Positions 1-64,000 of a DNA stretch of 64,000 bases are shown piece by piece; positions within the stretch are counted from its first letter, which is position 1, and each line of letters opens with the position of its first letter. This DNA is from Micromonospora halotolerans (GTDB taxonomy: Bacteria; Actinomycetota; Actinomycetes; Mycobacteriales; Micromonosporaceae), in assembly GCF_032108445.1 (NCBI RefSeq), contig NZ_CP134876.1, forward strand, positions 5,704,001-5,768,000, in the 5' to 3' direction. The translations under genes and the position numbers were made by a program. The notes below the pieces were generated by a model. The model was given only the letters and a program-made list of their open reading frames with translations. It did no database searches and was not told the DNA's origin.

Positions 1-717
1 GCCTGGTGGGCCGGGCCGGACGACCGGGCGCCGCTGGTGTTGGACTGGTTCGACTTCACCGACGCGCAGGCGGCCGTGGAGTTGCTGCGCGCGGCGCCGC
101 TGCGCACCGAGTACTCGATCCTGCTCCCGTGCGGCTGGCGCCGGGATCCCGCGGTGCGCGCCCAGGCGCAGGCCCGCATCGACGCCGCGACGGCGGCCGG
201 CATGCGGGTGCTGGTCGAGCGGTACCGCTACCACTGGACGCCCGGGTGCGGCCTGCCGGCCCGGCCGGGCCGGCTGGAGTTCCGGCCCGAGCCGGACGAC
301 GCGGTGATCCTGGACGTGCTGTGCCGCATCGGCGAGGGCAGCCTGGACGCCCACTTCCGGGCCGCGGCCGCCGCGCACGGCCCGCTGGCGGCGGCGCGGG
401 AGGGCCTGGACCTGCTGCGGTGGATGCCCAGCCCCCGCGACTGGTGGCGGATGGCGTTCACGCCGGGTGGGGAGCCGGTCGGGCTGGTCGTGCCGGCCCG
501 CAACCAGACCCACCACGTCGTGGGGTTCGTCGGCGTGCTGCCCGCCCAGCGCGGCCGCGGCTACGCCTACGACCTGCTGGTCGAGGGCACCCACCTGCTG
601 GTCGAGGCGGGCGCCGACGCGATCGTGGCCGCCACCGACCAGGGCAACGCGCCGATGGCGGCCACGTTCGCCCGCGCCGGCTACCCGGTCGAGTGGGAGC
701 GGATCGACCTGGTGTGA
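1..717 (+). CDS. GNAT family N-acetyltransferase (5' partial)
   Basis: The reading frame is open to the first base of the window, so the start lies upstream and only the C-terminal 238 residues are present. The acetyl-CoA-binding core is visible near residues 165-190, where VGVLPAQRGRGYAYDLL matches the V-x-P-x-x-R-G-x-G-x-A motif A of GNAT enzymes. It is followed by the usual 'GN.pm...F.r.Gy' segment (QGNAPMAATFARAGY). The acceptor substrate cannot be read from sequence. The gene converges on cydB across a strong shared terminator. An internal ATG/TTG could be misread as a start, but the upstream codons continue in frame with typical GC3 bias. Confidence 0.8.
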   Translation, partial: AWWAGPDDRAPLVLDWFDFTDAQAAVELLRAAPLRTEYSILLPCGWRRDPAVRAQAQARIDAATAAGMRVLVERYRYHWTPGCGLPARPGRLEFRPEPDDAVILDVLCRIGEGSLDAHFRAAAAAHGPLAAAREGLDLLRWMPSPRDWWRMAFTPGGEPVGLVVPARNQTHHVVGFVGVLPAQRGRGYAYDLLVEGTHLLVEAGADAIVAATDQGNAPMAATFARAGYPVEWERIDLV

Positions 718-723
718 GACGCC

Positions 724-760
724 CGCGGGGCCGGTGCGACCCCCTCGCACCGGCCCCGCG
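724..760. terminator. Bidirectional hairpin terminator
   Basis: A perfect 16-bp stem (724-739 with 745-760) closed by a CCCCC loop lies between the convergent acetyltransferase and cydB genes. It probably ends transcription from both sides. There is no U-tract, which is common in actinomycetes. Confidence 0.8.
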
Positions 761-781
761 TCACCCGCGCCCACAGGTCGC

Positions 782-1780
782 TCAGTGTTGCGGGATGTTC
801 TGTACCCCGATCCGCTTGCGGAACACCCAGTAGGTCCAGCCCTGGTAGGCCAGCACGATCGGGGTGAACACCACGGCCACCCAGGTCATGATCTTCAGGG
901 TGTAGGGGGTGGAGGCCGCGTTGGTGGCCGTCAGCGTGCCCGCGGCGTCGAGGGTGGACGGCAGCACGTTCGGGAACAGCGCGGCGAACAGGGTCGCCAC
1001 GGCCAGGGCGATGGCCACGGCCGTGCCGGTGAACGCCCAGCCCTCCCGGCGTACCCGGGCGGCGGCGACACCGGCGAGCAGGGCGAGGGCGGCGCCGACG
1101 GCGAGCACGACGGCGGCCGCGCTGGAGCGGATGCTCAGCGTCCAGGCCAGGAAGACCACCGCCACCACGGCGGTGCCGACACCGAGCTTGACGGCCAGCG
1201 CGCCGGCCCGCTCCCGGATGTCGCCGGCGGTCTTCAGGGCGAGGAACACCGCGCCGTGGGTGAGGAACAGGCCCAGGGTGGTCACCCCGCCGAGCAGGGC
1301 GTACGGGTGGAGCAGGTCGAGCAGGCCGCCGGCGTACTCGTGGTCGGCGCTCAGCGGCACGCCGCGCAGGATGTTGGCGAAGGCGACGCCCCACAGCACC
1401 GCGGGCACGGCCGAACCCCAGAAGATGGCCCGGTCCCAGCGGCGTTTCCAGGCCGCCTCGGGGCGCTTGTGCCGGTACTCGAAGGCCACCCCGCGGGCGA
1501 TGAGGGCGAGCAGGATCAGCAGCAGCGGCAGGTAGAAGCCGGAGAAGAGGGTGGCGTACCACTCGGGGAAGGCGGCGAACATGGCGCCGCCGGCGGTGAT
1601 CAGCCAGACCTCGTTGCCGTCCCAGACCGGGCCGATGGTGTTGATCAGGACACGGCGTTCCCGGTCGTCGCGGCCGAGCACGGGCAGCAGCATGCCGACG
1701 CCGAAGTCGAAGCCTTCGAGGACGAAGTAGCCGGTGAAGAGCACGGCGACGAGGAGAAACCAGATGGTGGTGAGTTCCAC
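782..1780 (-). CDS. cydB: Cytochrome bd ubiquinol/menaquinol oxidase subunit II
   Basis: This 332-residue integral membrane protein is the partner subunit of CydA in the high-affinity bd-type terminal quinol oxidase. The family signature near the N-terminus, GYFVLEGFDFGVGMLLP, is present and is followed by the conserved GPVWDGNEVWLI stretch. Multiple hydrophobic segments continue to the C-terminus. I chose the GTG at 1780 because a GGAG ribosome site sits 6 nt upstream and the protein then begins VELTTIWFLLV. It starts just inside the end of cydA (stop at 1795), so the two form an operon. No cydDC maturation genes follow; they must be elsewhere. Confidence 0.95.
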   Translation of the reverse strand: MELTTIWFLLVAVLFTGYFVLEGFDFGVGMLLPVLGRDDRERRVLINTIGPVWDGNEVWLITAGGAMFAAFPEWYATLFSGFYLPLLLILLALIARGVAFEYRHKRPEAAWKRRWDRAIFWGSAVPAVLWGVAFANILRGVPLSADHEYAGGLLDLLHPYALLGGVTTLGLFLTHGAVFLALKTAGDIRERAGALAVKLGVGTAVVAVVFLAWTLSIRSSAAAVVLAVGAALALLAGVAAARVRREGWAFTGTAVAIALAVATLFAALFPNVLPSTLDAAGTLTATNAASTPYTLKIMTWVAVVFTPIVLAYQGWTYWVFRKRIGVQNIPQH

Positions 1781-1794
1781 GGTGGGCTCCGGGG

Positions 1795-3204
1795 TCAGTA
1801 GGCGAACGCCAGCGGGCGCTCGGCGTCGTCGGTGTCGTCCTCGGCGGGCTGCGGGGTGACGTCGGGCACCCCGGCCTTCGCGTAGCGGAGCAGCAGCTTG
1901 AACTCGATCACCGCGAGGGTGGCGTAGATCAGGGTGAAGGCGGTGAACGAGGTGAGCACCTCGGTCAGCGAGACGCTGCGGGACACGCCGTTGCGGGTGA
2001 GCATCTCGCCGAAGACGATCCACGGCTGGCGGCCCATCTCGGTGAAGATCCAGCCGAAGGAGTTGGCCAGCAGCGGCAGGGCCGGCATGACCAGGCCGGC
2101 GCGCAGCAGCCACCGGCTGGTCGGGGTGCGGCCCTTGCGGTGGGTCCAGAGCACGAGCAGGGCGATCGCGGCGGCCGCCATCCCGAAGGCGATCATGAAG
2201 CGGAAGCTCCAGTAGGTGACCGGGATGATCGGGGTGTAGCTGCCGGCGCCGTACTGGCTGGCGTACTGGGCCTGCAGGTCGTTGATGCCGTGCACGGTGC
2301 CGTTCGGGTCGCCGGTGCCCAGGTACGACAGCAGGTGCGGGATCTTGATGGCGAAGATCTCCCGGCTGCCGTCGAGGCTGCCGACGGTGAGCACGGAGAA
2401 CGAGGCGGGGCTCTCGGTGGTGTAGAGGCCCTCGGCGGCGGCCATCTTCATCGGCTGCACCTGGGTCATGATCTTGCCCTGGATGTCGCCGGTGAACAGC
2501 ACCAGCGCCGCGGCCACCAGCACCACCCAGGAGCCGAACTTCGTGGCGAAACGGTAGGCGTCGGTGTCGGCGCCGGAGCCGCGGATGACGTGCCACAGCC
2601 CGACGGCCACGATCAGGGACCCGGCGACGAGGAACGCGCCGGCCAGGGTGTGCGGGAACGTGATCAGGGCGACCTTGTTGGTGAGCACCGCCACGAAGTC
2701 GGTCAGCTCGGCGCGGCCGGTGTCCGGGTTGATCCGGTAGCCGACCGGGTTCTGCATGAACGAGTTCGCGGCGAGGATGAAGTAGGCGGACAGGTTGGTG
2801 CCGATGGCCGCGGCCCAGATGGCGGCCAGGTGCAGCCGCTGGGGCAGCCGGTCCCAGCCGAAGATCCACAGGCCGATGAAGGTGGACTCCAGGAAGAACG
2901 CGACCAGGGCCTCGATCGCCAGGGGCGCACCGAAGATGTCGCCGACGAAGCGCGAGTAGTCCGACCAGTTCATGCCGAACTGGAACTCCTGGACGATGCC
3001 GGTGACCACGCCCATCGCGAAGTTGATCAGGAAGAGCTTGCCGTAGAACTTGGTGAGCTTGAGGTACCGCTCGCTGCCGGTGCGGTGCCACAGGGTCTGC
3101 AGGATGGCCACCAGCACGGACAGGCCGATGGTCAAGGGCACGAAGAGAAAGTGGTAGACGGTGGTGACACCGAACTGCCAGCGGGCGACGTCCAACGCGT
3201 CCAC
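1795..3204 (-). CDS. cydA: Cytochrome bd ubiquinol/menaquinol oxidase subunit I
   Basis: This 469-residue membrane subunit carries the haems and the quinol site. With the start at GTG 3204 it begins VDALDVARWQFGVTTVYHFLF, placing the first haem-ligand His at residue 18 as in characterised CydA. The GRQPW motif typical of CydA (TEMGRQPWIVFGEML) is present in the C-terminal half. A GGGGG ribosome site lies 6 nt before this GTG. An in-frame ATG at 3225 would add seven residues but lacks a ribosome site and would put coding sequence into the operator at 3225-3262. The enzyme reduces O2 under low oxygen or respiratory stress. Confidence 0.95.
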   Translation of the reverse strand: MDALDVARWQFGVTTVYHFLFVPLTIGLSVLVAILQTLWHRTGSERYLKLTKFYGKLFLINFAMGVVTGIVQEFQFGMNWSDYSRFVGDIFGAPLAIEALVAFFLESTFIGLWIFGWDRLPQRLHLAAIWAAAIGTNLSAYFILAANSFMQNPVGYRINPDTGRAELTDFVAVLTNKVALITFPHTLAGAFLVAGSLIVAVGLWHVIRGSGADTDAYRFATKFGSWVVLVAAALVLFTGDIQGKIMTQVQPMKMAAAEGLYTTESPASFSVLTVGSLDGSREIFAIKIPHLLSYLGTGDPNGTVHGINDLQAQYASQYGAGSYTPIIPVTYWSFRFMIAFGMAAAAIALLVLWTHRKGRTPTSRWLLRAGLVMPALPLLANSFGWIFTEMGRQPWIVFGEMLTRNGVSRSVSLTEVLTSFTAFTLIYATLAVIEFKLLLRYAKAGVPDVTPQPAEDDTDDAERPLAFAY

Positions 3205-3224
3205 CTGAAACCCCCAGCTGTGCA

Positions 3225-3262
3225 TACTACGAGACGTAGTAAATACTACTCGGCGTCGTAGC
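3225..3262 (-). promoter_or_regulatory. Tandem BlaI/MecI-like operators over the cydA promoter
   Basis: The first site (3225-3241) is a perfect inverted repeat, TACTACG-AGA-CGTAGTA. A second, imperfect copy follows at 3244-3262 (TACTAC-N8-GTAG). The ACTAC...GTAGT dyad resembles operators bound by BlaI/MecI-family repressors. On the minus strand each site contains TAGTAT, a plausible -10 element, only 20-40 bp from the cydA start, which fits steric repression. No BlaI-family gene is present in the window; the regulator assignment is inference. Confidence 0.65.
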
Positions 3263-3418
3263 AGGACGTGCAGGGCCACAGGGCCCGATCCGGTCCGGGA
3301 CCAATGACCCTGATCACCCTCCGGAAACCGGTCAGGATTCAAGAAGCGCCCGCCCGCGGCCGCTCCGTAGCGTGACCGGCGTGCACCTGATCAGCAGGTA
3401 CGGAGAAGGAGACAACGC

Positions 3419-3832
3419 ATGAAAGCCCACGTCAGCTCGATCCTCCTCGGCGTCAAGGACATGGAGCGGTCCAAGCGGTTCTACACCGAGGGTCTCGGCT
3501 GGAAGATCGCGCAGGACTACGGCGTCTCGGTGTTCTTCGCACCGGACGGCGGCTCGCCCGTCGGCTTCTACGGCCGCGACGGCCTGGCCGAGCAGGTGGG
3601 CGCCAGCCCGGAGGGCAGCGGCTTCAGCGGCCTGGTCCTCACCTACGTGGTCCGCAGCGAGGGGCGGATCGACGAGGTCATGGCGGAGGCCGAGAAGGCC
3701 GGCGCCACGATCCTCAAGCCCGCCGGTCCCCTGCCCTGGGGCGGGTACGGCGGCTCCTTCGCCGACCCGGACGGCTACATCTGGAGCCTCGGCTACAGCG
3801 CCCAGGGTGAGAACCAGCCCTACGCCGAATAG
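3419..3832 (+). CDS. VOC (glyoxalase/bleomycin-resistance) family protein
   Basis: This 137-residue single-unit vicinal-oxygen-chelate protein opens with the family pattern SSILLGVKDMERSKRFYTEG and ends with SFADPDGYIWSLGY, the usual metal-ligand Glu/aromatic strand being represented by 'DPDGYIW'. The family includes dioxygenases, isomerases and resistance proteins, so the substrate is unknown. The start ATG follows a strong purine-rich ribosome site (GGAGAAGGAGA). It stands alone, with cydA transcribed divergently upstream. Confidence 0.8.
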   Translation: MKAHVSSILLGVKDMERSKRFYTEGLGWKIAQDYGVSVFFAPDGGSPVGFYGRDGLAEQVGASPEGSGFSGLVLTYVVRSEGRIDEVMAEAEKAGATILKPAGPLPWGGYGGSFADPDGYIWSLGYSAQGENQPYAE

Positions 3833-3938
3833 TGCGGTCCGCCGGTGTCCTCCGCCGCCGTGGAGGACACCGGCCGCCGGCGGCGTACCCGGGATCGGTC
3901 GCCTCGCTCACCCTGGCGCGTGCGACCATCCAGCACTG

Positions 3939-4715
3939 ATGGACACCCCGACCACCCACTGGCGGGCGCCCCGGCTGTGGCGCGCCGCGCAACTGGCCGC
4001 CCGCGGCCTCGTCGGCCTGCTCGGCCGCCTCGAGGTCAGCGGCGACGTGCCGGAGGACCTGCGGCACGGGCCACTGATCCTGGCCGCCAACCACATCAGC
4101 CCCTTCGACCCCGTGGTGCTCGCCGCGGCCTGCCAGGCCCGCGGCATCCACCCGCGCATCATGGCCACCGGTGGGCTGTTCCGTGCCCCGGTGATCGGGT
4201 CGCTGATGCGCCGCGCCGGGCACATCCGCGTCGACCGCGGCACCCGCTCCGTGCACCACTCGCTGGAGATGGCCGCCGGCGCGGTGGCCGGCGGCTCGGT
4301 GGTGCTGGTCTACCCGGAGGGACGCATCGGCCTGGACCCCGGCATGTGGCCCGAACGGGGCAAGACCGGCGCCGCCCGGCTCGCCTTCGCCAGCGGCGCT
4401 CCCGTCGTCCCGGTCGCCCAGTGGGGCTCCCACGAGGTGCTGCCCTACCGGGCGCCGAAGGGCATGCTGCGCGGCCTCGCCCGCGCGGTGCTGCGGCGGC
4501 CGGTCATCCGGGTGCACTTCAGCGCCCCGGTGCTGCTGCGCGACCTGCACCCCGGCACCCCGGGCGCGGCGCGGCGGGCCACCGACCGGATCATCGACGC
4601 GATCACCGACGACCTCGCGCCGCTGCGCCCCGACGAGCCGGTCCGCCCCCGCCACGTCGACCCGGGCCGGCCGCTGGACACCAGCCGGTCGCACCGCCGC
4701 CGGCTGGCAGGATGA
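3939..4715 (+). CDS. 1-acyl-sn-glycerol-3-phosphate acyltransferase (PlsC-like)
   Basis: This 258-residue protein has the acyltransferase block I motif NHISPFD (NHx4D, residues about 51-57) and the block III motif YPEGRIG, both diagnostic for LPLAT/PlsC enzymes that acylate lysophosphatidate or a related acceptor at the membrane. A hydrophobic N-terminal stretch precedes block I. ATG 3939 is preferred because the frame upstream is Arg/Pro-rich and lacks family similarity. It ends 4 nt before the next gene, so the two are probably co-transcribed. The precise acceptor is unknown. Confidence 0.85.
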   Translation: MDTPTTHWRAPRLWRAAQLAARGLVGLLGRLEVSGDVPEDLRHGPLILAANHISPFDPVVLAAACQARGIHPRIMATGGLFRAPVIGSLMRRAGHIRVDRGTRSVHHSLEMAAGAVAGGSVVLVYPEGRIGLDPGMWPERGKTGAARLAFASGAPVVPVAQWGSHEVLPYRAPKGMLRGLARAVLRRPVIRVHFSAPVLLRDLHPGTPGAARRATDRIIDAITDDLAPLRPDEPVRPRHVDPGRPLDTSRSHRRRLAG

Positions 4716-4719
4716 TCAC

Positions 4720-5292
4720 ATGCCTCGCCGCCTCGCCCTGATCGCCCTGGTGCTGCTCGTCGCCGGCGCCCTCGGATACGCCGGGCTGCGGATCGCGTAC
4801 CACCGGGCCAAGGACCAGCGGGACGTCGTCAGCCTGACCGGGCTGTCGCCGTGGCCACGGGAGCAGCTGCTGATCCCCGACGGGTCGGCCCGCCCCGGCA
4901 ACGTCGCCTGGGTGGACCGGGGCGGCGTGGAGGTGGCCTACCAGCTGGACACCGGCGACGGCCGGACTGTGCCGGTGGTCTGGGGGCTGCGCGTCCCGCA
5001 ACCCGACACGGGGTTGCCCGAGGGGGTCGACTGCGGCTCGCCCCGGCTGCGGACCTGCACCGACCTGGGTGGCGGCGAGACGCTGATCGTGTCCCACGAG
5101 ACCGACAACAGCGACCCCGCCACCGCCCTCTACCGGGCCGACGGCGGCCGGGTGCGGGCCGTCGAGGTGCAGGGACCCGACCCCGTCGAGGTCGCCGCGC
5201 TGCGCGCCGCCCTGGACCGGGTGCACCGGCCCACCGACGCCGAACTGCTGGAGCTGCTGCGCCACGAGGGCTACCGGACCGACTGGAGCTGA
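4720..5292 (+). CDS. Hypothetical membrane-anchored or secreted protein
   Basis: I do not recognise this 190-residue protein. It begins with two arginines and a hydrophobic stretch of roughly 20 residues (about 5-25), consistent with a signal anchor. A soluble, probably extracytoplasmic domain follows, containing two cysteines close together (VDCGSPRLRTC) that could form a disulphide. An AGGATGA ribosome site overlaps the end of the upstream acyltransferase gene, indicating an operon. No catalytic motif is apparent. Confidence 0.6.
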   Translation: MPRRLALIALVLLVAGALGYAGLRIAYHRAKDQRDVVSLTGLSPWPREQLLIPDGSARPGNVAWVDRGGVEVAYQLDTGDGRTVPVVWGLRVPQPDTGLPEGVDCGSPRLRTCTDLGGGETLIVSHETDNSDPATALYRADGGRVRAVEVQGPDPVEVAALRAALDRVHRPTDAELLELLRHEGYRTDWS

Positions 5293-5351
5293 TGCGCCGA
5301 ATCGCCGCCCCACCCGCCCGGACGGTGAGACCGTGGCGGCAGGAGGTACCC

Positions 5352-6194
5352 GTGAGCGCACCCACCGTGCTGATCACCGGCACGTCCACCGGCATCGGCC
5401 TGGAGACCGCCGTGGGCGCGGCCCGCGCCGGCTGGCGCACCGTCGCCACCCTGCGCGATCCCGCCCGCGCCGACCGGCTGCGCGCCGCCGCCGACGCCGC
5501 CGGGGTCGGCGACCTGCTGGAGGTACGCCGGCTCGACGTGGTCGACCAGGCCGAGGCCGCCGCCTGCGTGGCCGAGGTGGTCGCCCGCCACGGCCGCCTC
5601 GACGCGGTGATCAACAACGCCGGCGCCGGGCACGTCGGCACCCTCGAACGGGAGACCGTCGACGTCGTCCGGGCCGTCATGGAGGTCAACTTCTTCGGTG
5701 TCCTGCACGTCACCCGGGCCGCGCTGCCGCACCTGCGCGCCACCCGGGGACGGCTGATCACCGTGACCAGCGTCGGCGGGGTCGTCGGGCAGCCGTTCAA
5801 CGAGGCGTACTGCGCGGCGAAGTTCGCCGTCGAGGGCTTCATGGAGAGCCTCGCCCCGGTCGCCGCCACCCTCGGGGTCAGCGTCACCGTGATCGAGCCG
5901 GGCGCCGTGGCCAGCGAGTTCGTCGCCAACGTCGGCCTCGACGCCGAGGCCGCGGTCGCCGCCGCCGGCGTGTACGGGCCGGCGCTGCGCGCGTACCTGG
6001 ATCGCACCGCCGCCGCGTTCGCCGGCGCCCAGTCGCCGGCGGACGCCGCCGCCGCGGTGGTGGCGACGCTCGTCGACCCGGAGCCCGCGCCCCGGGTGCA
6101 GACCTCTCCCGCCGCCCGGCAGTTCGTCGGTGTCAAGCTGGCCGACCCGGACGGGCTCGGGGTGACCGCGCTGACCGCCGGGTGGGTGCGCTGA
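5352..6194 (+). CDS. Short-chain dehydrogenase/reductase (SDR)
   Basis: This 280-residue classical SDR has the cofactor motif TGTSTGIG (TGxxxGxG, near residue 9), NNAGAG at the adenine-side strand and the catalytic YxxxK (YCAAK) after a serine-containing TSVGG segment. It should reduce or oxidise a carbonyl/alcohol with NAD(P)(H); the substrate is unknown. GTG 5352 is chosen because AGGAGG lies 6 nt upstream. A roughly 60-nt gap separates it from the preceding hypothetical gene on the same strand, so it may be read from the same transcript. Confidence 0.85.
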   Translation: MSAPTVLITGTSTGIGLETAVGAARAGWRTVATLRDPARADRLRAAADAAGVGDLLEVRRLDVVDQAEAAACVAEVVARHGRLDAVINNAGAGHVGTLERETVDVVRAVMEVNFFGVLHVTRAALPHLRATRGRLITVTSVGGVVGQPFNEAYCAAKFAVEGFMESLAPVAATLGVSVTVIEPGAVASEFVANVGLDAEAAVAAAGVYGPALRAYLDRTAAAFAGAQSPADAAAAVVATLVDPEPAPRVQTSPAARQFVGVKLADPDGLGVTALTAGWVR

Positions 6195-6196
6195 GC

Positions 6197-6565
6197 TCAG
6201 CCGGCGGCGCCCAGCCGGGCGTCCAGCGCGGCCAGGTCGGGCACGAACCAGATGTGGTCGTGGCGGTTCGATTCGGCCACCAGGGCCCGCAGCGCGCCGC
6301 TGGCCGCCAGGTGCGCGGAGATGTCGCCGACGACGACCAGCCGCATCCGGTAGTTGACGAACTTCTGCATGACGTCCCCGGCGAGGCGGGTGCCCAGGGA
6401 GAAGAAGCTCGGGTCGAGCCGGCCGGCGGGCACGGCGACCACCTCGGCGCCGCCGAAGGCCGCGCCGATCAGGTCCAGGGCCGCCTCGGTGGTGGCCACC
6501 GGCGGGCCGGCCGGGTCGCAGACCAGCACCGGCACCCCGGCCCGCTCCTCCAGCACGTCAGGCAT
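6197..6565 (-). CDS. DUF4180 domain protein
   Basis: This 122-residue protein fits DUF4180 over its whole length (VLVCDPAGPPVATTEAALDLIG near the N-terminus, KFVNYRMRLVVVGDIS in the middle, SNRHDHIWFVPDL near the end). The biochemical role of the family is unknown. Its ATG overlaps the stop of the upstream DNA-binding gene by 8 nt, so the two are translationally coupled, a pairing that suggests regulator and effector or regulator and ligand sensor. It converges tail to tail with the SDR, only 2 nt apart. Confidence 0.8.
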   Translation of the reverse strand: MPDVLEERAGVPVLVCDPAGPPVATTEAALDLIGAAFGGAEVVAVPAGRLDPSFFSLGTRLAGDVMQKFVNYRMRLVVVGDISAHLAASGALRALVAESNRHDHIWFVPDLAALDARLGAAG

Positions 6566-7010
6566 CGCCGGTCTCCTTCCCGATGAGCAGGTCGTTGCCG
6601 CCGGCCAGCACGGCGTCGACCAGGCGCAGCAGGTCGGCGGTGGCGGCGGCGTCGCCCAGGATCACGATCTTCATACGGTGGCGTTCCTCGTCGTGGACGG
6701 TCTGCACGCGCAGCGGGCGGGCGGGGTCGTGCTGGGTGTTGACGCCGGCCAGCACCAGCGTGGCCAGGCGGTCGGCCGCGGCCCGGTCGACCCCGTCGAC
6801 CTGCACGATGCTCGACACCTCCACCGCGGGCGGGCCGGCCGCCGGGGCCGGTCGGCCGGTCAGCGCGTCCAGGTCGGCGCGGGCGATCCGGTACTGCTTG
6901 CCGATCCGCACGGCGCGCAGCCGGCCGTCGCGGATGTAGCCGCGCACGGTGCGCACGTGCAGCCCGAGCAGCTCCGCCACCTGCTCCACCGAGTACATGT
7001 CATTCCCCAT
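6558..7010 (-). CDS. Excisionase/MerR-type helix-turn-helix DNA-binding protein
   Basis: This protein of about 150 residues has an N-terminal excisionase-like winged HTH (YSVEQVAELLGLHVRTVRGY, then GRLRAVRIGKQYRI). Its C-terminal domain of about 90 residues has the pattern of a small alpha/beta sensor. Such proteins usually act as transcription factors rather than phage excisionases. ATG 7010 is used, but ATG 6998 (MYSVEQ) has a better-spaced GGGGA ribosome site and is equally plausible. It is the first gene of a pair with DUF4180 and diverges from the phosphodiesterase gene. Confidence 0.75.
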   Translation of the reverse strand: MGNDMYSVEQVAELLGLHVRTVRGYIRDGRLRAVRIGKQYRIARADLDALTGRPAPAAGPPAVEVSSIVQVDGVDRAAADRLATLVLAGVNTQHDPARPLRVQTVHDEERHRMKIVILGDAAATADLLRLVDAVLAGGNDLLIGKETGDA

Positions 7011-7109
7011 CGCTCCCCATGCTAGCGCCAATGCGGAACGATAGGGAACTTCGTTACCGCGACGCCGGCCGGTCACCCGGACGCCACCCCCGCCCGGCAT
7101 ACTTCCGGC

Positions 7110-7877
7110 GTGCAGCCCCGTCACGGCTACCTCGACGCCCCCGCGCCACTGGCCTTCGCCCACCGCGGCGGCGCGGCCGAGGGCGACGAGAACACCGCCG
7201 CCGCGTTCGCCCGCGCCATCGCCCTGGGCTACCGCTACGTGGAGACCGACGTGCACGCCACCGCCGACGGCGTACCGGTGATCTTCCACGACGCCACCCT
7301 GCGCCGGCTCACCGGCGAACCCGGCCGCATCGGCGACCTGCGCTGGGCCGACCTGGCCTCGGTACGCGTCGGCGGCGCCGCTGTGGTGCCCCGCCTCGAC
7401 GAGGTCCTCGGCGCCTGGCCCGAGGTCCGCTTCAACGTCGACGTCAAGTCCGACGGCGGTGTCGTCCCGACCGTCGACACGGTGGCCCGCACCGGGGCCG
7501 GCGACCGGGTGCTGCTCGCCTCGTTCAGCGACGCCCGGCTGGCCCGGTTGCGGGCGCTGGCCGGGTCGAAGGTCGCCACCAGCCTCGGCATGCGCGGCGT
7601 GGCCCGGCTGCGGATGGCCTCCCTGCACGGGCGGCCCATGCGGCTGCCCCCGTCGGTGGTCGCCGCCCAGGTCCCCGTCCGGTACGGGCGCCTGCCCGTG
7701 GTCGACCGGCGGTTCCTCACCTACTGCCACCGCCTCGGGTTGCAGGTGCACGTCTGGACGATCGACGAACCCGCCGAGATGCACGAGTTACTTGATCTTG
7801 GGGTGGATGGCATCATGACCGATCACGTCGGCGTGCTGCGCGACGTCTACCGCAGCCGCGGCCACTGGGCCGCCTGA
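7110..7877 (+). CDS. Glycerophosphodiester phosphodiesterase
   Basis: This 255-residue GDPD-family TIM barrel hydrolyses glycerophosphodiesters to glycerol-3-phosphate and an alcohol. The catalytic and metal residues are all visible: AHRGG and ENT near the N-terminus, ETDVH (the metal-binding E-x-D) and FHD (general acid/base His), with the C-terminal VHVWTID and DGIMTD strands. There is no signal peptide, so it is probably cytoplasmic. GTG 7110 is the first in-frame start matching the family N-terminus. The next gene begins 15 nt downstream, suggesting co-transcription. Confidence 0.9.
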   Translation: MQPRHGYLDAPAPLAFAHRGGAAEGDENTAAAFARAIALGYRYVETDVHATADGVPVIFHDATLRRLTGEPGRIGDLRWADLASVRVGGAAVVPRLDEVLGAWPEVRFNVDVKSDGGVVPTVDTVARTGAGDRVLLASFSDARLARLRALAGSKVATSLGMRGVARLRMASLHGRPMRLPPSVVAAQVPVRYGRLPVVDRRFLTYCHRLGLQVHVWTIDEPAEMHELLDLGVDGIMTDHVGVLRDVYRSRGHWAA

Positions 7878-7892
7878 ACCTCGAGGACCCCG

Positions 7893-9284
7893 ATGGCCGA
7901 TACGGTCGCCCCCGCCGTCGCCGAGCCCGCCCGCCCGGGCAGCACCCGCCGTGAACGCACCGGCTGGTACTTCTACGACTGGGCGAACTCCGCCTTCCAG
8001 ACCACCGTGATCACGGTGTTCCTCGGCCCGTTCCTCACCACCGTGACCGAGCTGGCCGCCGGCTGCGAGCTGGGCGCCGACAGCTGCGACGGCGCCGTGC
8101 ACCCGCTGGGCATCCGGGTCGCGGCGGGGTCCTTCTACCCGTACCTGATCTCGCTGTCGGTGTTCCTCACCGTGTTCGTGCTGCCGGTGGTCGGTGCGAT
8201 CGCCGACCGGTCCGCGCACAAGAAGCGGCTGCTCGCCCTCGCCGCGTTCACCGGCGCCGGCGCGACCATCGCGTTCGCCTTCGTCACCGGCGACCGCTAC
8301 CTACTCGGCGGGGCGCTGTTCCTGGTCGCGAACATCTCCTTCGGCGCCGCCGTGGTGGTCTACAACTCGTTCCTGCCGCAGCTCGGCGGCCCCGACGACC
8401 GCGACGCCATCTCCAGCCGCGGCTGGGCCATCGGCTACCTGGGCGGCGGCCTGCTGCTCGCGCTGAACCTGGTCGCGGTCACCCTGCTCAGCGAGGAGGG
8501 CAACCCGCAGCGCACCCTCGACCTGGCCCGCTGGTCGATCGTGTCCGCCGGCGTCTGGTGGGCGGCGTTCACGCTGCTGCCGCTGCGCTGGCTGCGGGAG
8601 CGTCCCACCGCCGCCACGCTGCACGGCGGCGGCAACGTGCTCACCGACGGGTTCCGGCAGCTCGGCCACACCCTGCGGGAGATCAAGACGTACCCGCTGA
8701 CACTGTTCTTCCTGCTGGCCTTCCTGGTCTTCAACGACGGCATCCAGACCGTCATCACCCTGGCCAGCCAGTACGGCACCGAGGAACTGAAGCTGGAGCA
8801 GAGCACCCTGATCGTGACGATCCTGCTGGTGCAGTTCCTGGCCTTCGGCGGCGCGCTCACGCTCGGCGCGCTGGCCCGGCGGATCGGCGCCTGGAAGACG
8901 GTCCTGCTGTCCCTGGTGCTCTGGACCGGCGTGATCATCGCGGCGTTCCGGCTGCCCGCCGAGGCGCCGGTGCCGTTCATGGTGCTCGGCGCGTGCATCG
9001 GCCTGGTGCTCGGCGGCAGCCAGGCGCTGAGCCGGTCGCTGTTCAGCCAGCTCATCCCCGCCGGCAAGGAGGGCGAGTACTACGGCTTCTACGAGATCAG
9101 CGACAAGGGCACCAGTTGGCTCGGGCCGCTCGCCTTCGGCCTGGTGTTCCAGCTCACCTCCTCCTACCGGGTGGGCCTGGTCTCGCTGCTGATCTTCTTC
9201 GTGGTCGGGTTCGCGCTGCTGGCCGCCGTGCCGATCCGCCGGGCCATCGTCGCCGCCGGCAACACCCCGCCCCGGGTGTTGTGA
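7893..9284 (+). CDS. MFS transporter, UMF1/Atg22-like
   Basis: This 463-residue membrane protein belongs to the UMF1 branch of the major facilitator superfamily. It begins with the characteristic GWYFYDWANSAFQTTVITVF stretch and has around twelve hydrophobic segments. The late segment GSQALSRSLFSQLIPAGKEG is also a family signature. Fungal relatives export amino acids from the vacuole; the bacterial substrate is unknown. It lies 15 nt after the phosphodiesterase gene and is followed by a small hairpin. Confidence 0.9.
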   Translation: MADTVAPAVAEPARPGSTRRERTGWYFYDWANSAFQTTVITVFLGPFLTTVTELAAGCELGADSCDGAVHPLGIRVAAGSFYPYLISLSVFLTVFVLPVVGAIADRSAHKKRLLALAAFTGAGATIAFAFVTGDRYLLGGALFLVANISFGAAVVVYNSFLPQLGGPDDRDAISSRGWAIGYLGGGLLLALNLVAVTLLSEEGNPQRTLDLARWSIVSAGVWWAAFTLLPLRWLRERPTAATLHGGGNVLTDGFRQLGHTLREIKTYPLTLFFLLAFLVFNDGIQTVITLASQYGTEELKLEQSTLIVTILLVQFLAFGGALTLGALARRIGAWKTVLLSLVLWTGVIIAAFRLPAEAPVPFMVLGACIGLVLGGSQALSRSLFSQLIPAGKEGEYYGFYEISDKGTSWLGPLAFGLVFQLTSSYRVGLVSLLIFFVVGFALLAAVPIRRAIVAAGNTPPRVL

Positions 9285-9289
9285 GCCTC

Positions 9290-9308
9290 GCCCGCGCCCT
9301 GCGCGGGC
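9290..9308. terminator. Hairpin after the UMF1-type MFS gene
   Basis: A 7-bp GC stem (GCCCGCG with CGCGGGC) with a 5-nt loop begins 5 nt after the stop codon. It is short and lacks a U-tract, so it may only attenuate. Confidence 0.45.
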
Positions 9309-9345
9309 AAGATCCTTCCGGGTCGATGGGCTAGGCTGCCCCGAC

Positions 9346-10065
9346 GTGACCGACGACGCCGCTGCCGCCCCGACCTGCCTGGCCCTCCCGCTTCCGGGCC
9401 CCGGCGACGACCGTGCCGGCGGCTGCGCCGCCGCCCGCGCCGTGAACGGCCGGCCGCTGCACGCCGCCGCGCTGAAGTTCTTCTGGGGTCCGATGGACTG
9501 CGGCAAGTCCACGATGGCCCTGCAGATGAACTACAACCACGCCCGGCAGGGCCGGCGCGGCCTGGTGACCACCCGCATCGACCGCTCGCTCGGCCCGCAG
9601 GTCACCACCCGCATCGGGCTGGCCCACTCCGCCGTCGAGGTGACCGACGAACTGGACCTGCGCGACCTGGTCCGCGACGCCTGGGCCGAGGGCGTCCGCG
9701 TCGACTACCTGATCTGCGACGAGGCGTCCTTCTACGACCTGGCCCACATCGAGCAGATGGCCGACCTGGTCGACAACTTCGACGTCGACGTGTACGCCTT
9801 CGGCCTGGCCACCGACTTCCGGTCCTGCCTGTTCCCCGCCGCGCAGCGGCTGTTCGAACTCGCCGACGAGGTGGCCCGCATCCAGGTCGAGGTGCTCTGC
9901 TGGTGCGGCCGCGAGGGGCGCCTCAACGCCCGGGTCGTCGAGGGCCGGGTGGTGCGCGAGGGCGAGCAGGTCGTCATCGGCGACACCGTGGATACCGCCG
10001 ACGTGCGCTACCAGGTGCTGTGCCGGCGCCACTACCGCTCCGGCGACCTCGGCCCGCGCGCCTGA
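9346..10065 (+). CDS. tdk: Thymidine kinase (type II, TK1-like)
   Basis: This enzyme phosphorylates thymidine in the salvage pathway. The P-loop GPMDCGKST, the TTDFRS segment and two zinc-binding clusters (LCWCGREG and LCRRHYRSG) are present. The catalytic strand reads ICDEASFYD: the glutamate is kept, but the glutamine of the usual DEAQF motif is replaced by serine. The GTG at 9346 gives 239 residues with an Ala/Pro-rich leader; GTG 9442 (VNGRPLHAAALKFFWG) would give about 207 residues and a more typical N-terminus, so the start is uncertain. It appears monocistronic. Confidence 0.88.
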   Translation: MTDDAAAAPTCLALPLPGPGDDRAGGCAAARAVNGRPLHAAALKFFWGPMDCGKSTMALQMNYNHARQGRRGLVTTRIDRSLGPQVTTRIGLAHSAVEVTDELDLRDLVRDAWAEGVRVDYLICDEASFYDLAHIEQMADLVDNFDVDVYAFGLATDFRSCLFPAAQRLFELADEVARIQVEVLCWCGREGRLNARVVEGRVVREGEQVVIGDTVDTADVRYQVLCRRHYRSGDLGPRA

Positions 10066-10286
10066 CGGGCGCGCGCCTCGGGCAGGCCGCGCCGGGCGAC
10101 CACCGGACCCGGTTCACCGTGCTGGTCGACGGAGAGGTGGCCTTCCGCCGGGAACTGGGGCTCGGGGACATCGCCGAGGTGGACGTGCCCGTCGCCGGCA
10201 AGCTCCGACTGGTGCTGAAGGTCGAGGGCGTCGGCCTCACGTCCTGCGACGACGCCGCGGTGTGGGTCGAACCGAGGCTGGGGTGA
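10066..10286 (+). pseudogene. Remnant of an NPCBM-like carbohydrate-binding domain
   Basis: Downstream of tdk a frame without a convincing start encodes about 70 residues resembling the C-terminal half of an NPCBM domain: RTRFTVLVDGEVAFRRELG, then KLRLVLKVEG and a final VWVEPRLG. The N-terminal half, including the usual GxG and tryptophan strands, is missing. A GTG at 10119 could start a 55-residue peptide, but no ribosome site is seen. I read it as a decayed 3' end of a larger secreted enzyme or kinase. Confidence 0.5.
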
Positions 10287-10292
10287 CCGAGG

Positions 10293-10754
10293 TCAGAACG
10301 GATCGCCGCAGACCCGCCACTTCCCGTCCTCCTGCACGATCGGCAGCTCCCGCTCCTCGCTGCCACCGCCGTCGCGGGTCAGCCGCACGGTCACCGTGCC
10401 GCGGGGCCGGCCGCCCCGGGTCTGCACCGCCACGTCGACGATCTCGTAGCCGCTGACCTGCGGCGGGGTGCGCACCCAACTGCCGAAGCCGACCTGGCTC
10501 CACTTCCCGCGGGCCTCCCGGCACAGCTTGTCGTACGCCTGGTCGGTGTCCCCGGCGGCGACCTCCCGGAAGAACGCCTCGGCGGTGTCCCGGACCGGGC
10601 CGTTGGCCTGCAGCACCACCTGCACGTTCCAGACGCCGAGCCCGGCCACCCCGACCAGGCAGGTGCCCAGCCCGAGGACGGCGACCAGCACACCGGCGCG
10701 TACCGGCCGGCGGCCGCGCCGGGCCGGCCGGCTCCCCGCCCGTTCCCTGCCCAT
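10293..10754 (-). CDS. Hypothetical membrane-anchored protein, DUF4878/Rv0361-like
   Basis: This 153-residue protein has a basic N-terminus, one transmembrane helix (about residues 20-45, VLVAVLGLGTCLVGVAGLGV) and an extracytoplasmic domain of about 100 residues. That domain starts with an 'aF..a...gD...Ay..lC' pattern (AEAFFREVAAGDTDQAYDKL) and ends DGKWRVCGDPF, the cone-shaped NTF2-like fold typical of DUF4878-type proteins. Two cysteines (KLC and RVC) could form a disulphide. Function unknown. GTG codons at 10757 and 10760 are alternative starts. Confidence 0.65.
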   Translation of the reverse strand: MGRERAGSRPARRGRRPVRAGVLVAVLGLGTCLVGVAGLGVWNVQVVLQANGPVRDTAEAFFREVAAGDTDQAYDKLCREARGKWSQVGFGSWVRTPPQVSGYEIVDVAVQTRGGRPRGTVTVRLTRDGGGSEERELPIVQEDGKWRVCGDPF

Positions 10755-10882
10755 CACCACCGACGGTAAAGACTGGCGGGCCGGCCCGCAGGAAGTTGTG
10801 GCCGCCCGGCCCGACGGGCTTGCCGGCGATCCGCCGGACGAACCTGACAGAAGATGGCAGGTACCTCCGGCAGACTGCCGGC

Positions 10883-11254
10883 ATGACAGAGCACGCCGAC
10901 CTCGCGATGGTCAACCTCGACAGCTCCGACCCGGCCGCCCACGCCGCTTTCTACTCCCGCGCCCTCGGCTGGGAGGTCACCCACAGCCAGGCCGAATACG
11001 CCATGATCAGCAAGGACGGGACCTCGATCGGCTTCGGCCTGGTGCCCGGGTACGCGCCGCCGGCCTGGCCGGACGAGACGGCCGGCAAGCGCTACCACCT
11101 CGACCTCCACGTCGACGACGTGGCCCTGGCCGAGAAGGACCTCGTGGCGGCCGGCGCGACCCGGCCGGAGTTCCAGCCCGGGGGCGAGCGGTGGACCGTG
11201 CTGCTCGACCCGATCGGCCAGCCGTTCTGCCTCTGCCCCCGACCGCAGGGCTGA
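10883..11254 (+). CDS. VOC family protein
   Basis: This 123-residue single VOC module resembles glyoxalase-like proteins of actinomycetes: LAMVNLDSSDPAAHAAFYSR at the first betaalphabetabetabeta unit and YHLDLHVDDVALAEKDLVAA at the second, ending in WTVLLDPIGQPFCLCP. The metal-ligand pattern is incomplete, so catalytic activity is uncertain. It ends opposite the NmrA-type gene across a shared terminator. No operon partner. Confidence 0.75.
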   Translation: MTEHADLAMVNLDSSDPAAHAAFYSRALGWEVTHSQAEYAMISKDGTSIGFGLVPGYAPPAWPDETAGKRYHLDLHVDDVALAEKDLVAAGATRPEFQPGGERWTVLLDPIGQPFCLCPRPQG

Positions 11255-11264
11255 CCACCCCCGC

Positions 11265-11293
11265 CGGCCCGCCGGGGGTTGCCCGGCGGGCCG
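11265..11293. terminator. Bidirectional hairpin terminator
   Basis: A perfect 12-bp stem (11265-11276 with 11282-11293) with a 5-nt GGTTG loop separates the convergent VOC and NmrA-like genes and reaches the last codon region of the latter. Confidence 0.75.
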
Positions 11294-12121
11294 TCAGCGG
11301 AAGGCGGCGACGTGCCGCGCCGCCCAGTCGGCGAAGCCCCGCGGCGCCCGGCCGAGCAGCTCCGCGACGTCCGGGCTGACCCGCTGCTCGGCCGGTGACG
11401 GCGTGCCCAGGATGCCCAGGGTCGCCGCCACCACCGGCTCCGGCATGAACGCCAACAGCTGCTCCCGCGCCTCCTGCGGGGTCTGCTCGACGAACCGGAC
11501 CGGCTCGCCGAGCGCCGCCGCGAGCGCCGCCGCCCGCTCCCGGGGCGAGACCGCCGCCGGCCCGGTCAGCTCGTACGTGCCGCCCGCGTGGCCGCCGTCG
11601 CGCAGCGCGAGGGCTGCCACCTCGGCGATGTCGGCCGGGTCGACGCTCGGCAGCGCCACGTCGCCGAAGGGCGCGTGCACGACCCGCCCGGAGCGCACCC
11701 CGGGCGCCCAGGCGAGGGCGTTGGAGTGGAAGCCGGCCGGCCGCAGCACGGTCCACTCCAGCCCGGACGCGCGGACCGCCTCCTCCTGCCCCGGAGGATG
11801 CCGCTTCGTCGCGACGCCCTGCGACGACAGCAGGACCACCCGGCGTACGCCGGCGTGCCGCGCGGTGTCGAGGATGGCGCCCGGGTCCGCGCCACCGGCG
11901 AGCTGCTCGCCGGTGAACAGCAGGAACAGCGCCTGGGCGCCGTCGAACGCCGCCTTCCGCCCGGTCGGGTCGGCCAGGTCGGCGCGGACCGCCTGTACGC
12001 CCGGTGGCAGGTCGGTCGCCGAGACGCCCCGGGACACGGCCGTCACCGGCTCACCCGCCCCGGCCAGCGCCCGCACCAGCGGCCGTCCGACGTTCCCCGT
12101 CGCGCCGGTAACCACGATCAT
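11294..12121 (-). CDS. NmrA-like NAD(P)-binding protein
   Basis: This 275-residue atypical SDR has the N-terminal dinucleotide motif TGATGNVG (residues 5-12) and no YxxxK catalytic pair, as in NmrA/HSCARG and QorB-type proteins. Members sense or reduce with NADPH or act as quinone reductases. The segments SSQGVATKRHPPGQEEAV and LRPAGFHSNALAW fit this group. The ATG is preceded by GAGAGGGG. It is transcribed divergently from an HxlR regulator that probably controls it, an arrangement seen with quinone/disulphide-stress genes. Confidence 0.85.
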   Translation of the reverse strand: MIVVTGATGNVGRPLVRALAGAGEPVTAVSRGVSATDLPPGVQAVRADLADPTGRKAAFDGAQALFLLFTGEQLAGGADPGAILDTARHAGVRRVVLLSSQGVATKRHPPGQEEAVRASGLEWTVLRPAGFHSNALAWAPGVRSGRVVHAPFGDVALPSVDPADIAEVAALALRDGGHAGGTYELTGPAAVSPRERAAALAAALGEPVRFVEQTPQEAREQLLAFMPEPVVAATLGILGTPSPAEQRVSPDVAELLGRAPRGFADWAARHVAAFR

Positions 12122-12169
12122 GAGGTGCCCCTCTCGGTGTGTGATGTGAACACCGAGCACGTTAATCTC

Positions 12170-12195
12170 CTGCGTATAGTAGGTACCTAGAGGAA
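12170..12195. promoter_or_regulatory. Putative HxlR operator in the NmrA/HxlR divergent promoter
   Basis: The 10-bp perfect palindrome TAGGTACCTA (12180-12189) lies in an AT-richer 96-bp intergenic region flanked by TATAGTA. Its form resembles GTAC-centred sites bound by HxlR/MarR-like quinone sensors. Binding by the adjacent regulator is inferred from position. Confidence 0.55.
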
Positions 12196-12217
12196 AGTAA
12201 CGGCTGCGGGAGGAATT

Positions 12218-12622
12218 GTGAGCAGCAGCACCACCTGGCAGCCCCGGACCGGCGGTGACCCGGAGCAGGCCTGCCCGATCGCCCCGGTGGTCGACCTCGT
12301 GTTCAGCCGCTGGACCACGCCGATCCTCTGGGCCCTGCACGAATACGGCCGGCAGCGTTTCGTCGAGCTGGAACGGCGGCTCGTCACCATCACCCCGAAG
12401 GTGCTCACCCAGCGGCTGCGGCAACTCGAACGCGACGGCCTCGTGCGGCGCACCTACCACGCCGAGGTCCCACCCCGGGTGGAATACGAGATCACCGAGT
12501 TGGGGAGCAGTCTGGCCCCGCTCTTCGCCCACCTGGCGCAGTGGTCGGCCGGGCACCTCGATCGGGTCGAGCAGGCCCGTCAGGACTACGACGCCCGCCA
12601 GCGGCCGTCGCGCGGGCGCTGA
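12218..12622 (+). CDS. HxlR family transcriptional regulator
   Basis: This 134-residue winged-helix protein has the HxlR hallmark: a cysteine just before the domain (QACPIAPVVDLV), then WTTPILWALHEYGRQRFVEL, the recognition region ITPKVLTQRLRQLERDGLV and wing RRTYHAEVPPRVEYEIT. The single N-terminal Cys24 is the position used for redox or electrophile sensing in several relatives. The GTG start has GGGAGGA 4 nt upstream. It probably represses the divergent NmrA-like gene. Confidence 0.88.
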   Translation: MSSSTTWQPRTGGDPEQACPIAPVVDLVFSRWTTPILWALHEYGRQRFVELERRLVTITPKVLTQRLRQLERDGLVRRTYHAEVPPRVEYEITELGSSLAPLFAHLAQWSAGHLDRVEQARQDYDARQRPSRGR

Positions 12623-12626
12623 ACGG

Positions 12627-13472
12627 TCAGCGCAGGGGACCCCGGGCGACCGCCGCGCGCATGCCGGCCGGATCGCCGGCCGGGACGTACTCCAGCCACC
12701 ACGTCGCGCCGGCCGCGGCCAGCTCCGCCAGGTAGGCCCGCTCGGCACGCTCGTCGGGTCGCCGCCGCCGGCCACCGATCGCCACGTCGAACGGCTGGCC
12801 GTCGGCGCGGGTCGCCGGCAGCGCCGCCACCAGGTCGCGCACCTCGTCGGCAGTGACGTCGGACCAGCCGGCCGTGTCGGTCACCTTGTAGGGCACGATG
12901 CCGTCCGCGCGAGCGGCCCGCCGCAGCACGGCCCCGGCCTGCAGGCTGCCACCGACCCAGACCGGCACCCGGGGCGACTGCACGGGCGCGGGCCGCAGCG
13001 CCACCCCGTCGGCCCGGTAGTGGGCGCCCCGATGCGTGACCCGCTCGCCGCCGAGCAGCCCGACCAGCAGGTCGAGGCCCTCGTCGAGCATCGCGGCGCG
13101 GGTCTTCACGTCAGTCGGCTCGCCGAACGCGGCGAGCCCCCGGTCGGCCGGGTCACCGACACCCACCGCGACCCCGGCCCGCCCCCCGGAGAGGTGGTCG
13201 AGGGTGAGCACCTCGCGGGCCAGCTTGGCCGGGCGGCGCCGGGGCAGCGCGGTCACCGTGGTGCCCAGCCGGACCCGGTCGGTGCGGCCGGCCACCGCCG
13301 CCAGCACCAGCCAGGGATCCCAGGTCGGCGGGTCGTCCCCGGCGTGGTGGATGAGGTAGTCCTCCAGGAACACCCCGTCCCAGCCGGCCCGCTCGGCCAG
13401 CTCGCCGAGCGCGACCAGGTCGGACACCGTCACCGAGGCGCCTCCGCAGGAGATCTCCAGCCCGTGCCGCAT
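12627..13472 (-). CDS. LLM-class F420/FMN-dependent oxidoreductase
   Basis: This 281-residue luciferase-like monooxygenase-family TIM barrel shows the family segments LGELAERAGWDGVFLEDYL, RLGTTVTALPRRRPAKLARE and LDHLSGGRAGVAVGVG, plus VPVWVGGSLQAGAVLRRAAR near the phosphate site. In actinomycetes many such proteins use F420, but the cofactor cannot be decided here. It is last in a possible three-gene group (TetR, VOC, LLM) with a 29-nt gap to the VOC gene. Substrate unknown. Confidence 0.85.
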   Translation of the reverse strand: MRHGLEISCGGASVTVSDLVALGELAERAGWDGVFLEDYLIHHAGDDPPTWDPWLVLAAVAGRTDRVRLGTTVTALPRRRPAKLAREVLTLDHLSGGRAGVAVGVGDPADRGLAAFGEPTDVKTRAAMLDEGLDLLVGLLGGERVTHRGAHYRADGVALRPAPVQSPRVPVWVGGSLQAGAVLRRAARADGIVPYKVTDTAGWSDVTADEVRDLVAALPATRADGQPFDVAIGGRRRRPDERAERAYLAELAAAGATWWLEYVPAGDPAGMRAAVARGPLR

Positions 13473-13501
13473 CCCGGCACCCTATGGCCGGGGTACGACG
13501 G

Positions 13502-13876
13502 TCAGGCCGGCGACATCACCTCGAAGAGGTTGCCCGCCTCGTCGCGGAAGAACAGTCCCCGAGCGCACAGCGGATGGTCGGTACGCCCGTTGTCCGGCTC
13601 CCCCGGCTCGCTGCCGTAGGGCACGCCCGCGGCGCGCAGCCGGGCCAGGATCGCGTCGAAGGTGGCCGGGTCGACGTCGAAGGCCAGGTGGTGCCCCTCC
13701 GGTGCGGGCACGCTCATGAAGTCCAGGGTGAGCTGATCGTTGACCCGGACCGGGGCGAAGCGGCCGTGCCGACCCGCGGGCGGCACCACCGGCAGACCCA
13801 TCACGTCGGCGAAGAGCCGGGCGGCGGCGTGGTGGTCGCGGGCCGGGACGATGGTGTGGTTGAGGGTGACGGTCAT
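13502..13876 (-). CDS. VOC family protein
   Basis: This 124-residue VOC protein begins TVTLNHTIVPARDHHAAARL with the likely metal-ligand His in the first strand, has GHHLAFDVDPATFDAILARL in the second module and ends GLFFRDEAGNLFEVM, providing the C-terminal Glu. All three ligand positions seem intact, unlike in the other two VOC proteins here. Its ATG overlaps the TetR stop (ATGA), so the two are translationally coupled and presumably co-regulated by that TetR. Confidence 0.82.
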   Translation of the reverse strand: MTVTLNHTIVPARDHHAAARLFADVMGLPVVPPAGRHGRFAPVRVNDQLTLDFMSVPAPEGHHLAFDVDPATFDAILARLRAAGVPYGSEPGEPDNGRTDHPLCARGLFFRDEAGNLFEVMSPA

Positions 13877-14616
13877 CGACTCTCCTCGGCAGCGGCCGGC
13901 GCGAGCGCGCCGTGCAGGAACAGGTCGACCAGCTCGGTCGGGGTGGGCCGGTCGTCCGCCAGTGGCGGGCGGCCGGGCAGCAGGACAGCGAGGAACAGGG
14001 CGGCCAGCCGGTCGGCCGGCAGCCGCAGCCGATCCCCTTCCGGGGCGAACAGGGCCGCGACCGCCGCCCGGGTGGCGGCCGCCGACTCCTGACGGGCGGA
14101 GCCGTCGAGTGGCCGATGGTCACCGGTCGTGGCCCGGCGGCTCGCGGCGGCGCTGTCGGGCGGCGGCTGGTCCTCGGTCGTGGCCCGGCGGCTCCCGGCG
14201 GTGCTGTCGGGCGGCGGCTGGTCCCCGGTCGTGGCCCGGCGGCCCCGGCCGGGGCGGCCGGCGGTGTGGGCGACGGCGAGCACCGCGCCGAGCCGGTCCA
14301 GGTGGGCCAGCAGCGCCGTGGCGGCGGCGGTGAGCCGGTCGGCCAGCGGCTGGTCCAGCGGGATCGCGGCCAGCTCGGCGAGCGCGGTGTCGGGGCGCAA
14401 CGCCTCGGCGACGGCGGCGTCGAGCAGGGTGTCCTTGTCGGGGAAGGCACGGAAGACGGTCGCCTCGCCGATGCCGGCGGCGCGGGCCACCTGCGCGGTG
14501 GTGACCGCCGCCCCGTGCGTGGCGAGCAGCGGCAGCGCGGCCCGCACGATCATGGCCCGGCGCTCGTCGGGGCTCATGCCGGGGGCGCGGCGCCGGAGGG
14601 GCTGTGAATCGGTCAT
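13873..14616 (-). CDS. TetR family regulator with internal tandem repeats
   Basis: The N-terminal DNA-binding domain is typical: RRAMIVRAALPLLATHGAAV then TTAQVARAAGIGEATVFRAF. The ligand domain (from about residue 75) is interrupted by three copies of a 17-residue unit (RRATTxDQPPPDSxAxS, third copy diverged), after which normal helices resume (TRAAVAALFAPEGDRLRL to the C-terminus). The insert is Pro/Ser/Thr-rich and likely a flexible loop. ATG 14616 is preferred; ATG 14628 would add four residues inside a palindrome. The stop overlaps the VOC start. Confidence 0.85.
   Translation of the reverse strand: MTDSQPLRRRAPGMSPDERRAMIVRAALPLLATHGAAVTTAQVARAAGIGEATVFRAFPDKDTLLDAAVAEALRPDTALAELAAIPLDQPLADRLTAAATALLAHLDRLGAVLAVAHTAGRPGRGRRATTGDQPPPDSTAGSRRATTEDQPPPDSAAASRRATTGDHRPLDGSARQESAAATRAAVAALFAPEGDRLRLPADRLAALFLAVLLPGRPPLADDRPTPTELVDLFLHGALAPAAAEESR
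14091..14250 (-). repeat. Three tandem 51-bp units inside the TetR gene
   Basis: The string GGTCGTGGCCCGGCGG recurs at 14125, 14176 and, at the diverged end, 14227, an exact 51-nt (17-codon) period that keeps the reading frame. Copies differ at only a few bases, indicating recent expansion. Outer limits are approximate. Confidence 0.85.
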
Positions 14617-14648
14617 GCCGGACGGCATGCGGAGTGAGTACTCACTCC
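14614..14648. promoter_or_regulatory. TetR autoregulatory operator(s)
   Basis: Two adjacent dyads precede the TetR gene: CATGCCG-GA-CGGCATG (14614-14629), overlapping its start codon, and the perfect 18-bp palindrome GGAGTGAGTACTCACTCC (14631-14648). The second has the form of classic TetR-family operators. Position suggests autorepression of the TetR-VOC transcript. Confidence 0.75.
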
Positions 14649-14657
14649 GTCAAGCGG

Positions 14658-15650
14658 CTATCCGCGCCGCCGGGCGCGGGCCGCCCAGATCGCGTACGCC
14701 GGGTCACGGTCCAGGTTGTGCCGGTCCCGGTCGTAGCGGCGGGTGGTGCGCGGGTCGGCATGCCCCATGGCGTCCTGCACGTCCTCCAGCGGCACCCCCT
14801 CGGCGCGGGCCGTCGTGGCGAACGCGTGCCGCAACGAGTGCGGGGACAGCTTCGCCCAGGCGGGGATCCCGGCGGCCTGGGCGAGCCGGCGCACCAGCCG
14901 GAACACCGCGTGCCGGTCCAGCCGCCCGCCGGTCGCGGTGGCCAGCAGCGGACCGGTCAGCTCCGGCACGCTCACCCCCTCGGCCGCGGCACGCGCCGCC
15001 AGGTAGGCGTCGATGGCGTACGCGGTGCCGGGGGTGAGCGCGCGGCGGCGGACCTTGCCGCCCTTGCCGACGAACCGGACGCTGCGGTGCCCGCGCTCGG
15101 CGCCCAGGTCGGCGAGGTCCAGCGAGACCAGCTCGCCGACCCGTAGCCCCAGGTCGGCCAGGAGCGCGACGGCGGCCCGGTTGCGGGCGGCCGTCGGACC
15201 CGTGTCCGCGTCGGCGGCGGCCAGCAGCGCGTCGACCTCGTCCGGGGTGAGCCCGATCGTGGCCGAGTGGTCCCGGTCGACCCGGGGGCGGTCCGCGGCG
15301 GCGACCGGGTTGGCCTCCAGGGCGCGCAGCTTGACCAGGAAGTCGTACCAGCTCGACAGGGCCGACAGGCGGCGGGCCACGGTGGCCGGGGTGAGCGGCC
15401 GCCCGCCCCGCCCGCGCGGCGTGGACTCCAGCTCCCGCCCGTAGGCGTTGACGTCGAGGAAGCTGGCCCGCAGCGGGTCGAGGCCCCGGCCGGCGCACCA
15501 GGTCAGCCAGCCGGCGACGTCCCGCCGGTACGCGTCGCGGGTGTGCTCGGACAGCCGCCGGTTGCGCAGCCACGCCTCGGTGAAATCGGTCGGCCCGCCG
15601 CCCAGGGCGGCGGGGGTCGACCCGCGGGGCAGCACCTCGGGACGCAGCAT
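14658..15650 (-). CDS. Tyrosine recombinase (XerC/XerD-like integrase)
   Basis: This 330-residue tyrosine recombinase has an N-terminal SAM-like core-binding domain (FTEAWLRNRRLSEHTRDAYR) and a full catalytic set: Arg in LGLRVGELVSL, a Lys in VGKGGKVRR, HSLRHAFAT (H-x-x-R), GHADPRTT and the nucleophile in TTRRYDRDR. It cuts and rejoins DNA through a 3'-phosphotyrosine. No excisionase, phage gene or att-like repeat is evident nearby, so it may be a stand-alone integrase-like gene rather than an active element. ATG 15650 fits the family N-terminus; upstream in-frame codons run into the divergent WYL promoter. Confidence 0.88.
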   Translation of the reverse strand: MLRPEVLPRGSTPAALGGGPTDFTEAWLRNRRLSEHTRDAYRRDVAGWLTWCAGRGLDPLRASFLDVNAYGRELESTPRGRGGRPLTPATVARRLSALSSWYDFLVKLRALEANPVAAADRPRVDRDHSATIGLTPDEVDALLAAADADTGPTAARNRAAVALLADLGLRVGELVSLDLADLGAERGHRSVRFVGKGGKVRRRALTPGTAYAIDAYLAARAAAEGVSVPELTGPLLATATGGRLDRHAVFRLVRRLAQAAGIPAWAKLSPHSLRHAFATTARAEGVPLEDVQDAMGHADPRTTRRYDRDRHNLDRDPAYAIWAARARRRG

Positions 15651-15790
15651 GTGAGAAAGGCTCTCAGCCCGCCGGGCGATTCGCGACGAGGCGCGCCCGA
15701 CGATCTCCCGCCGCCTCCACCGGCGGCCCCGTCCGCGCGACGGTCCGGCCGGCGCGCCGGGATTCCTCCGGAGCGGGATACCGTCACGGC

Positions 15791-16825
15791 GTGCGTGCCA
15801 GCCGCCTGGTCTCCCTGCTGCTGCTCCTGCAGACACGGGGCCGGATGACCGCCCAGGAGCTCGCCGACGCCCTGGAGGTGTCGGTCCGGACCGTCTACCG
15901 CGACGTCGAGTCGCTCGGCGCCGCCGGCGTCCCGGTGTACGCCGACCGGGGCCCGGCCGGCGGCTACCGGCTGCTGGAGGGCTACCGGACCCGCCTGACG
16001 GGGCTGACCGCGCCGGAGGCCGAGGCGCTGTTCCTCGCCGGCATGCCGGGTCCGGCCGCCGACCTGGGCCTCGGGCCGGTGGTGGCGGCCGCCGAGCTGA
16101 AGGTGCTCGCCGCGCTCCCCGACGAGCTGGCCGACCGCGGCGGACGCGCCCGGCAGCGGTTCCACCTGGACGCGCCCGGCTGGTTCCGGCACCCCGAACC
16201 CACCCCGCACCTGGCCGCGCTGGCCCGGGCCGTGTGGGAGGACCGGCTGGTGGAGATGCGGTACCGGCGCTGGCGGGCGCCGCGCGAGGTGACCCGGGTG
16301 GTCGCCCCGCTGGGTGTGGTGCTCAAGGCGGGGCGGTGGTATCTGGTGGCCCGCTGCGACGAGCAACTGCGCACGTACCGCGTCGGCGCGGTCCTCGACG
16401 TGGTGATCCGCGACGAGCGGTACGAGCGGCCCGCCGACTTCGACCTGGCCGACTACTGGCGGGAGTGGACCGAACGCTACGAGCGGGACGTCTACCGGGA
16501 CCGGGCCCGGATCCGGCTGACCGTGGCCGCGCTGGAGTTCATACCGTACGTCTTCCCACCGGAGATGAGCCGCGCGGCCCGTGCGGCGGCCGGCGAGCCC
16601 GGCCCGGACGGCTGGCTGGAGACCACCGTGCCGATCGAGTCGGTGCGGCACGCCCACACCGAGCTGCTGAAGCTCGGCGCCGAGGTGGAGGTGCTGGCGC
16701 CGGCCGAGCTGCGCGAACGCCTCACCGCCACGGCGCACGCCCTGGCCCGGCTCTACCCGACGACCCCGCAGACGCCGGCGGGGGCAGCCGTGTCTCCGGC
16801 CACCCCCGCGCCCACGGCACCCTGA
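15791..16825 (+). CDS. YafY-type HTH/WYL domain regulator
   Basis: This 344-residue regulator has an N-terminal HTH_11 domain (RASRLVSLLLLLQTRGRMTA then VSVRTVYRDVESLGAAGVPV), a central WYL domain where the motif region reads LKAGRWYLVARCDEQLRTYR, and a C-terminal WCX extension. WYL domains bind nucleic acids or small effectors. It diverges from the recombinase gene. The start GTG 15791 is directly followed by the conserved RASRL sequence. Target genes are unknown. Confidence 0.9.
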   Translation: MRASRLVSLLLLLQTRGRMTAQELADALEVSVRTVYRDVESLGAAGVPVYADRGPAGGYRLLEGYRTRLTGLTAPEAEALFLAGMPGPAADLGLGPVVAAAELKVLAALPDELADRGGRARQRFHLDAPGWFRHPEPTPHLAALARAVWEDRLVEMRYRRWRAPREVTRVVAPLGVVLKAGRWYLVARCDEQLRTYRVGAVLDVVIRDERYERPADFDLADYWREWTERYERDVYRDRARIRLTVAALEFIPYVFPPEMSRAARAAAGEPGPDGWLETTVPIESVRHAHTELLKLGAEVEVLAPAELRERLTATAHALARLYPTTPQTPAGAAVSPATPAPTAP

Positions 16826-16920
16826 CGGCCTCGCGCGCCATCTTCGCTGGCGCGTCTCCGTCAGGTCGTTCGTCTGCCGGCCGGCGCCTCATCGGGCGCC
16901 CGCCTCCCGGCGGCGCCTCG

Positions 16921-17301
16921 TCAGGCGCTGATCTCGCGGGGGCCGTTGCCCGCCGCGGTGACCGCGATCCGGCGCGGCTTGGCCCGCTCGGAGATCGGGA
17001 TGCGCAGGGTCAGCACGCCGTTCTCGTAGCCGGCCTCCAGCCTGTCGGTGTCGAGGGTGTCGCCGAGGAAGAGCTGACGGGTGAAGGTGCCCATCGGCCG
17101 CTCGGCGCGGACGGTCAGCACGTTGCGCTCCACCGTGCAGTCGATGCTGTCCGGGTCGACGCCGGGCAGGTCGAAGGCGGCGTAGAAGAAGTCGCCGTCG
17201 CGGTAGGCGTCGAGGTGCATGACCGCCGGCCGGGCCGTGGTGCCGAAGAACTGCTCGGTGAGCCGGTCGATCTCGCGGAACGGGTCGGTACGCATCAACA
17301 T
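16921..17301 (-). CDS. hsp20: Hsp20/alpha-crystallin small heat-shock protein
   Basis: This 126-residue chaperone holds unfolded proteins. The alpha-crystallin domain spans about residues 25-115, with the conserved YENGVLTLRIPI (G-x-L motif) near its end and AAFDLPGVDPDSIDCTVERN near its start. The N-terminal arm is short (MLMRTDPFREIDRLTEQFFG). GAGGAGG lies 7 nt before the ATG. A HAIR element just upstream indicates control by the heat-shock repressor HspR. It converges on the WYL gene over about 95 nt of small hairpins. Confidence 0.93.
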   Translation of the reverse strand: MLMRTDPFREIDRLTEQFFGTTARPAVMHLDAYRDGDFFYAAFDLPGVDPDSIDCTVERNVLTVRAERPMGTFTRQLFLGDTLDTDRLEAGYENGVLTLRIPISERAKPRRIAVTAAGNGPREISA

Positions 17302-17339
17302 GGTCGTGCCTCCTCGGTTCTCCTGGCCGAAGGTGTCAA

Positions 17340-17360
17340 GTTGAGTCAGGGTGACTCAAG
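17340..17360 (-). promoter_or_regulatory. HAIR element (HspR operator) of hsp20
   Basis: The sequence GTTGAGT-N7-ACTCAAG differs from the HspR consensus CTTGAGT-N7-ACTCAAG by one base. It lies 39-59 bp upstream of the hsp20 start, over the expected promoter. HspR binding represses until heat titrates it through DnaK in other actinomycetes. hspR is not in the window. Confidence 0.88.
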
Positions 17361-17418
17361 TTCCCGATTCCTGTTTTAGCGCGACACGGCCACGCCGTCA
17401 ACCCGGGCCCGGAGCAGC

Positions 17419-17940
17419 TCACGGTCGCCAGTAGACGCCGTGCTCGCGGGTGAGCAGCAGGTCGTCGATCAGGTAGCGGCGCAGGCTCACGTGGTCGGCC
17501 TCGCCGCCCTCGCACCACCGGCGCAGCGCATCGTCCACGGCCCGTTCCGGATAGCGCACGCCCGGCTCGAAGGAGCGCTCGGTGATGTGCTCCAGCAGCA
17601 CCCGGCGGCGACTCCGCTGGGCGGGCAGCCGGGTCAGCGTGCCGTCCCGAAGGAAGGTGCGCAGGGTCGTCTCGCGGGGGGTCGCGGCCGGCGCCGGGGC
17701 GGGCGGGCCGCCTACGCGGGCGAAGTCCCGCAGCCGCTGGCCGTCGACCCGCAGCCCGGCCCCGTCGTCGGTCAGGACGCCGACGTCGGTGAGCCGGCGG
17801 ACCGCGGTGGCGGCGTCCCGGGCGGACAGCCCGGTCCGGGACACGACGGCGGGGATGTCGGCGGCGCCGAGCACGATCGCGGCGAAGACGGCGCGGCGGC
17901 GCTCGTCGGCGAGCGCCCCCGCGAGGGCCTGTGCACTCAT
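17419..17940 (-). CDS. HTH plus DUF2087 transcriptional regulator
   Basis: This 173-residue protein has an N-terminal winged-HTH resembling ArsR-like domains (ALAGALADERRRAVFAAIVL, VVSRTGLSARDAATAVRRLT). The C-terminal DUF2087 domain of about 75 residues includes RTFLRDGTLTRLPAQRSRRR, RYPERAVDDALRRW and DHVSLRRYLIDDLLLTREHG. DUF2087 is thought to be nucleic-acid related, but its role is unproven. ATG 17940 is the family-like start; an upstream in-frame GTG would add a basic tail. It stands alone between hsp20 and the isochorismatase. Confidence 0.82.
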   Translation of the reverse strand: MSAQALAGALADERRRAVFAAIVLGAADIPAVVSRTGLSARDAATAVRRLTDVGVLTDDGAGLRVDGQRLRDFARVGGPPAPAPAATPRETTLRTFLRDGTLTRLPAQRSRRRVLLEHITERSFEPGVRYPERAVDDALRRWCEGGEADHVSLRRYLIDDLLLTREHGVYWRP

Positions 17941-18042
17941 GACGGGCAGCCTGCCAGCGCCCGCCCCCGAGCGGCCACGGGTTTTCCGCCGGTCCACCGG
18001 TATCCGCCGGGCCGCGGCCAGCTGCCGGCGCGGCGGCCCGGA

Positions 18043-18606
18043 TCAGGCGTGGACCGGCGCGAACTCGACGTCGGCGGTGTCGATCGTGCCCGCGGTGCGG
18101 CCGGGCGCGGAGTGGAAGCCCCAGTAGAGGTTGGTGTGGGCGATGACCTGCTCCGGCGGCGGGGCGCCGTAGGCGGAGAGGTCCTCGGTGGTGTGGGCGT
18201 CGGCGACCAGCGTCGCGTCGTAGCCACGGGTGATCGCGCCGTGCAGCGTGGACCGGATGCACGCGTCGGTCTGCGCGCCGGTCACGACCAGCCGGCCGAC
18301 GCCGCGCGTGGCGAGGACCGACTCCAGGTCGGTCTCCTCGAAGGAGTCGCCCCAGGCTTTGTGCACCAGCGCCTCGCTGTCGCGGCGCACCAGCTCGGGC
18401 ACGTACTGCCACTGCTCGCTGCCGGTGGGCAGGTCCTCGCTGCGGTGCTGCACCCAGACCACCTCGACCCCGGCGGCGCGGGCCCGGTCGACGAGGGTGG
18501 CGATGTTGCCGACCACCCGGTCCCGGTCGTGGGCGTGCTGCACGACGCCGTTCTGCACGTCGATGACGAGCAGAGCGGTGTGCGGTCGGTCGACGAGCGT
18601 GCTCAT
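18043..18606 (-). CDS. Isochorismatase-family cysteine hydrolase
   Basis: This 187-residue alpha/beta hydrolase of the isochorismatase superfamily has the catalytic triad: Asp in LLVIDVQNGV, Lys in LVHKAWGDSF and Cys in VTGAQTDACIRST. A cis-peptide GAQTD turn precedes the cysteine as usual. Relatives include nicotinamidase, ureidoacrylate hydrolase and N-carbamoylsarcosine amidase; this sequence does not settle the substrate. It is monocistronic, with about 65 nt to the MarR gene on the same strand. Confidence 0.88.
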   Translation of the reverse strand: MSTLVDRPHTALLVIDVQNGVVQHAHDRDRVVGNIATLVDRARAAGVEVVWVQHRSEDLPTGSEQWQYVPELVRRDSEALVHKAWGDSFEETDLESVLATRGVGRLVVTGAQTDACIRSTLHGAITRGYDATLVADAHTTEDLSAYGAPPPEQVIAHTNLYWGFHSAPGRTAGTIDTADVEFAPVHA

Positions 18607-18673
18607 GGCGCCTCCCGGACGGGTGTCGGCTGGTGCTGACCAACCTAGCCCCGACCACCGACACTCCGGCCGG

Positions 18674-19177
18674 TCAGATCCGGCCGGGCGGCGGCTCGGC
18701 CGCCAGGGTGACCCGGCGGAGCAGGCCGGACAGGGTCCGCCGCTCGTCCGGGGTCAGCACACCGAAGACCCGGATCTCCTCGTCACCGACCACCCCGATG
18801 GCCCGCCGCCAGGCGGCCCGGCCGGCGTCGGTGAGCTCCACGTCGATTCGGCGGCGATCCACCTCGGACGGGATCCGTCGGACGAAGCCCCGGCGGACCA
18901 GTGCGTCCACCCGCGCGGTGATCGAGGCGGGCGCCATCCGCAGGTCGCCGGCGATCTCCGAGGGCGCCGCCCGGCCGCCCCGGCCGGCGAGGGCGTGCAG
19001 GGTGCCGTACTCCTTCTCCTGGAGGTCCAGCTCGGCCAGCGCCCGGTCCTTCACCTCGCGCAGGTGCCGGCTGAGCAGCAGCATCCGGATGACCGCCCCC
19101 TCCACGTCGGGGTCCAGGTCGGGCACCACGGGCAGCCAGCGTTCGATGTGCTGCTCGACGGGATCGCGGTCGGTCAC
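18674..19177 (-). CDS. MarR family transcriptional regulator
   Basis: This 167-residue MarR protein has the helical dimer arms at both ends and the winged HTH in the centre (KEYGTLHALAGRGGRAAPSE, RMAPASITARVDALVRRGFV, with the wing RIPSEVDRRRIDVELTDAG). GTG 19177 is the start that leaves a 69-bp divergent promoter before the MFS gene. It probably represses that exporter and is relieved by a drug-like ligand; three operator-like repeats lie between the genes. Confidence 0.88.
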   Translation of the reverse strand: MTDRDPVEQHIERWLPVVPDLDPDVEGAVIRMLLLSRHLREVKDRALAELDLQEKEYGTLHALAGRGGRAAPSEIAGDLRMAPASITARVDALVRRGFVRRIPSEVDRRRIDVELTDAGRAAWRRAIGVVGDEEIRVFGVLTPDERRTLSGLLRRVTLAAEPPPGRI

Positions 19178-19198
19178 AGGAGCAACGGTACGCCGACG

Positions 19199-19243
19199 AC
19201 GAAATATTCGCTGTCGAAATATTCGGCGTCGAAGTACTCTGCT
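19199..19243. promoter_or_regulatory. Three 15-bp operator repeats between MarR and MFS genes
   Basis: Three adjacent copies of a 15-bp unit occupy the intergenic region: CGAAATATTCGCTG (19199-19213), TCGAAATATTCGGCG (19214-19228) and a diverged TCGAAGTACTCTGCT (19229-19243). Each contains an AATATT- or AGTACT-centred dyad. The array stops 3 bp before the MFS start codon, so a bound MarR would cover the promoter. Confidence 0.75.
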
Positions 19244-19246
19244 CGA

Positions 19247-20482
19247 ATGACGCATCCCCTCCGGCTCCGGGCCTTCCGCCTGCTGTTCCTCGGCCGCACG
19301 GTCTCGGCGGTCGGCGACGCCGTGGTCCCCACCGCGCTGGCCCTGGCCGTGCTCCGGGCCACCGGCTCGACCGCCGCCCTCGCCGTGGTGCTCGGCTGCG
19401 CGATGGTGCCCCGGCTGCTGCTGCTCCCCCTCGGCGGCGTGGTCGCCGACCGCTTCGACGCCCGCCGCGTCGCCCTCGGCACCGACCTGGTGCGCTGCGT
19501 GGCCCAACTGGTCGTCGGCATCGAACTGCTCGGCGGCGTCCCCACCCTGGCCCACCTCGCGGTCGCCTCCGCCGTCGGCGGCGCGGCCTCGGCGTTCGCC
19601 ATACCGACCTCGTCCCCGCTGGTCGCCGGCACCGTCGACGCCGGCGGCCGGCAGCGGGCCAACGCACTGATGGGCGCCACCGGCAACGCCAGCCGGCTGG
19701 CCGGCCCCGCCCTGGCCGGGCTGCTGGTCTGGACCGTCGGACCGGGGTGGGCGTTCGTGCTGGACGGCGCCTCGTTCGCGGTCAGCGCCGCGCTGCTGGC
19801 CGTCATCCGGGTGCGGCACGTGCCCGTCCCGCACCGGTCGCTCCGCGCCGACCTGGTGTTCGGTTGGCGCGAGGTCCGCGCCCGCGACTGGTACTGGAGC
19901 AGCCTGATCGCCCACGGCGTCTGGAACGGCGCCGCCGCGGTGCTGCTCACCCTCGGCCCGGTCGTCGCCGTGGACCGCCTCGGCGGCGAAGGCGTCTGGG
20001 TGCTGCTCCAGCAGGCCGGCGCCGTGGGCCTGCTGGCCGGGTCGCTGCTCGCCGCCCGGGCCCGCCCCCGCCGGCCGGTGCTGCTCGGCAACCTGGCCCT
20101 CGCCGCGTACGCGGCGCCGTTGCTGCTGCTCGCCGTCGCCGCGCCCGCCCCGGCGACCGTGACCGCCTACTGCCTCGCGCTGGTCGCCCTCGGCTTCCTC
20201 AACCCGGTCTGGGAGACCGTCGTGCAGGGCCAGTTCCCGCCCGAGGTGCTCGCCCGCGTCACCTCGTACGACTGGCTCATGTCGCTGGGCGCCATGCCGC
20301 TCGGGTACGCCCTCGCCCCGCTCGCCGCCGGGGCCTGGGGCGCCCCCGTCCCGCTCGCCGTGGCCGGGGTGCTGGTCCTGGTCGCCTGCGTCGGGACGGC
20401 CGCCGTCCCCGGCGTACGCCGGCTGGGCTGGCCGGCCCCGACCCCGCCGGCCGCCGCGGAGCCCGCACCGGTGGGGCGCTGA
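19247..20482 (+). CDS. MFS transporter, putative drug exporter
   Basis: This 411-residue transporter has about twelve transmembrane helices. Motif A between helices 2 and 3 reads GGVVADRFDARRV, typical of drug:H+ antiporters of the enterobactin/macrolide-efflux (MFS_3-like) branch; LMGATGNASRLAGPALAGLL follows in helix 5. ATG 19247 begins right after the operator repeats with no Shine-Dalgarno sequence, so the message may be leaderless. Control by the divergent MarR is likely. The exported compound is unknown. Confidence 0.88.
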   Translation: MTHPLRLRAFRLLFLGRTVSAVGDAVVPTALALAVLRATGSTAALAVVLGCAMVPRLLLLPLGGVVADRFDARRVALGTDLVRCVAQLVVGIELLGGVPTLAHLAVASAVGGAASAFAIPTSSPLVAGTVDAGGRQRANALMGATGNASRLAGPALAGLLVWTVGPGWAFVLDGASFAVSAALLAVIRVRHVPVPHRSLRADLVFGWREVRARDWYWSSLIAHGVWNGAAAVLLTLGPVVAVDRLGGEGVWVLLQQAGAVGLLAGSLLAARARPRRPVLLGNLALAAYAAPLLLLAVAAPAPATVTAYCLALVALGFLNPVWETVVQGQFPPEVLARVTSYDWLMSLGAMPLGYALAPLAAGAWGAPVPLAVAGVLVLVACVGTAAVPGVRRLGWPAPTPPAAAEPAPVGR

Positions 20483-20492
20483 GGCGGGTGGG

Positions 20493-20888
20493 TCAGAGCC
20501 GGTGCCCCGTGGTGGTGTCCACGTGCCCGGGCACCTCGTCGTGCCGCTCCCCCACGCTGGACGTGCCGGACGGCTCGAACATCAGGATCGACGCGCCGTC
20601 CGGCGCGGACGGCCGGTGCTCCACCCCGCGCGGCACCACGAACACCGCGCCGCGCGGCAGCACCACCTCGCGTTCCGCGCCGTCCGCCCCGTCGCGCAGG
20701 GCGATGCGCAGCTCGCCGTCGAGGACCAGGAAGAACTCGTCGGTGTGGTCGTGGGCGTGCCAGACGTGCTCGCCGGCCACCTTGGCGATCCGGACGTCGT
20801 AATCGTTGACGGTGGTGACGATGCGGGGACTCCACAGCTGGTCGAAGCGCGCCAGGGCGGCGGCCAGCTCGATCGGCTCAGGGCTCAT
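20493..20888 (-). CDS. Cupin domain protein
   Basis: This 131-residue single-domain cupin has motif 1 as HAHDHTDEFFLVLDGEL (two His and one Glu metal ligands) and motif 2 as PRGVEHRPSA with the final His. It should bind a divalent metal in a beta-barrel. The enzymatic role, if any, is unknown; related mannose-6-phosphate-isomerase-like cupins are widespread. It converges on the MFS gene with only 10 nt between stops. Confidence 0.8.
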   Translation of the reverse strand: MSPEPIELAAALARFDQLWSPRIVTTVNDYDVRIAKVAGEHVWHAHDHTDEFFLVLDGELRIALRDGADGAEREVVLPRGAVFVVPRGVEHRPSAPDGASILMFEPSGTSSVGERHDEVPGHVDTTTGHRL

Positions 20889-20915
20889 CGGCCCATCCTC
20901 GCGCAGCGCCGGCGC

Positions 20916-21401
20916 TCACAGGGGACGGTGCATGACGTGCAGCCCCACCCGCCCGAGCGTGGGGTGCGCGAAGGACTCCGGCACGGTGCCGACCACCGTG
21001 AAGCCGAGCCGCCGGTACAGCGCGACGGCCGCCGTGTTGGTCTCGACCACCGCGTTGAACTGCATCGCGGCGAAGCCCTCCCGCCGGGCCCAGTCCAGGG
21101 CGTGCTCGCACAGCGCCCGGCCGACGCCGCGGCCCCGGGCGGCGGCGGCCACCATGAAGCTGGCGGTGGCCACGTGCGCGCCCGGCCCGGGCCGGTTGGC
21201 GCCCATCTTGGTGGTGCCGAGCACCGTGCCGTCCTCCTCGGCGACCACCGTGCGGCCCGGCGGTCGTTCCACCCACACCTCGTGGGCCACCTCGGCCGGC
21301 CACGTCGGGTCGTACGGGAAGGTCTCCTGGGCGGCGATGACGTCCTCGACGATCGGCCAGACCTGGTCCCAGTCGGTCTCGGCGTACTCCCGGATGCGCA
21401 T
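20916..21401 (-). CDS. GNAT family N-acetyltransferase
   Basis: This 161-residue acetyltransferase has the acetyl-CoA motif MVAAAARGRGVGRALCEHAL and the following NAVVETNTAAVALYRRLGFT (beta5 and alpha4). The spacing and EYAETDWDQVWPIVEDVI N-terminus resemble RimI-like/PA4866-type enzymes, including phosphinothricin acetyltransferase relatives. The start is uncertain: ATG 21401 or GTG 21410. It lies 27 nt upstream of the cupin on the same strand, so they may be co-transcribed. Confidence 0.85.
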   Translation of the reverse strand: MRIREYAETDWDQVWPIVEDVIAAQETFPYDPTWPAEVAHEVWVERPPGRTVVAEEDGTVLGTTKMGANRPGPGAHVATASFMVAAAARGRGVGRALCEHALDWARREGFAAMQFNAVVETNTAAVALYRRLGFTVVGTVPESFAHPTLGRVGLHVMHRPL

Positions 21402-21498
21402 GCCGGGCACGGTAGCCGGGCGGTGGGCGGCCGGATACCGATTTGCGTCCGGCGGCGCGGGGCAGCGCGAGGTGGCCGGGCGGGACCATCATGGACGG

Positions 21499-23046
21499 GT
21501 GGCCGAACCCGTCACCGACCTCGACCGCCCCGACACCGGGGCGTCCGCCGCGCCGACCACCCCGCCACCCGGGCCGCGCACCGCCGCGCCCTGGTTGGTC
21601 GGCGGGGCCGTCACCGCCGTGCTGCTGCTGCTCGCCGGGCGCTACGGCAACCACCGCGACGAGCTCTACTTCCTGCTCTGCGGCCGGCACCTCGACTGGG
21701 GCTACGTCGACCAGGGCCCGCTCGTGCCCGCCCTCGCGCGGCTGGCCGACACCCTCGCGCCCGGCAACCTGGTGCTCCTGCGCACCCCGTCGGCGCTGAT
21801 CGCCGGCGCGGCTGTGGTGCTGGTCGCGGCGATCGCCCGGGAGTTCGGCGCGGGCCGCGGCACCCAGCTGGCCGCCGCCGTGCTCGCCGCCGCGGCCGGG
21901 GTGGTGCTGGCCCCCGGTCACCTGCTCAGCACGACCACGGTCGACCTGCTGGTCTGGCTGGTCGCCGCCTGGTGCGCGGTGCGGATGCTGCGCACCGGCG
22001 ACAGCCGCTGGGCGCTCGGCATCGGCCTGGTGCTCGGCGCGGGCACGCTCAACAAGCTGCTGCCCGGGCTGCTCGCCGTCGGACTGCTGGCCGGGGTGCT
22101 CATCGCCGGGCCGCGCCGGCTGCTGCGCGACCGGTGGGTGCTGGCCGGCGCCGGCGCCGCCGCCCTGCTCGCCGTGCCCTACCTCGCCTGGCAGGCCACG
22201 CACGGCTTCCCCCAGCTCTCGGTGGCCTCGTCGATCGCCGGTGGCGACAGCTCCTACAGCGGCCGGCTCGACGCGATCGTGCTCCAGCTGCTCATCATCA
22301 GCCCGTTCGCCACCCCGGTGTGGATCGCCGGGCTCGTGGCGCTGCTGCGCCGGCCCGGCTGGGCGGCGTACCGGGCGCTCGGCTGCGCCTGGCTCGTGGT
22401 GTTCGCGATCGTCGTGCTGGCCGGCGGCAAGGGCTACTACGACGCCCCGCTGCTTTTGGTGCTCACGGCGGCCGGCGCGGTGGTCACCGCCGACTGGGCC
22501 CGGCGCGGCGTGGCCCGGGCCCGGCAGGCGCTGCTCGCCACGGCCGCCGCCCTGATGGTCGCCAGCAGCGCGATCCTGCTGCTTCCCACCCTGCCCGCCG
22601 ACCGCCTGCCCGGCTTCGTGGTCGAGGTCAACTACGACGCGGGCGAGACCATCGGCTGGCCGGCGTTCGCCGACTCGGTCGCCGCCGTGCACCGGGCCCT
22701 GCCGCCCGAGGAGCGCGACCGGGCGATCGTGCTCACCGGCAACTATGGCGAGGCCGGCGCGCTGGCTCGCTACGGCCCGGCCCGCGGCCTGCCCCGGGCC
22801 TACTCCGGGCACAACAGCATGGCCGGGTTCGGCCGGCCGGCCGACGACGCCGACGTGGTGATCGTCGTCGGCTGGGAGCGACCCGACCCGCTGCGCGCCT
22901 GGTTCACGGAGGTCACCGAGGCCGGCCGGGTCGACCAGCGCGTCGACGTGGACAACGACGAGAACGGCGGGCCGATCTTCGTCTGCCGCGGCCTGCGCCG
23001 CCCCTGGTCGCAGATCTGGGACAGTGAGGTGAGCCACGCCTCCTGA
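21499..23046 (+). CDS. GT39/ArnT-like polyprenyl-sugar glycosyltransferase
   Basis: This 515-residue polytopic membrane protein of the PMT/ArnT superfamily has the diagnostic first-loop sequence GNHRDELYFLLCGRHLDWGY followed by VDQGPLVPALARL, where the acidic pair is the presumed catalytic/metal site. Ten or more hydrophobic segments follow, then a soluble C-terminal domain of about 140 residues (from LPGFVVEVNYDAGE). It probably transfers a sugar from a polyprenyl-phosphate donor to a lipid or protein on the outer face. GTG 21499 starts it; the N-terminus is Pro-rich and cytoplasmic. Confidence 0.85.
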   Translation: MAEPVTDLDRPDTGASAAPTTPPPGPRTAAPWLVGGAVTAVLLLLAGRYGNHRDELYFLLCGRHLDWGYVDQGPLVPALARLADTLAPGNLVLLRTPSALIAGAAVVLVAAIAREFGAGRGTQLAAAVLAAAAGVVLAPGHLLSTTTVDLLVWLVAAWCAVRMLRTGDSRWALGIGLVLGAGTLNKLLPGLLAVGLLAGVLIAGPRRLLRDRWVLAGAGAAALLAVPYLAWQATHGFPQLSVASSIAGGDSSYSGRLDAIVLQLLIISPFATPVWIAGLVALLRRPGWAAYRALGCAWLVVFAIVVLAGGKGYYDAPLLLVLTAAGAVVTADWARRGVARARQALLATAAALMVASSAILLLPTLPADRLPGFVVEVNYDAGETIGWPAFADSVAAVHRALPPEERDRAIVLTGNYGEAGALARYGPARGLPRAYSGHNSMAGFGRPADDADVVIVVGWERPDPLRAWFTEVTEAGRVDQRVDVDNDENGGPIFVCRGLRRPWSQIWDSEVSHAS

Positions 23047-23100
23047 GCGGCGGGCGCACGGCCGCCGGGCGACCGGTGGGACCGGGCCATACTTGTCGCC

Positions 23101-23919
23101 ATGCTCTGGGGTGTCAGCGGACCGCTCTTCCTTCTCGACTACCTGGGTGCGGTCGCCGTGGCCGTCGCCGTCGCGCTGGCGGCGCGGGAGCTGACCGGCC
23201 GGCAGGCCCGGGGGGACCTCCCGGACGCGGTCGAGCTGGCCTACCTCACCGACCGCGCCCTGCTGGCCTGTCAGGTGGGCGTGGCCGCGCTGCACCGCGC
23301 CGGCGTCGTACGCCTCGGCGAACTGGCCACCCTGTCCGTGGACGGCCCGCCGCCGCCCCGGTCGCCCGCGCTGGTCCGCGCCCTGCACGCCGCGCTGCGC
23401 CGGCCGCAGACCTGGGCCGCGGTGCTCGCCGACCCCGGTGTCGGCCGGGCGCTGCGCCGGCTGGTCGGCCGGCTCGTCCGGGACGGCTGGCTGCTCACCC
23501 CGGCGCAGCGGCGACGCATCGCGCTGGGCACCCTGCCGCTGTTCGCGGTCGCCGCGGTCGGGGTGACCCGGCTGGTGGAGAGCGCCGTCGAGGGACGGGA
23601 CGCCGGTGGCCCGGCCTCCGTGGTGGGCCTGCTGCTGTGCTGCCTGGCCACCGCGCTGGGCGGCTGGTGGCTGTGCGAGGTGCCGGAGACCGGCGCGGCC
23701 GCCCGCCGGCTGCTGCGCCGACAGCGCCGGGAGCACGCCGAGCTGGATCCGCAGCGGCGGCCGACCTGGCGGGAGCGGGGCGCCGACCAGCTGCTGATCG
23801 CGATGGCGCTGTTCGGGCCGCGCCCGCTGCTCGCCGTCGACCCGGGTTTCGCCGTGCAGGTCGGCGTCGACCCGGAACGCAACCGCCCCGCCCCGGAGCC
23901 GAAACCCGCCCGCCGCTGA
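23101..23919 (+). CDS. TIGR04222-type membrane protein
   Basis: This 272-residue protein of unknown function matches the TIGR04222 group by its short N-terminal hydrophobic segment (FLLDYLGAVAVAVAVALAAR), the AYLTDRALLACQVGVAALHR and RVVRLGEL-type regions, and two central transmembrane helices (about 137-195). Some family members end in a low-complexity cysteine or glycine tail; this one ends Pro-rich. It follows the GT39-like gene by 54 nt and could share its transcript. Confidence 0.75.
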   Translation: MLWGVSGPLFLLDYLGAVAVAVAVALAARELTGRQARGDLPDAVELAYLTDRALLACQVGVAALHRAGVVRLGELATLSVDGPPPPRSPALVRALHAALRRPQTWAAVLADPGVGRALRRLVGRLVRDGWLLTPAQRRRIALGTLPLFAVAAVGVTRLVESAVEGRDAGGPASVVGLLLCCLATALGGWWLCEVPETGAAARRLLRRQRREHAELDPQRRPTWRERGADQLLIAMALFGPRPLLAVDPGFAVQVGVDPERNRPAPEPKPARR

Positions 23920-23925
23920 CCGGGC

Positions 23926-23959
23926 GGGGCCGGCGCCTCCCCTGCCCGGCGCCGGCCCC
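23926..23959. terminator. Bidirectional hairpin terminator
   Basis: A perfect 12-bp stem (23926-23937 with 23948-23959) around a 10-nt loop separates the convergent TIGR04222 and VWA genes. Confidence 0.75.
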
Positions 23960-23964
23960 ACCGC

Positions 23965-25443
23965 TCAGCGCAGCTCGTCGGCGGACCGGATCACCCGCGC
24001 CAGGTCCCGCACCTCGGCGTCCTCGGTGGCGGCGGCCGCCCCGTCCGCGATGGTGGCCAGGTCGGTCAGCCGGACCGGCCCGTCGGACTCCGCACCCCGC
24101 AGCGTCTCGGCGAACCAGGCCGCCGCGTAGCAGGCCCGCAGCCGCGGTGAGGCCGTGGCGAAGCCGGGCTGCACGTCGGCGACCGTCACCGACCCGTACG
24201 TCTCGGCCGGGGTCCGGTCGGCCGGGTCGGTCCAGCGCACCTGCACCTGGGCGATCCGGTCCGAGGGGGCCGCGCCCTCGGCGAGCCGGACCGCGTACAG
24301 CGCGGTGACGCTGTGCCCGGGGCCGACCTCGCCGCCGTCGACCCGTTCGTCGCGGAAGTCCTCGTCGGCCACGGCGCGGTTGTCGTAGCCGACCAGCCGG
24401 TAGGAGCGCACCGCCTGCGGCGCGAAGGTCACCTGCACCTTGGCGTCCAGCGCCCGCACGCTGAGCGTGGCCGGCAACTGCCGGACGAACACCTCGCGGG
24501 CCTGATCCCGCTCGCTGACGTAGACGGCGAAGCCGTCGCCCCGGTCGGCGAGCTGCTCCATCAGCTCGTCGCCGTAGCTGCTGCCCACGCCCACGCCGAG
24601 CAGGGCGATCTGCTTCTCCGCCTCGGCGCGTACCCGGCGCAGGATCGGCTCGGCGTCGGTGCTGCCGACGTTGGCCAGCCCGTCGGAGAGCACGATCACC
24701 CGGTTCGTCCGGCCGGGGCGGAAGCCGTCCCGGGCCACCCGGTACCCGAGCACCAGCCCGGCTTCCAGGTTGGTGCTGTCCCGGGTGTGCAGCGAGTCGA
24801 TCGCCGCGTGCAGCGGCCGGGCGTCGGCGACCGGTGTCATCTCCCGCACCACCCGGGCCTCGTCGCTGAACTCGACCACGGCGATGGAGTCGGTGGGGCG
24901 CAACTGGTCCACCAGCGTGTGCAGGGCGTCGCGGACCAGGTCGAGCCGGCCCGGCTCGCCCATCGATCCGGAGACGTCGATGACGAAGGTGAGCGCCGCG
25001 TCGGGGCGGCGTTCCTCGTCCTCGGCGCGGGTCTGCAGGCCGACCCGCAGCAGCCGCTCGTCGGCGGCGGCCTCGTGGGTCTCCGGCAGGCGGGCGCCGT
25101 CGACGTGCACGGCGAAGCCGTCCCCGGCGGGCTGCGGGTAGTCCTGGCGGAACGAGTTGACGAACTCCTCCGGCCGCACCGCGCCGCGCTCCGGCAGCCG
25201 GCCGTCCATGATGAGCCGCCGGGCGTAGCCGTACGACGCGGTGTCGACGTCGACGGCAAAGGTGGAGAGCGGGTCGTCGGAGGCCCGGGTCTCGTCACCG
25301 GACCAGGGGGCGCCGGAATCCGGGCGGACCGGCCCGTGGGCCGCGCCGCTGCGCTGTCCGCCGCCGTCGGCGGTGCAGGCGCCGGCCGTCACGGTGGTCG
25401 CCAGCGCCGCCAGCAGCAGCACCGACCGTCTCAGGTGGACCAT
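23965..25443 (-). CDS. VWA domain (YfbK-like) putative lipoprotein
   Basis: This 492-residue exported protein has a signal peptide with a weak lipobox (TAGAC, Cys about residue 23). A von Willebrand N-terminal region follows (STFAVDVDTASYGYARRLIM). The VWA domain has a complete MIDAS start (FVIDVSGSMG, D-x-S-x-S), the distal threonine in TNLEAGLVLG and VIVLSDGLANVG. The C-terminus matches DUF3520. It likely sits on the outer membrane face and binds a partner through a metal ion. GGAGGAACC precedes the ATG. The role is unknown. Confidence 0.85.
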   Translation of the reverse strand: MVHLRRSVLLLAALATTVTAGACTADGGGQRSGAAHGPVRPDSGAPWSGDETRASDDPLSTFAVDVDTASYGYARRLIMDGRLPERGAVRPEEFVNSFRQDYPQPAGDGFAVHVDGARLPETHEAAADERLLRVGLQTRAEDEERRPDAALTFVIDVSGSMGEPGRLDLVRDALHTLVDQLRPTDSIAVVEFSDEARVVREMTPVADARPLHAAIDSLHTRDSTNLEAGLVLGYRVARDGFRPGRTNRVIVLSDGLANVGSTDAEPILRRVRAEAEKQIALLGVGVGSSYGDELMEQLADRGDGFAVYVSERDQAREVFVRQLPATLSVRALDAKVQVTFAPQAVRSYRLVGYDNRAVADEDFRDERVDGGEVGPGHSVTALYAVRLAEGAAPSDRIAQVQVRWTDPADRTPAETYGSVTVADVQPGFATASPRLRACYAAAWFAETLRGAESDGPVRLTDLATIADGAAAATEDAEVRDLARVIRSADELR

Positions 25444-25656
25444 GGTTCCTCCAAGGGGTGGGGACGGGTCATGGCCATTGACGCAGGGCGACGAGGTGGC
25501 GGATCCCGCCGTGGCCGAGCCGATACCCAAGCGCGACCCTCGTGACCGATCCGTGCGCGGGCCGTTACCTGAGCGGCCCGGCGGGCGGCGGCGTCGTCCA
25601 TGGGGCAGAGTGGGCGCACGGCCGGCGGTGGCCGGTGGCGAGCAGGAGGTGAGCCC

Positions 25657-27123
25657 GTGGACGGCCCGACCGGGGTGGTGTTCCCCGCGACCGGCGACGG
25701 CCGGCGCAGCACGACCGTGCTGGGGCGGGCGGTGGTCGCCGACGCCCTGCGGGCGGTGGACCCGGTCGGCGCCCGTTCCGCCGAGCACGAGACCGACTGG
25801 CGGCACGGCTACCTCGGTCACTTCCGCCGGCTCGTCGAGGCCGGCCTGCTGTCCCGGGAGGCCGCGCTCACCGTCGCCCGGGACGGGCTCGCCGGCCTGC
25901 ACGACCGGATGCGCTACATTCCCGCCGATGGCGGCGAGGTCGCGCTGGACGAGGCGTTCGCGCTGCCCGATGAGGAGCCGCCGCTGCAGACCGCCACGGT
26001 GACCGGCGCCGGCCCGGTGGAGCGTGAGCTGTCCGTGCCGTACCGCGGGCAGCGCCTGCGCGGCGACGACCTGCGCCGCCGCCTCGACGCCTGGGTGGAC
26101 GCGGGCGTCGTCGAGCCGAGCTTCGCCGAGGCCGTCCGGGCGGTGCAGGCCAACCCGGACTGGTTGGACCTGTGCGACCTGCGGATCGTGGTGCTGGGCG
26201 CGGGCGCCGAGATGGGCCCGCTGCCGTCGGTGCTGCGCTGGGGCGGCGACGTGGTCGCCGTCGATTTGCCCCGCCCGGAGATCTGGCGCCGCCTGCTGCG
26301 CGCCGCCCAGCGGCACGGCGGCCGGCTGCGCCTGCCGGTGCGGCCCGGCACCGGCGACGGCGACGCCGCCCTCGCCGCCGGCGCCGGCGCCGACCTGCTG
26401 CACCGCCTGCCGCAGGCCGCCCGCTGGCTCGACGGCCTGGACGGCCGGCTCGTGCTCGGCAACTACGTGTACGCCGACGGCGCGACCAACGTCCGGGTCG
26501 CCACCGCGGTCGACGCGCTCACCGTTCACCTGGGGCGACGTCGCCCGGACACCGCGCTGGCCTTCCTGGCCACCCCCACCGACGTGTACGCCGTGCCCGC
26601 CGAGGCGGTGGCCCACGCCGAACGCGGGTACGCCGCCCGCGGACTGGCACGCCGGTCCCTGCGGCTGCTCTCCGGCGGCCGGCTGCTGCACCGCAACTAC
26701 CCGCCCGGCGCCGATCCCGGGATCAACGACAGTCTCGTGCCGCAGCAGGGGCCGAACTACGCGCTGGCCAAGCGGCTGCAACGCTGGCGGGCGGCCGTGG
26801 CCCGGGACGCGGGCGCCACCGTGTCGTTCACCGTGGCGCCGCCCACCCGGACCCGCTCGGTGCTGCGCAACCGCGCTCTCGCGGCCGCGTACGCCGGGGC
26901 GCACCGGTTTGGCATCGAGGTGTTCGAACCGGCCACCAGCAACACCCTGATGGCCGCGCTGCTCGTGCACGACCTGCGCACCGGCGGCGGTCCGGTCCAG
27001 GACCACCCGTGGCGGGACGAGGCGTACGCGGCGGCGCACGGCGGCCTGTGGCGGGTGCCGTACGCCCCGCGCAGCGCGCTCGGCCTGGCCGTGCTGCTGG
27101 GACTGGGCGGCGCACGGGCCTGA
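25657..27123 (+). CDS. Conserved hypothetical protein with Rossmann-like domain
   Basis: I recognise no named family for this 488-residue soluble protein. The central part carries a nucleotide-binding-like betaalphabeta signature, LRIVVLGAGAEMGPLPSVLR with WGGDVVAVDLPRP, reminiscent of NAD- or SAM-binding folds. Other conserved-looking stretches are VLGNYVYADGATNVRVATA, LATPTDVYAVP and LVPQQGPNYALAKRLQRW. No membrane segment or signal is seen. GTG 25657 follows a GGAGGTGA ribosome site. About 210 nt of featureless DNA separates it from the divergent VWA gene. Confidence 0.7.
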   Translation: MDGPTGVVFPATGDGRRSTTVLGRAVVADALRAVDPVGARSAEHETDWRHGYLGHFRRLVEAGLLSREAALTVARDGLAGLHDRMRYIPADGGEVALDEAFALPDEEPPLQTATVTGAGPVERELSVPYRGQRLRGDDLRRRLDAWVDAGVVEPSFAEAVRAVQANPDWLDLCDLRIVVLGAGAEMGPLPSVLRWGGDVVAVDLPRPEIWRRLLRAAQRHGGRLRLPVRPGTGDGDAALAAGAGADLLHRLPQAARWLDGLDGRLVLGNYVYADGATNVRVATAVDALTVHLGRRRPDTALAFLATPTDVYAVPAEAVAHAERGYAARGLARRSLRLLSGGRLLHRNYPPGADPGINDSLVPQQGPNYALAKRLQRWRAAVARDAGATVSFTVAPPTRTRSVLRNRALAAAYAGAHRFGIEVFEPATSNTLMAALLVHDLRTGGGPVQDHPWRDEAYAAAHGGLWRVPYAPRSALGLAVLLGLGGARA

Positions 27124-27160
27124 CAGGTTTCCTTCTCTCGGGCGCCGGGAAGGCACCGGC

Positions 27161-27772
27161 ATGGCCGAGACCTTCGCAGATCAGGACCTGACCACCCTGC
27201 GGTCCATCGCGCGCGGGGCCGGAATAACGGACACCGAGCGCATGCCGCACGACGAGCTGGTCGACATGTTGCGCCGCGCAGGGCTGGCCGACCCGGACGC
27301 CCGGCCGGTCGACACGAGCCTGGCCGATCCGGGTGACCCCGGTGTGCCCGGCGCGTACCACGCGCAGGGCGTCGGACGGCGGGAGTCCGCCGGCGGCGCG
27401 GGCGGGCAGACCGCCTCCGCCCGCGGCGCGGGCGAGCAGACCGCCGACTGGCCGGACCAGCCGACCGACGATCGGGCCGGGCTGTCCGGTCTGCCCCGCA
27501 GCAGCCTGGACCTGGGTGATGAGAGCACCGGCGGGCGGGCTGCCGAGGAGGCGATCGGCGCCCGGCCCGGGGAGTCCGGCACCGAGATCGACGACCGCAC
27601 CGAAGACGACTGGCCGGATCAGCCGACCGACGATCCGGCCGGGCTGTCGGGTCTGCCGCGCAGCAGCCTGGACCTGGGTGACGAGAGCACCGGCGGGCGG
27701 GCTGCCGAGGAGGCGATCGGCGCCCGGCCCGGGGAGTCCGGCACCGAGATCGAGGATCGCACCCAGTCCTGA
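27161..27772 (+). CDS. Rho-N-like small protein with duplicated 54-residue unit
   Basis: This 203-residue acidic protein begins with a helical domain of about 35 residues resembling the Rho N-terminal/SAP-like fold (DLTTLRSIARGAGI, PHDELVDMLRRAGL). The rest is low complexity and includes two nearly identical 54-residue units (27446-27607 and 27608-27769) starting DWPDQPTDD and ending GTEIxDRT. It looks disordered and may bind nucleic acid through the N-terminus. It lies 37 nt after the previous gene and ends at a strong terminator. No function is assigned. Confidence 0.65.
   Translation: MAETFADQDLTTLRSIARGAGITDTERMPHDELVDMLRRAGLADPDARPVDTSLADPGDPGVPGAYHAQGVGRRESAGGAGGQTASARGAGEQTADWPDQPTDDRAGLSGLPRSSLDLGDESTGGRAAEEAIGARPGESGTEIDDRTEDDWPDQPTDDPAGLSGLPRSSLDLGDESTGGRAAEEAIGARPGESGTEIEDRTQS
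27446..27769 (+). repeat. In-frame 162-bp tandem duplication
   Basis: Two directly adjacent copies of 162 bp (54 codons) are nearly identical, differing at a handful of bases (for example GATCGGGCC versus GATCCGGCC). The low divergence implies a recent duplication within the coding frame. Confidence 0.9.
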
Positions 27773-27784
27773 GATCGACGGGAA

Positions 27785-27821
27785 CCGCGAGTCACCCTCC
27801 GCTGCGGGGGGTGACTCGCGG
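27785..27821 (+). terminator. Strong hairpin terminator
   Basis: A perfect 13-bp stem (CCGCGAGTCACCC with GGGTGACTCGCGG) and 11-nt loop begins 12 nt after the stop codon, followed by GACATTTTGG. It isolates the next operon from upstream transcription. Confidence 0.85.
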
Positions 27822-27869
27822 GACATTTTGGACCGTTGATCCTGTTTGGTCGCCCGATGCACCTCTGCG

Positions 27870-27882
27870 TCGTCTGAGACGA
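27870..27882. promoter_or_regulatory. Candidate operator upstream of the polysaccharide operon
   Basis: The perfect dyad TCGTCT-G-AGACGA lies about 100 bp before the Pro-rich gene in a relatively AT-rich intergenic stretch (27822-27983). It could be a repressor or activator site. No regulator is linked to it. Confidence 0.4.
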
Positions 27883-27983
27883 ATATGCCGGGTCTTCCAG
27901 ATATGCGAATAGTGAAAGATCGCCCCACGCTCTCACTTTCAAACAAGGACATACACTCACAAGCTCCCCAATAGCCTCAGCCG

Positions 27984-28565
27984 GTGGCTTCTCGCATCTC
28001 GTTCGACCGGCTCCCCGGCGGCCCGCACCCTCCGATGACAACAGTCCCGCCCCGACCCGCCCGCCCGGTCTTCGTCGACGCCACCGGCGCCCGCCGGCAA
28101 CGGATCCGGCGCGCCGGCATCCTCCTCGCGCTGGCCTCGCTGAGTTACCTGCCGATGGCCGGCGCCGCCCTGCTCCCGGGCCCGGCGACGCCGATGCTGC
28201 CCGGCCCCGTCTCGGTCGGCGGCGCCCCGAGCGGCGCAGCCACCCGCCCACCCGCCCTCGCCCCCTCGCCCGGGACCCCGCAGCCGCGACCGGCTCGCCC
28301 GTCGACGAAGGCGGGAGCGCCAGTGGCGCCGGCCCTCGCGCAACGCCCGGCCCGCAACGCGCGACCGGCGCCCCGGCAGGTCGACCCCGCCCCGGTCGGC
28401 GCACCGCCGCAGGACCCGCCTGCCGCCCCGACCACGTCGCCGACCCCGCCGCCGCAGGACCCGACGCCGCCCGTCACCCCGACGCCGTCCGCGACCACCG
28501 AGCCCGGCACCACCCCGCCGACCCTGCCCGCCCTGCCCGAGACCGGTCCGGAGGTCGTCGGATGA
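27984..28565 (+). CDS. Pro-rich membrane-anchored protein with terminal LPETG
   Basis: This 193-residue protein has a basic cytoplasmic N-terminus, one transmembrane segment (about residues 44-64, ILLALASLSYLPMAGAALL) and an extracytoplasmic tail rich in Pro, Ala and Thr. Near the C-terminus it reads LPALPETGPEVVG, including a perfect sortase-type LPETG, but no hydrophobic anchor follows. The stop overlaps the next start (ATGA), so it is translationally coupled to the synthase and probably a partner or wall-spanning spacer for it. GTG 27984 is used; ATG 28035 is possible. No similarity recognised. Confidence 0.65.
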   Translation: MASRISFDRLPGGPHPPMTTVPPRPARPVFVDATGARRQRIRRAGILLALASLSYLPMAGAALLPGPATPMLPGPVSVGGAPSGAATRPPALAPSPGTPQPRPARPSTKAGAPVAPALAQRPARNARPAPRQVDPAPVGAPPQDPPAAPTTSPTPPPQDPTPPVTPTPSATTEPGTTPPTLPALPETGPEVVG

Positions 28566-31500
28566 CGCTCCCGAGCCGTCGCACCGCCGGCCGCTTCGTC
28601 GTCGCGTCGCTGGCCCTGGTGGTCGGGTCCGTGCTGCTGGTCGAGGCGTACGCGAACGCCAGCTTCCGCCCCGACCACGTCCGTGACGCCGAGGACCAGG
28701 TCACCGTGCCCGCGGAGATCCTGCGCGGCGGCCCGGTGCTCGACGCCCGGGGCGCGCAACCGCGCACCTACCGGCTGCCCGCGCGGACCATCGCCCTCAC
28801 CTTCGACGACGGGCCGGACCCGACCTGGACGCCCCGGGTCCTCGACGTGCTGCACCGACACCACGCCCCGGCCACCTTCTTCGTCATCGGGTCGCAGGTG
28901 GCCCGCCACCCGGACCTGGCCCGCCGCGCCGTGGCCGAAGGGCACGAACTGGGCGTGCACACCTTCACCCACCCCGACGTCAGCCTGCTGCCCGCCTGGC
29001 GGCGGCGGATGGAGTACGCGCAGACTCAGATGGCGATCGTGCACGCCGCCGGGGTCCGCACGAGTCTGCTGCGCTTCCCGTACTCATCCGAGCCCAGCGC
29101 CGTCGACGACGCGAACTGGCCGGTCATCCGGCAGGCCGCCGGGCGGGGCTACCTGACCGTGGTCAACGACCTCGACGGCGAGGACTGGACGCGGCCGGGC
29201 GTGGACGCCATCGTGCGGAACCTGACGCCGGCCGGCGACGCGGGTGCCGTGGTGCTGCTGCACGACGCCGGCGGCGACCGGTCGCAGACCCTCGCGGCCC
29301 TGGACCGCTTCATCCCGCTGATGCGCGCCCGTGGCTACACCTTCACCACGGTCAGCGGAGGGATGAACCGGGCGCGACCGGAGGCGGCCGCGTTCGCCGG
29401 CAACGTCGCGGCGTCCACCGGGGACCGCTGGCGGGCCGCCCCGATCTGCTGGGCCGTCCGGTTGGCCGACGGGATCCTGCGCGGCCTCGCCCTGCTCTTC
29501 GTGGTGGTCGGGCTGCTCATGTTGACCCGTACCCTGCTGCTGCTCCTGCTGGCACGTCGGCTCGCCCGGCGCCGACGGGCGCACCGCTGGCCCTGGGGAG
29601 TGACGACCGCGCCGGTCTCGGTGATCGTGCCCGCGTACAACGAGCGGGCCGGCATCGTCGCCACCGTCCGGTCCCTGGTCGCCAACGACCATCCCGGGAT
29701 CGAGGTGATCGTCGTCGACGACGGCTCGACCGACGGCACCGCCGACCTCGTCGACGCGCTCGGCCTGCCCGGCGTCCGGGTCATCCGCAAACCCAACGGT
29801 GGCAAGGCGACCGCCCTCAACACCGGACTCCTGTACGCCTCGCACGACATCATCGTCACCGTCGACGCGGACACCGTCTTCGAGCCGGACGCGATCCGGC
29901 GGCTCGTCGAGCCGTTCACCGACCCGGGGATCGGCGCGGTGGCCGGGAACGTCAAGGTCACCAACCGGCACCGGCTGCTCGGGAAGTGGCAGCACATCGA
30001 GTACGTCATCGGCTTCAGCCTCGACCGCCGGTTCTACGAGAAGCTGGGCTGCATCCCGACCGTGCCCGGCGCGATCGGCGCCTTCCGTCGCCGCGCCCTG
30101 ACCGAGGTCGGCGGGGTGAGCGGCGACACACTGGCCGAGGACACCGACGTCACCATGGCGGTCCTGCGGGCCGGGTGGCGGGTGGTGTACCAGGACCGCG
30201 CCCGGGCCTGGACGGAGGCGCCCGCCTCGGTGGGCGACCTGTGGCGGCAGCGCTACCGCTGGAGCTACGGCACCCTCCAGTCGATGTGGAAGCACCGCGG
30301 CGCATGGCGTGACCGGGGCCCCGGCGCCCGGTTCGGCCGGTTCGGCCTGCCCATGCTGGCCCTGTTCGGCGTGCTGCTTCCCCTGCTCGGGCCGGTGCTC
30401 GACGTGCTCGCCGTCTACGGACTGTTCTTCCTGGACACCAAGGAGACGGCCGTGGCCTGGCTGGTCATGCTGGCCGTGCAGATGCTCACGGCGGCGGTGG
30501 CCTTCAAACTCGACCGGGAACCGCTGCGCCCGCTGCTCACCCTGCCCATCCAGCAGTTCGCCTATCGCCAGCTGATGTACCTGGTGCTGGCCCGGTCGAT
30601 GGTCACCGCGCTGACCGGCGCCCGGCTCGGCTGGCGCCGGGTCAAGCGGGCCGGCGAGGCGGTCGAGAAGACGCCCGTGCCGCAGGGCGCCGGAGCGCGG
30701 CCGGGCCGGGACCGTTGGTTCGACACCCTGCGGGCCCTCGCGCTGGGCCGGGTCATCGCGTACCACCTGTTCGGCGCCGCCTGGCTGAGCTTCGCCTTCC
30801 CCGCCATGGGGGTGATGTTCGCCGTCGGCGGCTCGCTCATGGCCCGCTCACTGGACCTTACGCCGGAGCGGGCGGTCAGCGGCCGGCTGCGTCGCCTGCT
30901 GCCCGGACTGTGGGCGCTGGGCCTGGTGCTGGTGCCGCTGATGCTCTGGCACGGCTGGTCCGACCGGCCCGCCTGGCCGGCGCTGTTGAGCTGGGCGGTG
31001 CCGCTGGTGCAGCCGCCGGGCAACGAGTGGGCGGCGGACGTGACCGGGGTGCTCTGGTACCTGGTGACGTACCTCTGGTTGGTGCTGCTCTCCCCCGCGA
31101 TGCTGGCGCTGCACCGGCGGTGGCCCCTGTGGTCGGTGCTCGTGCCACTGGCCGGCGTGGTGCTGCTCCAGACCGTGGCGCCCGGGTTCGACGGGCCGGT
31201 CGAGTCGGTGCTGACCGACCTGGTCACGTTCGCCGCCTGCTGGATGGTGGGCTTCGCGCACCAGGACCTCCGGTTGCGGCGGCTCCCGCTACCGGCGCTG
31301 CTGGGCCTGGCGGTGCTCTGCCTGGGCGTGGCGGTCGGCTGGCTGGCCACGCATCCCGGCGTGGGCCGCGACCTCAACGACATCCCCGTGGCGCAGGCGT
31401 TCTGGTCGCTCGGGTTCGTGCTGGTGCTGCTGCGCGCCGCGCCGCCGATGGGCTGGCTGTCGCGGCTCCGGTCGCTGGATCGGCTGGTGACCGCGCTGAA

Positions 31501-31789
31501 CAGCCGGGCGCTGACCATCTACCTCTGGCACAACGCCGCCATCGCGCTCTGCTTCGCCGTGGGCGACTCGATGGGTCTCTGGCGGGTCGGCCAGGTGGGT
31601 TACCTCGCGGGCGCCCTCATGCTGCTCACCGGCGTGGTGCTGGCCCTCGGCTGGATCGAGGACCTCAGCGCTCGGCGGCCACCACGACTGCTGCCCTGGC
31701 CCCGCCCCACGAGCGGCCCGCACACCGGGAAACCTCCGGTCGCGCGTCCCACCACGGTGCAGCGCGAAGCGACCCCGATGCGGACGTGA
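28562..31789 (+). CDS. NodB deacetylase / GT2 polysaccharide synthase / acyltransferase-3 fusion
   Basis: This 1075-residue membrane protein has three enzyme domains. Residues 75-290: NodB polysaccharide deacetylase, outside the membrane after an N-terminal helix, with TFDDGP (80-85), metal ligands H133 and H137 (HTFTH), RFPYSSEP and VVLLHDAGG. Residues 350-640: processive GT2 synthase with D435-A-D437, the acidic ED at 526-527 and Q563-RYRW, flanked by helices. Residues 717-1040: acyltransferase-3 with an R-x10-H motif (RALALGRVIAYH). Together they would polymerise, deacetylate and O-acylate an extracellular glycan. NodB plus GT2 recalls Streptomyces MatB (PNAG-like glycan); the acyltransferase is extra. 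Confidence 0.88.
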   Translation: MTLPSRRTAGRFVVASLALVVGSVLLVEAYANASFRPDHVRDAEDQVTVPAEILRGGPVLDARGAQPRTYRLPARTIALTFDDGPDPTWTPRVLDVLHRHHAPATFFVIGSQVARHPDLARRAVAEGHELGVHTFTHPDVSLLPAWRRRMEYAQTQMAIVHAAGVRTSLLRFPYSSEPSAVDDANWPVIRQAAGRGYLTVVNDLDGEDWTRPGVDAIVRNLTPAGDAGAVVLLHDAGGDRSQTLAALDRFIPLMRARGYTFTTVSGGMNRARPEAAAFAGNVAASTGDRWRAAPICWAVRLADGILRGLALLFVVVGLLMLTRTLLLLLLARRLARRRRAHRWPWGVTTAPVSVIVPAYNERAGIVATVRSLVANDHPGIEVIVVDDGSTDGTADLVDALGLPGVRVIRKPNGGKATALNTGLLYASHDIIVTVDADTVFEPDAIRRLVEPFTDPGIGAVAGNVKVTNRHRLLGKWQHIEYVIGFSLDRRFYEKLGCIPTVPGAIGAFRRRALTEVGGVSGDTLAEDTDVTMAVLRAGWRVVYQDRARAWTEAPASVGDLWRQRYRWSYGTLQSMWKHRGAWRDRGPGARFGRFGLPMLALFGVLLPLLGPVLDVLAVYGLFFLDTKETAVAWLVMLAVQMLTAAVAFKLDREPLRPLLTLPIQQFAYRQLMYLVLARSMVTALTGARLGWRRVKRAGEAVEKTPVPQGAGARPGRDRWFDTLRALALGRVIAYHLFGAAWLSFAFPAMGVMFAVGGSLMARSLDLTPERAVSGRLRRLLPGLWALGLVLVPLMLWHGWSDRPAWPALLSWAVPLVQPPGNEWAADVTGVLWYLVTYLWLVLLSPAMLALHRRWPLWSVLVPLAGVVLLQTVAPGFDGPVESVLTDLVTFAACWMVGFAHQDLRLRRLPLPALLGLAVLCLGVAVGWLATHPGVGRDLNDIPVAQAFWSLGFVLVLLRAAPPMGWLSRLRSLDRLVTALNSRALTIYLWHNAAIALCFAVGDSMGLWRVGQVGYLAGALMLLTGVVLALGWIEDLSARRPPRLLPWPRPTSGPHTGKPPVARPTTVQREATPMRT

Positions 31790-31851
31790 ACACGTGCAAC
31801 ACGAACGTTCAAATCATCATAATCAGGTCAATATGACTGATACTTGACTCA

Positions 31852-31878
31852 GGTGGCGGGCCCTCCGACCCGCCCACC
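31852..31878 (+). terminator. Possible terminator of the polysaccharide operon
   Basis: An imperfect stem (GGTGGCGGG with CCCGCCCACC, one bulge) and 8-nt loop lie 63 nt after the synthase stop, following an unusually AT-rich stretch (31800-31850). The assignment is tentative. Confidence 0.45.
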
Positions 31879-32065
31879 TCGGAGACGACGTCACCGCGGG
31901 GCGGCAGCCCACGGCGACGCCAAGGCGGTGATTGGGGTGATCACCGCGGCCGGCACGGGTCCCGCCCTCCTACGGGCCCGTGCCGGCCAACCCCGACCCG
32001 GGCGGCGCACCGGCCGCCCCGAACTCAGGACGCCTGACCCCTCGCAGGTCAGAAGCGGAGCGAAG

Positions 32066-32548
32066 ATGGCGATGCGGCACCCGCCGACCCCGGCGGAGCA
32101 GGAGCTGTGGAACGCGGTGGCGGCCGGGGTGCGGGCCGCCGACGAGTCGGACCCGGCCGGCGTCGACGCCGCGGTGGACCGGCTGGCGCGACTGCCGCAC
32201 CCGTGGGCGTACCACGTGCTCGGCGACACCGCCGCATTGCTCGTCGAGGAACTCGACCCGGACGGGCAGGACGTGTGGCCGCTGCTCGCGGCGCAGCTCG
32301 ACGACGACACTTCCGCCGCCACGGTGACCCGGCGCCGGGCGTCGCCGTACCCCGGTGGCCGGCGACCGGACCGGTACGGGATCGGCGAGCCGGCGGCGCT
32401 GCGGCGGCGACTGCTGCTCATCGCCCGGCTGGCGGACGCCACCGAGGTAGGGGTCGGCGCGTTCCTCGACGTCGCGCTGGCCACCAACGCGGCGCGGGCA
32501 AGGCAAGCGCCCGCCCACGCGCTCCCGCACTGCCGCCTGGGGCAGTGA
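32066..32548 (+). CDS. Hypothetical protein
   Basis: I do not recognise this 160-residue soluble protein. It appears mainly helical (PPTPAEQELWNAVAAGVRAA, AVDRLARLPHPWAYHVLGDT, LRRRLLLIARLADATEVGVG) and lacks membrane segments. ATG 32066 is chosen because a GGAG ribosome site lies 5 nt upstream; the frame extends to 31844, but that part is Arg/Pro-rich and looks non-coding. Both flanking intergenic regions are AT-richer than the chromosome average, suggesting acquired DNA. Confidence 0.55.
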   Translation: MAMRHPPTPAEQELWNAVAAGVRAADESDPAGVDAAVDRLARLPHPWAYHVLGDTAALLVEELDPDGQDVWPLLAAQLDDDTSAATVTRRRASPYPGGRRPDRYGIGEPAALRRRLLLIARLADATEVGVGAFLDVALATNAARARQAPAHALPHCRLGQ

Positions 32549-32620
32549 GCAACACCCGATACACCAAAAGCGTCATTATGGTGCGGTGGCGTTTTGTCCC
32601 TTTTGTGGCGAGGAATTACC

Positions 32621-32642
32621 GGATTATTGTTAACGGCAATCC
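32621..32642. promoter_or_regulatory. GTTAAC-centred dyad before the 32711 gene
   Basis: GGATT-N3-GTTAAC-N3-AATCC is a 22-bp dyad with 16 symmetric positions, 69 bp upstream of the next start in an AT-rich stretch. It looks like an operator of unknown ownership. Confidence 0.4.
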
Positions 32643-32710
32643 GATAATGGCTGGGTTTGAGCTGACTCAACAGCGGCGCCGCCGCACGAGCGTGGCCGTA
32701 CAGTGCGGGG

Positions 32711-33229
32711 ATGGACATCGCCTACGACTGGGGCATCGACCAGCCTCCCGACCCGGCCGCCGACCGCGCCGACGACGTGGATGGGCTGACCTCGGAGCAA
32801 CTGCCGGAGGTACGGGAGCTGACCGCGCAGGGCTGGCATCTGGCGTCGGACGCGCCCATGCTGGTCTTCCTGCCGGCGGTATGGCCCCGGAAACTGAGGA
32901 CGTGGGTGCCGGACCGGGCCACCCGCTACGAGTGGTGGTACGAGCAAGAGCCGAAAACCCGCCGGGTGATCCGCGAGCAGACGGTCCACTCCAGCTGGGA
33001 GTCACGCAACGAGGTCGAGAACGACAACGACGCCCTGCTCGCCGAGACGGGCGTCACCGGCCGGCCGCGGGGCCGGCTGTGGCTGCTGAAGCCACCGCCC
33101 GGGTTCGACTCCGTCGACGACTTCCTCGCCGAGCTCGGCCGCCGCGCTGATGCCGCCGGCATCGACGGCGCGTGCAGCCCGCAGTACGTGCGGTTCACCA
33201 CCGAGCTGCTGGCCGAGCTGACCAAATAG
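32711..33229 (+). CDS. Hypothetical protein
   Basis: This 172-residue soluble protein is not recognised. It has an acidic start (MDIAYDWGID), an unusually tryptophan-rich middle (AVWPRKLRTWVPD, RYEWWYEQEP) and a C-terminal helix-rich part ending FTTELLAELTK. No catalytic motif, signal or membrane helix is visible. Codon use is less extreme than in neighbouring genes and the upstream DNA is AT-rich, consistent with horizontal gain. A hairpin follows the stop. Confidence 0.6.
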   Translation: MDIAYDWGIDQPPDPAADRADDVDGLTSEQLPEVRELTAQGWHLASDAPMLVFLPAVWPRKLRTWVPDRATRYEWWYEQEPKTRRVIREQTVHSSWESRNEVENDNDALLAETGVTGRPRGRLWLLKPPPGFDSVDDFLAELGRRADAAGIDGACSPQYVRFTTELLAELTK

Positions 33230-33233
33230 CGAC

Positions 33234-33273
33234 GGTGGCCGCCCGGCACCCGGCCGGGTACCGAACGGCCATC
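33234..33273 (+). terminator. Imperfect hairpin after the 32711 gene
   Basis: GGTGGCCG...CGGCCATC and ACCCGG/CCGGGT arms form a long interrupted stem just after the stop codon. Likely terminator. Confidence 0.45.
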
Positions 33274-33362
33274 GTGACGAGGCTGAGTCAGGCCTAGGGC
33301 ACCGGCAGTACAGGGTTCGTGTTGCAGCGGTCCCAGCGGCCGGTGTGGATGGTCGGGGCGTA

Positions 33363-33545
33363 GCCGCCGCCGGCACGCTCACGTACACCCGGGTGGCGGC
33401 GGACACGGCGCAGCCGCTGCTCGCCGCCGCGCTGGTGGTCACCGGCGTCGGATCTTCCAGCAGCTCGGCGGGGCGTTCGGCGGGGCGGTGCTGGCCGTGG
33501 TGCTGCAACGGCAGCTCGCCGGTCCGGCGTCTGCCCGGTCTGAGT
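33363..33545 (+). pseudogene. Decayed C-terminal fragment of an MFS drug transporter
   Basis: Two short frames match late helices of EmrB/QacA-type (DHA2) transporters: LTYTRVAADTAQPLLAAALVVTGVG in one frame and, directly after, IFQQLGGAFGGAVLAVVLQ in another. The join lacks the residues normally between these segments, so the fragment has an internal deletion plus a frameshift, and no N-terminal part exists. The remaining bases of the 33230-33600 gap hold only the hairpin after the upstream gene and unrecognised sequence. Confidence 0.65.
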
Positions 33546-33600
33546 GGCCGCCGTCGAGGGGACCACCGGCTCGGGGGTGGTCCTCCCCGGCGACGGCGGA

Positions 33601-34080
33601 TCAGCGGCGGCGCCAGGGCCACCACGAGCGGCGCTTCGGCGGGGCCGGGACGGCCACCGGGTCCGTGGCCACCGGCATGCGCTCGGCCGCGGCCCTCTCC
33701 CGGGCGGCCCGCCAGTCGCGGACCACGTCGTCGGCGTTGACCGGACGCACCACCACGCGCGGCCCGGTGGGCGCGCGCAACCAGGCCACCACCTCGGCGT
33801 TGAGGGCGGCCACGTACGCCCGCACCGACTCCTCGGTGGGCAGGTCGCGGACCTCGCCGGGGAGTTCCTCGATGCGCCGGCGCAGTTGCAGCGGGGTGGG
33901 CAGGAGCAGGTCGCCGGGGAGCTGTTCGCGCTCCAGGAAGCTCCGGATCCACCAGCCCTCGTCGTAGGGCATGTCGCGGCCGGGGATCGGCTTGCCGGCC
34001 CCGGGCAGGTTGTCGAACTCGCCGCGCTCCTGGGCCGAGCGGATCTGCGCCTCGACCGCGGCCTCCCAGCCTGTCGTCAC
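33601..34080 (-). CDS. DUF1992 (DnaJ-homologue conserved region) protein
   Basis: This 159-residue protein has the DUF1992 core: WEAAVEAQIRSAQERGEFDN, LPGAGKPIPG and the DMPYDEGWWIRSFLEREQLP stretch. The domain occurs in DNAJC28-like proteins but is uncharacterised; no J domain is present here. GTG 34080 is chosen because GGGAGGTGA lies 5 nt upstream; the GTG at 34101 would include that ribosome site in the coding region. The C-terminus is basic and tryptophan-rich (RRSWWPWRRR). Monocistronic. Confidence 0.82.
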   Translation of the reverse strand: MTTGWEAAVEAQIRSAQERGEFDNLPGAGKPIPGRDMPYDEGWWIRSFLEREQLPGDLLLPTPLQLRRRIEELPGEVRDLPTEESVRAYVAALNAEVVAWLRAPTGPRVVVRPVNADDVVRDWRAARERAAAERMPVATDPVAVPAPPKRRSWWPWRRR

Positions 34081-34324
34081 CGCCGTCACCTCCCGTTCCA
34101 CCGTATCCGCCGGTCACCGACCCGGTTCAGCGCCCGCCGCGACCGGGCTGTTCCCCGCCCGGGCGACCCCCGGCGGGGTACGGGTGAGACACCGGCCACA
34201 GCCACGGCGCGGAACCGGGCAGAGACTCCGAGGTGCTCCGGCACCGCCGGCTGAGCGCGGTACGGCGTACATTCCGGGGTGGGTCGGCGGGCGACCCGTA
34301 CCCCGGCAGGGAGGGACCACCGGC

Positions 34325-34753
34325 GTGCGCGACTGGCTCATCGGACTCGGCGTCGCGGTGGCCTGCCTCCTGGCCAGTTGGGCGCTGCTGGTGCTGCTGG
34401 CCCGGCGGCTGCCGCCGGGGATCCTGCGCGACCTGGCCGCCTTCATCCCGGACTGCCTGACCACCGTGCGCCGGTTGCGCCGCGACCCCCGGGTGCCGCG
34501 GCGGGCCCGGATCGCGATCGTGTTCGCCGGGCTCTGGCTGGCCAGCCCGATCGACCTGATCCCGGAGTTCCTGCCGGTCATCGGCCCGCTGGACGACATC
34601 GTGGTGGTGGCGCTCGCGCTGCGGTACGCCGGCCGGCAGGTGCCCCGGCAGGTGCTGCTCGACGCCTGGCCGGGCGAGCCCCGGCTGCTGCTGCGCCTGC
34701 TCGGCCCGGAACCCACCGGCCGCGCGGCCGGCCCCGAACCGGCCGAGCGGTGA
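34325..34753 (+). CDS. YkvA family (DUF1232) membrane protein
   Basis: This 142-residue protein has an N-terminal transmembrane helix (LIGLGVAVACLLASWALLVL) and the DUF1232 core: RDPRVPRRARIAIVFAGLWL, then ASPIDLIPEFLPVIGPLDDI, the family signature. The function of YkvA proteins is unknown. The start is GTG with GGGAGG about 9 nt upstream. It diverges from the DUF1992 gene, with about 240 nt between them in which no further feature was found, and converges on the next GNAT gene. Confidence 0.85.
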   Translation: MRDWLIGLGVAVACLLASWALLVLLARRLPPGILRDLAAFIPDCLTTVRRLRRDPRVPRRARIAIVFAGLWLASPIDLIPEFLPVIGPLDDIVVVALALRYAGRQVPRQVLLDAWPGEPRLLLRLLGPEPTGRAAGPEPAER

Positions 34754-34764
34754 GCGCGGGCGCG

Positions 34765-35313
34765 TCAGGGCCGCAGGCGGACGTGCCGGTGGCCGTCGCG
34801 CGGGAACGGCGGCCGGGCCGGCAGCACCTCCGCGAAGGCGTAGCCGCTCTTCTCGGCCACCCGGCAGGAGGCCGGGTTGTCGACCTGGTGCAGCAGTTCC
34901 AAGCGGGTCAGGCCGCCTGCGGCGAACCGGGCGAACGCCCAGCTGGTGACCGCCTCCACGGCCCGTGGCGCGACCCCGCGGCCCCGGGCCGGCGCGGCCG
35001 TCCAGTAGCCCACCTCGGCGGCCGGCCGGCCGGGGGTGACCTCCTTGAGCACCACGTTGGCGACCAGCCGCTCCCCCTCGGCGGTGGGCTCCAGCACGGC
35101 GAAGCTGAACCGGCGGCCGGATGCCCAGCCCTGCCGGCTGCGGCGCAGGAAGGCCCGGGCGTCGGCGGGTGTCGTCACCGGGTAGCTGGTCCAGCTGCGC
35201 AGCACCGGGTCCCGGTACGCGGCCAGCAGCGCCTCGGCGTCGTCATCGCCCCACGGTCGCAGCAGCAGGCCGGGGGCGGAGGGGGTGGCGGCGGCATGGA
35301 GCACGATCGGCAT
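34765..35313 (-). CDS. GNAT family N-acetyltransferase (RimJ/RimL-like)
   Basis: This 182-residue acetyltransferase of the RimJ/RimL type has LLLRPWGDDDAEALLAAYRD at the N-terminus, EVGYWTAAPARGRGVAPRAV at the acetyl-CoA loop and LELLHQVDNPASCRVAEKSG at the final region (N-x-x-S-x-x-x-x-E-K-x-G). It may acetylate a protein N-terminus or a small amine. ATG 35313 is used; GTG 35334 is an alternative. It diverges from the LysE-type exporter gene. Confidence 0.85.
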   Translation of the reverse strand: MPIVLHAAATPSAPGLLLRPWGDDDAEALLAAYRDPVLRSWTSYPVTTPADARAFLRRSRQGWASGRRFSFAVLEPTAEGERLVANVVLKEVTPGRPAAEVGYWTAAPARGRGVAPRAVEAVTSWAFARFAAGGLTRLELLHQVDNPASCRVAEKSGYAFAEVLPARPPFPRDGHRHVRLRP

Positions 35314-35414
35314 CCCGGTAGTGTCGCCCGTCACGCCGCCGTCCCGCGAGCCCGCCCGCCCGGCGTCGTAGCACCGGCGTAGGGTCCGGGCAGGACGGAC
35401 GACGGGGAGGTCGC

Positions 35415-36065
35415 GTGGTCACGGTCGGCGCGCTGGTGGGAATCGCCCTGGTGGCGTTGGGTCTGGTGCTCACGCCCGGCCCGAACATGGTCTACCTGGT
35501 GTCCCGCTCGGTCACCCAGGGGCGGCGCGCCGGCCTGGTGTCGCTGCTCGGTGTGGCCGTCGGCTTCCTGGTCTACCTGGCCGCCGCGGTGGCCGGCATC
35601 GCCACGGTCTTCGTGCTGGTCCCGCCGCTGTACACGGCCGTGAAGCTGGCCGGCGCGGCGTACCTGCTGTGGCTGGCCTGGAAGACGTTGCGCCCGGGTG
35701 GGCGGTCGGCGTTCACCCCGGCGCCGCTGCCACCGGACCGTCCGCGACGGCTGTTCACCATGGGCCTGGTCACCAACCTGCTGAACCCGAAGATCGCCAT
35801 CCTCTACGTGTCGTTGCTGCCGCAGTTCGTCGACCCGGCGCGCGGGCACGTGGCGGTGCAGAGCCTGCTGCTGGGGCTGACCCAGATCGGCATCGCGCTG
35901 ACGGTGAACGGGCTGATCGTGCTGACCGCCGGCACGGTGTCGGCGTTCCTCACCCGGCGGCCCGCCTGGGCGCGGGCCCAGCGCTACGTGATGGGCAGCG
36001 TGCTGGCCGGCCTCGCGGTGCGCATCGCCGCCGACCGCTCGCGCGCCGCCGTCGCCACCCCCTGA
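35415..36065 (+). CDS. LysE/RhtB family exporter
   Basis: This 216-residue inner-membrane exporter of amino acids or related compounds has about six hydrophobic segments. The family signature LGLVLTPGPNMVYLVSRSVT lies at residues 14-33, with KLAGAAYLLWLAWKTLR and TNLLNPKIAILYVSLLPQF following. Substrates in the family include lysine, threonine and homoserine lactone; this one is undetermined. GGGAGGTC precedes the GTG start. Monocistronic, converging on the NUDIX gene. Confidence 0.9.
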   Translation: MVTVGALVGIALVALGLVLTPGPNMVYLVSRSVTQGRRAGLVSLLGVAVGFLVYLAAAVAGIATVFVLVPPLYTAVKLAGAAYLLWLAWKTLRPGGRSAFTPAPLPPDRPRRLFTMGLVTNLLNPKIAILYVSLLPQFVDPARGHVAVQSLLLGLTQIGIALTVNGLIVLTAGTVSAFLTRRPAWARAQRYVMGSVLAGLAVRIAADRSRAAVATP

Positions 36066-36099
36066 CCGGCACGCCGCCGGAGCCGGCGGGTGGGACGCG

Positions 36100-36609
36100 T
36101 CAGAGGTTGTCCGGCTGGTGCAGGGCGGGGTGGTGCTCGCCGGGCGCGGCGTACCAGGGTCGGGGGTCCTCGCGCAGCGCCGTGGTGATCCGCAGGCGGG
36201 ACCATTCGTCCAGGTCGGGCAGCGCGGCGGGGGCGAACCAGCCGACCGCGAGGGACTCGTCGCCGTCGGCGGTGGGCACGCCGCCGACGGGCCGGCAGCG
36301 GAACCAGACGTTGAGGTATTCGCAGGCGTCCCCGTTGGGGTAGACCACCGGGTGGGTGGCCACCCCGCCGATCCGCTCGATCTCGACCTCGATGCCGGTC
36401 TCCTCGCGGACCTCGCGGACCAGCGCGTCGGCGGGCTGCTCGCCGGGGTCGACGGTGCCGGCCGGCACCGACCAGCGGCCGTTGTCGCCGCGCCGGGCCA
36501 GCAGCACCCGCCCCGCCTCGTCGGTCACCACGGCGCTGACCCCGTAGAGCATGAGCAGGTCGTGTCCGATGTGCCGGCGCATCCGCGCGATGTAGGGCGA
36601 GACAGGCAT
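36100..36609 (-). CDS. NUDIX hydrolase
   Basis: This 169-residue protein has a full Nudix box (Gx5Ex7REUxEExGU) as GTVDPGE followed by REVREETGIEV. It hydrolyses a nucleoside-diphosphate-X substrate. The N-terminal HDLLMLYGVSAVVTDEAG and the C-terminal WFAPAALPDLDEW are typical of the MutT-like actinobacterial subgroup. The substrate is unknown. It is the last gene of a minus-strand group headed by the monooxygenase, 9 nt after the SDR gene. Confidence 0.9.
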   Translation of the reverse strand: MPVSPYIARMRRHIGHDLLMLYGVSAVVTDEAGRVLLARRGDNGRWSVPAGTVDPGEQPADALVREVREETGIEVEIERIGGVATHPVVYPNGDACEYLNVWFRCRPVGGVPTADGDESLAVGWFAPAALPDLDEWSRLRITTALREDPRPWYAAPGEHHPALHQPDNL

Positions 36610-36618
36610 GGCGGCACC

Positions 36619-37443
36619 CTACCGGCGGGCCTCCCGGTGCCGCCGCACCATGCCGGCGGCCAGGGGCGCGGCGTCCAGGTCCCCGGCGGCGACCCGCCCG
36701 GCGACGGTACGCCGCACCAGCCGGTCGGCCAGCGCGGGCGCGTGCCGGGCCAGGGCCAGCTCCAGCCGGCCCCGGGCGGTGGTGGCCACGTCCCGGGGCG
36801 CCCGGCGGGCGGTGGCGGCGCGCACGATCGCGGCCACGACCCCCTCGACGGGTTCCAGCCGGGACACCCCGCTCAGCGACAGCCCCGCCTCGGTGGTGCT
36901 GTCGTGGATCGGCGAGGCGACCATGCTCGGGTAGACGACGCTGACGCCGACGTGGGTGCCGACCTCGTGGCGCAGCGCGTCGGCGTACGCGACGAGGGCC
37001 CGCTTGCTCACCCCGTACGCGGCCGCGAGGGGCAGCGGCAGCACGGCCATCCGGCTGGCCACGAAGACCACCCGGCCGCGCGCCGCCTCCAGGGCGGGCA
37101 GCGCCGCCGCCGTGGTGCGCCAGGCGGCGAGCAGGTTGACCTCCAGCTGTCGGCGGACCACCTCGTCGGGCGGCAGCTCGGCCGGGGCGGGTCCGCCGAC
37201 GCCGGCGTTGTTGACCAGCAGGTCCAGGCCGCCGAGCCGGTCCACGGCGGCGGCCACCGCGGCAGGCACGGCGGCCGGGTCGGTCAGGTCGCAGCCGAGC
37301 ACCGGTGTGCCGCCGTCCTCGTCGGGGTGCAGGTCCAGCCCGACGACGCGGGCGCCGGCCGCGGTCAGCGCGGCACACAGGTGCCGCCCGAAGGTGCCCC
37401 GGGCGCCGGTGACCAGCACCCGCCGTCCGGCCAGCCCGCTCAC
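36619..37443 (-). CDS. Short-chain dehydrogenase/reductase
   Basis: This 274-residue SDR has a cofactor motif TGARGTFG, NNAGVG and the catalytic YGVSK preceded by the SR of VASRMAVL in place of the usual SS. The C-terminal segment of about 70 residues (VVAAIVRAATARRAPRDVAT onward) is typical of SDRs acting on bulky lipophilic substrates. Its GTG start overlaps the monooxygenase stop (GTGA), so the two enzymes are translationally coupled and probably act on the same compound, alcohol oxidation coupled with oxygenation. Confidence 0.87.
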   Translation of the reverse strand: MSGLAGRRVLVTGARGTFGRHLCAALTAAGARVVGLDLHPDEDGGTPVLGCDLTDPAAVPAAVAAAVDRLGGLDLLVNNAGVGGPAPAELPPDEVVRRQLEVNLLAAWRTTAAALPALEAARGRVVFVASRMAVLPLPLAAAYGVSKRALVAYADALRHEVGTHVGVSVVYPSMVASPIHDSTTEAGLSLSGVSRLEPVEGVVAAIVRAATARRAPRDVATTARGRLELALARHAPALADRLVRRTVAGRVAAGDLDAAPLAAGMVRRHREARR

Positions 37444-38753
37444 CGCCGCACCCCGGCCCGGCGGCGCCCGGCGGCGAGCTCCCGCTCGAGCTCGCCCAGG
37501 TACGCGTCGAAGTCGACCCGCATGTGCGGCCGGCGCTGTCCCCACCGGGTGGTGGCGGCGCGCAGTTCCGCCCGGGAGGCCGCGGCCTGCCGGGCCGGGT
37601 CCGGCGGGGTCCAGGTGCCGGCGAGCCAGCCGGCGACCAGCCGGGCCTGGGCCTCGACCAGCGGGAACGCCGCCCCGGTGGACTGCATGAGGCCGACGAA
37701 GGCCAGCCCGGGGGCGTCCAGGTGGAACACGTGCCGGTACAGCGGCAGCCGGTCGGCGCCGTCGCCGAGCAGCTCGGGGTCGAGGAAGGGGACCTCCACC
37801 CGGTAGCCGGTGCACCAGACCACGAGGTCCACCTCGTCGGCGCGGCTGTCGGTGAACTCGACCCGGTCGCCGGCGAACCGGGCGATGCCGGGACGGGCCT
37901 GGATGTCGCCGTGGGTGAGCCGGGACAGCAGACCGTCGGAGAGGGTGGGGTGATCCTGGAGGAAGCCGTGGGTGGGGGCGGGCAGCCCGTACCGGGCGGC
38001 TGGGCCGACGGTGGCCGTGAGCATGGTCTGGCTGATCCGCTGTCGCAGCCGCCAGGGCAGCCGGCGGGCGAGCGCCCCGTTGAGGGTGTCGGAGGGCCGG
38101 CCGAGCAGGTACTTGGGCACCACCCAGACCCCGCGGCGCAGCGACAACAGGGTGCGCGCGGCGGCGTACGAGGCGTCGACGGCGATGTCCATGGCGGAGT
38201 TGCCGCCGCCGACGACCAGCACCCGCCGGCCGGTCAGCTGCTCCGGGCCCCGGTAGTCGTGGCTGTGCAGCTGCTCCGCGGTGCATCCGCCCGGGTACGG
38301 GTCGGGCCACTTCGGCACCCGGTTGTGCCCGTTGGCCACCACCATCGCCTCGACGTCGAGGCGGACCGGCCCGTCGGGTCCGGTGGCGTGCACGGTCCAG
38401 CCGCCGCCGGTCGCCCGGGTGACCCGCTCGACGGTGTGCCGCTGCCGTACGGCGTCGCGAAGGCCGAACCGGTCGGCGTAGTCGGCGAGGTAGCCGGCGA
38501 CGCGGTGGTGGTCGGGGTAGTCGGGCCAGTGCGCCGGCATCGGGTGGTCGGCGAACTGGGTGCGCCCCTTGCTGGTGTTCAGGTGCAGCGTCCGGTACGC
38601 GGGCGAGCCCGGTGACCCGTACACCCAGAGGCCGCCGACGGTGTCGGTGGCCTCGAACGCGACCGCCGGCACGCCGGCGTCGGCGAGCGCCTTGAGGGTG
38701 GCCAGTCCGGCCGCGCCGGCGCCGATGACCGCGACCCGGGGTGGTGCCGCCAT
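37440..38753 (-). CDS. Flavin-containing monooxygenase
   Basis: This 437-residue FAD/NADPH monooxygenase has the FAD motif AVIGAGAAGLATLKAL (residues 8-23), GGLWVYGSPG, an FMO-type signature around GGCTAEQLHSHDYRGPEQL and the NADPH motif VLVVGGGNSAMDIA. The late VVWCTGYR corresponds to the ATGY motif of FMO/Baeyer-Villiger enzymes. It could oxygenate a ketone, amine or sulphur compound. The gene lies immediately downstream of an operator shared with the MFS promoter and is coupled to an SDR. Confidence 0.88.
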   Translation of the reverse strand: MAAPPRVAVIGAGAAGLATLKALADAGVPAVAFEATDTVGGLWVYGSPGSPAYRTLHLNTSKGRTQFADHPMPAHWPDYPDHHRVAGYLADYADRFGLRDAVRQRHTVERVTRATGGGWTVHATGPDGPVRLDVEAMVVANGHNRVPKWPDPYPGGCTAEQLHSHDYRGPEQLTGRRVLVVGGGNSAMDIAVDASYAAARTLLSLRRGVWVVPKYLLGRPSDTLNGALARRLPWRLRQRISQTMLTATVGPAARYGLPAPTHGFLQDHPTLSDGLLSRLTHGDIQARPGIARFAGDRVEFTDSRADEVDLVVWCTGYRVEVPFLDPELLGDGADRLPLYRHVFHLDAPGLAFVGLMQSTGAAFPLVEAQARLVAGWLAGTWTPPDPARQAAASRAELRAATTRWGQRRPHMRVDFDAYLGELERELAAGRRRAGVRR

Positions 38754-38762
38754 GCCCGCCTC

Positions 38763-38787
38763 CTTAATCCAACGACCGCTGGATAAT
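38763..38787 (-). promoter_or_regulatory. TetR operator copy 1 (monooxygenase promoter)
   Basis: AATCCA-N8-TGGAT, a dyad lying 10-35 bp upstream of the monooxygenase start. It matches the copy at 39478-39497 at most positions (AATCCAxCxxCCGxTGGAT). Confidence 0.7.
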
Positions 38788-38807
38788 CCTCGGCGGGCGG
38801 CGACACG

Positions 38808-39458
38808 TCAAGGGCTGGCCGGCGGGTACAGCCCGTCGAGGAAGCGGTGCACGAAGCCGCGGAACTCGCGCCGCTCCCGGGCGCCGGAGCCGCTGCCGGC
38901 GGCGAGGGCCACCACGTGACCGTGCACCGCCCAGACCAGGCTGCGCACGGTCACGTGCGGGGTCGGCTCGACCAGGGCGCCGCCCTCGGCGGCCGTGGCG
39001 AGCAGCTCCTCGACCAGCGCGTAGAGCGGGGCGGCGTAGCGCTGGTCCAGGTCGGCGTGCCGGTGTGGCTCCAGCCAGCGCCGCAGCCACAGGGCGGTCG
39101 TCTCCGGCCGGTCCTCCAGGAAGTCGACGAACACGTCGACCAGGTCGTGCAGCGTCCGCAGCGCGTCGGCGCGCCCGGCCGCCAGGGCCTGTCGGGCGCG
39201 CTCCCCGGCCACCTCGAGGACCTCCCGCTCGGCGGCGAAGACCCGGGCGAAGCAGGCGTCGTAGAGCTCCGCCTTCGTGCCGGTGTGGTGGGCGACGGTG
39301 GCCACGTCGACGCCCGCCGCGGCGGCCACGTCGCGCAGGCCGACCGCGTCGAAGCCATGCTCGGCGAAGAGCGCGGTGGCGGCGGCGAGCACCAGCTCCC
39401 GGGTGGGCCGCTCGTCGCCGCGGCGGGGCCGGCCCGGTCGCCGGCGGGGCATGGTCAT
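38808..39458 (-). CDS. TetR family transcriptional regulator
   Basis: This 216-residue TetR protein has a standard N-terminal domain (RELVLAAATALFAEHGFDAV, RDVAAAAGVDVATVAHHTG) and a helical ligand domain. The N-terminus is strongly basic (PRRRPGRPRRGDERP). Its gene lies between two copies of the same dyad, one in front of the monooxygenase operon and one between itself and the divergent MFS gene, so it very likely represses both and itself. ATG 39458 or 39452 may start it. Confidence 0.88.
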   Translation of the reverse strand: MTMPRRRPGRPRRGDERPTRELVLAAATALFAEHGFDAVGLRDVAAAAGVDVATVAHHTGTKAELYDACFARVFAAEREVLEVAGERARQALAAGRADALRTLHDLVDVFVDFLEDRPETTALWLRRWLEPHRHADLDQRYAAPLYALVEELLATAAEGGALVEPTPHVTVRSLVWAVHGHVVALAAGSGSGARERREFRGFVHRFLDGLYPPASP

Positions 39459-39477
39459 CCCGCCATTGTTCCCCCTA

Positions 39478-39497
39478 CAATCCAGCATCCGTTGGAT
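39478..39497. promoter_or_regulatory. TetR operator copy 2 (TetR/MFS divergent promoter)
   Basis: AATCCA-N8-TGGATT lies 20 bp from the TetR start and 34 bp from the MFS start. It has the same core as copy 1 before the monooxygenase. Confidence 0.75.
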
Positions 39498-39530
39498 TGG
39501 GGGTCGGCGTGCCCCGAGGAGGAGGCGGCG

Positions 39531-40877
39531 ATGACGCTCGACCAGCGACGGCCGGCCGCCGCCCTGCCGCGCGGCCCGCTGGCCGGCTTCGCCGCCGGCT
39601 CGCTCGGCATGGGCGTGTGGGTCACCGTGCCCGGGCTGCTGCTGCTGTACTTCCTCACCGACGTCCTCGCCGTCGCCCCGTGGCTGGCGGGGCTGACCCT
39701 GCTGGTGCCGAAGATCGCCGACGTGCTGCTGCACCCCTGGATCGGGCACCGCTGCGACGTGGAGCAGGCCCGGCGCGGCCACCGGCGGCGGCTGCTGCTG
39801 GCCGGTTGCGCGCTGCCGCTGGCCTTCGCCGCGCTGTTCGCGGTGCCCGGCGAGCTGGCCGGCGCGCGCGCCGCGGCCTGGGTGGCGCTGTTCTTCGTCG
39901 CCGGGAACCTGCTCTTCGCCGCGTACCAGGTGCCCTACCTGGCCACCCCGGCGGACCTGCGGATCGGCTACCACGAGCGCACCCGGCTGATGGCCTTCCG
40001 GATGGTGGTCCTCACCCTCGGCATCCTGATCTCCGGGCTGCTCGCGCCGCTGCTGGCCGGCGGTGACACCGCCACCCGCGCCGGCTACCTGCGGATGGCG
40101 GCGCTGCTCGCGGTGGGGATGCTCGCGGCCATGGTGGTCGGCGTCGCCGGGATCGGCCGGCTGCGCCGCACCGCCGCGGCGCCGGCACCGCCGCACCGGG
40201 CGGGCGGGTGGGCGACCCTGGCGGCCAGCCTGCGCGACCGGCAGTTCCGCTGGCTGGTCGGCGCGTACCTGGCCATGTCGACCACCACCCACCTGGTGCT
40301 CGCCGGGGTGCCCTACTACGCCGAGTACGAGCTGGGCCGCCCGAAACTGACCACCGTGCTGGTCGCCGCGTTCGTCGCGCCGGCGCTGCTGGTCACCCCG
40401 GCCTGGCTGGCGGTGGCCCGGCGGGTCGGCAAGCAGTCGGCGCTGCTCCCCGGCCAGGTGGCCTTCGCCGTCGGCGCGCTGGTGCTGGCCGTCGGCCGGC
40501 CGGCCGGGCTGCCGGTGCTGGTCGGCGCGGTGGCGGTGCTCGGGGTGGCGTTCGCCGGGATGCAGTTGCTGCCCTTCTCGATGCTGCCCGACGTGATCCG
40601 GGCCGCCGACACCGACCGGGCCGGCACCTACACCGGGGTGTGGACCGCCACCGAGGCCACCGGCGCGGCGCTGGGCCCCTACGCCTACGCGCTCTGCCTG
40701 GCCGCCGGGGGCTTCGTGGCCTCCGCCGCCGGGCAGGCGGTCACCCAGTCGGCGGGCGCGCTCACCGCGATCCGGTACGGCTTCGGCCTGCTGCCGGCCG
40801 CCCTCATGGTGATCGCGGTGCTGCTGCAACGCCGCTACACCCTCGACCAGGCGGCCCGCGCCGACGCCGACGGGTAG
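39531..40877 (+). CDS. MFS transporter, GPH/MelB-like (MFS_2)
   Basis: This 448-residue polytopic transporter of the glycoside-pentoside-hexuronide cation symporter type is shown by PKIADVLLHPWIGHRCD after helix 2 (the MelB-like D-x-x-x-D/P-x-x-G loop), AAYQVPYLATPADL in helix 4 and MLPDVIRAADTDRAGTYTGV later in the protein. In actinomycetes such genes often accompany oxidative catabolism of sterol- or terpene-like compounds. A GAGGAGGAGG ribosome site precedes the ATG. Shared operators link it to the monooxygenase/SDR pair. Confidence 0.87.
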   Translation: MTLDQRRPAAALPRGPLAGFAAGSLGMGVWVTVPGLLLLYFLTDVLAVAPWLAGLTLLVPKIADVLLHPWIGHRCDVEQARRGHRRRLLLAGCALPLAFAALFAVPGELAGARAAAWVALFFVAGNLLFAAYQVPYLATPADLRIGYHERTRLMAFRMVVLTLGILISGLLAPLLAGGDTATRAGYLRMAALLAVGMLAAMVVGVAGIGRLRRTAAAPAPPHRAGGWATLAASLRDRQFRWLVGAYLAMSTTTHLVLAGVPYYAEYELGRPKLTTVLVAAFVAPALLVTPAWLAVARRVGKQSALLPGQVAFAVGALVLAVGRPAGLPVLVGAVAVLGVAFAGMQLLPFSMLPDVIRAADTDRAGTYTGVWTATEATGAALGPYAYALCLAAGGFVASAAGQAVTQSAGALTAIRYGFGLLPAALMVIAVLLQRRYTLDQAARADADG

Positions 40878-40918
40878 GCGCCGCCGTCGTGATCTCCGGC
40901 AACTAGACTTCGCCGCCG

Positions 40919-42070
40919 ATGGACGCCGAGACCGCCCCCGAGACCCGCCCCTGCGCCCACTGTGGACGGGACGTGCCGCAGCGCGTCGGCGCGGGCCGGC
41001 CCTTCCGGTACTGCCGGGACAACGACGGCGCCTGCCAGCGCGCGTCGCGCAACTCCCGGATGCGCCATCGCACCGCCCCGGGCCTGCCCGGGCAGGTGGC
41101 CCGCACCTGGGAGGCGGTGGACCGGCTCGACCAGATCGTGGAGACCCTCACCGAGGCGCTGCACGCCGAGCTGTCCCCGGCCGGGGTGGAGCGGCAGCTC
41201 GCCGAGGTCCGCGCCGAGACGGCCGCCCAGGTGGCGGCGGCGCACACCGAACGCGACGAGGCCCGCCGGGAAGCCGAGGACGCCGCCGCGGCGGCCGCGC
41301 GGGCCCGCCAGGAGGCGCAGGCGGCGCTGGCCGACCGCGACGCCGCCCGGGAGCGGGCCGAGCGCGCCGAGGCGGCGTCGACCGTGGCCGCCGACCGGGC
41401 CCGGCAGGCCGAGGCGGCCCGGGACGAGGCGCGCGGCGAGGCCGGTGCCGCGCAGGCGCTGCGGGTGCAGGCCGAGCGGGACCGCGACGCCGCCCGCCAC
41501 GAGCTGCGTACCGTGCGGTCCGAACGCGACGGTGAGCGCCGGCGGGTCACCGACCTGACCGCCGAGCGGGACGCGGCCCGGGTCGACGCCGAGCGGGCCA
41601 CCCGCTCGGCGGGTGAGGCCCTCGACCGGGCCGAGCGGCTGCGCGCCGAGGCCGACCGGGCCCGCGGCGACGCCGAGGCGGCCCGCGCCGAAGCCGACCG
41701 GGCCCGCACGGAGGCCGAGGCGGCGCGGCGGGCCGGGCAGGAGGCCGCCGAGCAGGCCCGCGCGGAGGCCGCCGAGGCGCAGGCCGCCCGGGACCGGGCC
41801 GAGGCCCGCCGCGCGGAGGCCGTGGCGGCCGCCACGGCCGCACGGGAGGAGCTGGCGGCCCGGACCGCCGAGCGCGACGCCCTCGCCGCCGACCTGGCCG
41901 CCGCGCGGCAGGCCGCGGCCGCCGTCGAGGCCCGGCTGGCCGAGCTCACCGTACGGGTGGCCGCCGCCGAGACCGACCGCGACGCCGCCCAGCGGCGGGC
42001 CGGTCAGCTCGCCGACCAGGTCAGCGACCTGGCCAGCGCCCTGGCCCGGCTGGGCTCCCGCACCGGCTGA
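40919..42070 (+). CDS. Coiled-coil protein with N-terminal zinc-finger-like motif
   Basis: This 383-residue protein starts with a cysteine/histidine cluster (PCAHCGRDVPQR, RYCRDNDGACQR) that could bind zinc, as in proteins recognising plant- or bacteria-type resolvase targets. From about residue 90 to the end it is a continuous Ala/Arg/Glu-rich coiled coil with heptad character (for example RQEAQAALADRDAARERAER). No catalytic domain is present. It may be a DNA-binding or scaffolding protein of KfrA-like architecture, but that is a guess from shape only. Confidence 0.65.
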   Translation: MDAETAPETRPCAHCGRDVPQRVGAGRPFRYCRDNDGACQRASRNSRMRHRTAPGLPGQVARTWEAVDRLDQIVETLTEALHAELSPAGVERQLAEVRAETAAQVAAAHTERDEARREAEDAAAAAARARQEAQAALADRDAARERAERAEAASTVAADRARQAEAARDEARGEAGAAQALRVQAERDRDAARHELRTVRSERDGERRRVTDLTAERDAARVDAERATRSAGEALDRAERLRAEADRARGDAEAARAEADRARTEAEAARRAGQEAAEQARAEAAEAQAARDRAEARRAEAVAAATAAREELAARTAERDALAADLAAARQAAAAVEARLAELTVRVAAAETDRDAAQRRAGQLADQVSDLASALARLGSRTG

Positions 42071-42143
42071 GGCCGCCGGCCACGGGCTGGGACGGGCGGG
42101 GACCGGCCAGCGCGGGGTGGCCTCCGGCGAGGATGATCAGGGC

Positions 42144-42734
42144 GTGGGTAAGACGTACGAACGTATCGACGGGCGGCTGCGGACCTTCATCGAGGCGCAG
42201 CCGATGTTCTTCACGGCGACCGCTCCGCTGGCCGGCGACGGCACGATCAACCTCTCCCCCAAGGGCCTGCGCGGCTCCTTCGCGGTGCTCGACGAGCTGA
42301 CGGTCGCGTACCTGGACTTCGCCGGCAGCAACGCCGAGACCGTCGCGCACCTGCGGGAGAACGGCCGTATCACCCTGATGTGGTGCGCCTTCGCCGGCCC
42401 GCCGAACATCGTCCGGGTGCACGGGCGGGGCGAGCCGGTGTTCCGCGACGATCCCCGCTGGCCGGAGCTGATGGGCCACTTCCCCGACATCGACCCGGGC
42501 CTGCACGGCCTGCGGGCGATCGTGGTGGTCCGTGCCGAGCTGATCCGCGACACCTGCGGCTACGCGGTTCCGCTGATGACCTACGAGGCCGACCGGGACC
42601 TGCACGGGCGGCGGTTCGCCCGGGAGGACGACGCGTCGCTGAGCGCGTACTTCGCCGGCAAGGAGCACGTGGCGACCAGCATCGACGGGCTGCCGGGCCT
42701 GCCGTTGCCACTGCCGCCGACCCCGGCCCGGTGA
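42144..42734 (+). CDS. Pyridoxamine 5'-phosphate oxidase-fold flavoprotein
   Basis: This 196-residue protein of the split-barrel FMN-binding family opens with RTFIEAQPMFFTATAPLAGD, then GTINLSPKGLRGSFAVLDEL, AYLDFAGSNAETVAHLRENG and ITLMWCAFAGPPNIVRVHGR. That pattern belongs to general PNPOx-like proteins of unknown substrate (stress or F420/FMN-linked reductases), not PdxH itself. GTG 42144 gives the family N-terminus GKTYERIDGRL. It stands between the coiled-coil gene and the convergent POT transporter. Confidence 0.85.
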   Translation: MGKTYERIDGRLRTFIEAQPMFFTATAPLAGDGTINLSPKGLRGSFAVLDELTVAYLDFAGSNAETVAHLRENGRITLMWCAFAGPPNIVRVHGRGEPVFRDDPRWPELMGHFPDIDPGLHGLRAIVVVRAELIRDTCGYAVPLMTYEADRDLHGRRFAREDDASLSAYFAGKEHVATSIDGLPGLPLPLPPTPAR

Positions 42735-42747
42735 ACGTCCCGGTCGG

Positions 42748-44229
42748 TCAGTGGATGCCGGCCATCAGCTGCCGGATCTGCCGGGTGAACATCACGGCGG
42801 CGAGCCCGAGCACCACCGAGGCCAGGCCGAAGGTCAGGAAGTACGTCGACTCGGACCAGCTGTCGGCGAGCCGGGCGACCTGACCGCCGATCGCGTCGCC
42901 GACGGCGGTGGCGAGGAACCACAGGCCGAGCATCTGGCTGGCGTACTTGACCGGGGCGAGCTTCGTGGTGGCCGACAGGCCCACCGGGCTCAGCGCCAGC
43001 TCGCCGGCGACCTGGATCGCGTACACGGCGACCAGCCACCACGGGGAGACCAGGTCACCGCCGACAGCGGCCTGCGCGGCGGCGGCCATCAGCACGAACG
43101 ACAGGCCGTTGAGCACCAGGCCGACGGCGAACTTCATGGGCGTGGACACCCGGTGGCCGAGCTTCAGCCACAGCCAGGCGGCCAGGGGCGCCCCGATGAT
43201 GATCAGGATCGGGTTCACCGACTGCAGCCACGACGCCGGGAAGGTGAAGCCGCCCACGTTCCGGTCGGTCTGGTCCTCGGCGAAGATGTTCAGCACCGAC
43301 CCGGCCTGGTCGTAGATCAGCCAGAACGCCGCGGCGAAGACGAACAACCACAGGTACGCCTTCATCCGGCTGCGCTCGGTGCCGCTGATCTCCCGGTCGG
43401 TCAGGATCCGGGCGAAGTAGGCGATGGTGACCAGCACGGTGACGAGGGTGAGCAGGTTGACCACCGTGTCGACGGTGAACAGCCCGATCAGGGCCAGCAC
43501 GGCCAGCACCACGAGCACCACCACGGCCACGACGGCGATGCGGGTCAGCGCCCGCCGCCGGTCCGCGCCGAGCAGCGGGTCGGCCGGCCGGGCGCCGGCG
43601 TCACCGAGGTTGCGCCGGCCCAGCACGTACTGGATCACGCCGAAGGTCATGCCGATGGCGGCCGCGCCGAAGCCCAGATGCCAGTTGATCTTCTCGCCGA
43701 GGAAGCCGGTGATCAGCGGGGCGATGAACGCGCCCAGGTTGATGCCCATGTAGAAGATCGAGAAGCCGGCGTCGCGGCGCGGGGAGTCCCGGTCGTAGAG
43801 GTCCCCGACCATGGTGGAGATGTTGGGCTTGAGCAGGCCGGTGCCCAGCACGATCAGCGTCATGCCGGCGAACACGCTCCACCGGGCCGGGATGGCCATC
43901 ACGTAGTGCCCGGCCGCGATCACCACGCCGCCCCAGAGCACGCTGCGCCGCGCGCCGATGAGCCGGTCGGCCACCCAGCCACCGGGCAGCGCCATGAGGT
44001 AGACCATGGCGTTGTAGGTCCCGTAGACCGCGTTGGCGGTGGACTCCCCGATGCCCAGCCCCTCGTCGGCGACCGACGCGGTCAGGTACAGCACCAGGAT
44101 GGCCCGCATGCCGTAGAAGCTGAATCGCTCCCACATCTCGGTGAGGAACAGCGTCGACAGCGCCCGCGGGTGGCCGAAGAAGGTCTTCCCGCCGGGCACT
44201 CGGGCCTCGGCCGGCGCGTCACCGGTCAT
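42748..44229 (-). CDS. POT/PTR2 family proton-dependent oligopeptide transporter
   Basis: This 493-residue transporter with 12-14 membrane segments imports di- and tripeptides with protons. Diagnostic stretches are FLTEMWERFSFYGMRAILVL (ExxER-like motif with the FYG signature in helix 1) and FSIFYMGINLGAFIAPLI (PTR2 signature 2). The ATG is preceded by GGAGGTGA. Upstream lies a divergent region shared with rbpA. Confidence 0.93.
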   Translation of the reverse strand: MTGDAPAEARVPGGKTFFGHPRALSTLFLTEMWERFSFYGMRAILVLYLTASVADEGLGIGESTANAVYGTYNAMVYLMALPGGWVADRLIGARRSVLWGGVVIAAGHYVMAIPARWSVFAGMTLIVLGTGLLKPNISTMVGDLYDRDSPRRDAGFSIFYMGINLGAFIAPLITGFLGEKINWHLGFGAAAIGMTFGVIQYVLGRRNLGDAGARPADPLLGADRRRALTRIAVVAVVVLVVLAVLALIGLFTVDTVVNLLTLVTVLVTIAYFARILTDREISGTERSRMKAYLWLFVFAAAFWLIYDQAGSVLNIFAEDQTDRNVGGFTFPASWLQSVNPILIIIGAPLAAWLWLKLGHRVSTPMKFAVGLVLNGLSFVLMAAAAQAAVGGDLVSPWWLVAVYAIQVAGELALSPVGLSATTKLAPVKYASQMLGLWFLATAVGDAIGGQVARLADSWSESTYFLTFGLASVVLGLAAVMFTRQIRQLMAGIH

Positions 44230-44382
44230 CGTCACCTCCGCACACGTGATGGCGGATAACATCCCCGTTGACAGTCGAAACACTCCACCGATTCGGCCCG
44301 GCCGGGGACGACCCCGCCGGGCAGCTGTCATGACCGGCTACTCTTGAGGATCCCGACCCCGCGCCGGGTCGTCAGCGTGGCC

Positions 44383-44410
44383 GGGAATGGGGCGGCGGTG
44401 ACGGGCCGTT
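44383..44410 (+). promoter_or_regulatory. SigR-type promoter of rbpA
   Basis: GGGAAT-N19-GTT matches the ECF sigma SigR/SigH consensus (GGGAAT, 18-19 bp, GTT) and ends 40 bp before the rbpA start. In Streptomyces coelicolor rbpA is a known SigR target, induced by thiol-oxidative stress. Confidence 0.8.
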
Positions 44411-44450
44411 ACACCTGAAGACCAGCACCACGAACGAGGGGAAGTCGATC

Positions 44451-44792
44451 ATGGGCGAGCGTATGCTGCGCGGTAGCCGACTGGGCGCAGTCAGCTACGA
44501 ATCCGATCGCAACACGGAGCTCGCGCCGCGTCAGACCCGCGAGTACCTCTGCGCGAAGGGGCACCAGTTCGAGGTGCCGTTCGCCGTCGACGCCGAGGTC
44601 CCGACGACCTGGGAGTGCAAGTTCGACGGCAGCGTCGCCCGCCTGGTCGACGGCAGCGAGCCGGAGCAGAAGAAGGCCAAGCCGCCGCGTACCCACTGGG
44701 ACATGCTGCTGGAGCGGCGTTCGATCGCCGAGCTGGAGGACATCCTGGCCGAGCGGCTGCAGGAGGTCCGCACCCGCCGCGGTCGCGCCTGA
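44451..44792 (+). CDS. rbpA: RNA polymerase-binding protein RbpA
   Basis: This 113-residue actinobacterial general transcription factor binds RNA polymerase and group 1/2 sigma factors and stabilises the open complex. The N-terminal tail (RMLRGSRLGAVSYESDRN), the RbpA core with one Cys pair (EYLCAKGHQFEVPF and TWECKFDG) and the C-terminal sigma-interaction helix (RTHWDMLLERRSIAELEDIL) are all intact. The gene follows a SigR-like promoter and ends at a strong terminator. Confidence 0.97.
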   Translation: MGERMLRGSRLGAVSYESDRNTELAPRQTREYLCAKGHQFEVPFAVDAEVPTTWECKFDGSVARLVDGSEPEQKKAKPPRTHWDMLLERRSIAELEDILAERLQEVRTRRGRA

Positions 44793-44810
44793 GCACCCGA
44801 AACGACGACA

Positions 44811-44837
44811 GCGCCCCCGGGGTCACCCCGGGGGCGC
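44811..44837. terminator. Bidirectional hairpin terminator after rbpA
   Basis: A perfect 12-bp GC stem (44811-44822 with 44826-44837) and TCA loop, followed by TT, lies 18 nt after the rbpA stop and before the convergent fxsA end. Confidence 0.88.
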
Positions 44838-44857
44838 TTCGTCATGTCTGTCCGGTT

Positions 44858-45373
44858 TCACCGGCCGGGTTCGACGATCTCCCCCTCGATGGCGCGGCCC
44901 GGCTCGGTCACCGGCGGCGGTTGCGGCGCCGGGGCCGGCTGGGGAGCGCCGCGGCGCACCCGGACCCGGCGCGGACCGAACAGGTCACCGGCGACCATCG
45001 ACGACACCCGGCGCTCGGTGGCCCGGCGCACCCCGGCGCGGGCCAGCCGCCGCACCGGCGGCACCAGCAGCAGCAGCCCCACCAGGCCGCTGACCAGGCC
45101 GGGCAGCGCCAGCAGCAGCGCACCGAGCAGGCCCACCAGACCGTCGGTGACCTGCTGACCCGGCGGCTGCCGGGACTCCACGGCGGCCCGGAAGCCGCGC
45201 CAGGCCCGCATGCCCTCCCGGCGCAGCAGCACCAGGCCCAGCAGCGAGGCCGCGAACACGAGCAGCACCGCGAACCCGAACCCGATGCCCCGGCCGACCA
45301 GGACGAACACGGCCAGCTCCAGCAGCGCCAGCAGCAGCAGGGCCGGTGGTACGTACTTCAGTCCTCGGCGCAT
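44858..45373 (-). CDS. fxsA: FxsA family membrane protein
   Basis: This 171-residue protein has an FxsA domain in its first 125 residues: KYVPPALLLLALLELAVFVL, LLGLVLLRREGMRAWRGFRA, DGLVGLLGALLLALPGLVSG and GLLLLVPPVRRLAR, with three to four membrane helices. E. coli FxsA relieves F-plasmid PifA-mediated exclusion of phage T7; the actinobacterial role is unknown. The Pro-rich cytoplasmic tail is variable. Weakly linked to the ppm1-lnt genes upstream on the same strand. Confidence 0.88.
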   Translation of the reverse strand: MRRGLKYVPPALLLLALLELAVFVLVGRGIGFGFAVLLVFAASLLGLVLLRREGMRAWRGFRAAVESRQPPGQQVTDGLVGLLGALLLALPGLVSGLVGLLLLVPPVRRLARAGVRRATERRVSSMVAGDLFGPRRVRVRRGAPQPAPAPQPPPVTEPGRAIEGEIVEPGR

Positions 45374-45429
45374 CTCACCTCATCCGCCCGGGGGTGTCAT
45401 CACGCCCCTCCAGCATGACACGCCCGCGC

Positions 45430-46218
45430 TCACGGCCAGCGGGCCAGCGCGTCGGGGCGGCGCGCGGCCGCCCGCCGGTCCCGCAGCCCCCAGGTGGTGA
45501 TCCGCCACAGCGCCTCGGCCACGATGAGCGGGCTCATCTTGCTGTCGCCGTGCTCCCGCTCGGCGAACGTGATCGGCACCTCGACCATGCGCACCCCGGC
45601 GCGGTGCGCCAGCCGGGACAGCTCCACCTGGAACGCGTACCCCTGGGAGCGCACCGAGGCCAGGTCGATGGCGTCCAGCGCGGCCGACCGGTACACCCGG
45701 TAGCCGCCGGTGGCGTCGGAGACCGGCACGCCCAGCGCGAGGCGCGCGTACAGGTTGCCGGCGCGGGACAGCAGCAGCCGCCGCAGCGGCCAGTTCAGCA
45801 CCCGCGCGCCGCGGGTCCACCGGGAGCCGATCACCACGTCGGCGTCGCGGGCGGCGTCCAGCAGCGCCGGCAGGTCCTCCGGGGCGTGCGAGCCGTCGGC
45901 GTCCATCTCCACCACGGCGTCGTAGCCGCGCTGCCGGGCCCAGGCGAAACCGGCCAGGTACGCGGCGCCCAGCCCGTCCTTGCCGGGACGGTGCAGCACG
46001 TGCACGTGCGGGTCGGCGCCGGCCAGGCCGTCGGCGATGGCGCCGGTGCCGTCGGGGCTGTTGTCGTCGGCGACGAGGACGTCGACCCCCGGCGCGGCCT
46101 CCCGCACCCGGGCGACGATCCGGTCGACGTTGTCGGCCTCGTTGTAGGTGGGAATGACCACGAGGACCCGTCCCACCCCGGGATGGCCGACCGTGCGCCT
46201 GTCGGCTACCACGCCCAC
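45430..46218 (-). CDS. ppm1: Polyprenol monophosphomannose synthase
   Basis: This 262-residue GT2 enzyme transfers mannose from GDP-mannose to polyprenyl phosphate, supplying the lipid-linked mannose used for glycolipids and protein O-mannosylation. The GT-A core is clear: VLVVIPTYNEADNVDRIVAR, VADDNSPDGTGAIADGL and the metal-binding EMDADGSHAPEDL. HRPGKDGLGAAYLAGFAWA and ATGGYRVYRSAALD are typical of DPM synthases. GTG 46218 has GGGAGG 9 nt upstream and lies 25 nt after the lnt stop. In Mycobacterium tuberculosis the two domains are fused; here they are separate neighbouring genes. Confidence 0.92.
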   Translation of the reverse strand: MGVVADRRTVGHPGVGRVLVVIPTYNEADNVDRIVARVREAAPGVDVLVADDNSPDGTGAIADGLAGADPHVHVLHRPGKDGLGAAYLAGFAWARQRGYDAVVEMDADGSHAPEDLPALLDAARDADVVIGSRWTRGARVLNWPLRRLLLSRAGNLYARLALGVPVSDATGGYRVYRSAALDAIDLASVRSQGYAFQVELSRLAHRAGVRMVEVPITFAEREHGDSKMSPLIVAEALWRITTWGLRDRRAAARRPDALARWP

Positions 46219-46243
46219 CGTGTACCGCCTCCCGCTCGTCGTC

Positions 46244-47854
46244 CTAGCCCGGGTCGACCTCCCGGCGCCGGCGCAGCACCGTCGCGCCGGCCAGGGCCGC
46301 GACGGCGAGCGCCGCGAGGGCCACCTCCGGCCACACCCCCGCCGTGGTGGCCGGGGTACGCCCGTCGCCGAGCCGCATCTGCCGCACCACCACCGCGGCG
46401 GTGTTGAACCCGGTCGCACCGTCTACCCGCCCGTCCGGGGAAACGAACCCGGACACCCCGACCGTGGAGGCCATCAGGGCGGCGCGACCGTGCTCGACGG
46501 CGCGCAGCCGGACCATGGCCAGCTGCTGGCGGGCCTCGGCCGCGTCGAAGGTGGCGTTGTTGGTCTGCACGACCAGCAGCTGCGCGCCGCCGGTCACGGT
46601 GTCCCGGACGATGCCGTCGTAGGCGACCTCGAAGCAGATCACGTCGCCGAGGGTGGCCACGCCGGTGTCGAGCACGCCGGGGGTGCTGCCGGGGACGAAG
46701 TCGGAGCGGACCCGGTCGACCTCCGAGCTGACCATTCGGGCGATCTCGCGCAGCGGCACGTACTCGGCGAACGGCACGGGGTGCCGCTTGGTGTAGACCT
46801 GGTCCAGGTCGGGGCCGCTGCCCGGGCGCCACAGCAGCCCGGCGTTGCGCACCTCGCCCTCACCGGGGCCGAGCAGCACGGCGCCGACCAGGATCGGCGC
46901 GCCGATCGTGTCGGCGGCCTGGGTGATCCGCGCACCCGCGCCGGGGTTGCGCAGCGGGTCGATGTCGCTGGAGTTCTCCGGCCACACCACCAGGTCGGGG
47001 TGGCGTTGTGTGCCCGCGGCGACGCGTTCGGCCAGTTTCAGGGTGGCGTCGACGTGGTTGTTCAGCACCGCCTGCCGTTGGGCGTTGAAGTCCAGCCCGA
47101 GGCGGGGCACGTTGCCCTGCACGATGGCCACGGTGACGGTGTCGCCGCCGCCGCGTACCCCGGCCGGCACGGCGGGGCCGGCGGCCACCACCGCGGCCAG
47201 GGCGGCGGCGAGCCCGGCCACGGGACGCCACACCCCGGCGGGTTGGCGCCAGTCCCGCCAGGCGAGGGTGAGCAGGATCCCGCCGGCGAGCGCCACGGCG
47301 AAGGTGACCAGCGGGGCGCCGCCGAGCGCGGCCAGCCGCAGCAGCGGGGAGGTGTCCTGGCTGAACGCCAGCCGCCCCCACGGGAAGCCGCCGAACGGGG
47401 TGCGGTCGCGCAGCGCCTCCTGCCCCACCCACAGCACCCCGGTGACCAGCGGCCACGCCGCGCGGTGCCGGTCGACCAGCGGGGACACCCAGGCGGTGGC
47501 GGCGCCGAGCAGCGCCAGGTAGCCGGCCTGCAGCAGGGACAGCAGCAGCCACGGCAGGTAGCCGGTGTGCAGGTTCGTCCATTCCAGCAGCGGCGCGAAC
47601 AGCGCCACCCCGGCGAGGAAGCCCAGCCCGGCGCCGGCGCGCGGCCGCCGCCGGTGCGCCGCGGCGGCGAGCAGCGCCACACCGACCGGCGCGAGGGGCC
47701 ACAGCCCGTACGGGGGGAAGGCGGCGAGCAGCGCCAGACCGGCCAGCAGGGCCGCCGGGACGGCCAGTTTCAGCGGCAGCGGTCCCCCGCCGGCGCCCGG
47801 GCGTGGCCCGCCGGTGGCCTGCGTCTCTTCCCGGTCGAGCGTCGTCACCGGCAC
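46244..47854 (-). CDS. lnt: Apolipoprotein N-acyltransferase
   Basis: This 536-residue membrane enzyme adds the third acyl chain to lipoproteins. About six N-terminal hydrophobic segments precede a carbon-nitrogen hydrolase domain with the triad Glu (VVWPENSSDI), Lys (YTKRHPVPFAEY) and Cys (GDVICFEVAYDG), followed by QTNNATFDAAEARQQLAMVR and ALMASTVGVSGF. A C-terminal helix closes it. The GTG start lies in a short leader. It heads the lnt-ppm1 operon. Confidence 0.92.
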   Translation of the reverse strand: MPVTTLDREETQATGGPRPGAGGGPLPLKLAVPAALLAGLALLAAFPPYGLWPLAPVGVALLAAAAHRRRPRAGAGLGFLAGVALFAPLLEWTNLHTGYLPWLLLSLLQAGYLALLGAATAWVSPLVDRHRAAWPLVTGVLWVGQEALRDRTPFGGFPWGRLAFSQDTSPLLRLAALGGAPLVTFAVALAGGILLTLAWRDWRQPAGVWRPVAGLAAALAAVVAAGPAVPAGVRGGGDTVTVAIVQGNVPRLGLDFNAQRQAVLNNHVDATLKLAERVAAGTQRHPDLVVWPENSSDIDPLRNPGAGARITQAADTIGAPILVGAVLLGPGEGEVRNAGLLWRPGSGPDLDQVYTKRHPVPFAEYVPLREIARMVSSEVDRVRSDFVPGSTPGVLDTGVATLGDVICFEVAYDGIVRDTVTGGAQLLVVQTNNATFDAAEARQQLAMVRLRAVEHGRAALMASTVGVSGFVSPDGRVDGATGFNTAAVVVRQMRLGDGRTPATTAGVWPEVALAALAVAALAGATVLRRRREVDPG

Positions 47855-47916
47855 CTCACCACGATCACGGGCCGAAGGCTACCCGGCGGACCGGCCGGTC
47901 GGCCCGTCCGGGCCGG

Positions 47917-48318
47917 TCACTCGGGCAGCCGGATGACCGGCAGCTCGTCGGTGCCGTAGCGGCCCTCGCCGGTGAGGATCGGGGCGTCGTGGTCGAGGCA
48001 GGCCAGCACGGTGGCGGCCAGGTCGACCCGCCCGGTGAAGGCCCGCCAGTACGCGAGCTCCTGCCAGGCCCCGCCGTCGGTGGGCAGGACGGCGCAGGCG
48101 TCGAGGGCGAGCAGCCGGCGCAGCGCCGCCCGGTCCTTCGGGTCGTCCACGGCCGCGTACGCCTCGGCGGCGGCCACGGCGCTCACCCCGAAGCGCACCC
48201 CGTCGGCGATCACCTCGTGCAGCGTCTCCCCCACGTGCACCGACCCGGCCAGGTACGCCAGCAGCGTCGACCGGTCGAGGACCAGCCGCACGGGCGGGCC
48301 GTCGTCGGGGTCGCTCAC
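47917..48318 (-). CDS. PIN-domain toxin (VapC-like)
   Basis: This 133-residue PIN-fold ribonuclease has the first catalytic acid in RLVLDRSTLLAYLAG, a central Glu in AVAAAEAYAAVDD and the later acids in RVDLAATVLACLDHDAPILT. The fourth canonical Asp (usually LVTxD) is Glu here (ILTGEG). Its GTG overlaps the stop of the upstream antitoxin (GTGA), the normal order of VapBC modules. It likely cleaves RNA when the antitoxin is degraded. Confidence 0.75.
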   Translation of the reverse strand: MSDPDDGPPVRLVLDRSTLLAYLAGSVHVGETLHEVIADGVRFGVSAVAAAEAYAAVDDPKDRAALRRLLALDACAVLPTDGGAWQELAYWRAFTGRVDLAATVLACLDHDAPILTGEGRYGTDELPVIRLPE

Positions 48319-48623
48319 GCGGCGGTGACCCGGGAGGCGCGGTCCTCGCCGTCGGCGGCGGCCTGCCGCGCCCGCTCCCGGATCGCCTGGTAGCGCTCGG
48401 CCGGCCAGGCCACGTCCACGGCGGCGCGCGCCGCCCGGGCCCGGGCGATGCCCTCCTCGGTGACGGTGACGCCGTGGTGGGCCAGCTCGGCGTCGAGGGC
48501 TTCCCGGCGCATCAGCGACCGCGCGGCGTGCACGAGGAAGGCGCTGGCGTTGGGTTCCCGTTCGAGGCGTTCGGCGACGTCCGGCGGGACCGAGATCGAC
48601 AGTTTCCGCACCGCTCCGGTCAT
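48315..48623 (-). CDS. Antitoxin partner of the PIN toxin
   Basis: This 102-residue protein has an N-terminal ribbon-helix-helix-like segment (VRKLSISVPPDVAERLER, preceded by a beta strand) that would bind the module's own promoter. The helical C-terminus of about 50 residues (ARARAARAAVDVAWPAERYQ) would wrap the toxin. The gene order antitoxin-toxin with a 4-nt overlap supports the assignment. ATG 48623 is used; ATG 48635 would add four residues. Confidence 0.75.
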   Translation of the reverse strand: MTGAVRKLSISVPPDVAERLEREPNASAFLVHAARSLMRREALDAELAHHGVTVTEEGIARARAARAAVDVAWPAERYQAIRERARQAAADGEDRASRVTAA

Positions 48624-48679
48624 ACCGCACAGCATAACCGGTCGTACCGTCCCGGCCGGGGCCTGAAGCGGGCACGAAA

Positions 48680-48709
48680 ATCGGGGCGCGGCTCGCGCCG
48701 CGCCCCGAT
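48680..48709 (-). terminator. Hairpin terminator upstream of the toxin-antitoxin pair
   Basis: A perfect 12-bp stem (ATCGGGGCGCGG with CCGCGCCCCGAT) with a 6-nt loop, followed on the minus strand by ATTTTC. It would stop minus-strand readthrough from the SDR-cupin-dehydrogenase genes into the antitoxin. Confidence 0.8.
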
Positions 48710-49084
48710 GCTCCCAGGCCCTTCCCGGCCGGTGGGGCGAGGACGATCGGCGCCGACCTTCGGACCGACCCGACGTGGACTGGCTGCCCCCGCCTGGCCG
48801 TTGTCTACTGGCCGTGCCTTTCACCCCTGCCCGTACACCGGTAACCGCGGCCGGTTCGCGCCGCCCCGCCGACCCCCGCCCGCTGGACCTGGCCGCCGCA
48901 ACCTTCCGGTCGCTCGGCCAGCGGACGAAGGGACGAAGCGAACAACAGCCGCTTCCCGTGGTAGGACTCAAAGACGGTACGGCGTGGACCCCCGCCGCTG
49001 TCAACCCACCCGGGCCTGTCGTGTGCTGCGACACGGCGTGTCGCGTCGGCGCGTCTCGATGCGAACGCCGGTTTCTCTCGGAGG
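48710..49084. other. Gene-free stretch
   Basis: No convincing gene is seen on either strand. Open frames here are short and overlap the SDR end. The only structure noted is a 7-bp hairpin GCGACAC-GGC-GTGTCGC (49028-49044), possibly terminating the SDR transcript. Composition is slightly less GC-biased than in genes. Confidence 0.6.
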
Positions 49085-49867
49085 TCAGGCCGGCCCGACG
49101 GTCTGCCCGCCGTCCATGACCAGGGCGTGGCCGATGACGAATGCCGCGGCGTCCGAGCAGAGCCAGAGCACGGCAGCGGCGATCTCGTCGGCGGTGCCCA
49201 TCCGTCCAATCGGCTCCTGGGCGATGACGCGGTCACGTCCCTCGGGGGTGCCTCCGGTGAAGCGGTCCATCATCTCGGTGGCGATGATGCCGGGGCAGAC
49301 GGCGTTGATGCGCACGCCGGAGCGGGCGTAGTCGAGGGCGGCGGACCTGGTGAGCCCGACGACGCCGTGCTTGGCCGCGGTGTAGGCGGCCTGTCCGGCG
49401 ATGCCGACGACCCCGGCGCCGGAGGAGGTGTTGACGATCGAGCCGCCGCCGTGCTCGAGCAGCAGCGGGATCTGGTACTTCATGCACAGGAACACGCCCC
49501 GCAGGTTGACGGCGACGAGCCGCTCCCAGTCGTCCTCGGTGATGTCGGCGGTGGGCGCGACGGGCTGTTCGACGCCGGCGTTGTTGAACGCGGCGTCGAG
49601 GCGCCCGAACGTCTCGACGGTTCGCGCCAGGGCGGCCTGCACATCCTCGGACGAGGTGACGTCGCAGCGGACGGCGAGGGCTCGACTGCCGGCTTCCTCA
49701 ATCATGTGCGCGGTTTCCTGGACGCCCGGACCGGAGATGTCCGTGGCGGCGACGTCGGCGCCGGCACGGGCGAACGCGAGCGCGGTGGCACGGCCGATGC
49801 CGCTGGCCGCGCCGGTGACGAAAACGACCTTGCCCGCGAAGTCGCCGGTCCTGCCGGTGGCTGCCAT
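49085..49867 (-). CDS. Classical SDR oxidoreductase (FabG-like)
   Basis: This 260-residue SDR has TGAASGIG (residues 19-26), NNAGVEQ, catalytic Ser in NTSSGAG, YTAAKHG and a late PGIIATEM motif. It ends in the usual DGGQTVGPA. It oxidises or reduces an alcohol/ketone pair with NAD(P). It is the last gene of a three-gene minus-strand group (zinc dehydrogenase, cupin, SDR) controlled from the divergent XRE promoter. Its substrate is unknown. Confidence 0.9.
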   Translation of the reverse strand: MAATGRTGDFAGKVVFVTGAASGIGRATALAFARAGADVAATDISGPGVQETAHMIEEAGSRALAVRCDVTSSEDVQAALARTVETFGRLDAAFNNAGVEQPVAPTADITEDDWERLVAVNLRGVFLCMKYQIPLLLEHGGGSIVNTSSGAGVVGIAGQAAYTAAKHGVVGLTRSAALDYARSGVRINAVCPGIIATEMMDRFTGGTPEGRDRVIAQEPIGRMGTADEIAAAVLWLCSDAAAFVIGHALVMDGGQTVGPA

Positions 49868-49928
49868 GGTCTGCCCCTCGTCGTCGTTGTGGGGTGCGCC
49901 GGCTCACGCCCGCGCGGATGTCGGGGTG

Positions 49929-50342
49929 TCAGTGGTTGCGCTGGTTGACCGCCTGGTACTGATCCTCCGCGAGAGGTTCGAGCCAGGTGGTGGGGTCCTG
50001 CCCGCCGGGCAAGGCTTCGAGCATGGCCAGGTGGCTCATGAAGGTGTCGGCGGTGGCGCCGTGCCAGTGCTCCTCACCGGGCGGACAGATGACGGTGTCG
50101 CCGGCCCGGATGCGCAGCACGGTGCCGTCGCGGGTGCCGACCAGACCGACGCCCTCGGTGACGTGCAGGGTCTGCCCGACGGCATGGGAGTGCCAGTTGG
50201 TGCGGGCGCCGGGGGTGAAGCGGACCAGGGCCACGGTCATCCGGGACGGCTCGGTGCCGCTGTAGATCGGGGTCAGGTAGACGTCTCCGGTGAAGTTCTG
50301 CGCGGGTGTCTTGACGGTCTGGTTGACGGGCCTGAGTTCCAT
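49929..50342 (-). CDS. Cupin domain protein (YP_-type carboxymuconolactone-cupin-like)
   Basis: This 137-residue single-domain cupin has motif 1 as TNWHSHAVGQTLHVTEGVG (two His, Gln in place of the usual Glu position, Glu later) and motif 2 as PPGEEHWHGATADTFMSHL. Such proteins accompany SDR and zinc dehydrogenase genes in many bacteria as small metal-dependent enzymes or sensors; the activity is unknown. It lies 27 nt after the dehydrogenase stop and 60 nt before the SDR start. Confidence 0.82.
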   Translation of the reverse strand: MELRPVNQTVKTPAQNFTGDVYLTPIYSGTEPSRMTVALVRFTPGARTNWHSHAVGQTLHVTEGVGLVGTRDGTVLRIRAGDTVICPPGEEHWHGATADTFMSHLAMLEALPGGQDPTTWLEPLAEDQYQAVNQRNH

Positions 50343-50369
50343 CGACGCTCCTTCGGGTGCGTGGCTCGG

Positions 50370-51392
50370 TCACGGGCGCAGCAGGGCCTTGACCGCGCGG
50401 CGTTCGTCCATGGCCCGGTATCCCTCGGCGGCCTGGTCGAGGGGCAGGTCGAGGTCGAAGACCTTCCCCGGGTTGATCGTGCCGTCGCCGATGAGGCGCA
50501 TCAGTTCCGGCAGGAACCGCCGTACGGGTGCCGGGCCGCCGTGCAGGTGCGCCAGGGACCAGAACAGCTCCATGCCGGGCACGGCCACGTCGTGGGTGAC
50601 GCCGACGAACCCGACGTGCCCGCCGGCGCGTGTGGCGTGGATGGCCTGCATCATCGACTCCTGGGTGCCGACCGCCTCCACCACCGAGTGCGCGCCGAGC
50701 CCGCCGGTCATGTCCTTGATCCTGGCCACGCCCTCGTCGCCGCGTTCGGTGACGATGTCGGTGGCGCCGAACTCGCGGGCGAGCCTCTGCCGTGACTCGT
50801 GCCGGCTCATCGCGATGATCCGTTCGGCGCCCAGTTGCCGGGCGGCGAGGACGGCGAGCAGGCCGACGGCGCCGTCGCCGACGACCGCGACGGTCCGGCC
50901 GGGGCCGGCCTGGGCGGCGACCGCCGCGAACCAGCCGGTGCCGAGCACGTCGGAGGCGGCCAGGTAGCTGGGAATCAGGTCGGCCGGCGGCACCTCGGGC
51001 GTGGCGACCAGGGTGCCGTCGGCGAGGGGCACCCGCAGGTACTGCGCCTGCGAACCGAGCATGCCCATCGGGACCCGGTGCACACAGGCGGACTGGTAGC
51101 CGTCCCGGCAGATCTCGCAGGTGTTGTCGGAGGCCCAGAACGAGCCGACCACGAACTGGCCCGGCGTGAGGCTGGTGACGTCGGCGCCGACCTCTTCGAC
51201 GACGCCGACGTACTCGTGGCCCATCGGTGTCGGGCCCTCCACCTTCTGCACCCCGCGGTACGGCCACAGGTCCGAGCCGCACACGCAGGTCGCCGACACC
51301 CGGATGACGGCGTCGGTGGGTTGTTCGATCCGCGGATCCGGGCGGTCCTCCACCCGGACGTCGCCGGGTGCGTGCATGACGACGCCACGCAT
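50370..51392 (-). CDS. Zinc-dependent medium-chain alcohol dehydrogenase
   Basis: This 340-residue MDR enzyme keeps the catalytic zinc ligands (CVCGSDLWPY and GHEYVGVVEEVG). The structural-zinc loop is shortened, with CEICRDGYQSACVH in place of the four-Cys lobe. The NAD-binding motif is VAVVGDGAVGLLAVLAAR. It ends in the substrate-domain helices typical of the threonine dehydrogenase-like/AdhP branch. It heads the zinc dehydrogenase-cupin-SDR group and diverges from the XRE regulator. Confidence 0.92.
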   Translation of the reverse strand: MRGVVMHAPGDVRVEDRPDPRIEQPTDAVIRVSATCVCGSDLWPYRGVQKVEGPTPMGHEYVGVVEEVGADVTSLTPGQFVVGSFWASDNTCEICRDGYQSACVHRVPMGMLGSQAQYLRVPLADGTLVATPEVPPADLIPSYLAASDVLGTGWFAAVAAQAGPGRTVAVVGDGAVGLLAVLAARQLGAERIIAMSRHESRQRLAREFGATDIVTERGDEGVARIKDMTGGLGAHSVVEAVGTQESMMQAIHATRAGGHVGFVGVTHDVAVPGMELFWSLAHLHGGPAPVRRFLPELMRLIGDGTINPGKVFDLDLPLDQAAEGYRAMDERRAVKALLRP

Positions 51393-51485
51393 GATGGTCT
51401 CCCTTGCCGATGGTGTGTCCCGTGCGTGCGGCGGTGTGCCGACTCACGGATTGCCCCGATGGCGGGCGCCTAGTCCCGCTCGAGA

Positions 51486-51524
51486 ACCAGGTAACTCCCT
51501 GTCCGCGGCGGCAGGGAGTGCCTG
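51486..51524. promoter_or_regulatory. Long dyad in the XRE/dehydrogenase divergent promoter
   Basis: ACTCCCTG-N10-CAGGGAGT is perfect and is extended by CCAGG/CCTGG outer arms with a one- to two-base mismatch. Located between the two divergent starts, it is either the MmyB-like regulator's operator or a leader hairpin. Confidence 0.55.
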
Positions 51525-51583
51525 GTGAGGGGTGTACCGGCAGTACATGGCTGCCGCGGTTGCCGCCGCGTACGGTCGACGGC

Positions 51584-52477
51584 GTGGACAACCATGACCA
51601 GGTCCGCGACTTCCTCGTCTCGCGGCGCGCCAAGATCACCCCGGCGCGGGTGGGCCTGCCGGCCGGCACCCGCCGCCGGGTGAAGGGGCTGCGCCGCAGT
51701 AAGGTCGCCGCGCTCGCCGACGTCAGCGTCGAGTACTACGCGAAGCTCGAACGCGGCCACCTCGCCGGGGTCTCCCCCGGCGTCCTCGAAGCCGTCGCCC
51801 GTGCCCTGCAGCTCGACGACGCCGAACGCGCCCACCTGCTTCACCTGGCCCAGGCCGCCGAGGGCTCCGACACGCTCGCCCGGCCACGCCGGCGGGTGGG
51901 CCGGCACACCCCGCTGCACCGCAGCCTGCAGTGGACCCTGGACGCCATCACGGCCGGCCCCGCCTATGTCAGCAACGGCCGCCTGGATCTGCTCGCCACC
52001 AACCAGCTGGCCCGAGGCTTCTTCAGCGACATCGACGCCGGCGGCGGATCGCCGCCGCCGAACCTGGCCCGCTACCAGTTCCTCGACCCCGCCGCGCGCC
52101 GCTTCTATCCCGACTGGGAGCTGATGGCCGACGTCACCGTCGACGTGCTGCGCACCGAGGCGGGCCGGGACCCCCACGACAAGGATCTCCACGACCTGGT
52201 GGGCGAGCTGTCCACCCGCAGCGATGCGTTCCGCACCCGCTGGGGCGCCCACAACGTGCGCCGGCACGGGACCGGCACGAAACGTTTCCACCACCCGGCC
52301 GTCGGGGACCTCACCCTGGCCTTCGAGACCCTCGCGATGACCGCCGAACCGGGCCTGAGCCTCGTCATCTACACCGCGGAGCCGGGCACCGCCTCCGCGG
52401 ACAACCTCCGGCTGCTGGCCTCCTGGTCGGCGTCGCAGGAGGCGGACACCCGCAGCGCGAAGCTCCCCGCCGAATAG
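51584..52477 (+). CDS. XRE-type regulator with MmyB-like ligand-binding domain
   Basis: This 297-residue regulator has an N-terminal XRE HTH (RRSKVAALADVSVEYYAKLE, then VSPGVLEAVARALQLDDAER). The C-terminal PAS-like MmyB domain is typical of this family (PAYVSNGRLDLLATNQLARG, NLARYQFLDPAARRFYPDWE, TKRFHHPAVGDLTLAFETLA). Characterised MmyB-like regulators bind a fatty acid and are usually divergent from SDR genes, exactly as here. GTG 51584 is the family-like start. Confidence 0.92.
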   Translation: MDNHDQVRDFLVSRRAKITPARVGLPAGTRRRVKGLRRSKVAALADVSVEYYAKLERGHLAGVSPGVLEAVARALQLDDAERAHLLHLAQAAEGSDTLARPRRRVGRHTPLHRSLQWTLDAITAGPAYVSNGRLDLLATNQLARGFFSDIDAGGGSPPPNLARYQFLDPAARRFYPDWELMADVTVDVLRTEAGRDPHDKDLHDLVGELSTRSDAFRTRWGAHNVRRHGTGTKRFHHPAVGDLTLAFETLAMTAEPGLSLVIYTAEPGTASADNLRLLASWSASQEADTRSAKLPAE

Positions 52478-52514
52478 TGCTCGCGGCGGCACGGCGCCGA
52501 GCCGTCCGGCGCGC

Positions 52515-53849
52515 TCAGCCGGCCAGATGCCGGCGCAGCAGCGCGGCCGCCGCGCCGGGGTGGTCGGCGGCGAGCAGCCCACCGGCGGCCAGGACGTAGT
52601 CGACGTCGACGACGGGGCGGGCGGCGCGGGGCAGCGGCCACCCGCCGGCGTGGTCGGCGAGGACCGCGGCGAGCACCTCGGCGGCGTCGCCGGGCGCGGC
52701 GTGCCGCAGCACCCCGCCGGAGCCGACCATCAGCTTGACGTCGCGCAGGTCCCGGCCGGCGCGTTCGCCGGTGGCGGCGCCGCGGGCGTGCCGGCGCAGC
52801 GCCACCGTGGCGGCGAGCGCGGCGATGCGCCGGTCGGCTGCCCGGTCGGCGTCACCGGCGGGCAGGAAGCCGGGGTCGGCGGCCCGCACGGCGGCCGCGG
52901 CCGCGAGCTCGTCCTCCTCCCCCGCGGCGAGGAGGCGTTCCTCGGCGGCGGCGCGGACCACACCGGGGGCGCTCCACCGCATGCCGAGGTCCCCCTCGAC
53001 GGTGCGGGCCCGCCACAGGGTGCCGGTGACCTCCTGGCTGGGGCCGGTGTCGCGTTCGTCGGGGGTGAGCACCGAGTACACGTCGGTGGTGGCGCCGCCG
53101 ACGTCGACGACGGCCAGGTCCCCGCCGAGGGCGTCGGCGAGGACCTCCACGCCGGTGAGCACCGCGTCGGGGGTGGCGGCCCGCACCAGGCGGGCGAACC
53201 GGCTGCCGCGGGACAGTTTCTTGCCGCCGATGACGTGCCGCAGGAACACCTGCCGGATGGCGGCGCGGGCCGGCGCGGGGGCGAGCACCCCGATGCGGGG
53301 CAGCACGTTGTCGGCGGCGGTGACCGGTACTCCCGCCGCGGCGAGCAGGGCGTGCAGGTCGTCGCGGACGTCGGCGTTGCCGGCGAGCACCACGGGCACC
53401 CGCCAGCGGGCCCGGGCCAGCCGGGTGGCGTTGTGGGTGAGGGTGTCGGCGTCGCCGCCGTCGGTGCCGCCGACGAGCAGCACCACGTCGGGGCGGGCGG
53501 CGCGCAGCGCGGTCAGCTCGGCCGCGCCGAGCCGCCCGGCGGCCACGTGCACCACGTTCGCCCCGGCGGACAGCCCGACCCGCCGGCCGGCCTGCGCGGT
53601 CACGAGCGGCTCGTAGCCGATGACGGCCAGCCGCAGGCCACCGCCGGCCGACGAGCACACGTACCAGGGCAGGTCACCGGCGGCGAGCCCGGCGGTGGCG
53701 GCGCCGACCGCGGCGTCCAGGCCGTGCAGCACGTCGGTGCCGACGGTGGTCGGCGCGGCCGCCGCGGCGACGAGCCGGCCACCGTCGAGGTCGACCACCG
53801 CCGCCTTGGTGTACGTCGACCCGACGTCGGCGCAGACGGCGAGGTTCAC
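52515..53849 (-). CDS. GlmL/MutL-family ATPase, putative aminomutase chaperone
   Basis: This 444-residue actin-like ATPase of the glutamate-mutase-L family has the phosphate-1 motif ADVGSTYTKAAVVD at the start, DVGGATTDVYSV as phosphate 2 and the adenosine loop in the C-terminal half (LMVGSGGVLRHA). MutL/GlmL-type proteins occur beside B12-dependent aminomutases; in Fusobacterium kam clusters the analogous KamB/KamC are thought to reactivate them. Here it is the last gene of the kdd-kamDE operon, 58 nt after the hotdog gene, so reactivation of KamDE is the likely role. Confidence 0.82.
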   Translation of the reverse strand: MNLAVCADVGSTYTKAAVVDLDGGRLVAAAAAPTTVGTDVLHGLDAAVGAATAGLAAGDLPWYVCSSAGGGLRLAVIGYEPLVTAQAGRRVGLSAGANVVHVAAGRLGAAELTALRAARPDVVLLVGGTDGGDADTLTHNATRLARARWRVPVVLAGNADVRDDLHALLAAAGVPVTAADNVLPRIGVLAPAPARAAIRQVFLRHVIGGKKLSRGSRFARLVRAATPDAVLTGVEVLADALGGDLAVVDVGGATTDVYSVLTPDERDTGPSQEVTGTLWRARTVEGDLGMRWSAPGVVRAAAEERLLAAGEEDELAAAAAVRAADPGFLPAGDADRAADRRIAALAATVALRRHARGAATGERAGRDLRDVKLMVGSGGVLRHAAPGDAAEVLAAVLADHAGGWPLPRAARPVVDVDYVLAAGGLLAADHPGAAAALLRRHLAG

Positions 53850-53907
53850 GCGCAGTTGTCCTTCATTCGCGACTGCGGGGCTCGCAGACCCGGCTCACTC
53901 CTCGCGC

Positions 53908-54300
53908 TCACGAGGCTGGGGGGACGACCACCGTGCCGGTGGCGGTGACCGCGACGATCGGCTCGGCGAGGACCTCGGCGGCGGACTCGGACCGGTCGGG
54001 GCGGCCCCGGCACACCACCCGGGCGGCGAAGTCGATGGTGCGGCTGCGGGTGCCCACCCGGGTGACCGTGGCGGTCACCTCCAGCACGTCACCGGCCTTC
54101 ATGGGGGCCTTGAACTGCACGTCGGAGTAGGAGGCGAACAGCCCCTCGTCGCCGTCGGTGCGGATGCACACCTCGGTGGCGACGTCGCCGAACAGGCCCA
54201 GCGCGTACGCCCCGTCGACGAGGTTGCCGGCGTAGTGGGCGTGGGAGTACGGCACGTACCGGCGGTGGGTGACGGTCAGGCCGACCCGGGGGTCACTCAT
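53908..54300 (-). CDS. kal: 3-aminobutyryl-CoA ammonia-lyase-like hotdog protein
   Basis: This 130-residue hotdog-fold protein has the Kal-type signature SHAHYAGNLVDGAYALGLFG, DVATEVCIRTDGDEGLFASY and a later FKAPMKAGDVLEV. Kal removes ammonia from L-3-aminobutyryl-CoA to give crotonyl-CoA, the last specific step of 3,5-diaminohexanoate-type lysine fermentation. Its ATG overlaps the kamE stop (ATGA). The match is strong by context and motif, but the family also contains thioesterase-like dehydratases. Confidence 0.85.
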   Translation of the reverse strand: MSDPRVGLTVTHRRYVPYSHAHYAGNLVDGAYALGLFGDVATEVCIRTDGDEGLFASYSDVQFKAPMKAGDVLEVTATVTRVGTRSRTIDFAARVVCRGRPDRSESAAEVLAEPIVAVTATGTVVVPPAS

Positions 54301-55049
54301 GCTCTCGCCTTCTTGTCGGTGATCAGGGCGTGGACCAGGTAGCTGGCGACCTCGCCGGGGGTGGTGCCACGGCCGAAGATCCGGTCGACGCCCAGCTCCC
54401 CGGTCATGGTCTCGTCGAAGCGGGGGCCGCCGACGATGAGCAGGGGCCGCCTGCCGGCGGGCAGGGCCTCGCGGAACGCGGCGGACATCTCCCGGGTGTT
54501 GTGCAGGTGCGCGTCGCGTTGGGTGACGACCTGGGAGACGAGCACGGCGTCGGCCTTCTCCCGGCGGGCGGCCTCGACCAGCTCGGGGACGCTGACCTGC
54601 GCGCCCAGGTTGGTGACCTTGAGTTCGCGGTAGTACTCCAGGCCCTTCTCCCCGGCGATGCCCTTGACGTTGAGGATCGCGTCGATGCCGACGGTGTGCG
54701 CGTCGGTGCCGATGCAGGCGCCCACCACGGACAGCTTGCGCCGCAGCCGCTGCTTCACCACCGTGTTGACCTCCTTGGCCGACAGCAGCGGGAAGTCCCG
54801 TTCCACCACCTGCACCTTGTCCAGGTCCACGAGGTGGTTCACCCGGCCGTAGACGACGAAGAAGGTGAACTCGTCGCCCATCTGCTTGGCGTGCACCAGC
54901 ATGGCCGGGTCCATGCCCATCTTGTTGGCCAGTTGCACGGCGGCGCCCTCGGCGCGCTTGTCGTGCGGCACCGGCAGCGTGAACGACACCTGCACCATGC
55001 CGTCGCCGGTGGTGTCCCCGTACGGCCGGACGATCTTCTTCTCCGTCAT
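54297..55049 (-). CDS. kamE: Lysine 5,6-aminomutase beta subunit (B12-binding)
   Basis: This 250-residue subunit binds adenosylcobalamin and PLP. The cobalamin motif DxHxxG is DAHTVG, with H118 as the expected cobalt ligand. Eleven residues later, K129 matches the Lys (K144 in Clostridium sticklandii) that forms the imine with PLP. GTLSMGGLG-type loops appear as VIVGGPRFDETM near the end. It overlaps kamD by 4 nt (ATGA) and kal by 4 nt, forming one operon. Confidence 0.95.
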   Translation of the reverse strand: MTEKKIVRPYGDTTGDGMVQVSFTLPVPHDKRAEGAAVQLANKMGMDPAMLVHAKQMGDEFTFFVVYGRVNHLVDLDKVQVVERDFPLLSAKEVNTVVKQRLRRKLSVVGACIGTDAHTVGIDAILNVKGIAGEKGLEYYRELKVTNLGAQVSVPELVEAARREKADAVLVSQVVTQRDAHLHNTREMSAAFREALPAGRRPLLIVGGPRFDETMTGELGVDRIFGRGTTPGEVASYLVHALITDKKARA

Positions 55050-56605
55050 GCCGCCTGCTCCAGGATGTCCGTGGCGGGGTTGTAGTAGTCGGCCTCGTGC
55101 CTCGCGACGCCGTCGAGGCCCTTGCCCCGGTCGGCGGGCCGCTTCATGATCCCGAAGGTGCCCTCGGCGATCGCGGTGAGCAGCGACTGGTCACCGATGC
55201 GCTCCAGCAGGTCGACGGCCTCGCCGAGCACCCGGTGGGCGCGCTGCTGGATGAACCCGCCCGGTGCGGGCACGAAGTCCTCGTGCAGCCCGCCGGCGGC
55301 GCCCAGCACGTAGCGGACGTTCTGCAGGGCGATGTCCCGGTCGGACAGCCACGGGGTGACCACCGCCTCGGTCATCATGCCGACCAGCAGGATGCCCTGC
55401 CCGGTCATGGTGCCGACCAGGTTGAAGAACCCGTCGAGCAGGTTGCCGCGGAACACGTCGCCGGTCATGTGCTTGGTCGGCGGCATCCACTTCAGCGGCG
55501 CGTCGGGGAACAGCTCCCGGGCCAGCAGCGCGTGCGCCAGCTCCAGCCGGAACGACTCCGGCAGGTCCGGGTTGATCTCGAACGCGTGGCCCAGGCCGAG
55601 CTGCCAGTCGGCCAGCCCCGCCTCGTGCGCGAAGTACTCGTTGAGCAGCTGCGACACCGTCACCGTGTGCGCCTCGTCGACCGCGTCGGCGGTGGTGAGG
55701 TAGTTGTCCTCGCCGGTGTTGATGATGATGCCGGCGCGGGCGTGCACCTGCCGGGAGAACCGCTGGTCGACGAACGTGCGGATCGGGTTGATGTCGCGGA
55801 ACAGGATCCCGTACATCGAGTCGTTGAGCATCATGTCGAGGCGTTCCAGGCCGGCCAGGGTGGCCATCTCCGGCATGCACAGGCCCGACGCGTAGTTCGT
55901 CAGCCGCACGTACCGGCCCAGTTCCCGCGACGAGGAGTCCAGCGCGGCCCGCATGAGCCGGAAGTTCTCCTGCGTGGCGTAGGTGCCGGCGAAGCCCTCC
56001 CGGGTGGCGCCCTCCGGCACGTAGTCCAGCAGCGACTGCCCGGTGGAGCGGATCACCGCGATGATGTCCGCCCCGGCCCGGGCGGCGGCCTGCGCCTGCG
56101 GGATGTCCTCGTAGATGTCGCCGGTGGCCACGATCAGGTAGATCCACGGCCGCTGCTTCGGGTCCCCGTACCGCTTCACCAGCCGCTCCCGTTCGGCGCG
56201 GCGCCGGTCGATCTGCCGCACGCCCGCGGCGACCGCCTTGCGGGCGGCCCGCCGGGCGGCCGTGGCGGCCTTCCCGGTGGGCAGGTGGAACCGCACCGAC
56301 CCGGCGGCGGCCTTCTGCGCCAGCAGCGTCACGTCGGCGATCTGCTCCCGCGCCAGGGCGTCGAACACCGGCGCGGCCACCCCGTGGCCGAGACCGACGT
56401 CGGCGACGACCGCGTCGACGAGGCGGTTCACCCACGGGATGCCGTCGGGGTCGGCGCCGGTCACCCCGGCCAGCCGCAGCACCGCCCGCTCCACCGACAC
56501 GGTGGTGTGGCTGCGCGCCAGATCCACCACCGGCTGCCCGGCGCGGCGCGCCAACTCCCGCGCCCGCGCCACCAGCGCCGGATCCAGCCCAAGCTTGCCT
56601 GTCAC
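55046..56605 (-). CDS. kamD: Lysine 5,6-aminomutase alpha subunit
   Basis: This 519-residue TIM-barrel subunit, close in length to characterised KamD, moves the terminal amino group of D-lysine or L-beta-lysine with B12 and PLP. Typical stretches are RPWIYLIVATGDIYEDIPQA, IRSTGQSLLDYVPEGAT, GFAGTYATQENFRLMRAALD and LTNYASGLCMPEMA. Its GTG start overlaps the amidohydrolase stop and its stop overlaps kamE, so all three are coupled. Product: 2,5- or 3,5-diaminohexanoate depending on substrate. Confidence 0.95.
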   Translation of the reverse strand: MTGKLGLDPALVARARELARRAGQPVVDLARSHTTVSVERAVLRLAGVTGADPDGIPWVNRLVDAVVADVGLGHGVAAPVFDALAREQIADVTLLAQKAAAGSVRFHLPTGKAATAARRAARKAVAAGVRQIDRRRAERERLVKRYGDPKQRPWIYLIVATGDIYEDIPQAQAAARAGADIIAVIRSTGQSLLDYVPEGATREGFAGTYATQENFRLMRAALDSSSRELGRYVRLTNYASGLCMPEMATLAGLERLDMMLNDSMYGILFRDINPIRTFVDQRFSRQVHARAGIIINTGEDNYLTTADAVDEAHTVTVSQLLNEYFAHEAGLADWQLGLGHAFEINPDLPESFRLELAHALLARELFPDAPLKWMPPTKHMTGDVFRGNLLDGFFNLVGTMTGQGILLVGMMTEAVVTPWLSDRDIALQNVRYVLGAAGGLHEDFVPAPGGFIQQRAHRVLGEAVDLLERIGDQSLLTAIAEGTFGIMKRPADRGKGLDGVARHEADYYNPATDILEQAA

Positions 56606-58176
56606 TGAGAAGTGCCTTCCTGATAGATCACGTCACCGCGCAGAACCGTGGCCCGGCACACCGGCAGCGGCGTCGGGTCGTCCGCGCCGCGCGCCTCCGG
56701 GTCATCGGCCTGCAGCACGGGCAGCCCCCGCTCCACCCCGGCCGGGGTGTCCCACACCGCGAACGTCGCCGGTGCGCCGAGGGCGAGGACCCCCTCGTTG
56801 TCCAGGTGCACCGCCCGCCACCCGCCGCGGGTGTGCGCGGCGAACGCCGCCCGCACGCTCATCCGCTGCGCCGGGTTGTGGTGCGCCGCCGCGGCCCGCA
56901 CCGACCCCCACGGGTCCAGCGACGTCACCGGCGAGTCCGACCCGAACGCCAACGCCACCCCCACCCCGTGCATGGCGCCCATCGGGTTGGACTCCAGCGA
57001 CCGGGACAGGCCCAGCCGCGACTCGTACATCCGGCCGGCGCCGCCCCACAGCCGGTCGAACGCCGGCTGCATCGACGCCACGATGCCGTACTCCACGAAC
57101 CCGGCGATGAGCCGCTTGCTCATGATCTCGGCGTGTTCGACCCGGTGCCGGGCCGCCCGCAGCCGGTCCACGCCCACCTTCCGCGCGGCCTGCGCGAACC
57201 CGTCCAGCACCGTGCCGATGGCCGCGTCGCCGATCGCGTGGAAGCCGCCCTGCAGCCCGTGGGCCGCGCAGTCCAGCAGGTGGTCGCGCACCTGCTCGGC
57301 GGTGACGTAGCCGTGCCCGCAGGCGCCGGGCTCCCCGTCCAGGTACGCCGCCGACACGTGCGCGGTGCGCGACCCGAGCGCCCCGTCGGCGTACAGGTCG
57401 CCGCCGGCGCCGACCGCGCCCAGCTCCCGGGCCTTCGCCGCGCCCAGCAGCTCACCCCAGTACCCGTACACCTCGGGCACGCCGTCGCCGGAGATCGCCA
57501 GCAGGCCGGTGAAGTCGCTCTCGTCGGAGGTGCCCGGGCCGCCGCACTCGTGCACCGCGGCGATCCCCAGCGACGCGGCGTGCCGCAGCGCGGTGCGCTG
57601 GGCGGCCACCCGCTGCGCCGCCGTCACCGAGCCCAGCGCCGCGGCCCGCACCACGTGGTGGGCGTCGCGGCGCAGCCAGCCCGACGGGTCGTAGCCGGCG
57701 GCGCCCGCCGCGTCCGGGCAGGCCGCCAGCAGCGCCGCCGACACCAGCGCCGAGTGGATCGACGCCTGCGACAGGTACACCTTGCGGCCCCCGGCCGCCC
57801 GGTCCAGCGCCGCCGCGTCGGGCAGGGCCGGCTCCGCCCAGGACGACTCGTCCCAGCCGTGCCCGAGCACCACCGCGTCGGAGGGCAGCGCGGCGGCGAA
57901 CGCCGCCACCGCCTCCAGCAGCCCGGCCGCCGACCGCACCGCCGACAGGTCCAGCCCCGCCAGGGCCAGCCCCGTGTCGGTGGCGTGCACGTGCGCGTCG
58001 ACGAACGCCGGCGTCACGAGCGCCCCACCCAGCTCCACCACCCGGTCGGGGGCCGGCGCGTCGGCGTCGGCGCCCAGCCAGGCGATCCGCCCGTCACGCA
58101 CCAGCAACGCCGTCGCGCTCGGGTCGGCCGGACAGTGCAGCACTCCGCCGCGGTACAGGGTCGAGGGGTTCGTCAT
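56602..58176 (-). CDS. YtcJ-like metal-dependent amidohydrolase
   Basis: This 524-residue amidohydrolase-superfamily protein has the metal motif FVDAHVHATDTG near residue 60, GGFHAIGDAAIG and RHRVEHAEIM with later His ligands, and FGSDSPVTSLDPWGSV with the metal Asp. YtcJ proteins hydrolyse various amide or lactam bonds; the natural substrate is unknown. It sits inside the kam operon, 5 nt after kdd and overlapping kamD by 4 nt, a position normally without such an enzyme, so it should act on a pathway intermediate. Confidence 0.88.
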   Translation of the reverse strand: MTNPSTLYRGGVLHCPADPSATALLVRDGRIAWLGADADAPAPDRVVELGGALVTPAFVDAHVHATDTGLALAGLDLSAVRSAAGLLEAVAAFAAALPSDAVVLGHGWDESSWAEPALPDAAALDRAAGGRKVYLSQASIHSALVSAALLAACPDAAGAAGYDPSGWLRRDAHHVVRAAALGSVTAAQRVAAQRTALRHAASLGIAAVHECGGPGTSDESDFTGLLAISGDGVPEVYGYWGELLGAAKARELGAVGAGGDLYADGALGSRTAHVSAAYLDGEPGACGHGYVTAEQVRDHLLDCAAHGLQGGFHAIGDAAIGTVLDGFAQAARKVGVDRLRAARHRVEHAEIMSKRLIAGFVEYGIVASMQPAFDRLWGGAGRMYESRLGLSRSLESNPMGAMHGVGVALAFGSDSPVTSLDPWGSVRAAAAHHNPAQRMSVRAAFAAHTRGGWRAVHLDNEGVLALGAPATFAVWDTPAGVERGLPVLQADDPEARGADDPTPLPVCRATVLRGDVIYQEGTSQ

Positions 58177-58181
58177 GACGC

Positions 58182-59243
58182 TCAGTCTGCCGCCAGCCGG
58201 GCCTCGAACAGACGACGCACCCCCGGCTCGCCGCGCAGCAGGTCCAGCGCCAGGGCGGCGTGCCCCGGCACGTACCCGTTGCCGACCAGCATGGTCACGT
58301 CCGCGGCCAGACCCTCGGCGCCCAGCGCGGCGGCCGCGAAGCTCGTCGCCATCGAGAAGAAGATCACCGTGCCGCCGTCCTCGGTGGCGAGGACCGCCCC
58401 GTGCTCGCAGCCCGGCACGTCCACGCAGACCACCGTGACGTCGGCGGGGGTGCTCAGCGCCGTGGTCACCGCCGTGGACAGGGCGACCGGGTCGCGGGCG
58501 TCGGCCAGCGCGACCACGTCGGCCAGGCCGGCCGCGTCGAGCGCGTCGCGCTCCGCCGCCACCGGCACCACCCCGACGGTACGGCCGGCGCCGGCCCGCC
58601 GCGCGGCGGCCAGGGACAGCGAGCCGCTCTTGCCGGCGCCGCCGATCACCGCCACGGTCACCGGGCGCGGGTCGTTCTCGCGGCGGCGCCGCGCCACCTG
58701 CTCGGCGACCACCCGCGCGGTCAGCGCCGGCGCCCCGCACACGTCGAGCACGGCCAGGGACAGCTCCGGGTGCAGGTCGTCCGGGAGGACCGCGGCGATC
58801 GACCGGGCGAACAGGATCGCGTAGCCGTCGCAGGGTACCTGCTCGCTGCGCCCGTCCCAGCGGGCCAGGCCGTCGAGGATCGTCAGCGGGGTCAGCGTCA
58901 GCGACACCAGGGTGGCCACCCGGTCGCCCGGCCGCAGCCCGAGCGGGGACCGCTTCCCGGCCTCCTCCACCGTGCCGATGAGCATGCCGCCGGAGCCGGT
59001 GACCGGGTTCTGCATCTTCCCCCGGGTCGAGATGATCTCCAGCACCTCGGCGCGGACCTTCTCCCCGTCGCCGCCGTGCTTCTCCGACAGCTGCCGGAAG
59101 CTCGCCGCGTCCAGGTTCAGCCGCTCGACCCGGATCCGCACCTCGTTGGCGGCGATCCGGGGATCGGCGTCCAACCGCCACGCCGCCTGCGGCAGCACCC
59201 CCGCCGGTTCCACGACTCGGTGCAGACCCACCGGTGACGTCAC
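58182..59243 (-). CDS. kdd: L-erythro-3,5-diaminohexanoate dehydrogenase
   Basis: This 353-residue NAD-dependent enzyme oxidatively deaminates 3,5-diaminohexanoate to 5-amino-3-oxohexanoate. The Rossmann motif VAVIGGAGKSGSLSLAAARR, the N-terminal LNLDAASFRQLSEK and the loop STRGKMQNPVTGSGGMLIG match Kdd proteins. It is first in the minus-strand kam operon, with a divergent 143-bp region to kamA. The ATG is adjacent to that promoter region. Confidence 0.93.
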   Translation of the reverse strand: MTSPVGLHRVVEPAGVLPQAAWRLDADPRIAANEVRIRVERLNLDAASFRQLSEKHGGDGEKVRAEVLEIISTRGKMQNPVTGSGGMLIGTVEEAGKRSPLGLRPGDRVATLVSLTLTPLTILDGLARWDGRSEQVPCDGYAILFARSIAAVLPDDLHPELSLAVLDVCGAPALTARVVAEQVARRRRENDPRPVTVAVIGGAGKSGSLSLAAARRAGAGRTVGVVPVAAERDALDAAGLADVVALADARDPVALSTAVTTALSTPADVTVVCVDVPGCEHGAVLATEDGGTVIFFSMATSFAAAALGAEGLAADVTMLVGNGYVPGHAALALDLLRGEPGVRRLFEARLAAD

Positions 59244-59295
59244 GCCGACCCCCTATGTTCAGCCGCCCGAAACCCCGGCCAGGGCTCGCGTCGCG

Positions 59296-59337
59296 GGAAA
59301 ACTTACGGCAGACTAATTTCTTCACCGAATATTTTCC
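59296..59337. promoter_or_regulatory. AT-rich divergent promoter of kamA and kdd
   Basis: An AT-rich island within otherwise GC-rich sequence, bounded by GGAAAA (59296-59301) and TTTTCC (59332-59337) as outer inverted arms, lies between the divergent starts. It probably holds both promoters. The controlling regulator is unproven; the HTH gene at 60879-61640 is the nearest candidate. Confidence 0.45.
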
Positions 59338-59386
59338 AGTAGCCTTCGGGATCGTTGATCACTCGCACCAGATGTCAGGAGGGGCC

Positions 59387-60793
59387 GTGACCCAGACCCA
59401 ACCGGTTGAGACCATCCCTCAACCCCGTCACGCCCCGGTCGCCGTTCCGACCGCCGGGCAGCCGTACGAGTACCGCCGCAGCCCCCTGGTCGAACCCGAC
59501 TGGACCCGCTTCCCCGGCTGGCGCCACGTCACCCGGGAGCAGTGGGAGAACGCCCAGTGGCAGCGGGTCAACTGCGTCAAGAACATCAAGCAGCTGCGCA
59601 CCGTTCTGGGCGACCTCGTCGACGAGAGCTTCTACGCCGACCTCGAGGCCGACCAGAAGGCCCTGGCCACCATGTCGATGCTGGTGCCCCCGCAGATGGT
59701 CAACACCATGGTGCCGTTCGAGCCCATGACCACCGAGGCGTTCCTCGCCGACCCGATCCGCCGCTACATGATCGCCGTCGCCTCCGACCGGCGCACCGAC
59801 TGGCCCTCCCACCCCTACGCCAGCCGCGACAGCCTCCACGAGCACGACATGTGGGTCGCCGAGGGGCTCACCCACCGCTACCCCACCAAGGTCCTCGCCG
59901 AGCTGCTGTCCACCTGCCCGCAGTACTGCGGGCACTGCACCCGCATGGACCTGGTCGGCAACTCCACCCCGGCCGTCGACAAGCTGAAGCTCACCCTCAA
60001 GCCCGTCGACCGCTACGACGCCCACATCGCCTACCTCAAGGCCCACCCCGGGGTCCGCGACGTGGTGGTCTCCGGCGGCGACGTGGCCAACGTGCCGTGG
60101 AAGAACCTCGAGTCCTACCTCATGCGGCTGCTCGAGATCGAAACCATCCGCGACATCCGCCTCGCCACCAAGGCCCTCATGGGCCTGCCCCAGCACTGGC
60201 TCCAGGGCGACGTCGTCGAGGGCCTCGAGCGGGTCGCGCGCACCGCCGCCCGCCGCGGCGTCAACCTCGCCATCCACACCCACGTCAACCACGCCCAGTC
60301 GATCACCCCGCTGGTCGCCCGGGCCGCCCAGACGGCCCTCGACGTCGGCGTCCGCGACGTCCGCAACCAGGGCGTGCTCATGCGCGGCGTCAACGCCACC
60401 AGCGCGGACCTGCTCGACCTCTGCTTCGCGCTACAGGGCGAAGCCGGAATCCTGCCGTACTACTTCTACATGTGCGACATGATCCCCAACGCCGAGCACT
60501 GGCGGGTCCCCGTCTGGCACGCCCAGCAGCTCCAGCACGACATCATGGGCTACCTGCCCGGCTACGCCACCCCGCGCATCGTCTGCGACGTCCCGTTCGT
60601 CGGCAAGCGCTGGGTGCACATGCTCACCGAGTACGACCGCGAACGCGGCATCTCCTACTGGACCAAGAACTACCGCACCTCGATCGAGTCCGCCGACCTG
60701 GAAGCGCTCAACAAGCGCTACGCCTACTACGACCCGATCGACACCCTGCCGGAGACCGGCCAGGCGTGGTGGACCGCCCACCGCGACGACTGA
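59387..60793 (+). CDS. kamA: Lysine 2,3-aminomutase (radical SAM, PLP)
   Basis: This 468-residue radical SAM enzyme interconverts L-lysine and beta-lysine. The [4Fe-4S] motif CPQYCGHC gives C177, C181 and C184. PYYFYMCD and DVPFVGK align with the two substrate-binding Asp positions and the PLP-forming Lys (here K407) of clostridial KamA, but the usual PGGGGK loop reads PFVGK. The length is typical of the actinobacterial branch. GTG 59387 has AGGAGGGG immediately upstream; an ATG at 59234 adds a non-conserved leader overlapping kdd. Confidence 0.9.
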   Translation: MTQTQPVETIPQPRHAPVAVPTAGQPYEYRRSPLVEPDWTRFPGWRHVTREQWENAQWQRVNCVKNIKQLRTVLGDLVDESFYADLEADQKALATMSMLVPPQMVNTMVPFEPMTTEAFLADPIRRYMIAVASDRRTDWPSHPYASRDSLHEHDMWVAEGLTHRYPTKVLAELLSTCPQYCGHCTRMDLVGNSTPAVDKLKLTLKPVDRYDAHIAYLKAHPGVRDVVVSGGDVANVPWKNLESYLMRLLEIETIRDIRLATKALMGLPQHWLQGDVVEGLERVARTAARRGVNLAIHTHVNHAQSITPLVARAAQTALDVGVRDVRNQGVLMRGVNATSADLLDLCFALQGEAGILPYYFYMCDMIPNAEHWRVPVWHAQQLQHDIMGYLPGYATPRIVCDVPFVGKRWVHMLTEYDRERGISYWTKNYRTSIESADLEALNKRYAYYDPIDTLPETGQAWWTAHRDD

Positions 60794-60805
60794 CCCGCGA
60801 GCACC

Positions 60806-60844
60806 CCGCCGCCCCCGCGAGCCACCCGGCCGCGGGGGCGGCGG
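60806..60844. terminator. Bidirectional hairpin terminator after kamA
   Basis: A perfect 14-bp stem (60806-60819 with 60831-60844) with an 11-nt loop and TCTGTT following lies between the convergent kamA and regulator genes. Confidence 0.85.
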
Positions 60845-60878
60845 TCTGTTCGAGCCCTCGCGGCCGGGTGGCGCCGGT

Positions 60879-61640
60879 TCAGCCGCCGCTGCGATCCGAC
60901 CGCGGTGCGGCGACGCCGCCCGAACCCGCTCCGGGCTTCGTGTACAAAATCTCGCGGGCCTGCTCCGCGGCGCGGATGAGGCTCTCGGCGATGAAGTCGA
61001 CGAACCGCGAGATGCTCTCCAGGCGGGTGGCGGCCGGGGTGCCCGGACCCAGGACGCTGACGCCCTGCCGCGCCACCTCCGCGAGCTGGGCATTGGACTG
61101 GGCGCCGGCGATCGTGCTCTGGTAGAACACGTCGTCGTCGACGACGTAGCGCTCGCGGCGGCGCTCGTCGCGTTCCCGGCGGATCAGGCCCTGGCCCTCC
61201 AGGAACGTGATCGCCTTGGAGACCGACGCCGGGCTGACCTGGAGCCGCCCGACCAGTTCCGACGCGGTGAGGCTGCCCGCGTCGGCCGTGTAGAGACACG
61301 TCAGCACCCGCGACATCATCTTGGGCAGACCCTGCTGCATGAGCAGGGTCGTGAACATCTCCTCGTACTCGCGCACCGCCTCGGCGTCGCGCCCGTGCGC
61401 CTGCGACGGCGCCTGCGGCCCTCGCGCGGGCGTCTGCCTGCGCCGCTGGGAGCGGCGTTCGGTGGCGCGGTGGGCCAGGTCCGCGCGGTAGGCGGTGGGG
61501 CCACCGTTGCGCATCACCTCACGGGTGATCGTCGACGTGGGCCGGTCGAGACGTCTGGCGATCTCCGCGTAGGCGAGGCCGTCGGCCACCCCCAGCGCGA
61601 TCTGCTGGCGTTCCTGCTGGGTGAGCCTGCCTCCCGGCAT
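60879..61640 (-). CDS. HTH_38 plus MarR/GbsR-like two-domain regulator
   Basis: This 253-residue protein has two DNA-binding modules. Residues 1-45 form an IS30/Hin-type HTH (RLTQQERQQIALGVADGLAY, AEIARRLDRPTSTITREVMR). Residues 90-190 form a MarR/GbsR-like winged helix (MSRVLTCLYTADAGSLTASE, LQVSPASVSKAITFLEGQGL, wing RRERDERRRERYVVDDDV). A helical C-terminus follows. ATG 61640 has GGAGGGGA upstream. The cluster of GCAAC sites in the divergent region makes control of the DUF4097-ABC operon likely; control of kam genes is also possible by position. Confidence 0.82.
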   Translation of the reverse strand: MPGGRLTQQERQQIALGVADGLAYAEIARRLDRPTSTITREVMRNGGPTAYRADLAHRATERRSQRRRQTPARGPQAPSQAHGRDAEAVREYEEMFTTLLMQQGLPKMMSRVLTCLYTADAGSLTASELVGRLQVSPASVSKAITFLEGQGLIRRERDERRRERYVVDDDVFYQSTIAGAQSNAQLAEVARQGVSVLGPGTPAATRLESISRFVDFIAESLIRAAEQAREILYTKPGAGSGGVAAPRSDRSGG

Positions 61641-61700
61641 CGCGATATCCCCTCCACGGTCGTTCGATGCCGCCAGCATAGCGTTCACTCCTCACCCAAT

Positions 61701-61829
61701 GCAACGAGCAGAGCTGTCAGCGTTGCGTTAGATTCACTCCGGTTGCAACGATATTCGCCCGATGGCCTGCGCAGACAGCAATCCTCCGCAACAAGCTTGT
61801 TGCCGGATCCATGAACGCAACGTAGCGTT
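61701..61829. promoter_or_regulatory. Cluster of GCAAC/GTTGC sites before the DUF4097-ABC operon
   Basis: Within 130 bp are GCAACG (61701), CGTTGCGTT (61721-61729), the palindromic GTTGCAAC (61742-61749), the perfect 16-bp palindrome GCAACAAGCTTGTTGC (61788-61803) and the dyad AACGC-AACGTA-GCGTT (61814-61829). They fill the gap between the divergent regulator and DUF4097 gene and probably are its operators. Confidence 0.7.
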
Positions 61830-61867
61830 TCCGACGTCAGAAACGAGACGCGCGGCAGGAGAGCACC

Positions 61868-62536
61868 ATGCAGACCTTCGAGACCCCCACCCCGATCACC
61901 GCAGTCCTCGACATCCCCGCCGGGCGCGTCCAGCTCACCGCCGCCGACCGGGCCGACACCACCGTCGACGTCCGGCCCGCCGACCCCGCCAAGAGCCGCG
62001 ACGTGACGGTGGCGGAACAGACCAGGATCCACTACAGCGACGGCGTCCTGCGCATCGAGGCCACCACCCGGAACCAGATCCTCGGCAGCTCCGGATTCAT
62101 CGAGGTCACCGTCCAGCTGCCCGCCGGCTCCCGCGTCCAGGTGAAGGCCGCCAGCGCCGACCTCCGAGCCGTCGGCCGGTTCGGCGACGTCACCTTCCAG
62201 GGCGCACACGGCGCCATCACGATCGACGAGGCCGCGAGCGCCCACCTCACCACCGCCGCCGGCGACGTCACCGTCGGCCGCCTCACCGGCCCCGCCCAGA
62301 TCAGCACCGCCAAGGGCGACATCCGCATCGCCGAAGCCGCCCGCGGCACCGTCGCGCTCCGCACCCAGGCCGGCGACATCTCCGTCGCCGCCGCCCACGG
62401 CGTCTCCGCCTCCCTCGACGCCGGCACCACCCACGGCCGGATCCACAACTCCCTCACCAACACCGACGGCGCCGCCGCCGGCCTGACCATCCACGCCACC
62501 ACCGCCGTCGGCGACATCGACGCCCGCAGCCTCTAG
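61868..62536 (+). CDS. DUF4097 family beta-solenoid protein
   Basis: This 222-residue protein has a DUF4097-type right-handed repeat pattern of short beta strands (GDVTFQGAHGAITIDEAASA, GDVTVGRLTGPAQISTAKGD, GDISVAAAHGVSASLDAGTT). It has no signal peptide or membrane segment, so it is probably cytoplasmic. The function is unknown; members often precede ABC exporters or follow regulators. GCAGGA lies 6 nt before the ATG. It is first in a three-gene operon, 14 nt before the ABC ATPase. Confidence 0.82.
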   Translation: MQTFETPTPITAVLDIPAGRVQLTAADRADTTVDVRPADPAKSRDVTVAEQTRIHYSDGVLRIEATTRNQILGSSGFIEVTVQLPAGSRVQVKAASADLRAVGRFGDVTFQGAHGAITIDEAASAHLTTAAGDVTVGRLTGPAQISTAKGDIRIAEAARGTVALRTQAGDISVAAAHGVSASLDAGTTHGRIHNSLTNTDGAAAGLTIHATTAVGDIDARSL

Positions 62537-62550
62537 AAGGAGCACCCACC

Positions 62551-63513
62551 ATGACCAACCTGGCCATCGCGGCGAACGGACTGCGCAAGTCCTACGGCGA
62601 CAAGGTCGTGCTCGACGGCGTCGACTTCGCCGTCCCGCACGGAACGATCTTCTCCCTGCTCGGCCCGAACGGCGCCGGCAAGACCACCGCCGTCAAGATC
62701 CTCTCCACCCTCATCTCCCCCGACCCCACCTCCGGACCCGTCCGCGTCGGCGGCCACGACCTCGCCGCCGACCCCCGGGCCGTCCGCACCACGATCGGCG
62801 TCACCGGCCAGTTCTCCGCCGTCGACGGCCTGATCACCGGCGCGGAGAACATGCTCCTCATGGCCGACCTGCACCACCTGTCCAAGCGCGACGGCCAGCG
62901 CACCACCACCGAACTGCTGGAACGCTTCGACCTCACCGACGCCGCCGGCAAGCCCGCCTCCACCTACTCCGGCGGCATGAAACGCCGCCTCGACCTCGCC
63001 ATGACCCTCGTCGGCAACCCGCGGATCATCTTCCTCGATGAACCCACCACCGGCCTCGACCCCCGCAGCCGCCACAACATGTGGCAGATCATCCGCGAAC
63101 TCGTCGCCGACGGCGTCACCGTCTTCCTCACCACCCAGTACCTGGAGGAGGCCGACCAGCTCGCCGACCGCATCGCCGTGCTCAACGACGGCAGGATCGC
63201 CGCCGAAGGCACCGCCGCGGAACTCAAACGGCTCATCCCCGGCGGACACGTCCAACTGCGCTTCGAGGACCCCGCCGCCTACGCGCGGGCCACCAGCGCG
63301 CTGCGCGACACCGTACGCGACGACCAGGCGCTCACCCTCCAGATCCCCAGCGGCGGCACCCAGCGCGAACTGCGCGCCATTCTCGACCGCCTCGACGACG
63401 CCGACGTGCACGCCGACGCCCTCACCGTCCACACCCCCGACCTCGACGACGTGTTCTTCGCCCTCACCGGCGGCGCCCGCATCCCCACCCAGCCCAAGGA
63501 GGCCCTCCGATGA
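62551..63513 (+). CDS. ABC transporter ATP-binding protein (DrrA-like)
   Basis: This 320-residue ATPase has Walker A GPNGAGKTTA, the signature YSGGMKRRLDLAM and Walker B IIFLDEPTTGLD, and a C-terminal extension of about 100 residues (LRDTVRDDQALTLQIPSGGT, then LTVHTPDLDDVFFALTGG) shared with daunorubicin exporter DrrA. It powers export of a drug-like compound or lipid. GAAGGAGC precedes the ATG. Its stop overlaps the permease start (ATGA). Confidence 0.93.
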   Translation: MTNLAIAANGLRKSYGDKVVLDGVDFAVPHGTIFSLLGPNGAGKTTAVKILSTLISPDPTSGPVRVGGHDLAADPRAVRTTIGVTGQFSAVDGLITGAENMLLMADLHHLSKRDGQRTTTELLERFDLTDAAGKPASTYSGGMKRRLDLAMTLVGNPRIIFLDEPTTGLDPRSRHNMWQIIRELVADGVTVFLTTQYLEEADQLADRIAVLNDGRIAAEGTAAELKRLIPGGHVQLRFEDPAAYARATSALRDTVRDDQALTLQIPSGGTQRELRAILDRLDDADVHADALTVHTPDLDDVFFALTGGARIPTQPKEALR

Positions 63514-64000
63514 GTTCCCTCTCCCTCGCCGTACGCGACTCGTCCACGATGCTGCGCCGCAACCTCCTGCACGCCCGGCGCTACCCGTCCCTCACCCTCA
63601 ACCTGCTGCTCACCCCGATCATGCTGCTGCTGCTCTTCGTCTACGTCTTCGGCGACACCATGAGCGCGGGCATCGGCGGCGGCCCGGACCGCTCCCGGTA
63701 CATCGCCTACCTGGTCCCCGGCCTCCTGCTGATGACCATCGGCAGCACCGTGATCGGGACCGCCGTCTCCGTCTCCACCGACATGACCGAGGGCATCATC
63801 GCCCGCTTCCGCACCATGGCCATCCACCGCGGCTCGGTGCTCGTCGGGCACGTCGTCGGCAGCGTGCTGCAGTCGGTCGCCAGCGTGATCCTCGTCGGCG
63901 CCGTCGCCGTGGCCATCGGCTTCCGGTCCACCGGCGCCGGCGTCCTGGAGTGGCTCGCGGCCCTCGGGCTGCTCGTGCTCTTCGCCACGGCGCTCACCTG
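63510..64000 (+). CDS. ABC transporter permease (DrrB-like), 3' partial
   Basis: The first 163 residues are present, beginning with a cytoplasmic segment (SSTMLRRNLLHARRYPSLTL) and then ABC-2-type membrane helices (LNLLLTPIMLLLLFVYVFGD, IAYLVPGLLLMTIGSTVIGT). DMTEGIIARFRTMAIHRGSV is the conserved intracellular loop of the DrrB family. It is coupled to the ATPase by ATGA overlap. The gene runs off the right edge of the window. Confidence 0.9.
   Translation, partial: MSSLSLAVRDSSTMLRRNLLHARRYPSLTLNLLLTPIMLLLLFVYVFGDTMSAGIGGGPDRSRYIAYLVPGLLLMTIGSTVIGTAVSVSTDMTEGIIARFRTMAIHRGSVLVGHVVGSVLQSVASVILVGAVAVAIGFRSTGAGVLEWLAALGLLVLFATALT

Follow-up and report, generated by a model that had tools for sequence, protein, structure and literature searches.

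The nearest known system to the locus described here is the MatB-like PNAG synthase of Streptomyces, in which matA is translationally coupled to matB (PMC4391728). Tests with antibody, dispersin B, and periodate identified the product of MatB as PNAG, and the same report noted a conflict between this product and the CE4 type of the enzyme (PMC5972031). A further gene, SCO2961, lies downstream of matA-matB, and with it the Streptomyces genes have been equated in print with staphylococcal icaA/B/C (PMC4391728, PMC5972031); the published description of MatAB does not require this downstream acyltransferase gene, and MatAB itself is needed for hyphal aggregation. The role of IcaC itself, as an exporter or as an O-acyltransferase, has been called an outstanding problem (PMC9558356). 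PgaC-like GT2 synthases have been reported to need a small membrane protein (PMC8461298), and the motifs of TmAT/AT3 acyltransferases have been defined (PMC9833829, PMC12423673). In the open-licence PMC literature, we found no description of a protein in which NodB, GT2, and AT3 domains are fused.

Layout of the locus and domains of the fusion protein

The window is a stretch of 64,000 nucleotides from Micromonospora halotolerans (contig NZ_CP134876.1), and all features below lie on its forward strand. A MatA-like gene (27984..28565; 193 residues, GTG start) is followed by a gene for a 1075-residue protein that runs as one uninterrupted frame (28562..31789), and the TGA stop of the former overlaps the ATG start of the latter in an ATGA (28562..28565). 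Three Pfam families match the long protein above their cut-offs: Polysacc_deac_1 (residues 72–181), Glycos_transf_2 (residues 353–515), and Acyl_transf_3 (residues 718–1027). A sequence-only reading had described three enzymes with intact catalytic motifs in one polypeptide, coupled to an upstream membrane protein, and had pointed to MatB-like PNAG synthesis; on each of these points it was borne out. Its "strong terminator" held in part: between an upstream ORF of 203 residues and the MatA-like gene lies a very stable GC-rich hairpin (27785..27821; the folded stretch has −49 kcal/mol, z −7.1), a possible terminator by its fold that lacks a proper T run downstream and is absent from the hits of the terminator scan. 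A promoter scan of the locus gave no match, and an Rfam search of 27600–32700 gave nothing at E 0.5.

The extracellular NodB/CE4 deacetylase domain (residues 49–282; 28706..29407) carries the metal triad DD/H/H and its catalytic motifs in the usual order (TFDDGPD, H133xxxH137). The processive GT2 synthase with its channel helices (residues 307–688; 29480..30625), which is of the HAS/BcsA type, has the D, the DxD (DAD 435–437), the ED (526–527), and the QxxRW (QRYRW 563–567) motifs. A disordered linker (residues 688–711; 30623..30694; pLDDT <50) leads to the AT3 domain (residues 718–1036; 30713..31669), which has a 10-TM AT3/TmAT fold with R-x10-H in TMH1 (R724, H735) and RxxR in TMH3 (R775, R778). 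The Phe of the FxxxxG motif in TMH2, a lesser motif of the superfamily, is replaced by Met 752, with F753 and G757 adjoining (placed by eye). The solved fold nearest to the AT3 domain is that of HGSNAT; the domain alone had no NCBIfam match, a Foldseek search with it gave no match at E 0.001, and a PDB sequence search with an AT3 profile gave none at E 1.

Streptomyces relatives encode the synthase and the AT3 protein by overlapping genes, and a one-base error could therefore join two such genes into a false fusion through a frameshift or an assembly error. Between residues 640 and 720, there was no sign of this. GC3 stays at 0.92–1.00 per 25-codon block from codon 600 to codon 800. In a comparison with an orthologue of 94% identity (L011), dN/dS is continuous across the joint and low on both sides of it, with values of 0.13 for GT2, 0.40 for the linker (residues 690–716), and 0.21 for AT3. 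The same single frame, free of internal stops, was found in 23 of 151 Micromonospora genomes, a count that includes this genome and one (G020) in which two pieces lie on a 1202-residue frame, and 13 named loci share it. An artefactual fusion is thus ruled out for all practical purposes.

The domain matches bear also on the linkage of the product. The best models for the CE4 domain are NodB, PdaB, and PgdA, and the nearest structures are PgdA and chitin deacetylase; such enzymes act on 1,4-linked glycans, which counts against a PNAG product. The GT2 domain scores 192.8 bits against PgaC_IcaA (TIGR03937), far below the equivalog cut-off of 422.3, and also matches NodC in NCBIfam. The same machine might therefore make a β-1,4-linked, chitin- or chitosan-like polymer. 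We consider this unlikely, since the PgaC_IcaA score is well above the 87.1 bits for NodC, and since the homologous MatB, with a CE4 domain of the same type and the same conflict, gave PNAG (PMC5972031).

The MatA-like partner

The upstream protein is a MatA homologue by sequence. It has a short cytosolic N-terminus, one TM helix, and a Pro/Thr/Ala-rich outer tail, and its conserved core (RPVFVDATGAR and the TM helix; 28062..28208) was matched by profile A2 with an E value of 3.8e-18 in its own genome. This core, which consists of [VI]F[VL]Dx[ST]GxR and a single TM helix, precedes 52 of 56 synthases, a proportion that is partly built in because the 21 sequences behind profile A2 came mostly from these same loci; samples of genomes are a more independent test. 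In one genome sample, 5 genomes had a core and no synthase: the matches in 4 were weak (8.4e-6 to 4.1e-5; G163, G211, G214, and G258), and the match in the fifth (G292) was strong and had an AT3 fragment alongside. One family has MatA cores without an adjoining synthase, which counts against the role proposed below.

The sequence-only reading had described this protein as a Pro-rich anchor. It is the cytosolic FVDx[ST]GxR motif and the TM helix that are conserved instead. We rejected the tail as a working part because its length is very variable, with 18 of the 52 partners measuring only 42–60 residues from the start of the core to the stop codon; 17 of these belong to Actinoplanes, Paractinoplanes, or Dactylosporangium and one to Amycolatopsis, and the Pro-rich stretch is almost missing from the partners in Actinoplanes relatives. 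A published analysis reported no known domain in MatA (PMC5972031). The MatA-like protein described here belongs to no Pfam family, its sole NCBIfam match is MmpB (E 0.068), and Pfam gave scattered weak matches on MatA cores, the best at E 0.01. Source annotations call the homologues hypothetical proteins or leave them without a name, and no sequence link of MatA to PgaD or IcaD was found. The conserved MatA core as a synthase partner without a family name is new here, and its short motif can serve to find and name such actinobacterial loci.

Distribution of the fusion and loss of acyltransferase residues

All 3 domains are present in 107 of the best 120 database relatives (blastp), one of which (P0014) is truncated at its NodB end. 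Many actinobacteria have this architecture, and we rejected the reading of a new, unique system because three-domain relatives are so numerous. To call the region accessory-looking was fair: the fusion occurs in a minority of congeners (23 of 151). The same genome also carries a two-domain copy, to which the fused copy is an accessory paralogue. Twelve Streptomyces loci have AT3 as the next, unfused gene. The fused proteins are not one clade: a single fusion event common to all, with no later change, was rejected on the NodB-GT2 tree with p-AU 0.00023, in a test of 30 fused rows of 72 that left out the long-branch rows L035, L055, L065, and L096 and was run after the 76-row tree had been seen. 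Grouping the Streptomyces rows as one clade was not rejected (p 0.058). Either repeated fusion or an ancestral fusion with fission and loss would account for this distribution.

Among 70 named loci, 37 have a NodB-GT2 synthase without AT3 (at least 1.5 kb downstream covered), and AT3 is therefore dispensable to the core. This bears on the idea that AT3 forms or aids the export path, as was first thought for IcaC (PMC9558356). Fusion to a synthase would fit such a role too, but the GT2 domain already has channel helices of its own, many synthases have no AT3 linked to them, and the acyltransferase residues are kept in 97 of 106 fused relatives (a count that leaves out P0036, partial at AT3). 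An export role is therefore very improbable.

In the other 9 of the 106, the catalytic Arg or His is lost, for which the tree requires 6 or more changes, and the AT3 of these relatives is thus probably inactive, though kept. This repeated loss with retention of the domain in fused relatives is new here, and it suggests that AT3 may also serve as a scaffold. A stronger form would make AT3 mainly a scaffold, or direct it to another acceptor than the O-positions of the polymer, such as a wall glycan or, by re-N-acylation, glucosamine as in HGSNAT. The resemblance to this glucosamine N-acetyltransferase (PMC12423673) and the solo AT3 relatives that lie away from synthases at the 4 Micromonospora loci examined point that way. 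The window protein, by contrast, keeps R724, H735, R775, R778, G897, and Y987; no loss occurs in P0001–P0035 (the Micromonospora and Plantactinospora rows and 2 others), and AT3 dN/dS in the window pair is low (0.21, as above). We therefore rate the stronger form as rather unlikely.

Proposed mechanism and comparison with known systems

We favour, with moderate confidence and on modelled folds, a one-polypeptide equivalent of IcaB-IcaA-IcaC that would make, extrude, partly deacetylate, and O-acylate a PNAG-type polymer; the product and the acyl acceptor are what we infer, and the 3 domains would act on one glycan. The GT2 domain would polymerize GlcNAc from UDP-GlcNAc and use its own channel helices to pass the growing polymer to the outside, and the NodB domain outside, at the channel exit, would strip some of the N-acetyl groups. 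On its flexible linker, AT3 would pass acyl groups from cytosolic acyl-CoA across the membrane to hydroxyl groups on the polymer coming out, the role that has been proposed for IcaC, and the product would most likely be a partly deacetylated, O-acylated PNAG. The MatA-like protein would be an essential, IcaD/PgaD-like membrane co-subunit: the FVDx[ST]GxR motif on its cytosolic side, together with the TM helix, would keep the synthase in place or activate it, and its Pro-rich tail would reach into the wall. No fused member has a known product or activity, which counts against this explanation, as do the low PgaC_IcaA score, the loci that lack AT3, the losses of the AT3 Arg or His, and the absence of NCBIfam and Foldseek matches for the AT3 domain.

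More tentatively, the fusions can be read together as a proof of proximity for IcaC, in which an AT3 on the synthase would acylate the polymer at the moment it emerges from the channel and therefore need no SGNH or other carrier. In some lineages, AT3 would then have lost catalysis and remain as a structural subunit. The MatA core would define a family without a name, whose single-TM members serve the poly-GlcNAc synthases of actinobacteria as co-subunits and correspond in function to IcaD/PgaD; the Pro-rich tail would be an optional glycosylated extension. A covalent AT3-synthase in a genus of harmless soil bacteria, together with natural AT3-dead variants such as P0073 and P0117, makes the IcaC question testable with point mutations in a single gene. 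The fusion also offers a clue from nature to the decoration of such surface sugars during their synthesis, and PNAG governs the pellet growth of actinobacteria in fermenters.

Streptomyces SCO2963-2962-2961 resembles the window in order (a single-TM MatA, a NodB-GT2 protein, and then an AT3 protein), and its MatA core and NodB-GT2 are homologous to those described here. The acyltransferase that directly follows matB as its own gene is, in the window, the third part of the same protein. The sequence-only reading had regarded the acyltransferase as an addition to the pathway; icaADBC, however, already has AT3 as its third enzyme, and in Streptomyces an AT3 gene follows matB (PMC4391728, PMC5972031). 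Staphylococcal icaADBC has the same 3 enzyme activities (IcaA, GT2; IcaB, deacetylase; IcaC, AT3) and a small membrane partner (IcaD), encoded by separate genes, whereas the window has one chain with a CE4 domain nearest to NodB/PgdA and, among the models searched, which may or may not have included one for IcaD, no match to an IcaC or IcaD model. The pgaABCD system shares a PgaC-like GT2 with a small membrane protein; the window has no outer-membrane parts, and its MatA has one TM helix. The TmAT/AT3 proteins OafB, OatA, HGSNAT, and GWT1 share with the window the 10-TM fold, DxxR, R-x10-H, RxxR, the TMH6 Gly, and the TMH9 Tyr, and differ at the TMH2 Phe; where AT3 in these kin is joined to SGNH, racemase, or NRF, here it is fused to a synthase.

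Architecture and integrity of the fusion protein

The fusion gene (28562–31789, forward strand) encodes 1,075 residues, in which the NodB/CE4, GT2 and acyltransferase-3 (AT3) domains each score above the Pfam cut-off, and its ATG sits within the stop codon of a Pro-rich partner ORF (27984–28565, forward strand; 193 residues) whose GTG start at 27984 is common to the compared locus L011. The sequence-only reading had placed all three domains in one polypeptide, and this holds, with no indication of a frameshift at the joint: (i) GC3 was 0.92–1.00 across residues 600–800; (ii) dN/dS against L011 was low to either side of it (GT2 0.13, AT3 0.21), with 0.19 for NodB, 0.40 for the linker and 0.71 for the C-terminal tail; and (iii) the fusion was present in 23 of 151 Micromonospora genomes, its own included (counted by rows). 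The genome is a single 6.96-Mb contig, and the protein search gave 91% identity across the fusion protein in a close species, M. chersina. Because the linker (residues 688–711) and both ends are disordered in the structure model (mean pLDDT 82.5, pTM 0.67), the AT3 domain is predicted to be a module on a tether.

Upstream of the partner gene lies a 203-residue ORF (27161–27772) with no match in the Pfam search; the two 157-nt direct repeats that it contains (27445–27601 and 27607–27763) are 96% alike. The downstream neighbours encode a DUF5956 protein (32711–33229, forward strand) and a DnaJC28-domain protein (33601–34101, reverse strand).

Distribution and phylogeny of the fused architecture

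The fused architecture is real and widespread among actinobacteria. Scoring of 7,995 candidates in a protein search yielded 6,782 matches, and all three domains occurred in 107 of the best 120 of these (blastp); named relatives came from Micromonospora, Plantactinospora, Pseudonocardia, Actinomycetospora, Saccharomonospora and Streptomyces. The 70 named loci comprised 13 fused, 12 with an AT3 gene immediately following in the same orientation (all Streptomyces), one with AT3 on the opposite strand (L035), one with GT2 only (L067), six with AT3 only and 37 with NodB–GT2 only (1.5–7.1 kb of downstream sequence examined). Among 148 genomes sampled across the class, the fusion appeared as one match in its own genome only, and G209, G240, G207 and G250 have separate adjoining frames; fusion is thus the minority state overall.

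The NodB–GT2 tree (76 rows) placed fused proteins in Micromonosporaceae, Pseudonocardiales and Streptomyces groups, with two-gene Streptomyces loci near the fused Streptomyces group, and the AT3 tree (52 rows) contained the same three fused groups. Fused proteins as one clade were rejected (p-AU 0.00023).

Several loci had further features. Five fused proteins of 1,200–1,430 residues (P0044, P0045, P0066, P0077 and P0075) carry a long low-complexity C-terminal tail beyond AT3, three of them from Pseudonocardia or Actinomycetospora by source name or nearby tree position. The two genes of L068 may overlap by 4 bases (9145–9148; gene starts are crude), SmpB lies upstream in L041, and the NodB–GT2 frame is broken into two pieces in L175 and at G038:C1:6542664-6544744.

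Micromonospora also contains NodB–GT2 groups lacking AT3 (~63% and ~56% identity), and solo AT3 relatives (~45% identity) occur in many Micromonospora among the matches listed. The own genome has a second synthase of the 56% kind (L008; G000:C1:2150389-2152329), which is NodB–GT2 only, with no AT3 within the 18 kb examined.

The MatA-like partner gene

The partners consist of a core (FVDx[ST]GxR), a TM helix and a Pro/Thr-rich tail of highly variable length. The F, D, G and R were invariant in 21 aligned cores, for which the Pfam search found no covering family. Among the 56 loci with at least 900 nt of upstream sequence, the core preceded the synthase in 52 and was absent upstream in L035, L055, L065 and L076; core matches totalled 53. 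The own genome has two (3.8e-18 and 1.5e-12; next-best 0.044), one ahead of each synthase, that of L008 reading FVDRTGRR. Each AT3-less Micromonospora NodB–GT2 examined (L085–L089, L008, L094 and L095) is likewise preceded by its own MatA-like gene. Of the 148 class genomes, 25 have the core (E 1e-4); 20 have the synthase (E 1e-80), and every one of these is among the 25 (Fisher p 2e-20).

The association is not universal. Family f50, which belongs to the same order, has additional cores, three in tandem, without an adjoining synthase (L180:9723-13412 and L183:9536-13328, from one genus); one frame of this tandem has a long R/G/D/Y-rich stretch ahead of the core, and an ABC ATPase and an enoyl-CoA hydratase are among the products encoded nearby. 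Other cores have either an AT3 fragment or nothing beside them: MatA-like genes without a NodB–GT2 gene occur in L168, L169 and L170, and L168 and L169, where the MatA-like gene is overlapped by a short AT3-like frame, have the look of decayed loci.

Streptomyces MatA (SCO2963) is reported, as a protein with one TM, in the glycoproteome of S. coelicolor (PMC6593405), which agrees with a glycosylated, outer Pro/Thr tail.

AT3 motif loss and comparison with known systems

The catalytic R-x10-H motif of AT3 was broken in 9 of 106 fused relatives, for which the tree requires at least six changes: the Arg was lost in P0078, P0082, P0089, P0095, P0106 and P0116, and the His in P0073, P0101 and P0117. 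No loss occurred among P0001–P0035, where the Micromonospora rows fall, and R775, R778, G757 and E1033 were almost fully kept across the 106. AT3 is thus kept as a folded part where catalysis is hardly feasible, so these sequences make a structural role possible, in addition to or in place of acylation. Because of this residue loss our confidence in acylation by AT3 is slightly lowered, and we still lean towards it.

In Streptomyces, MatB is described as the equivalent of IcaA plus IcaB, and SCO2961 as that of IcaC; PNAG is evidenced by antibody and dispersin B, and MatA is required (PMC4391728, PMC5972031). PNAG O-succinylation has been proposed for IcaC, whose function is described as still open (PMC9558356), and close association of IcaC with IcaAD was suggested to let the chain be acylated directly as it emerges (PMC9833829). 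A PNAG operon survey reports GTs fused to PgaB-like deacetylases in Gram-negatives (PMC7112194). The window locus fits best as a one-chain IcaB–IcaA–IcaC with a MatA partner, given the observed architecture, motifs, conservation and linkage and the modelled folds; the glycan linkage type, acyl group, acceptor and MatA role we infer. MatAB and Ica are the nearest known systems, from which this locus is set apart as a variant by its fusion and by the MatA core defined here.
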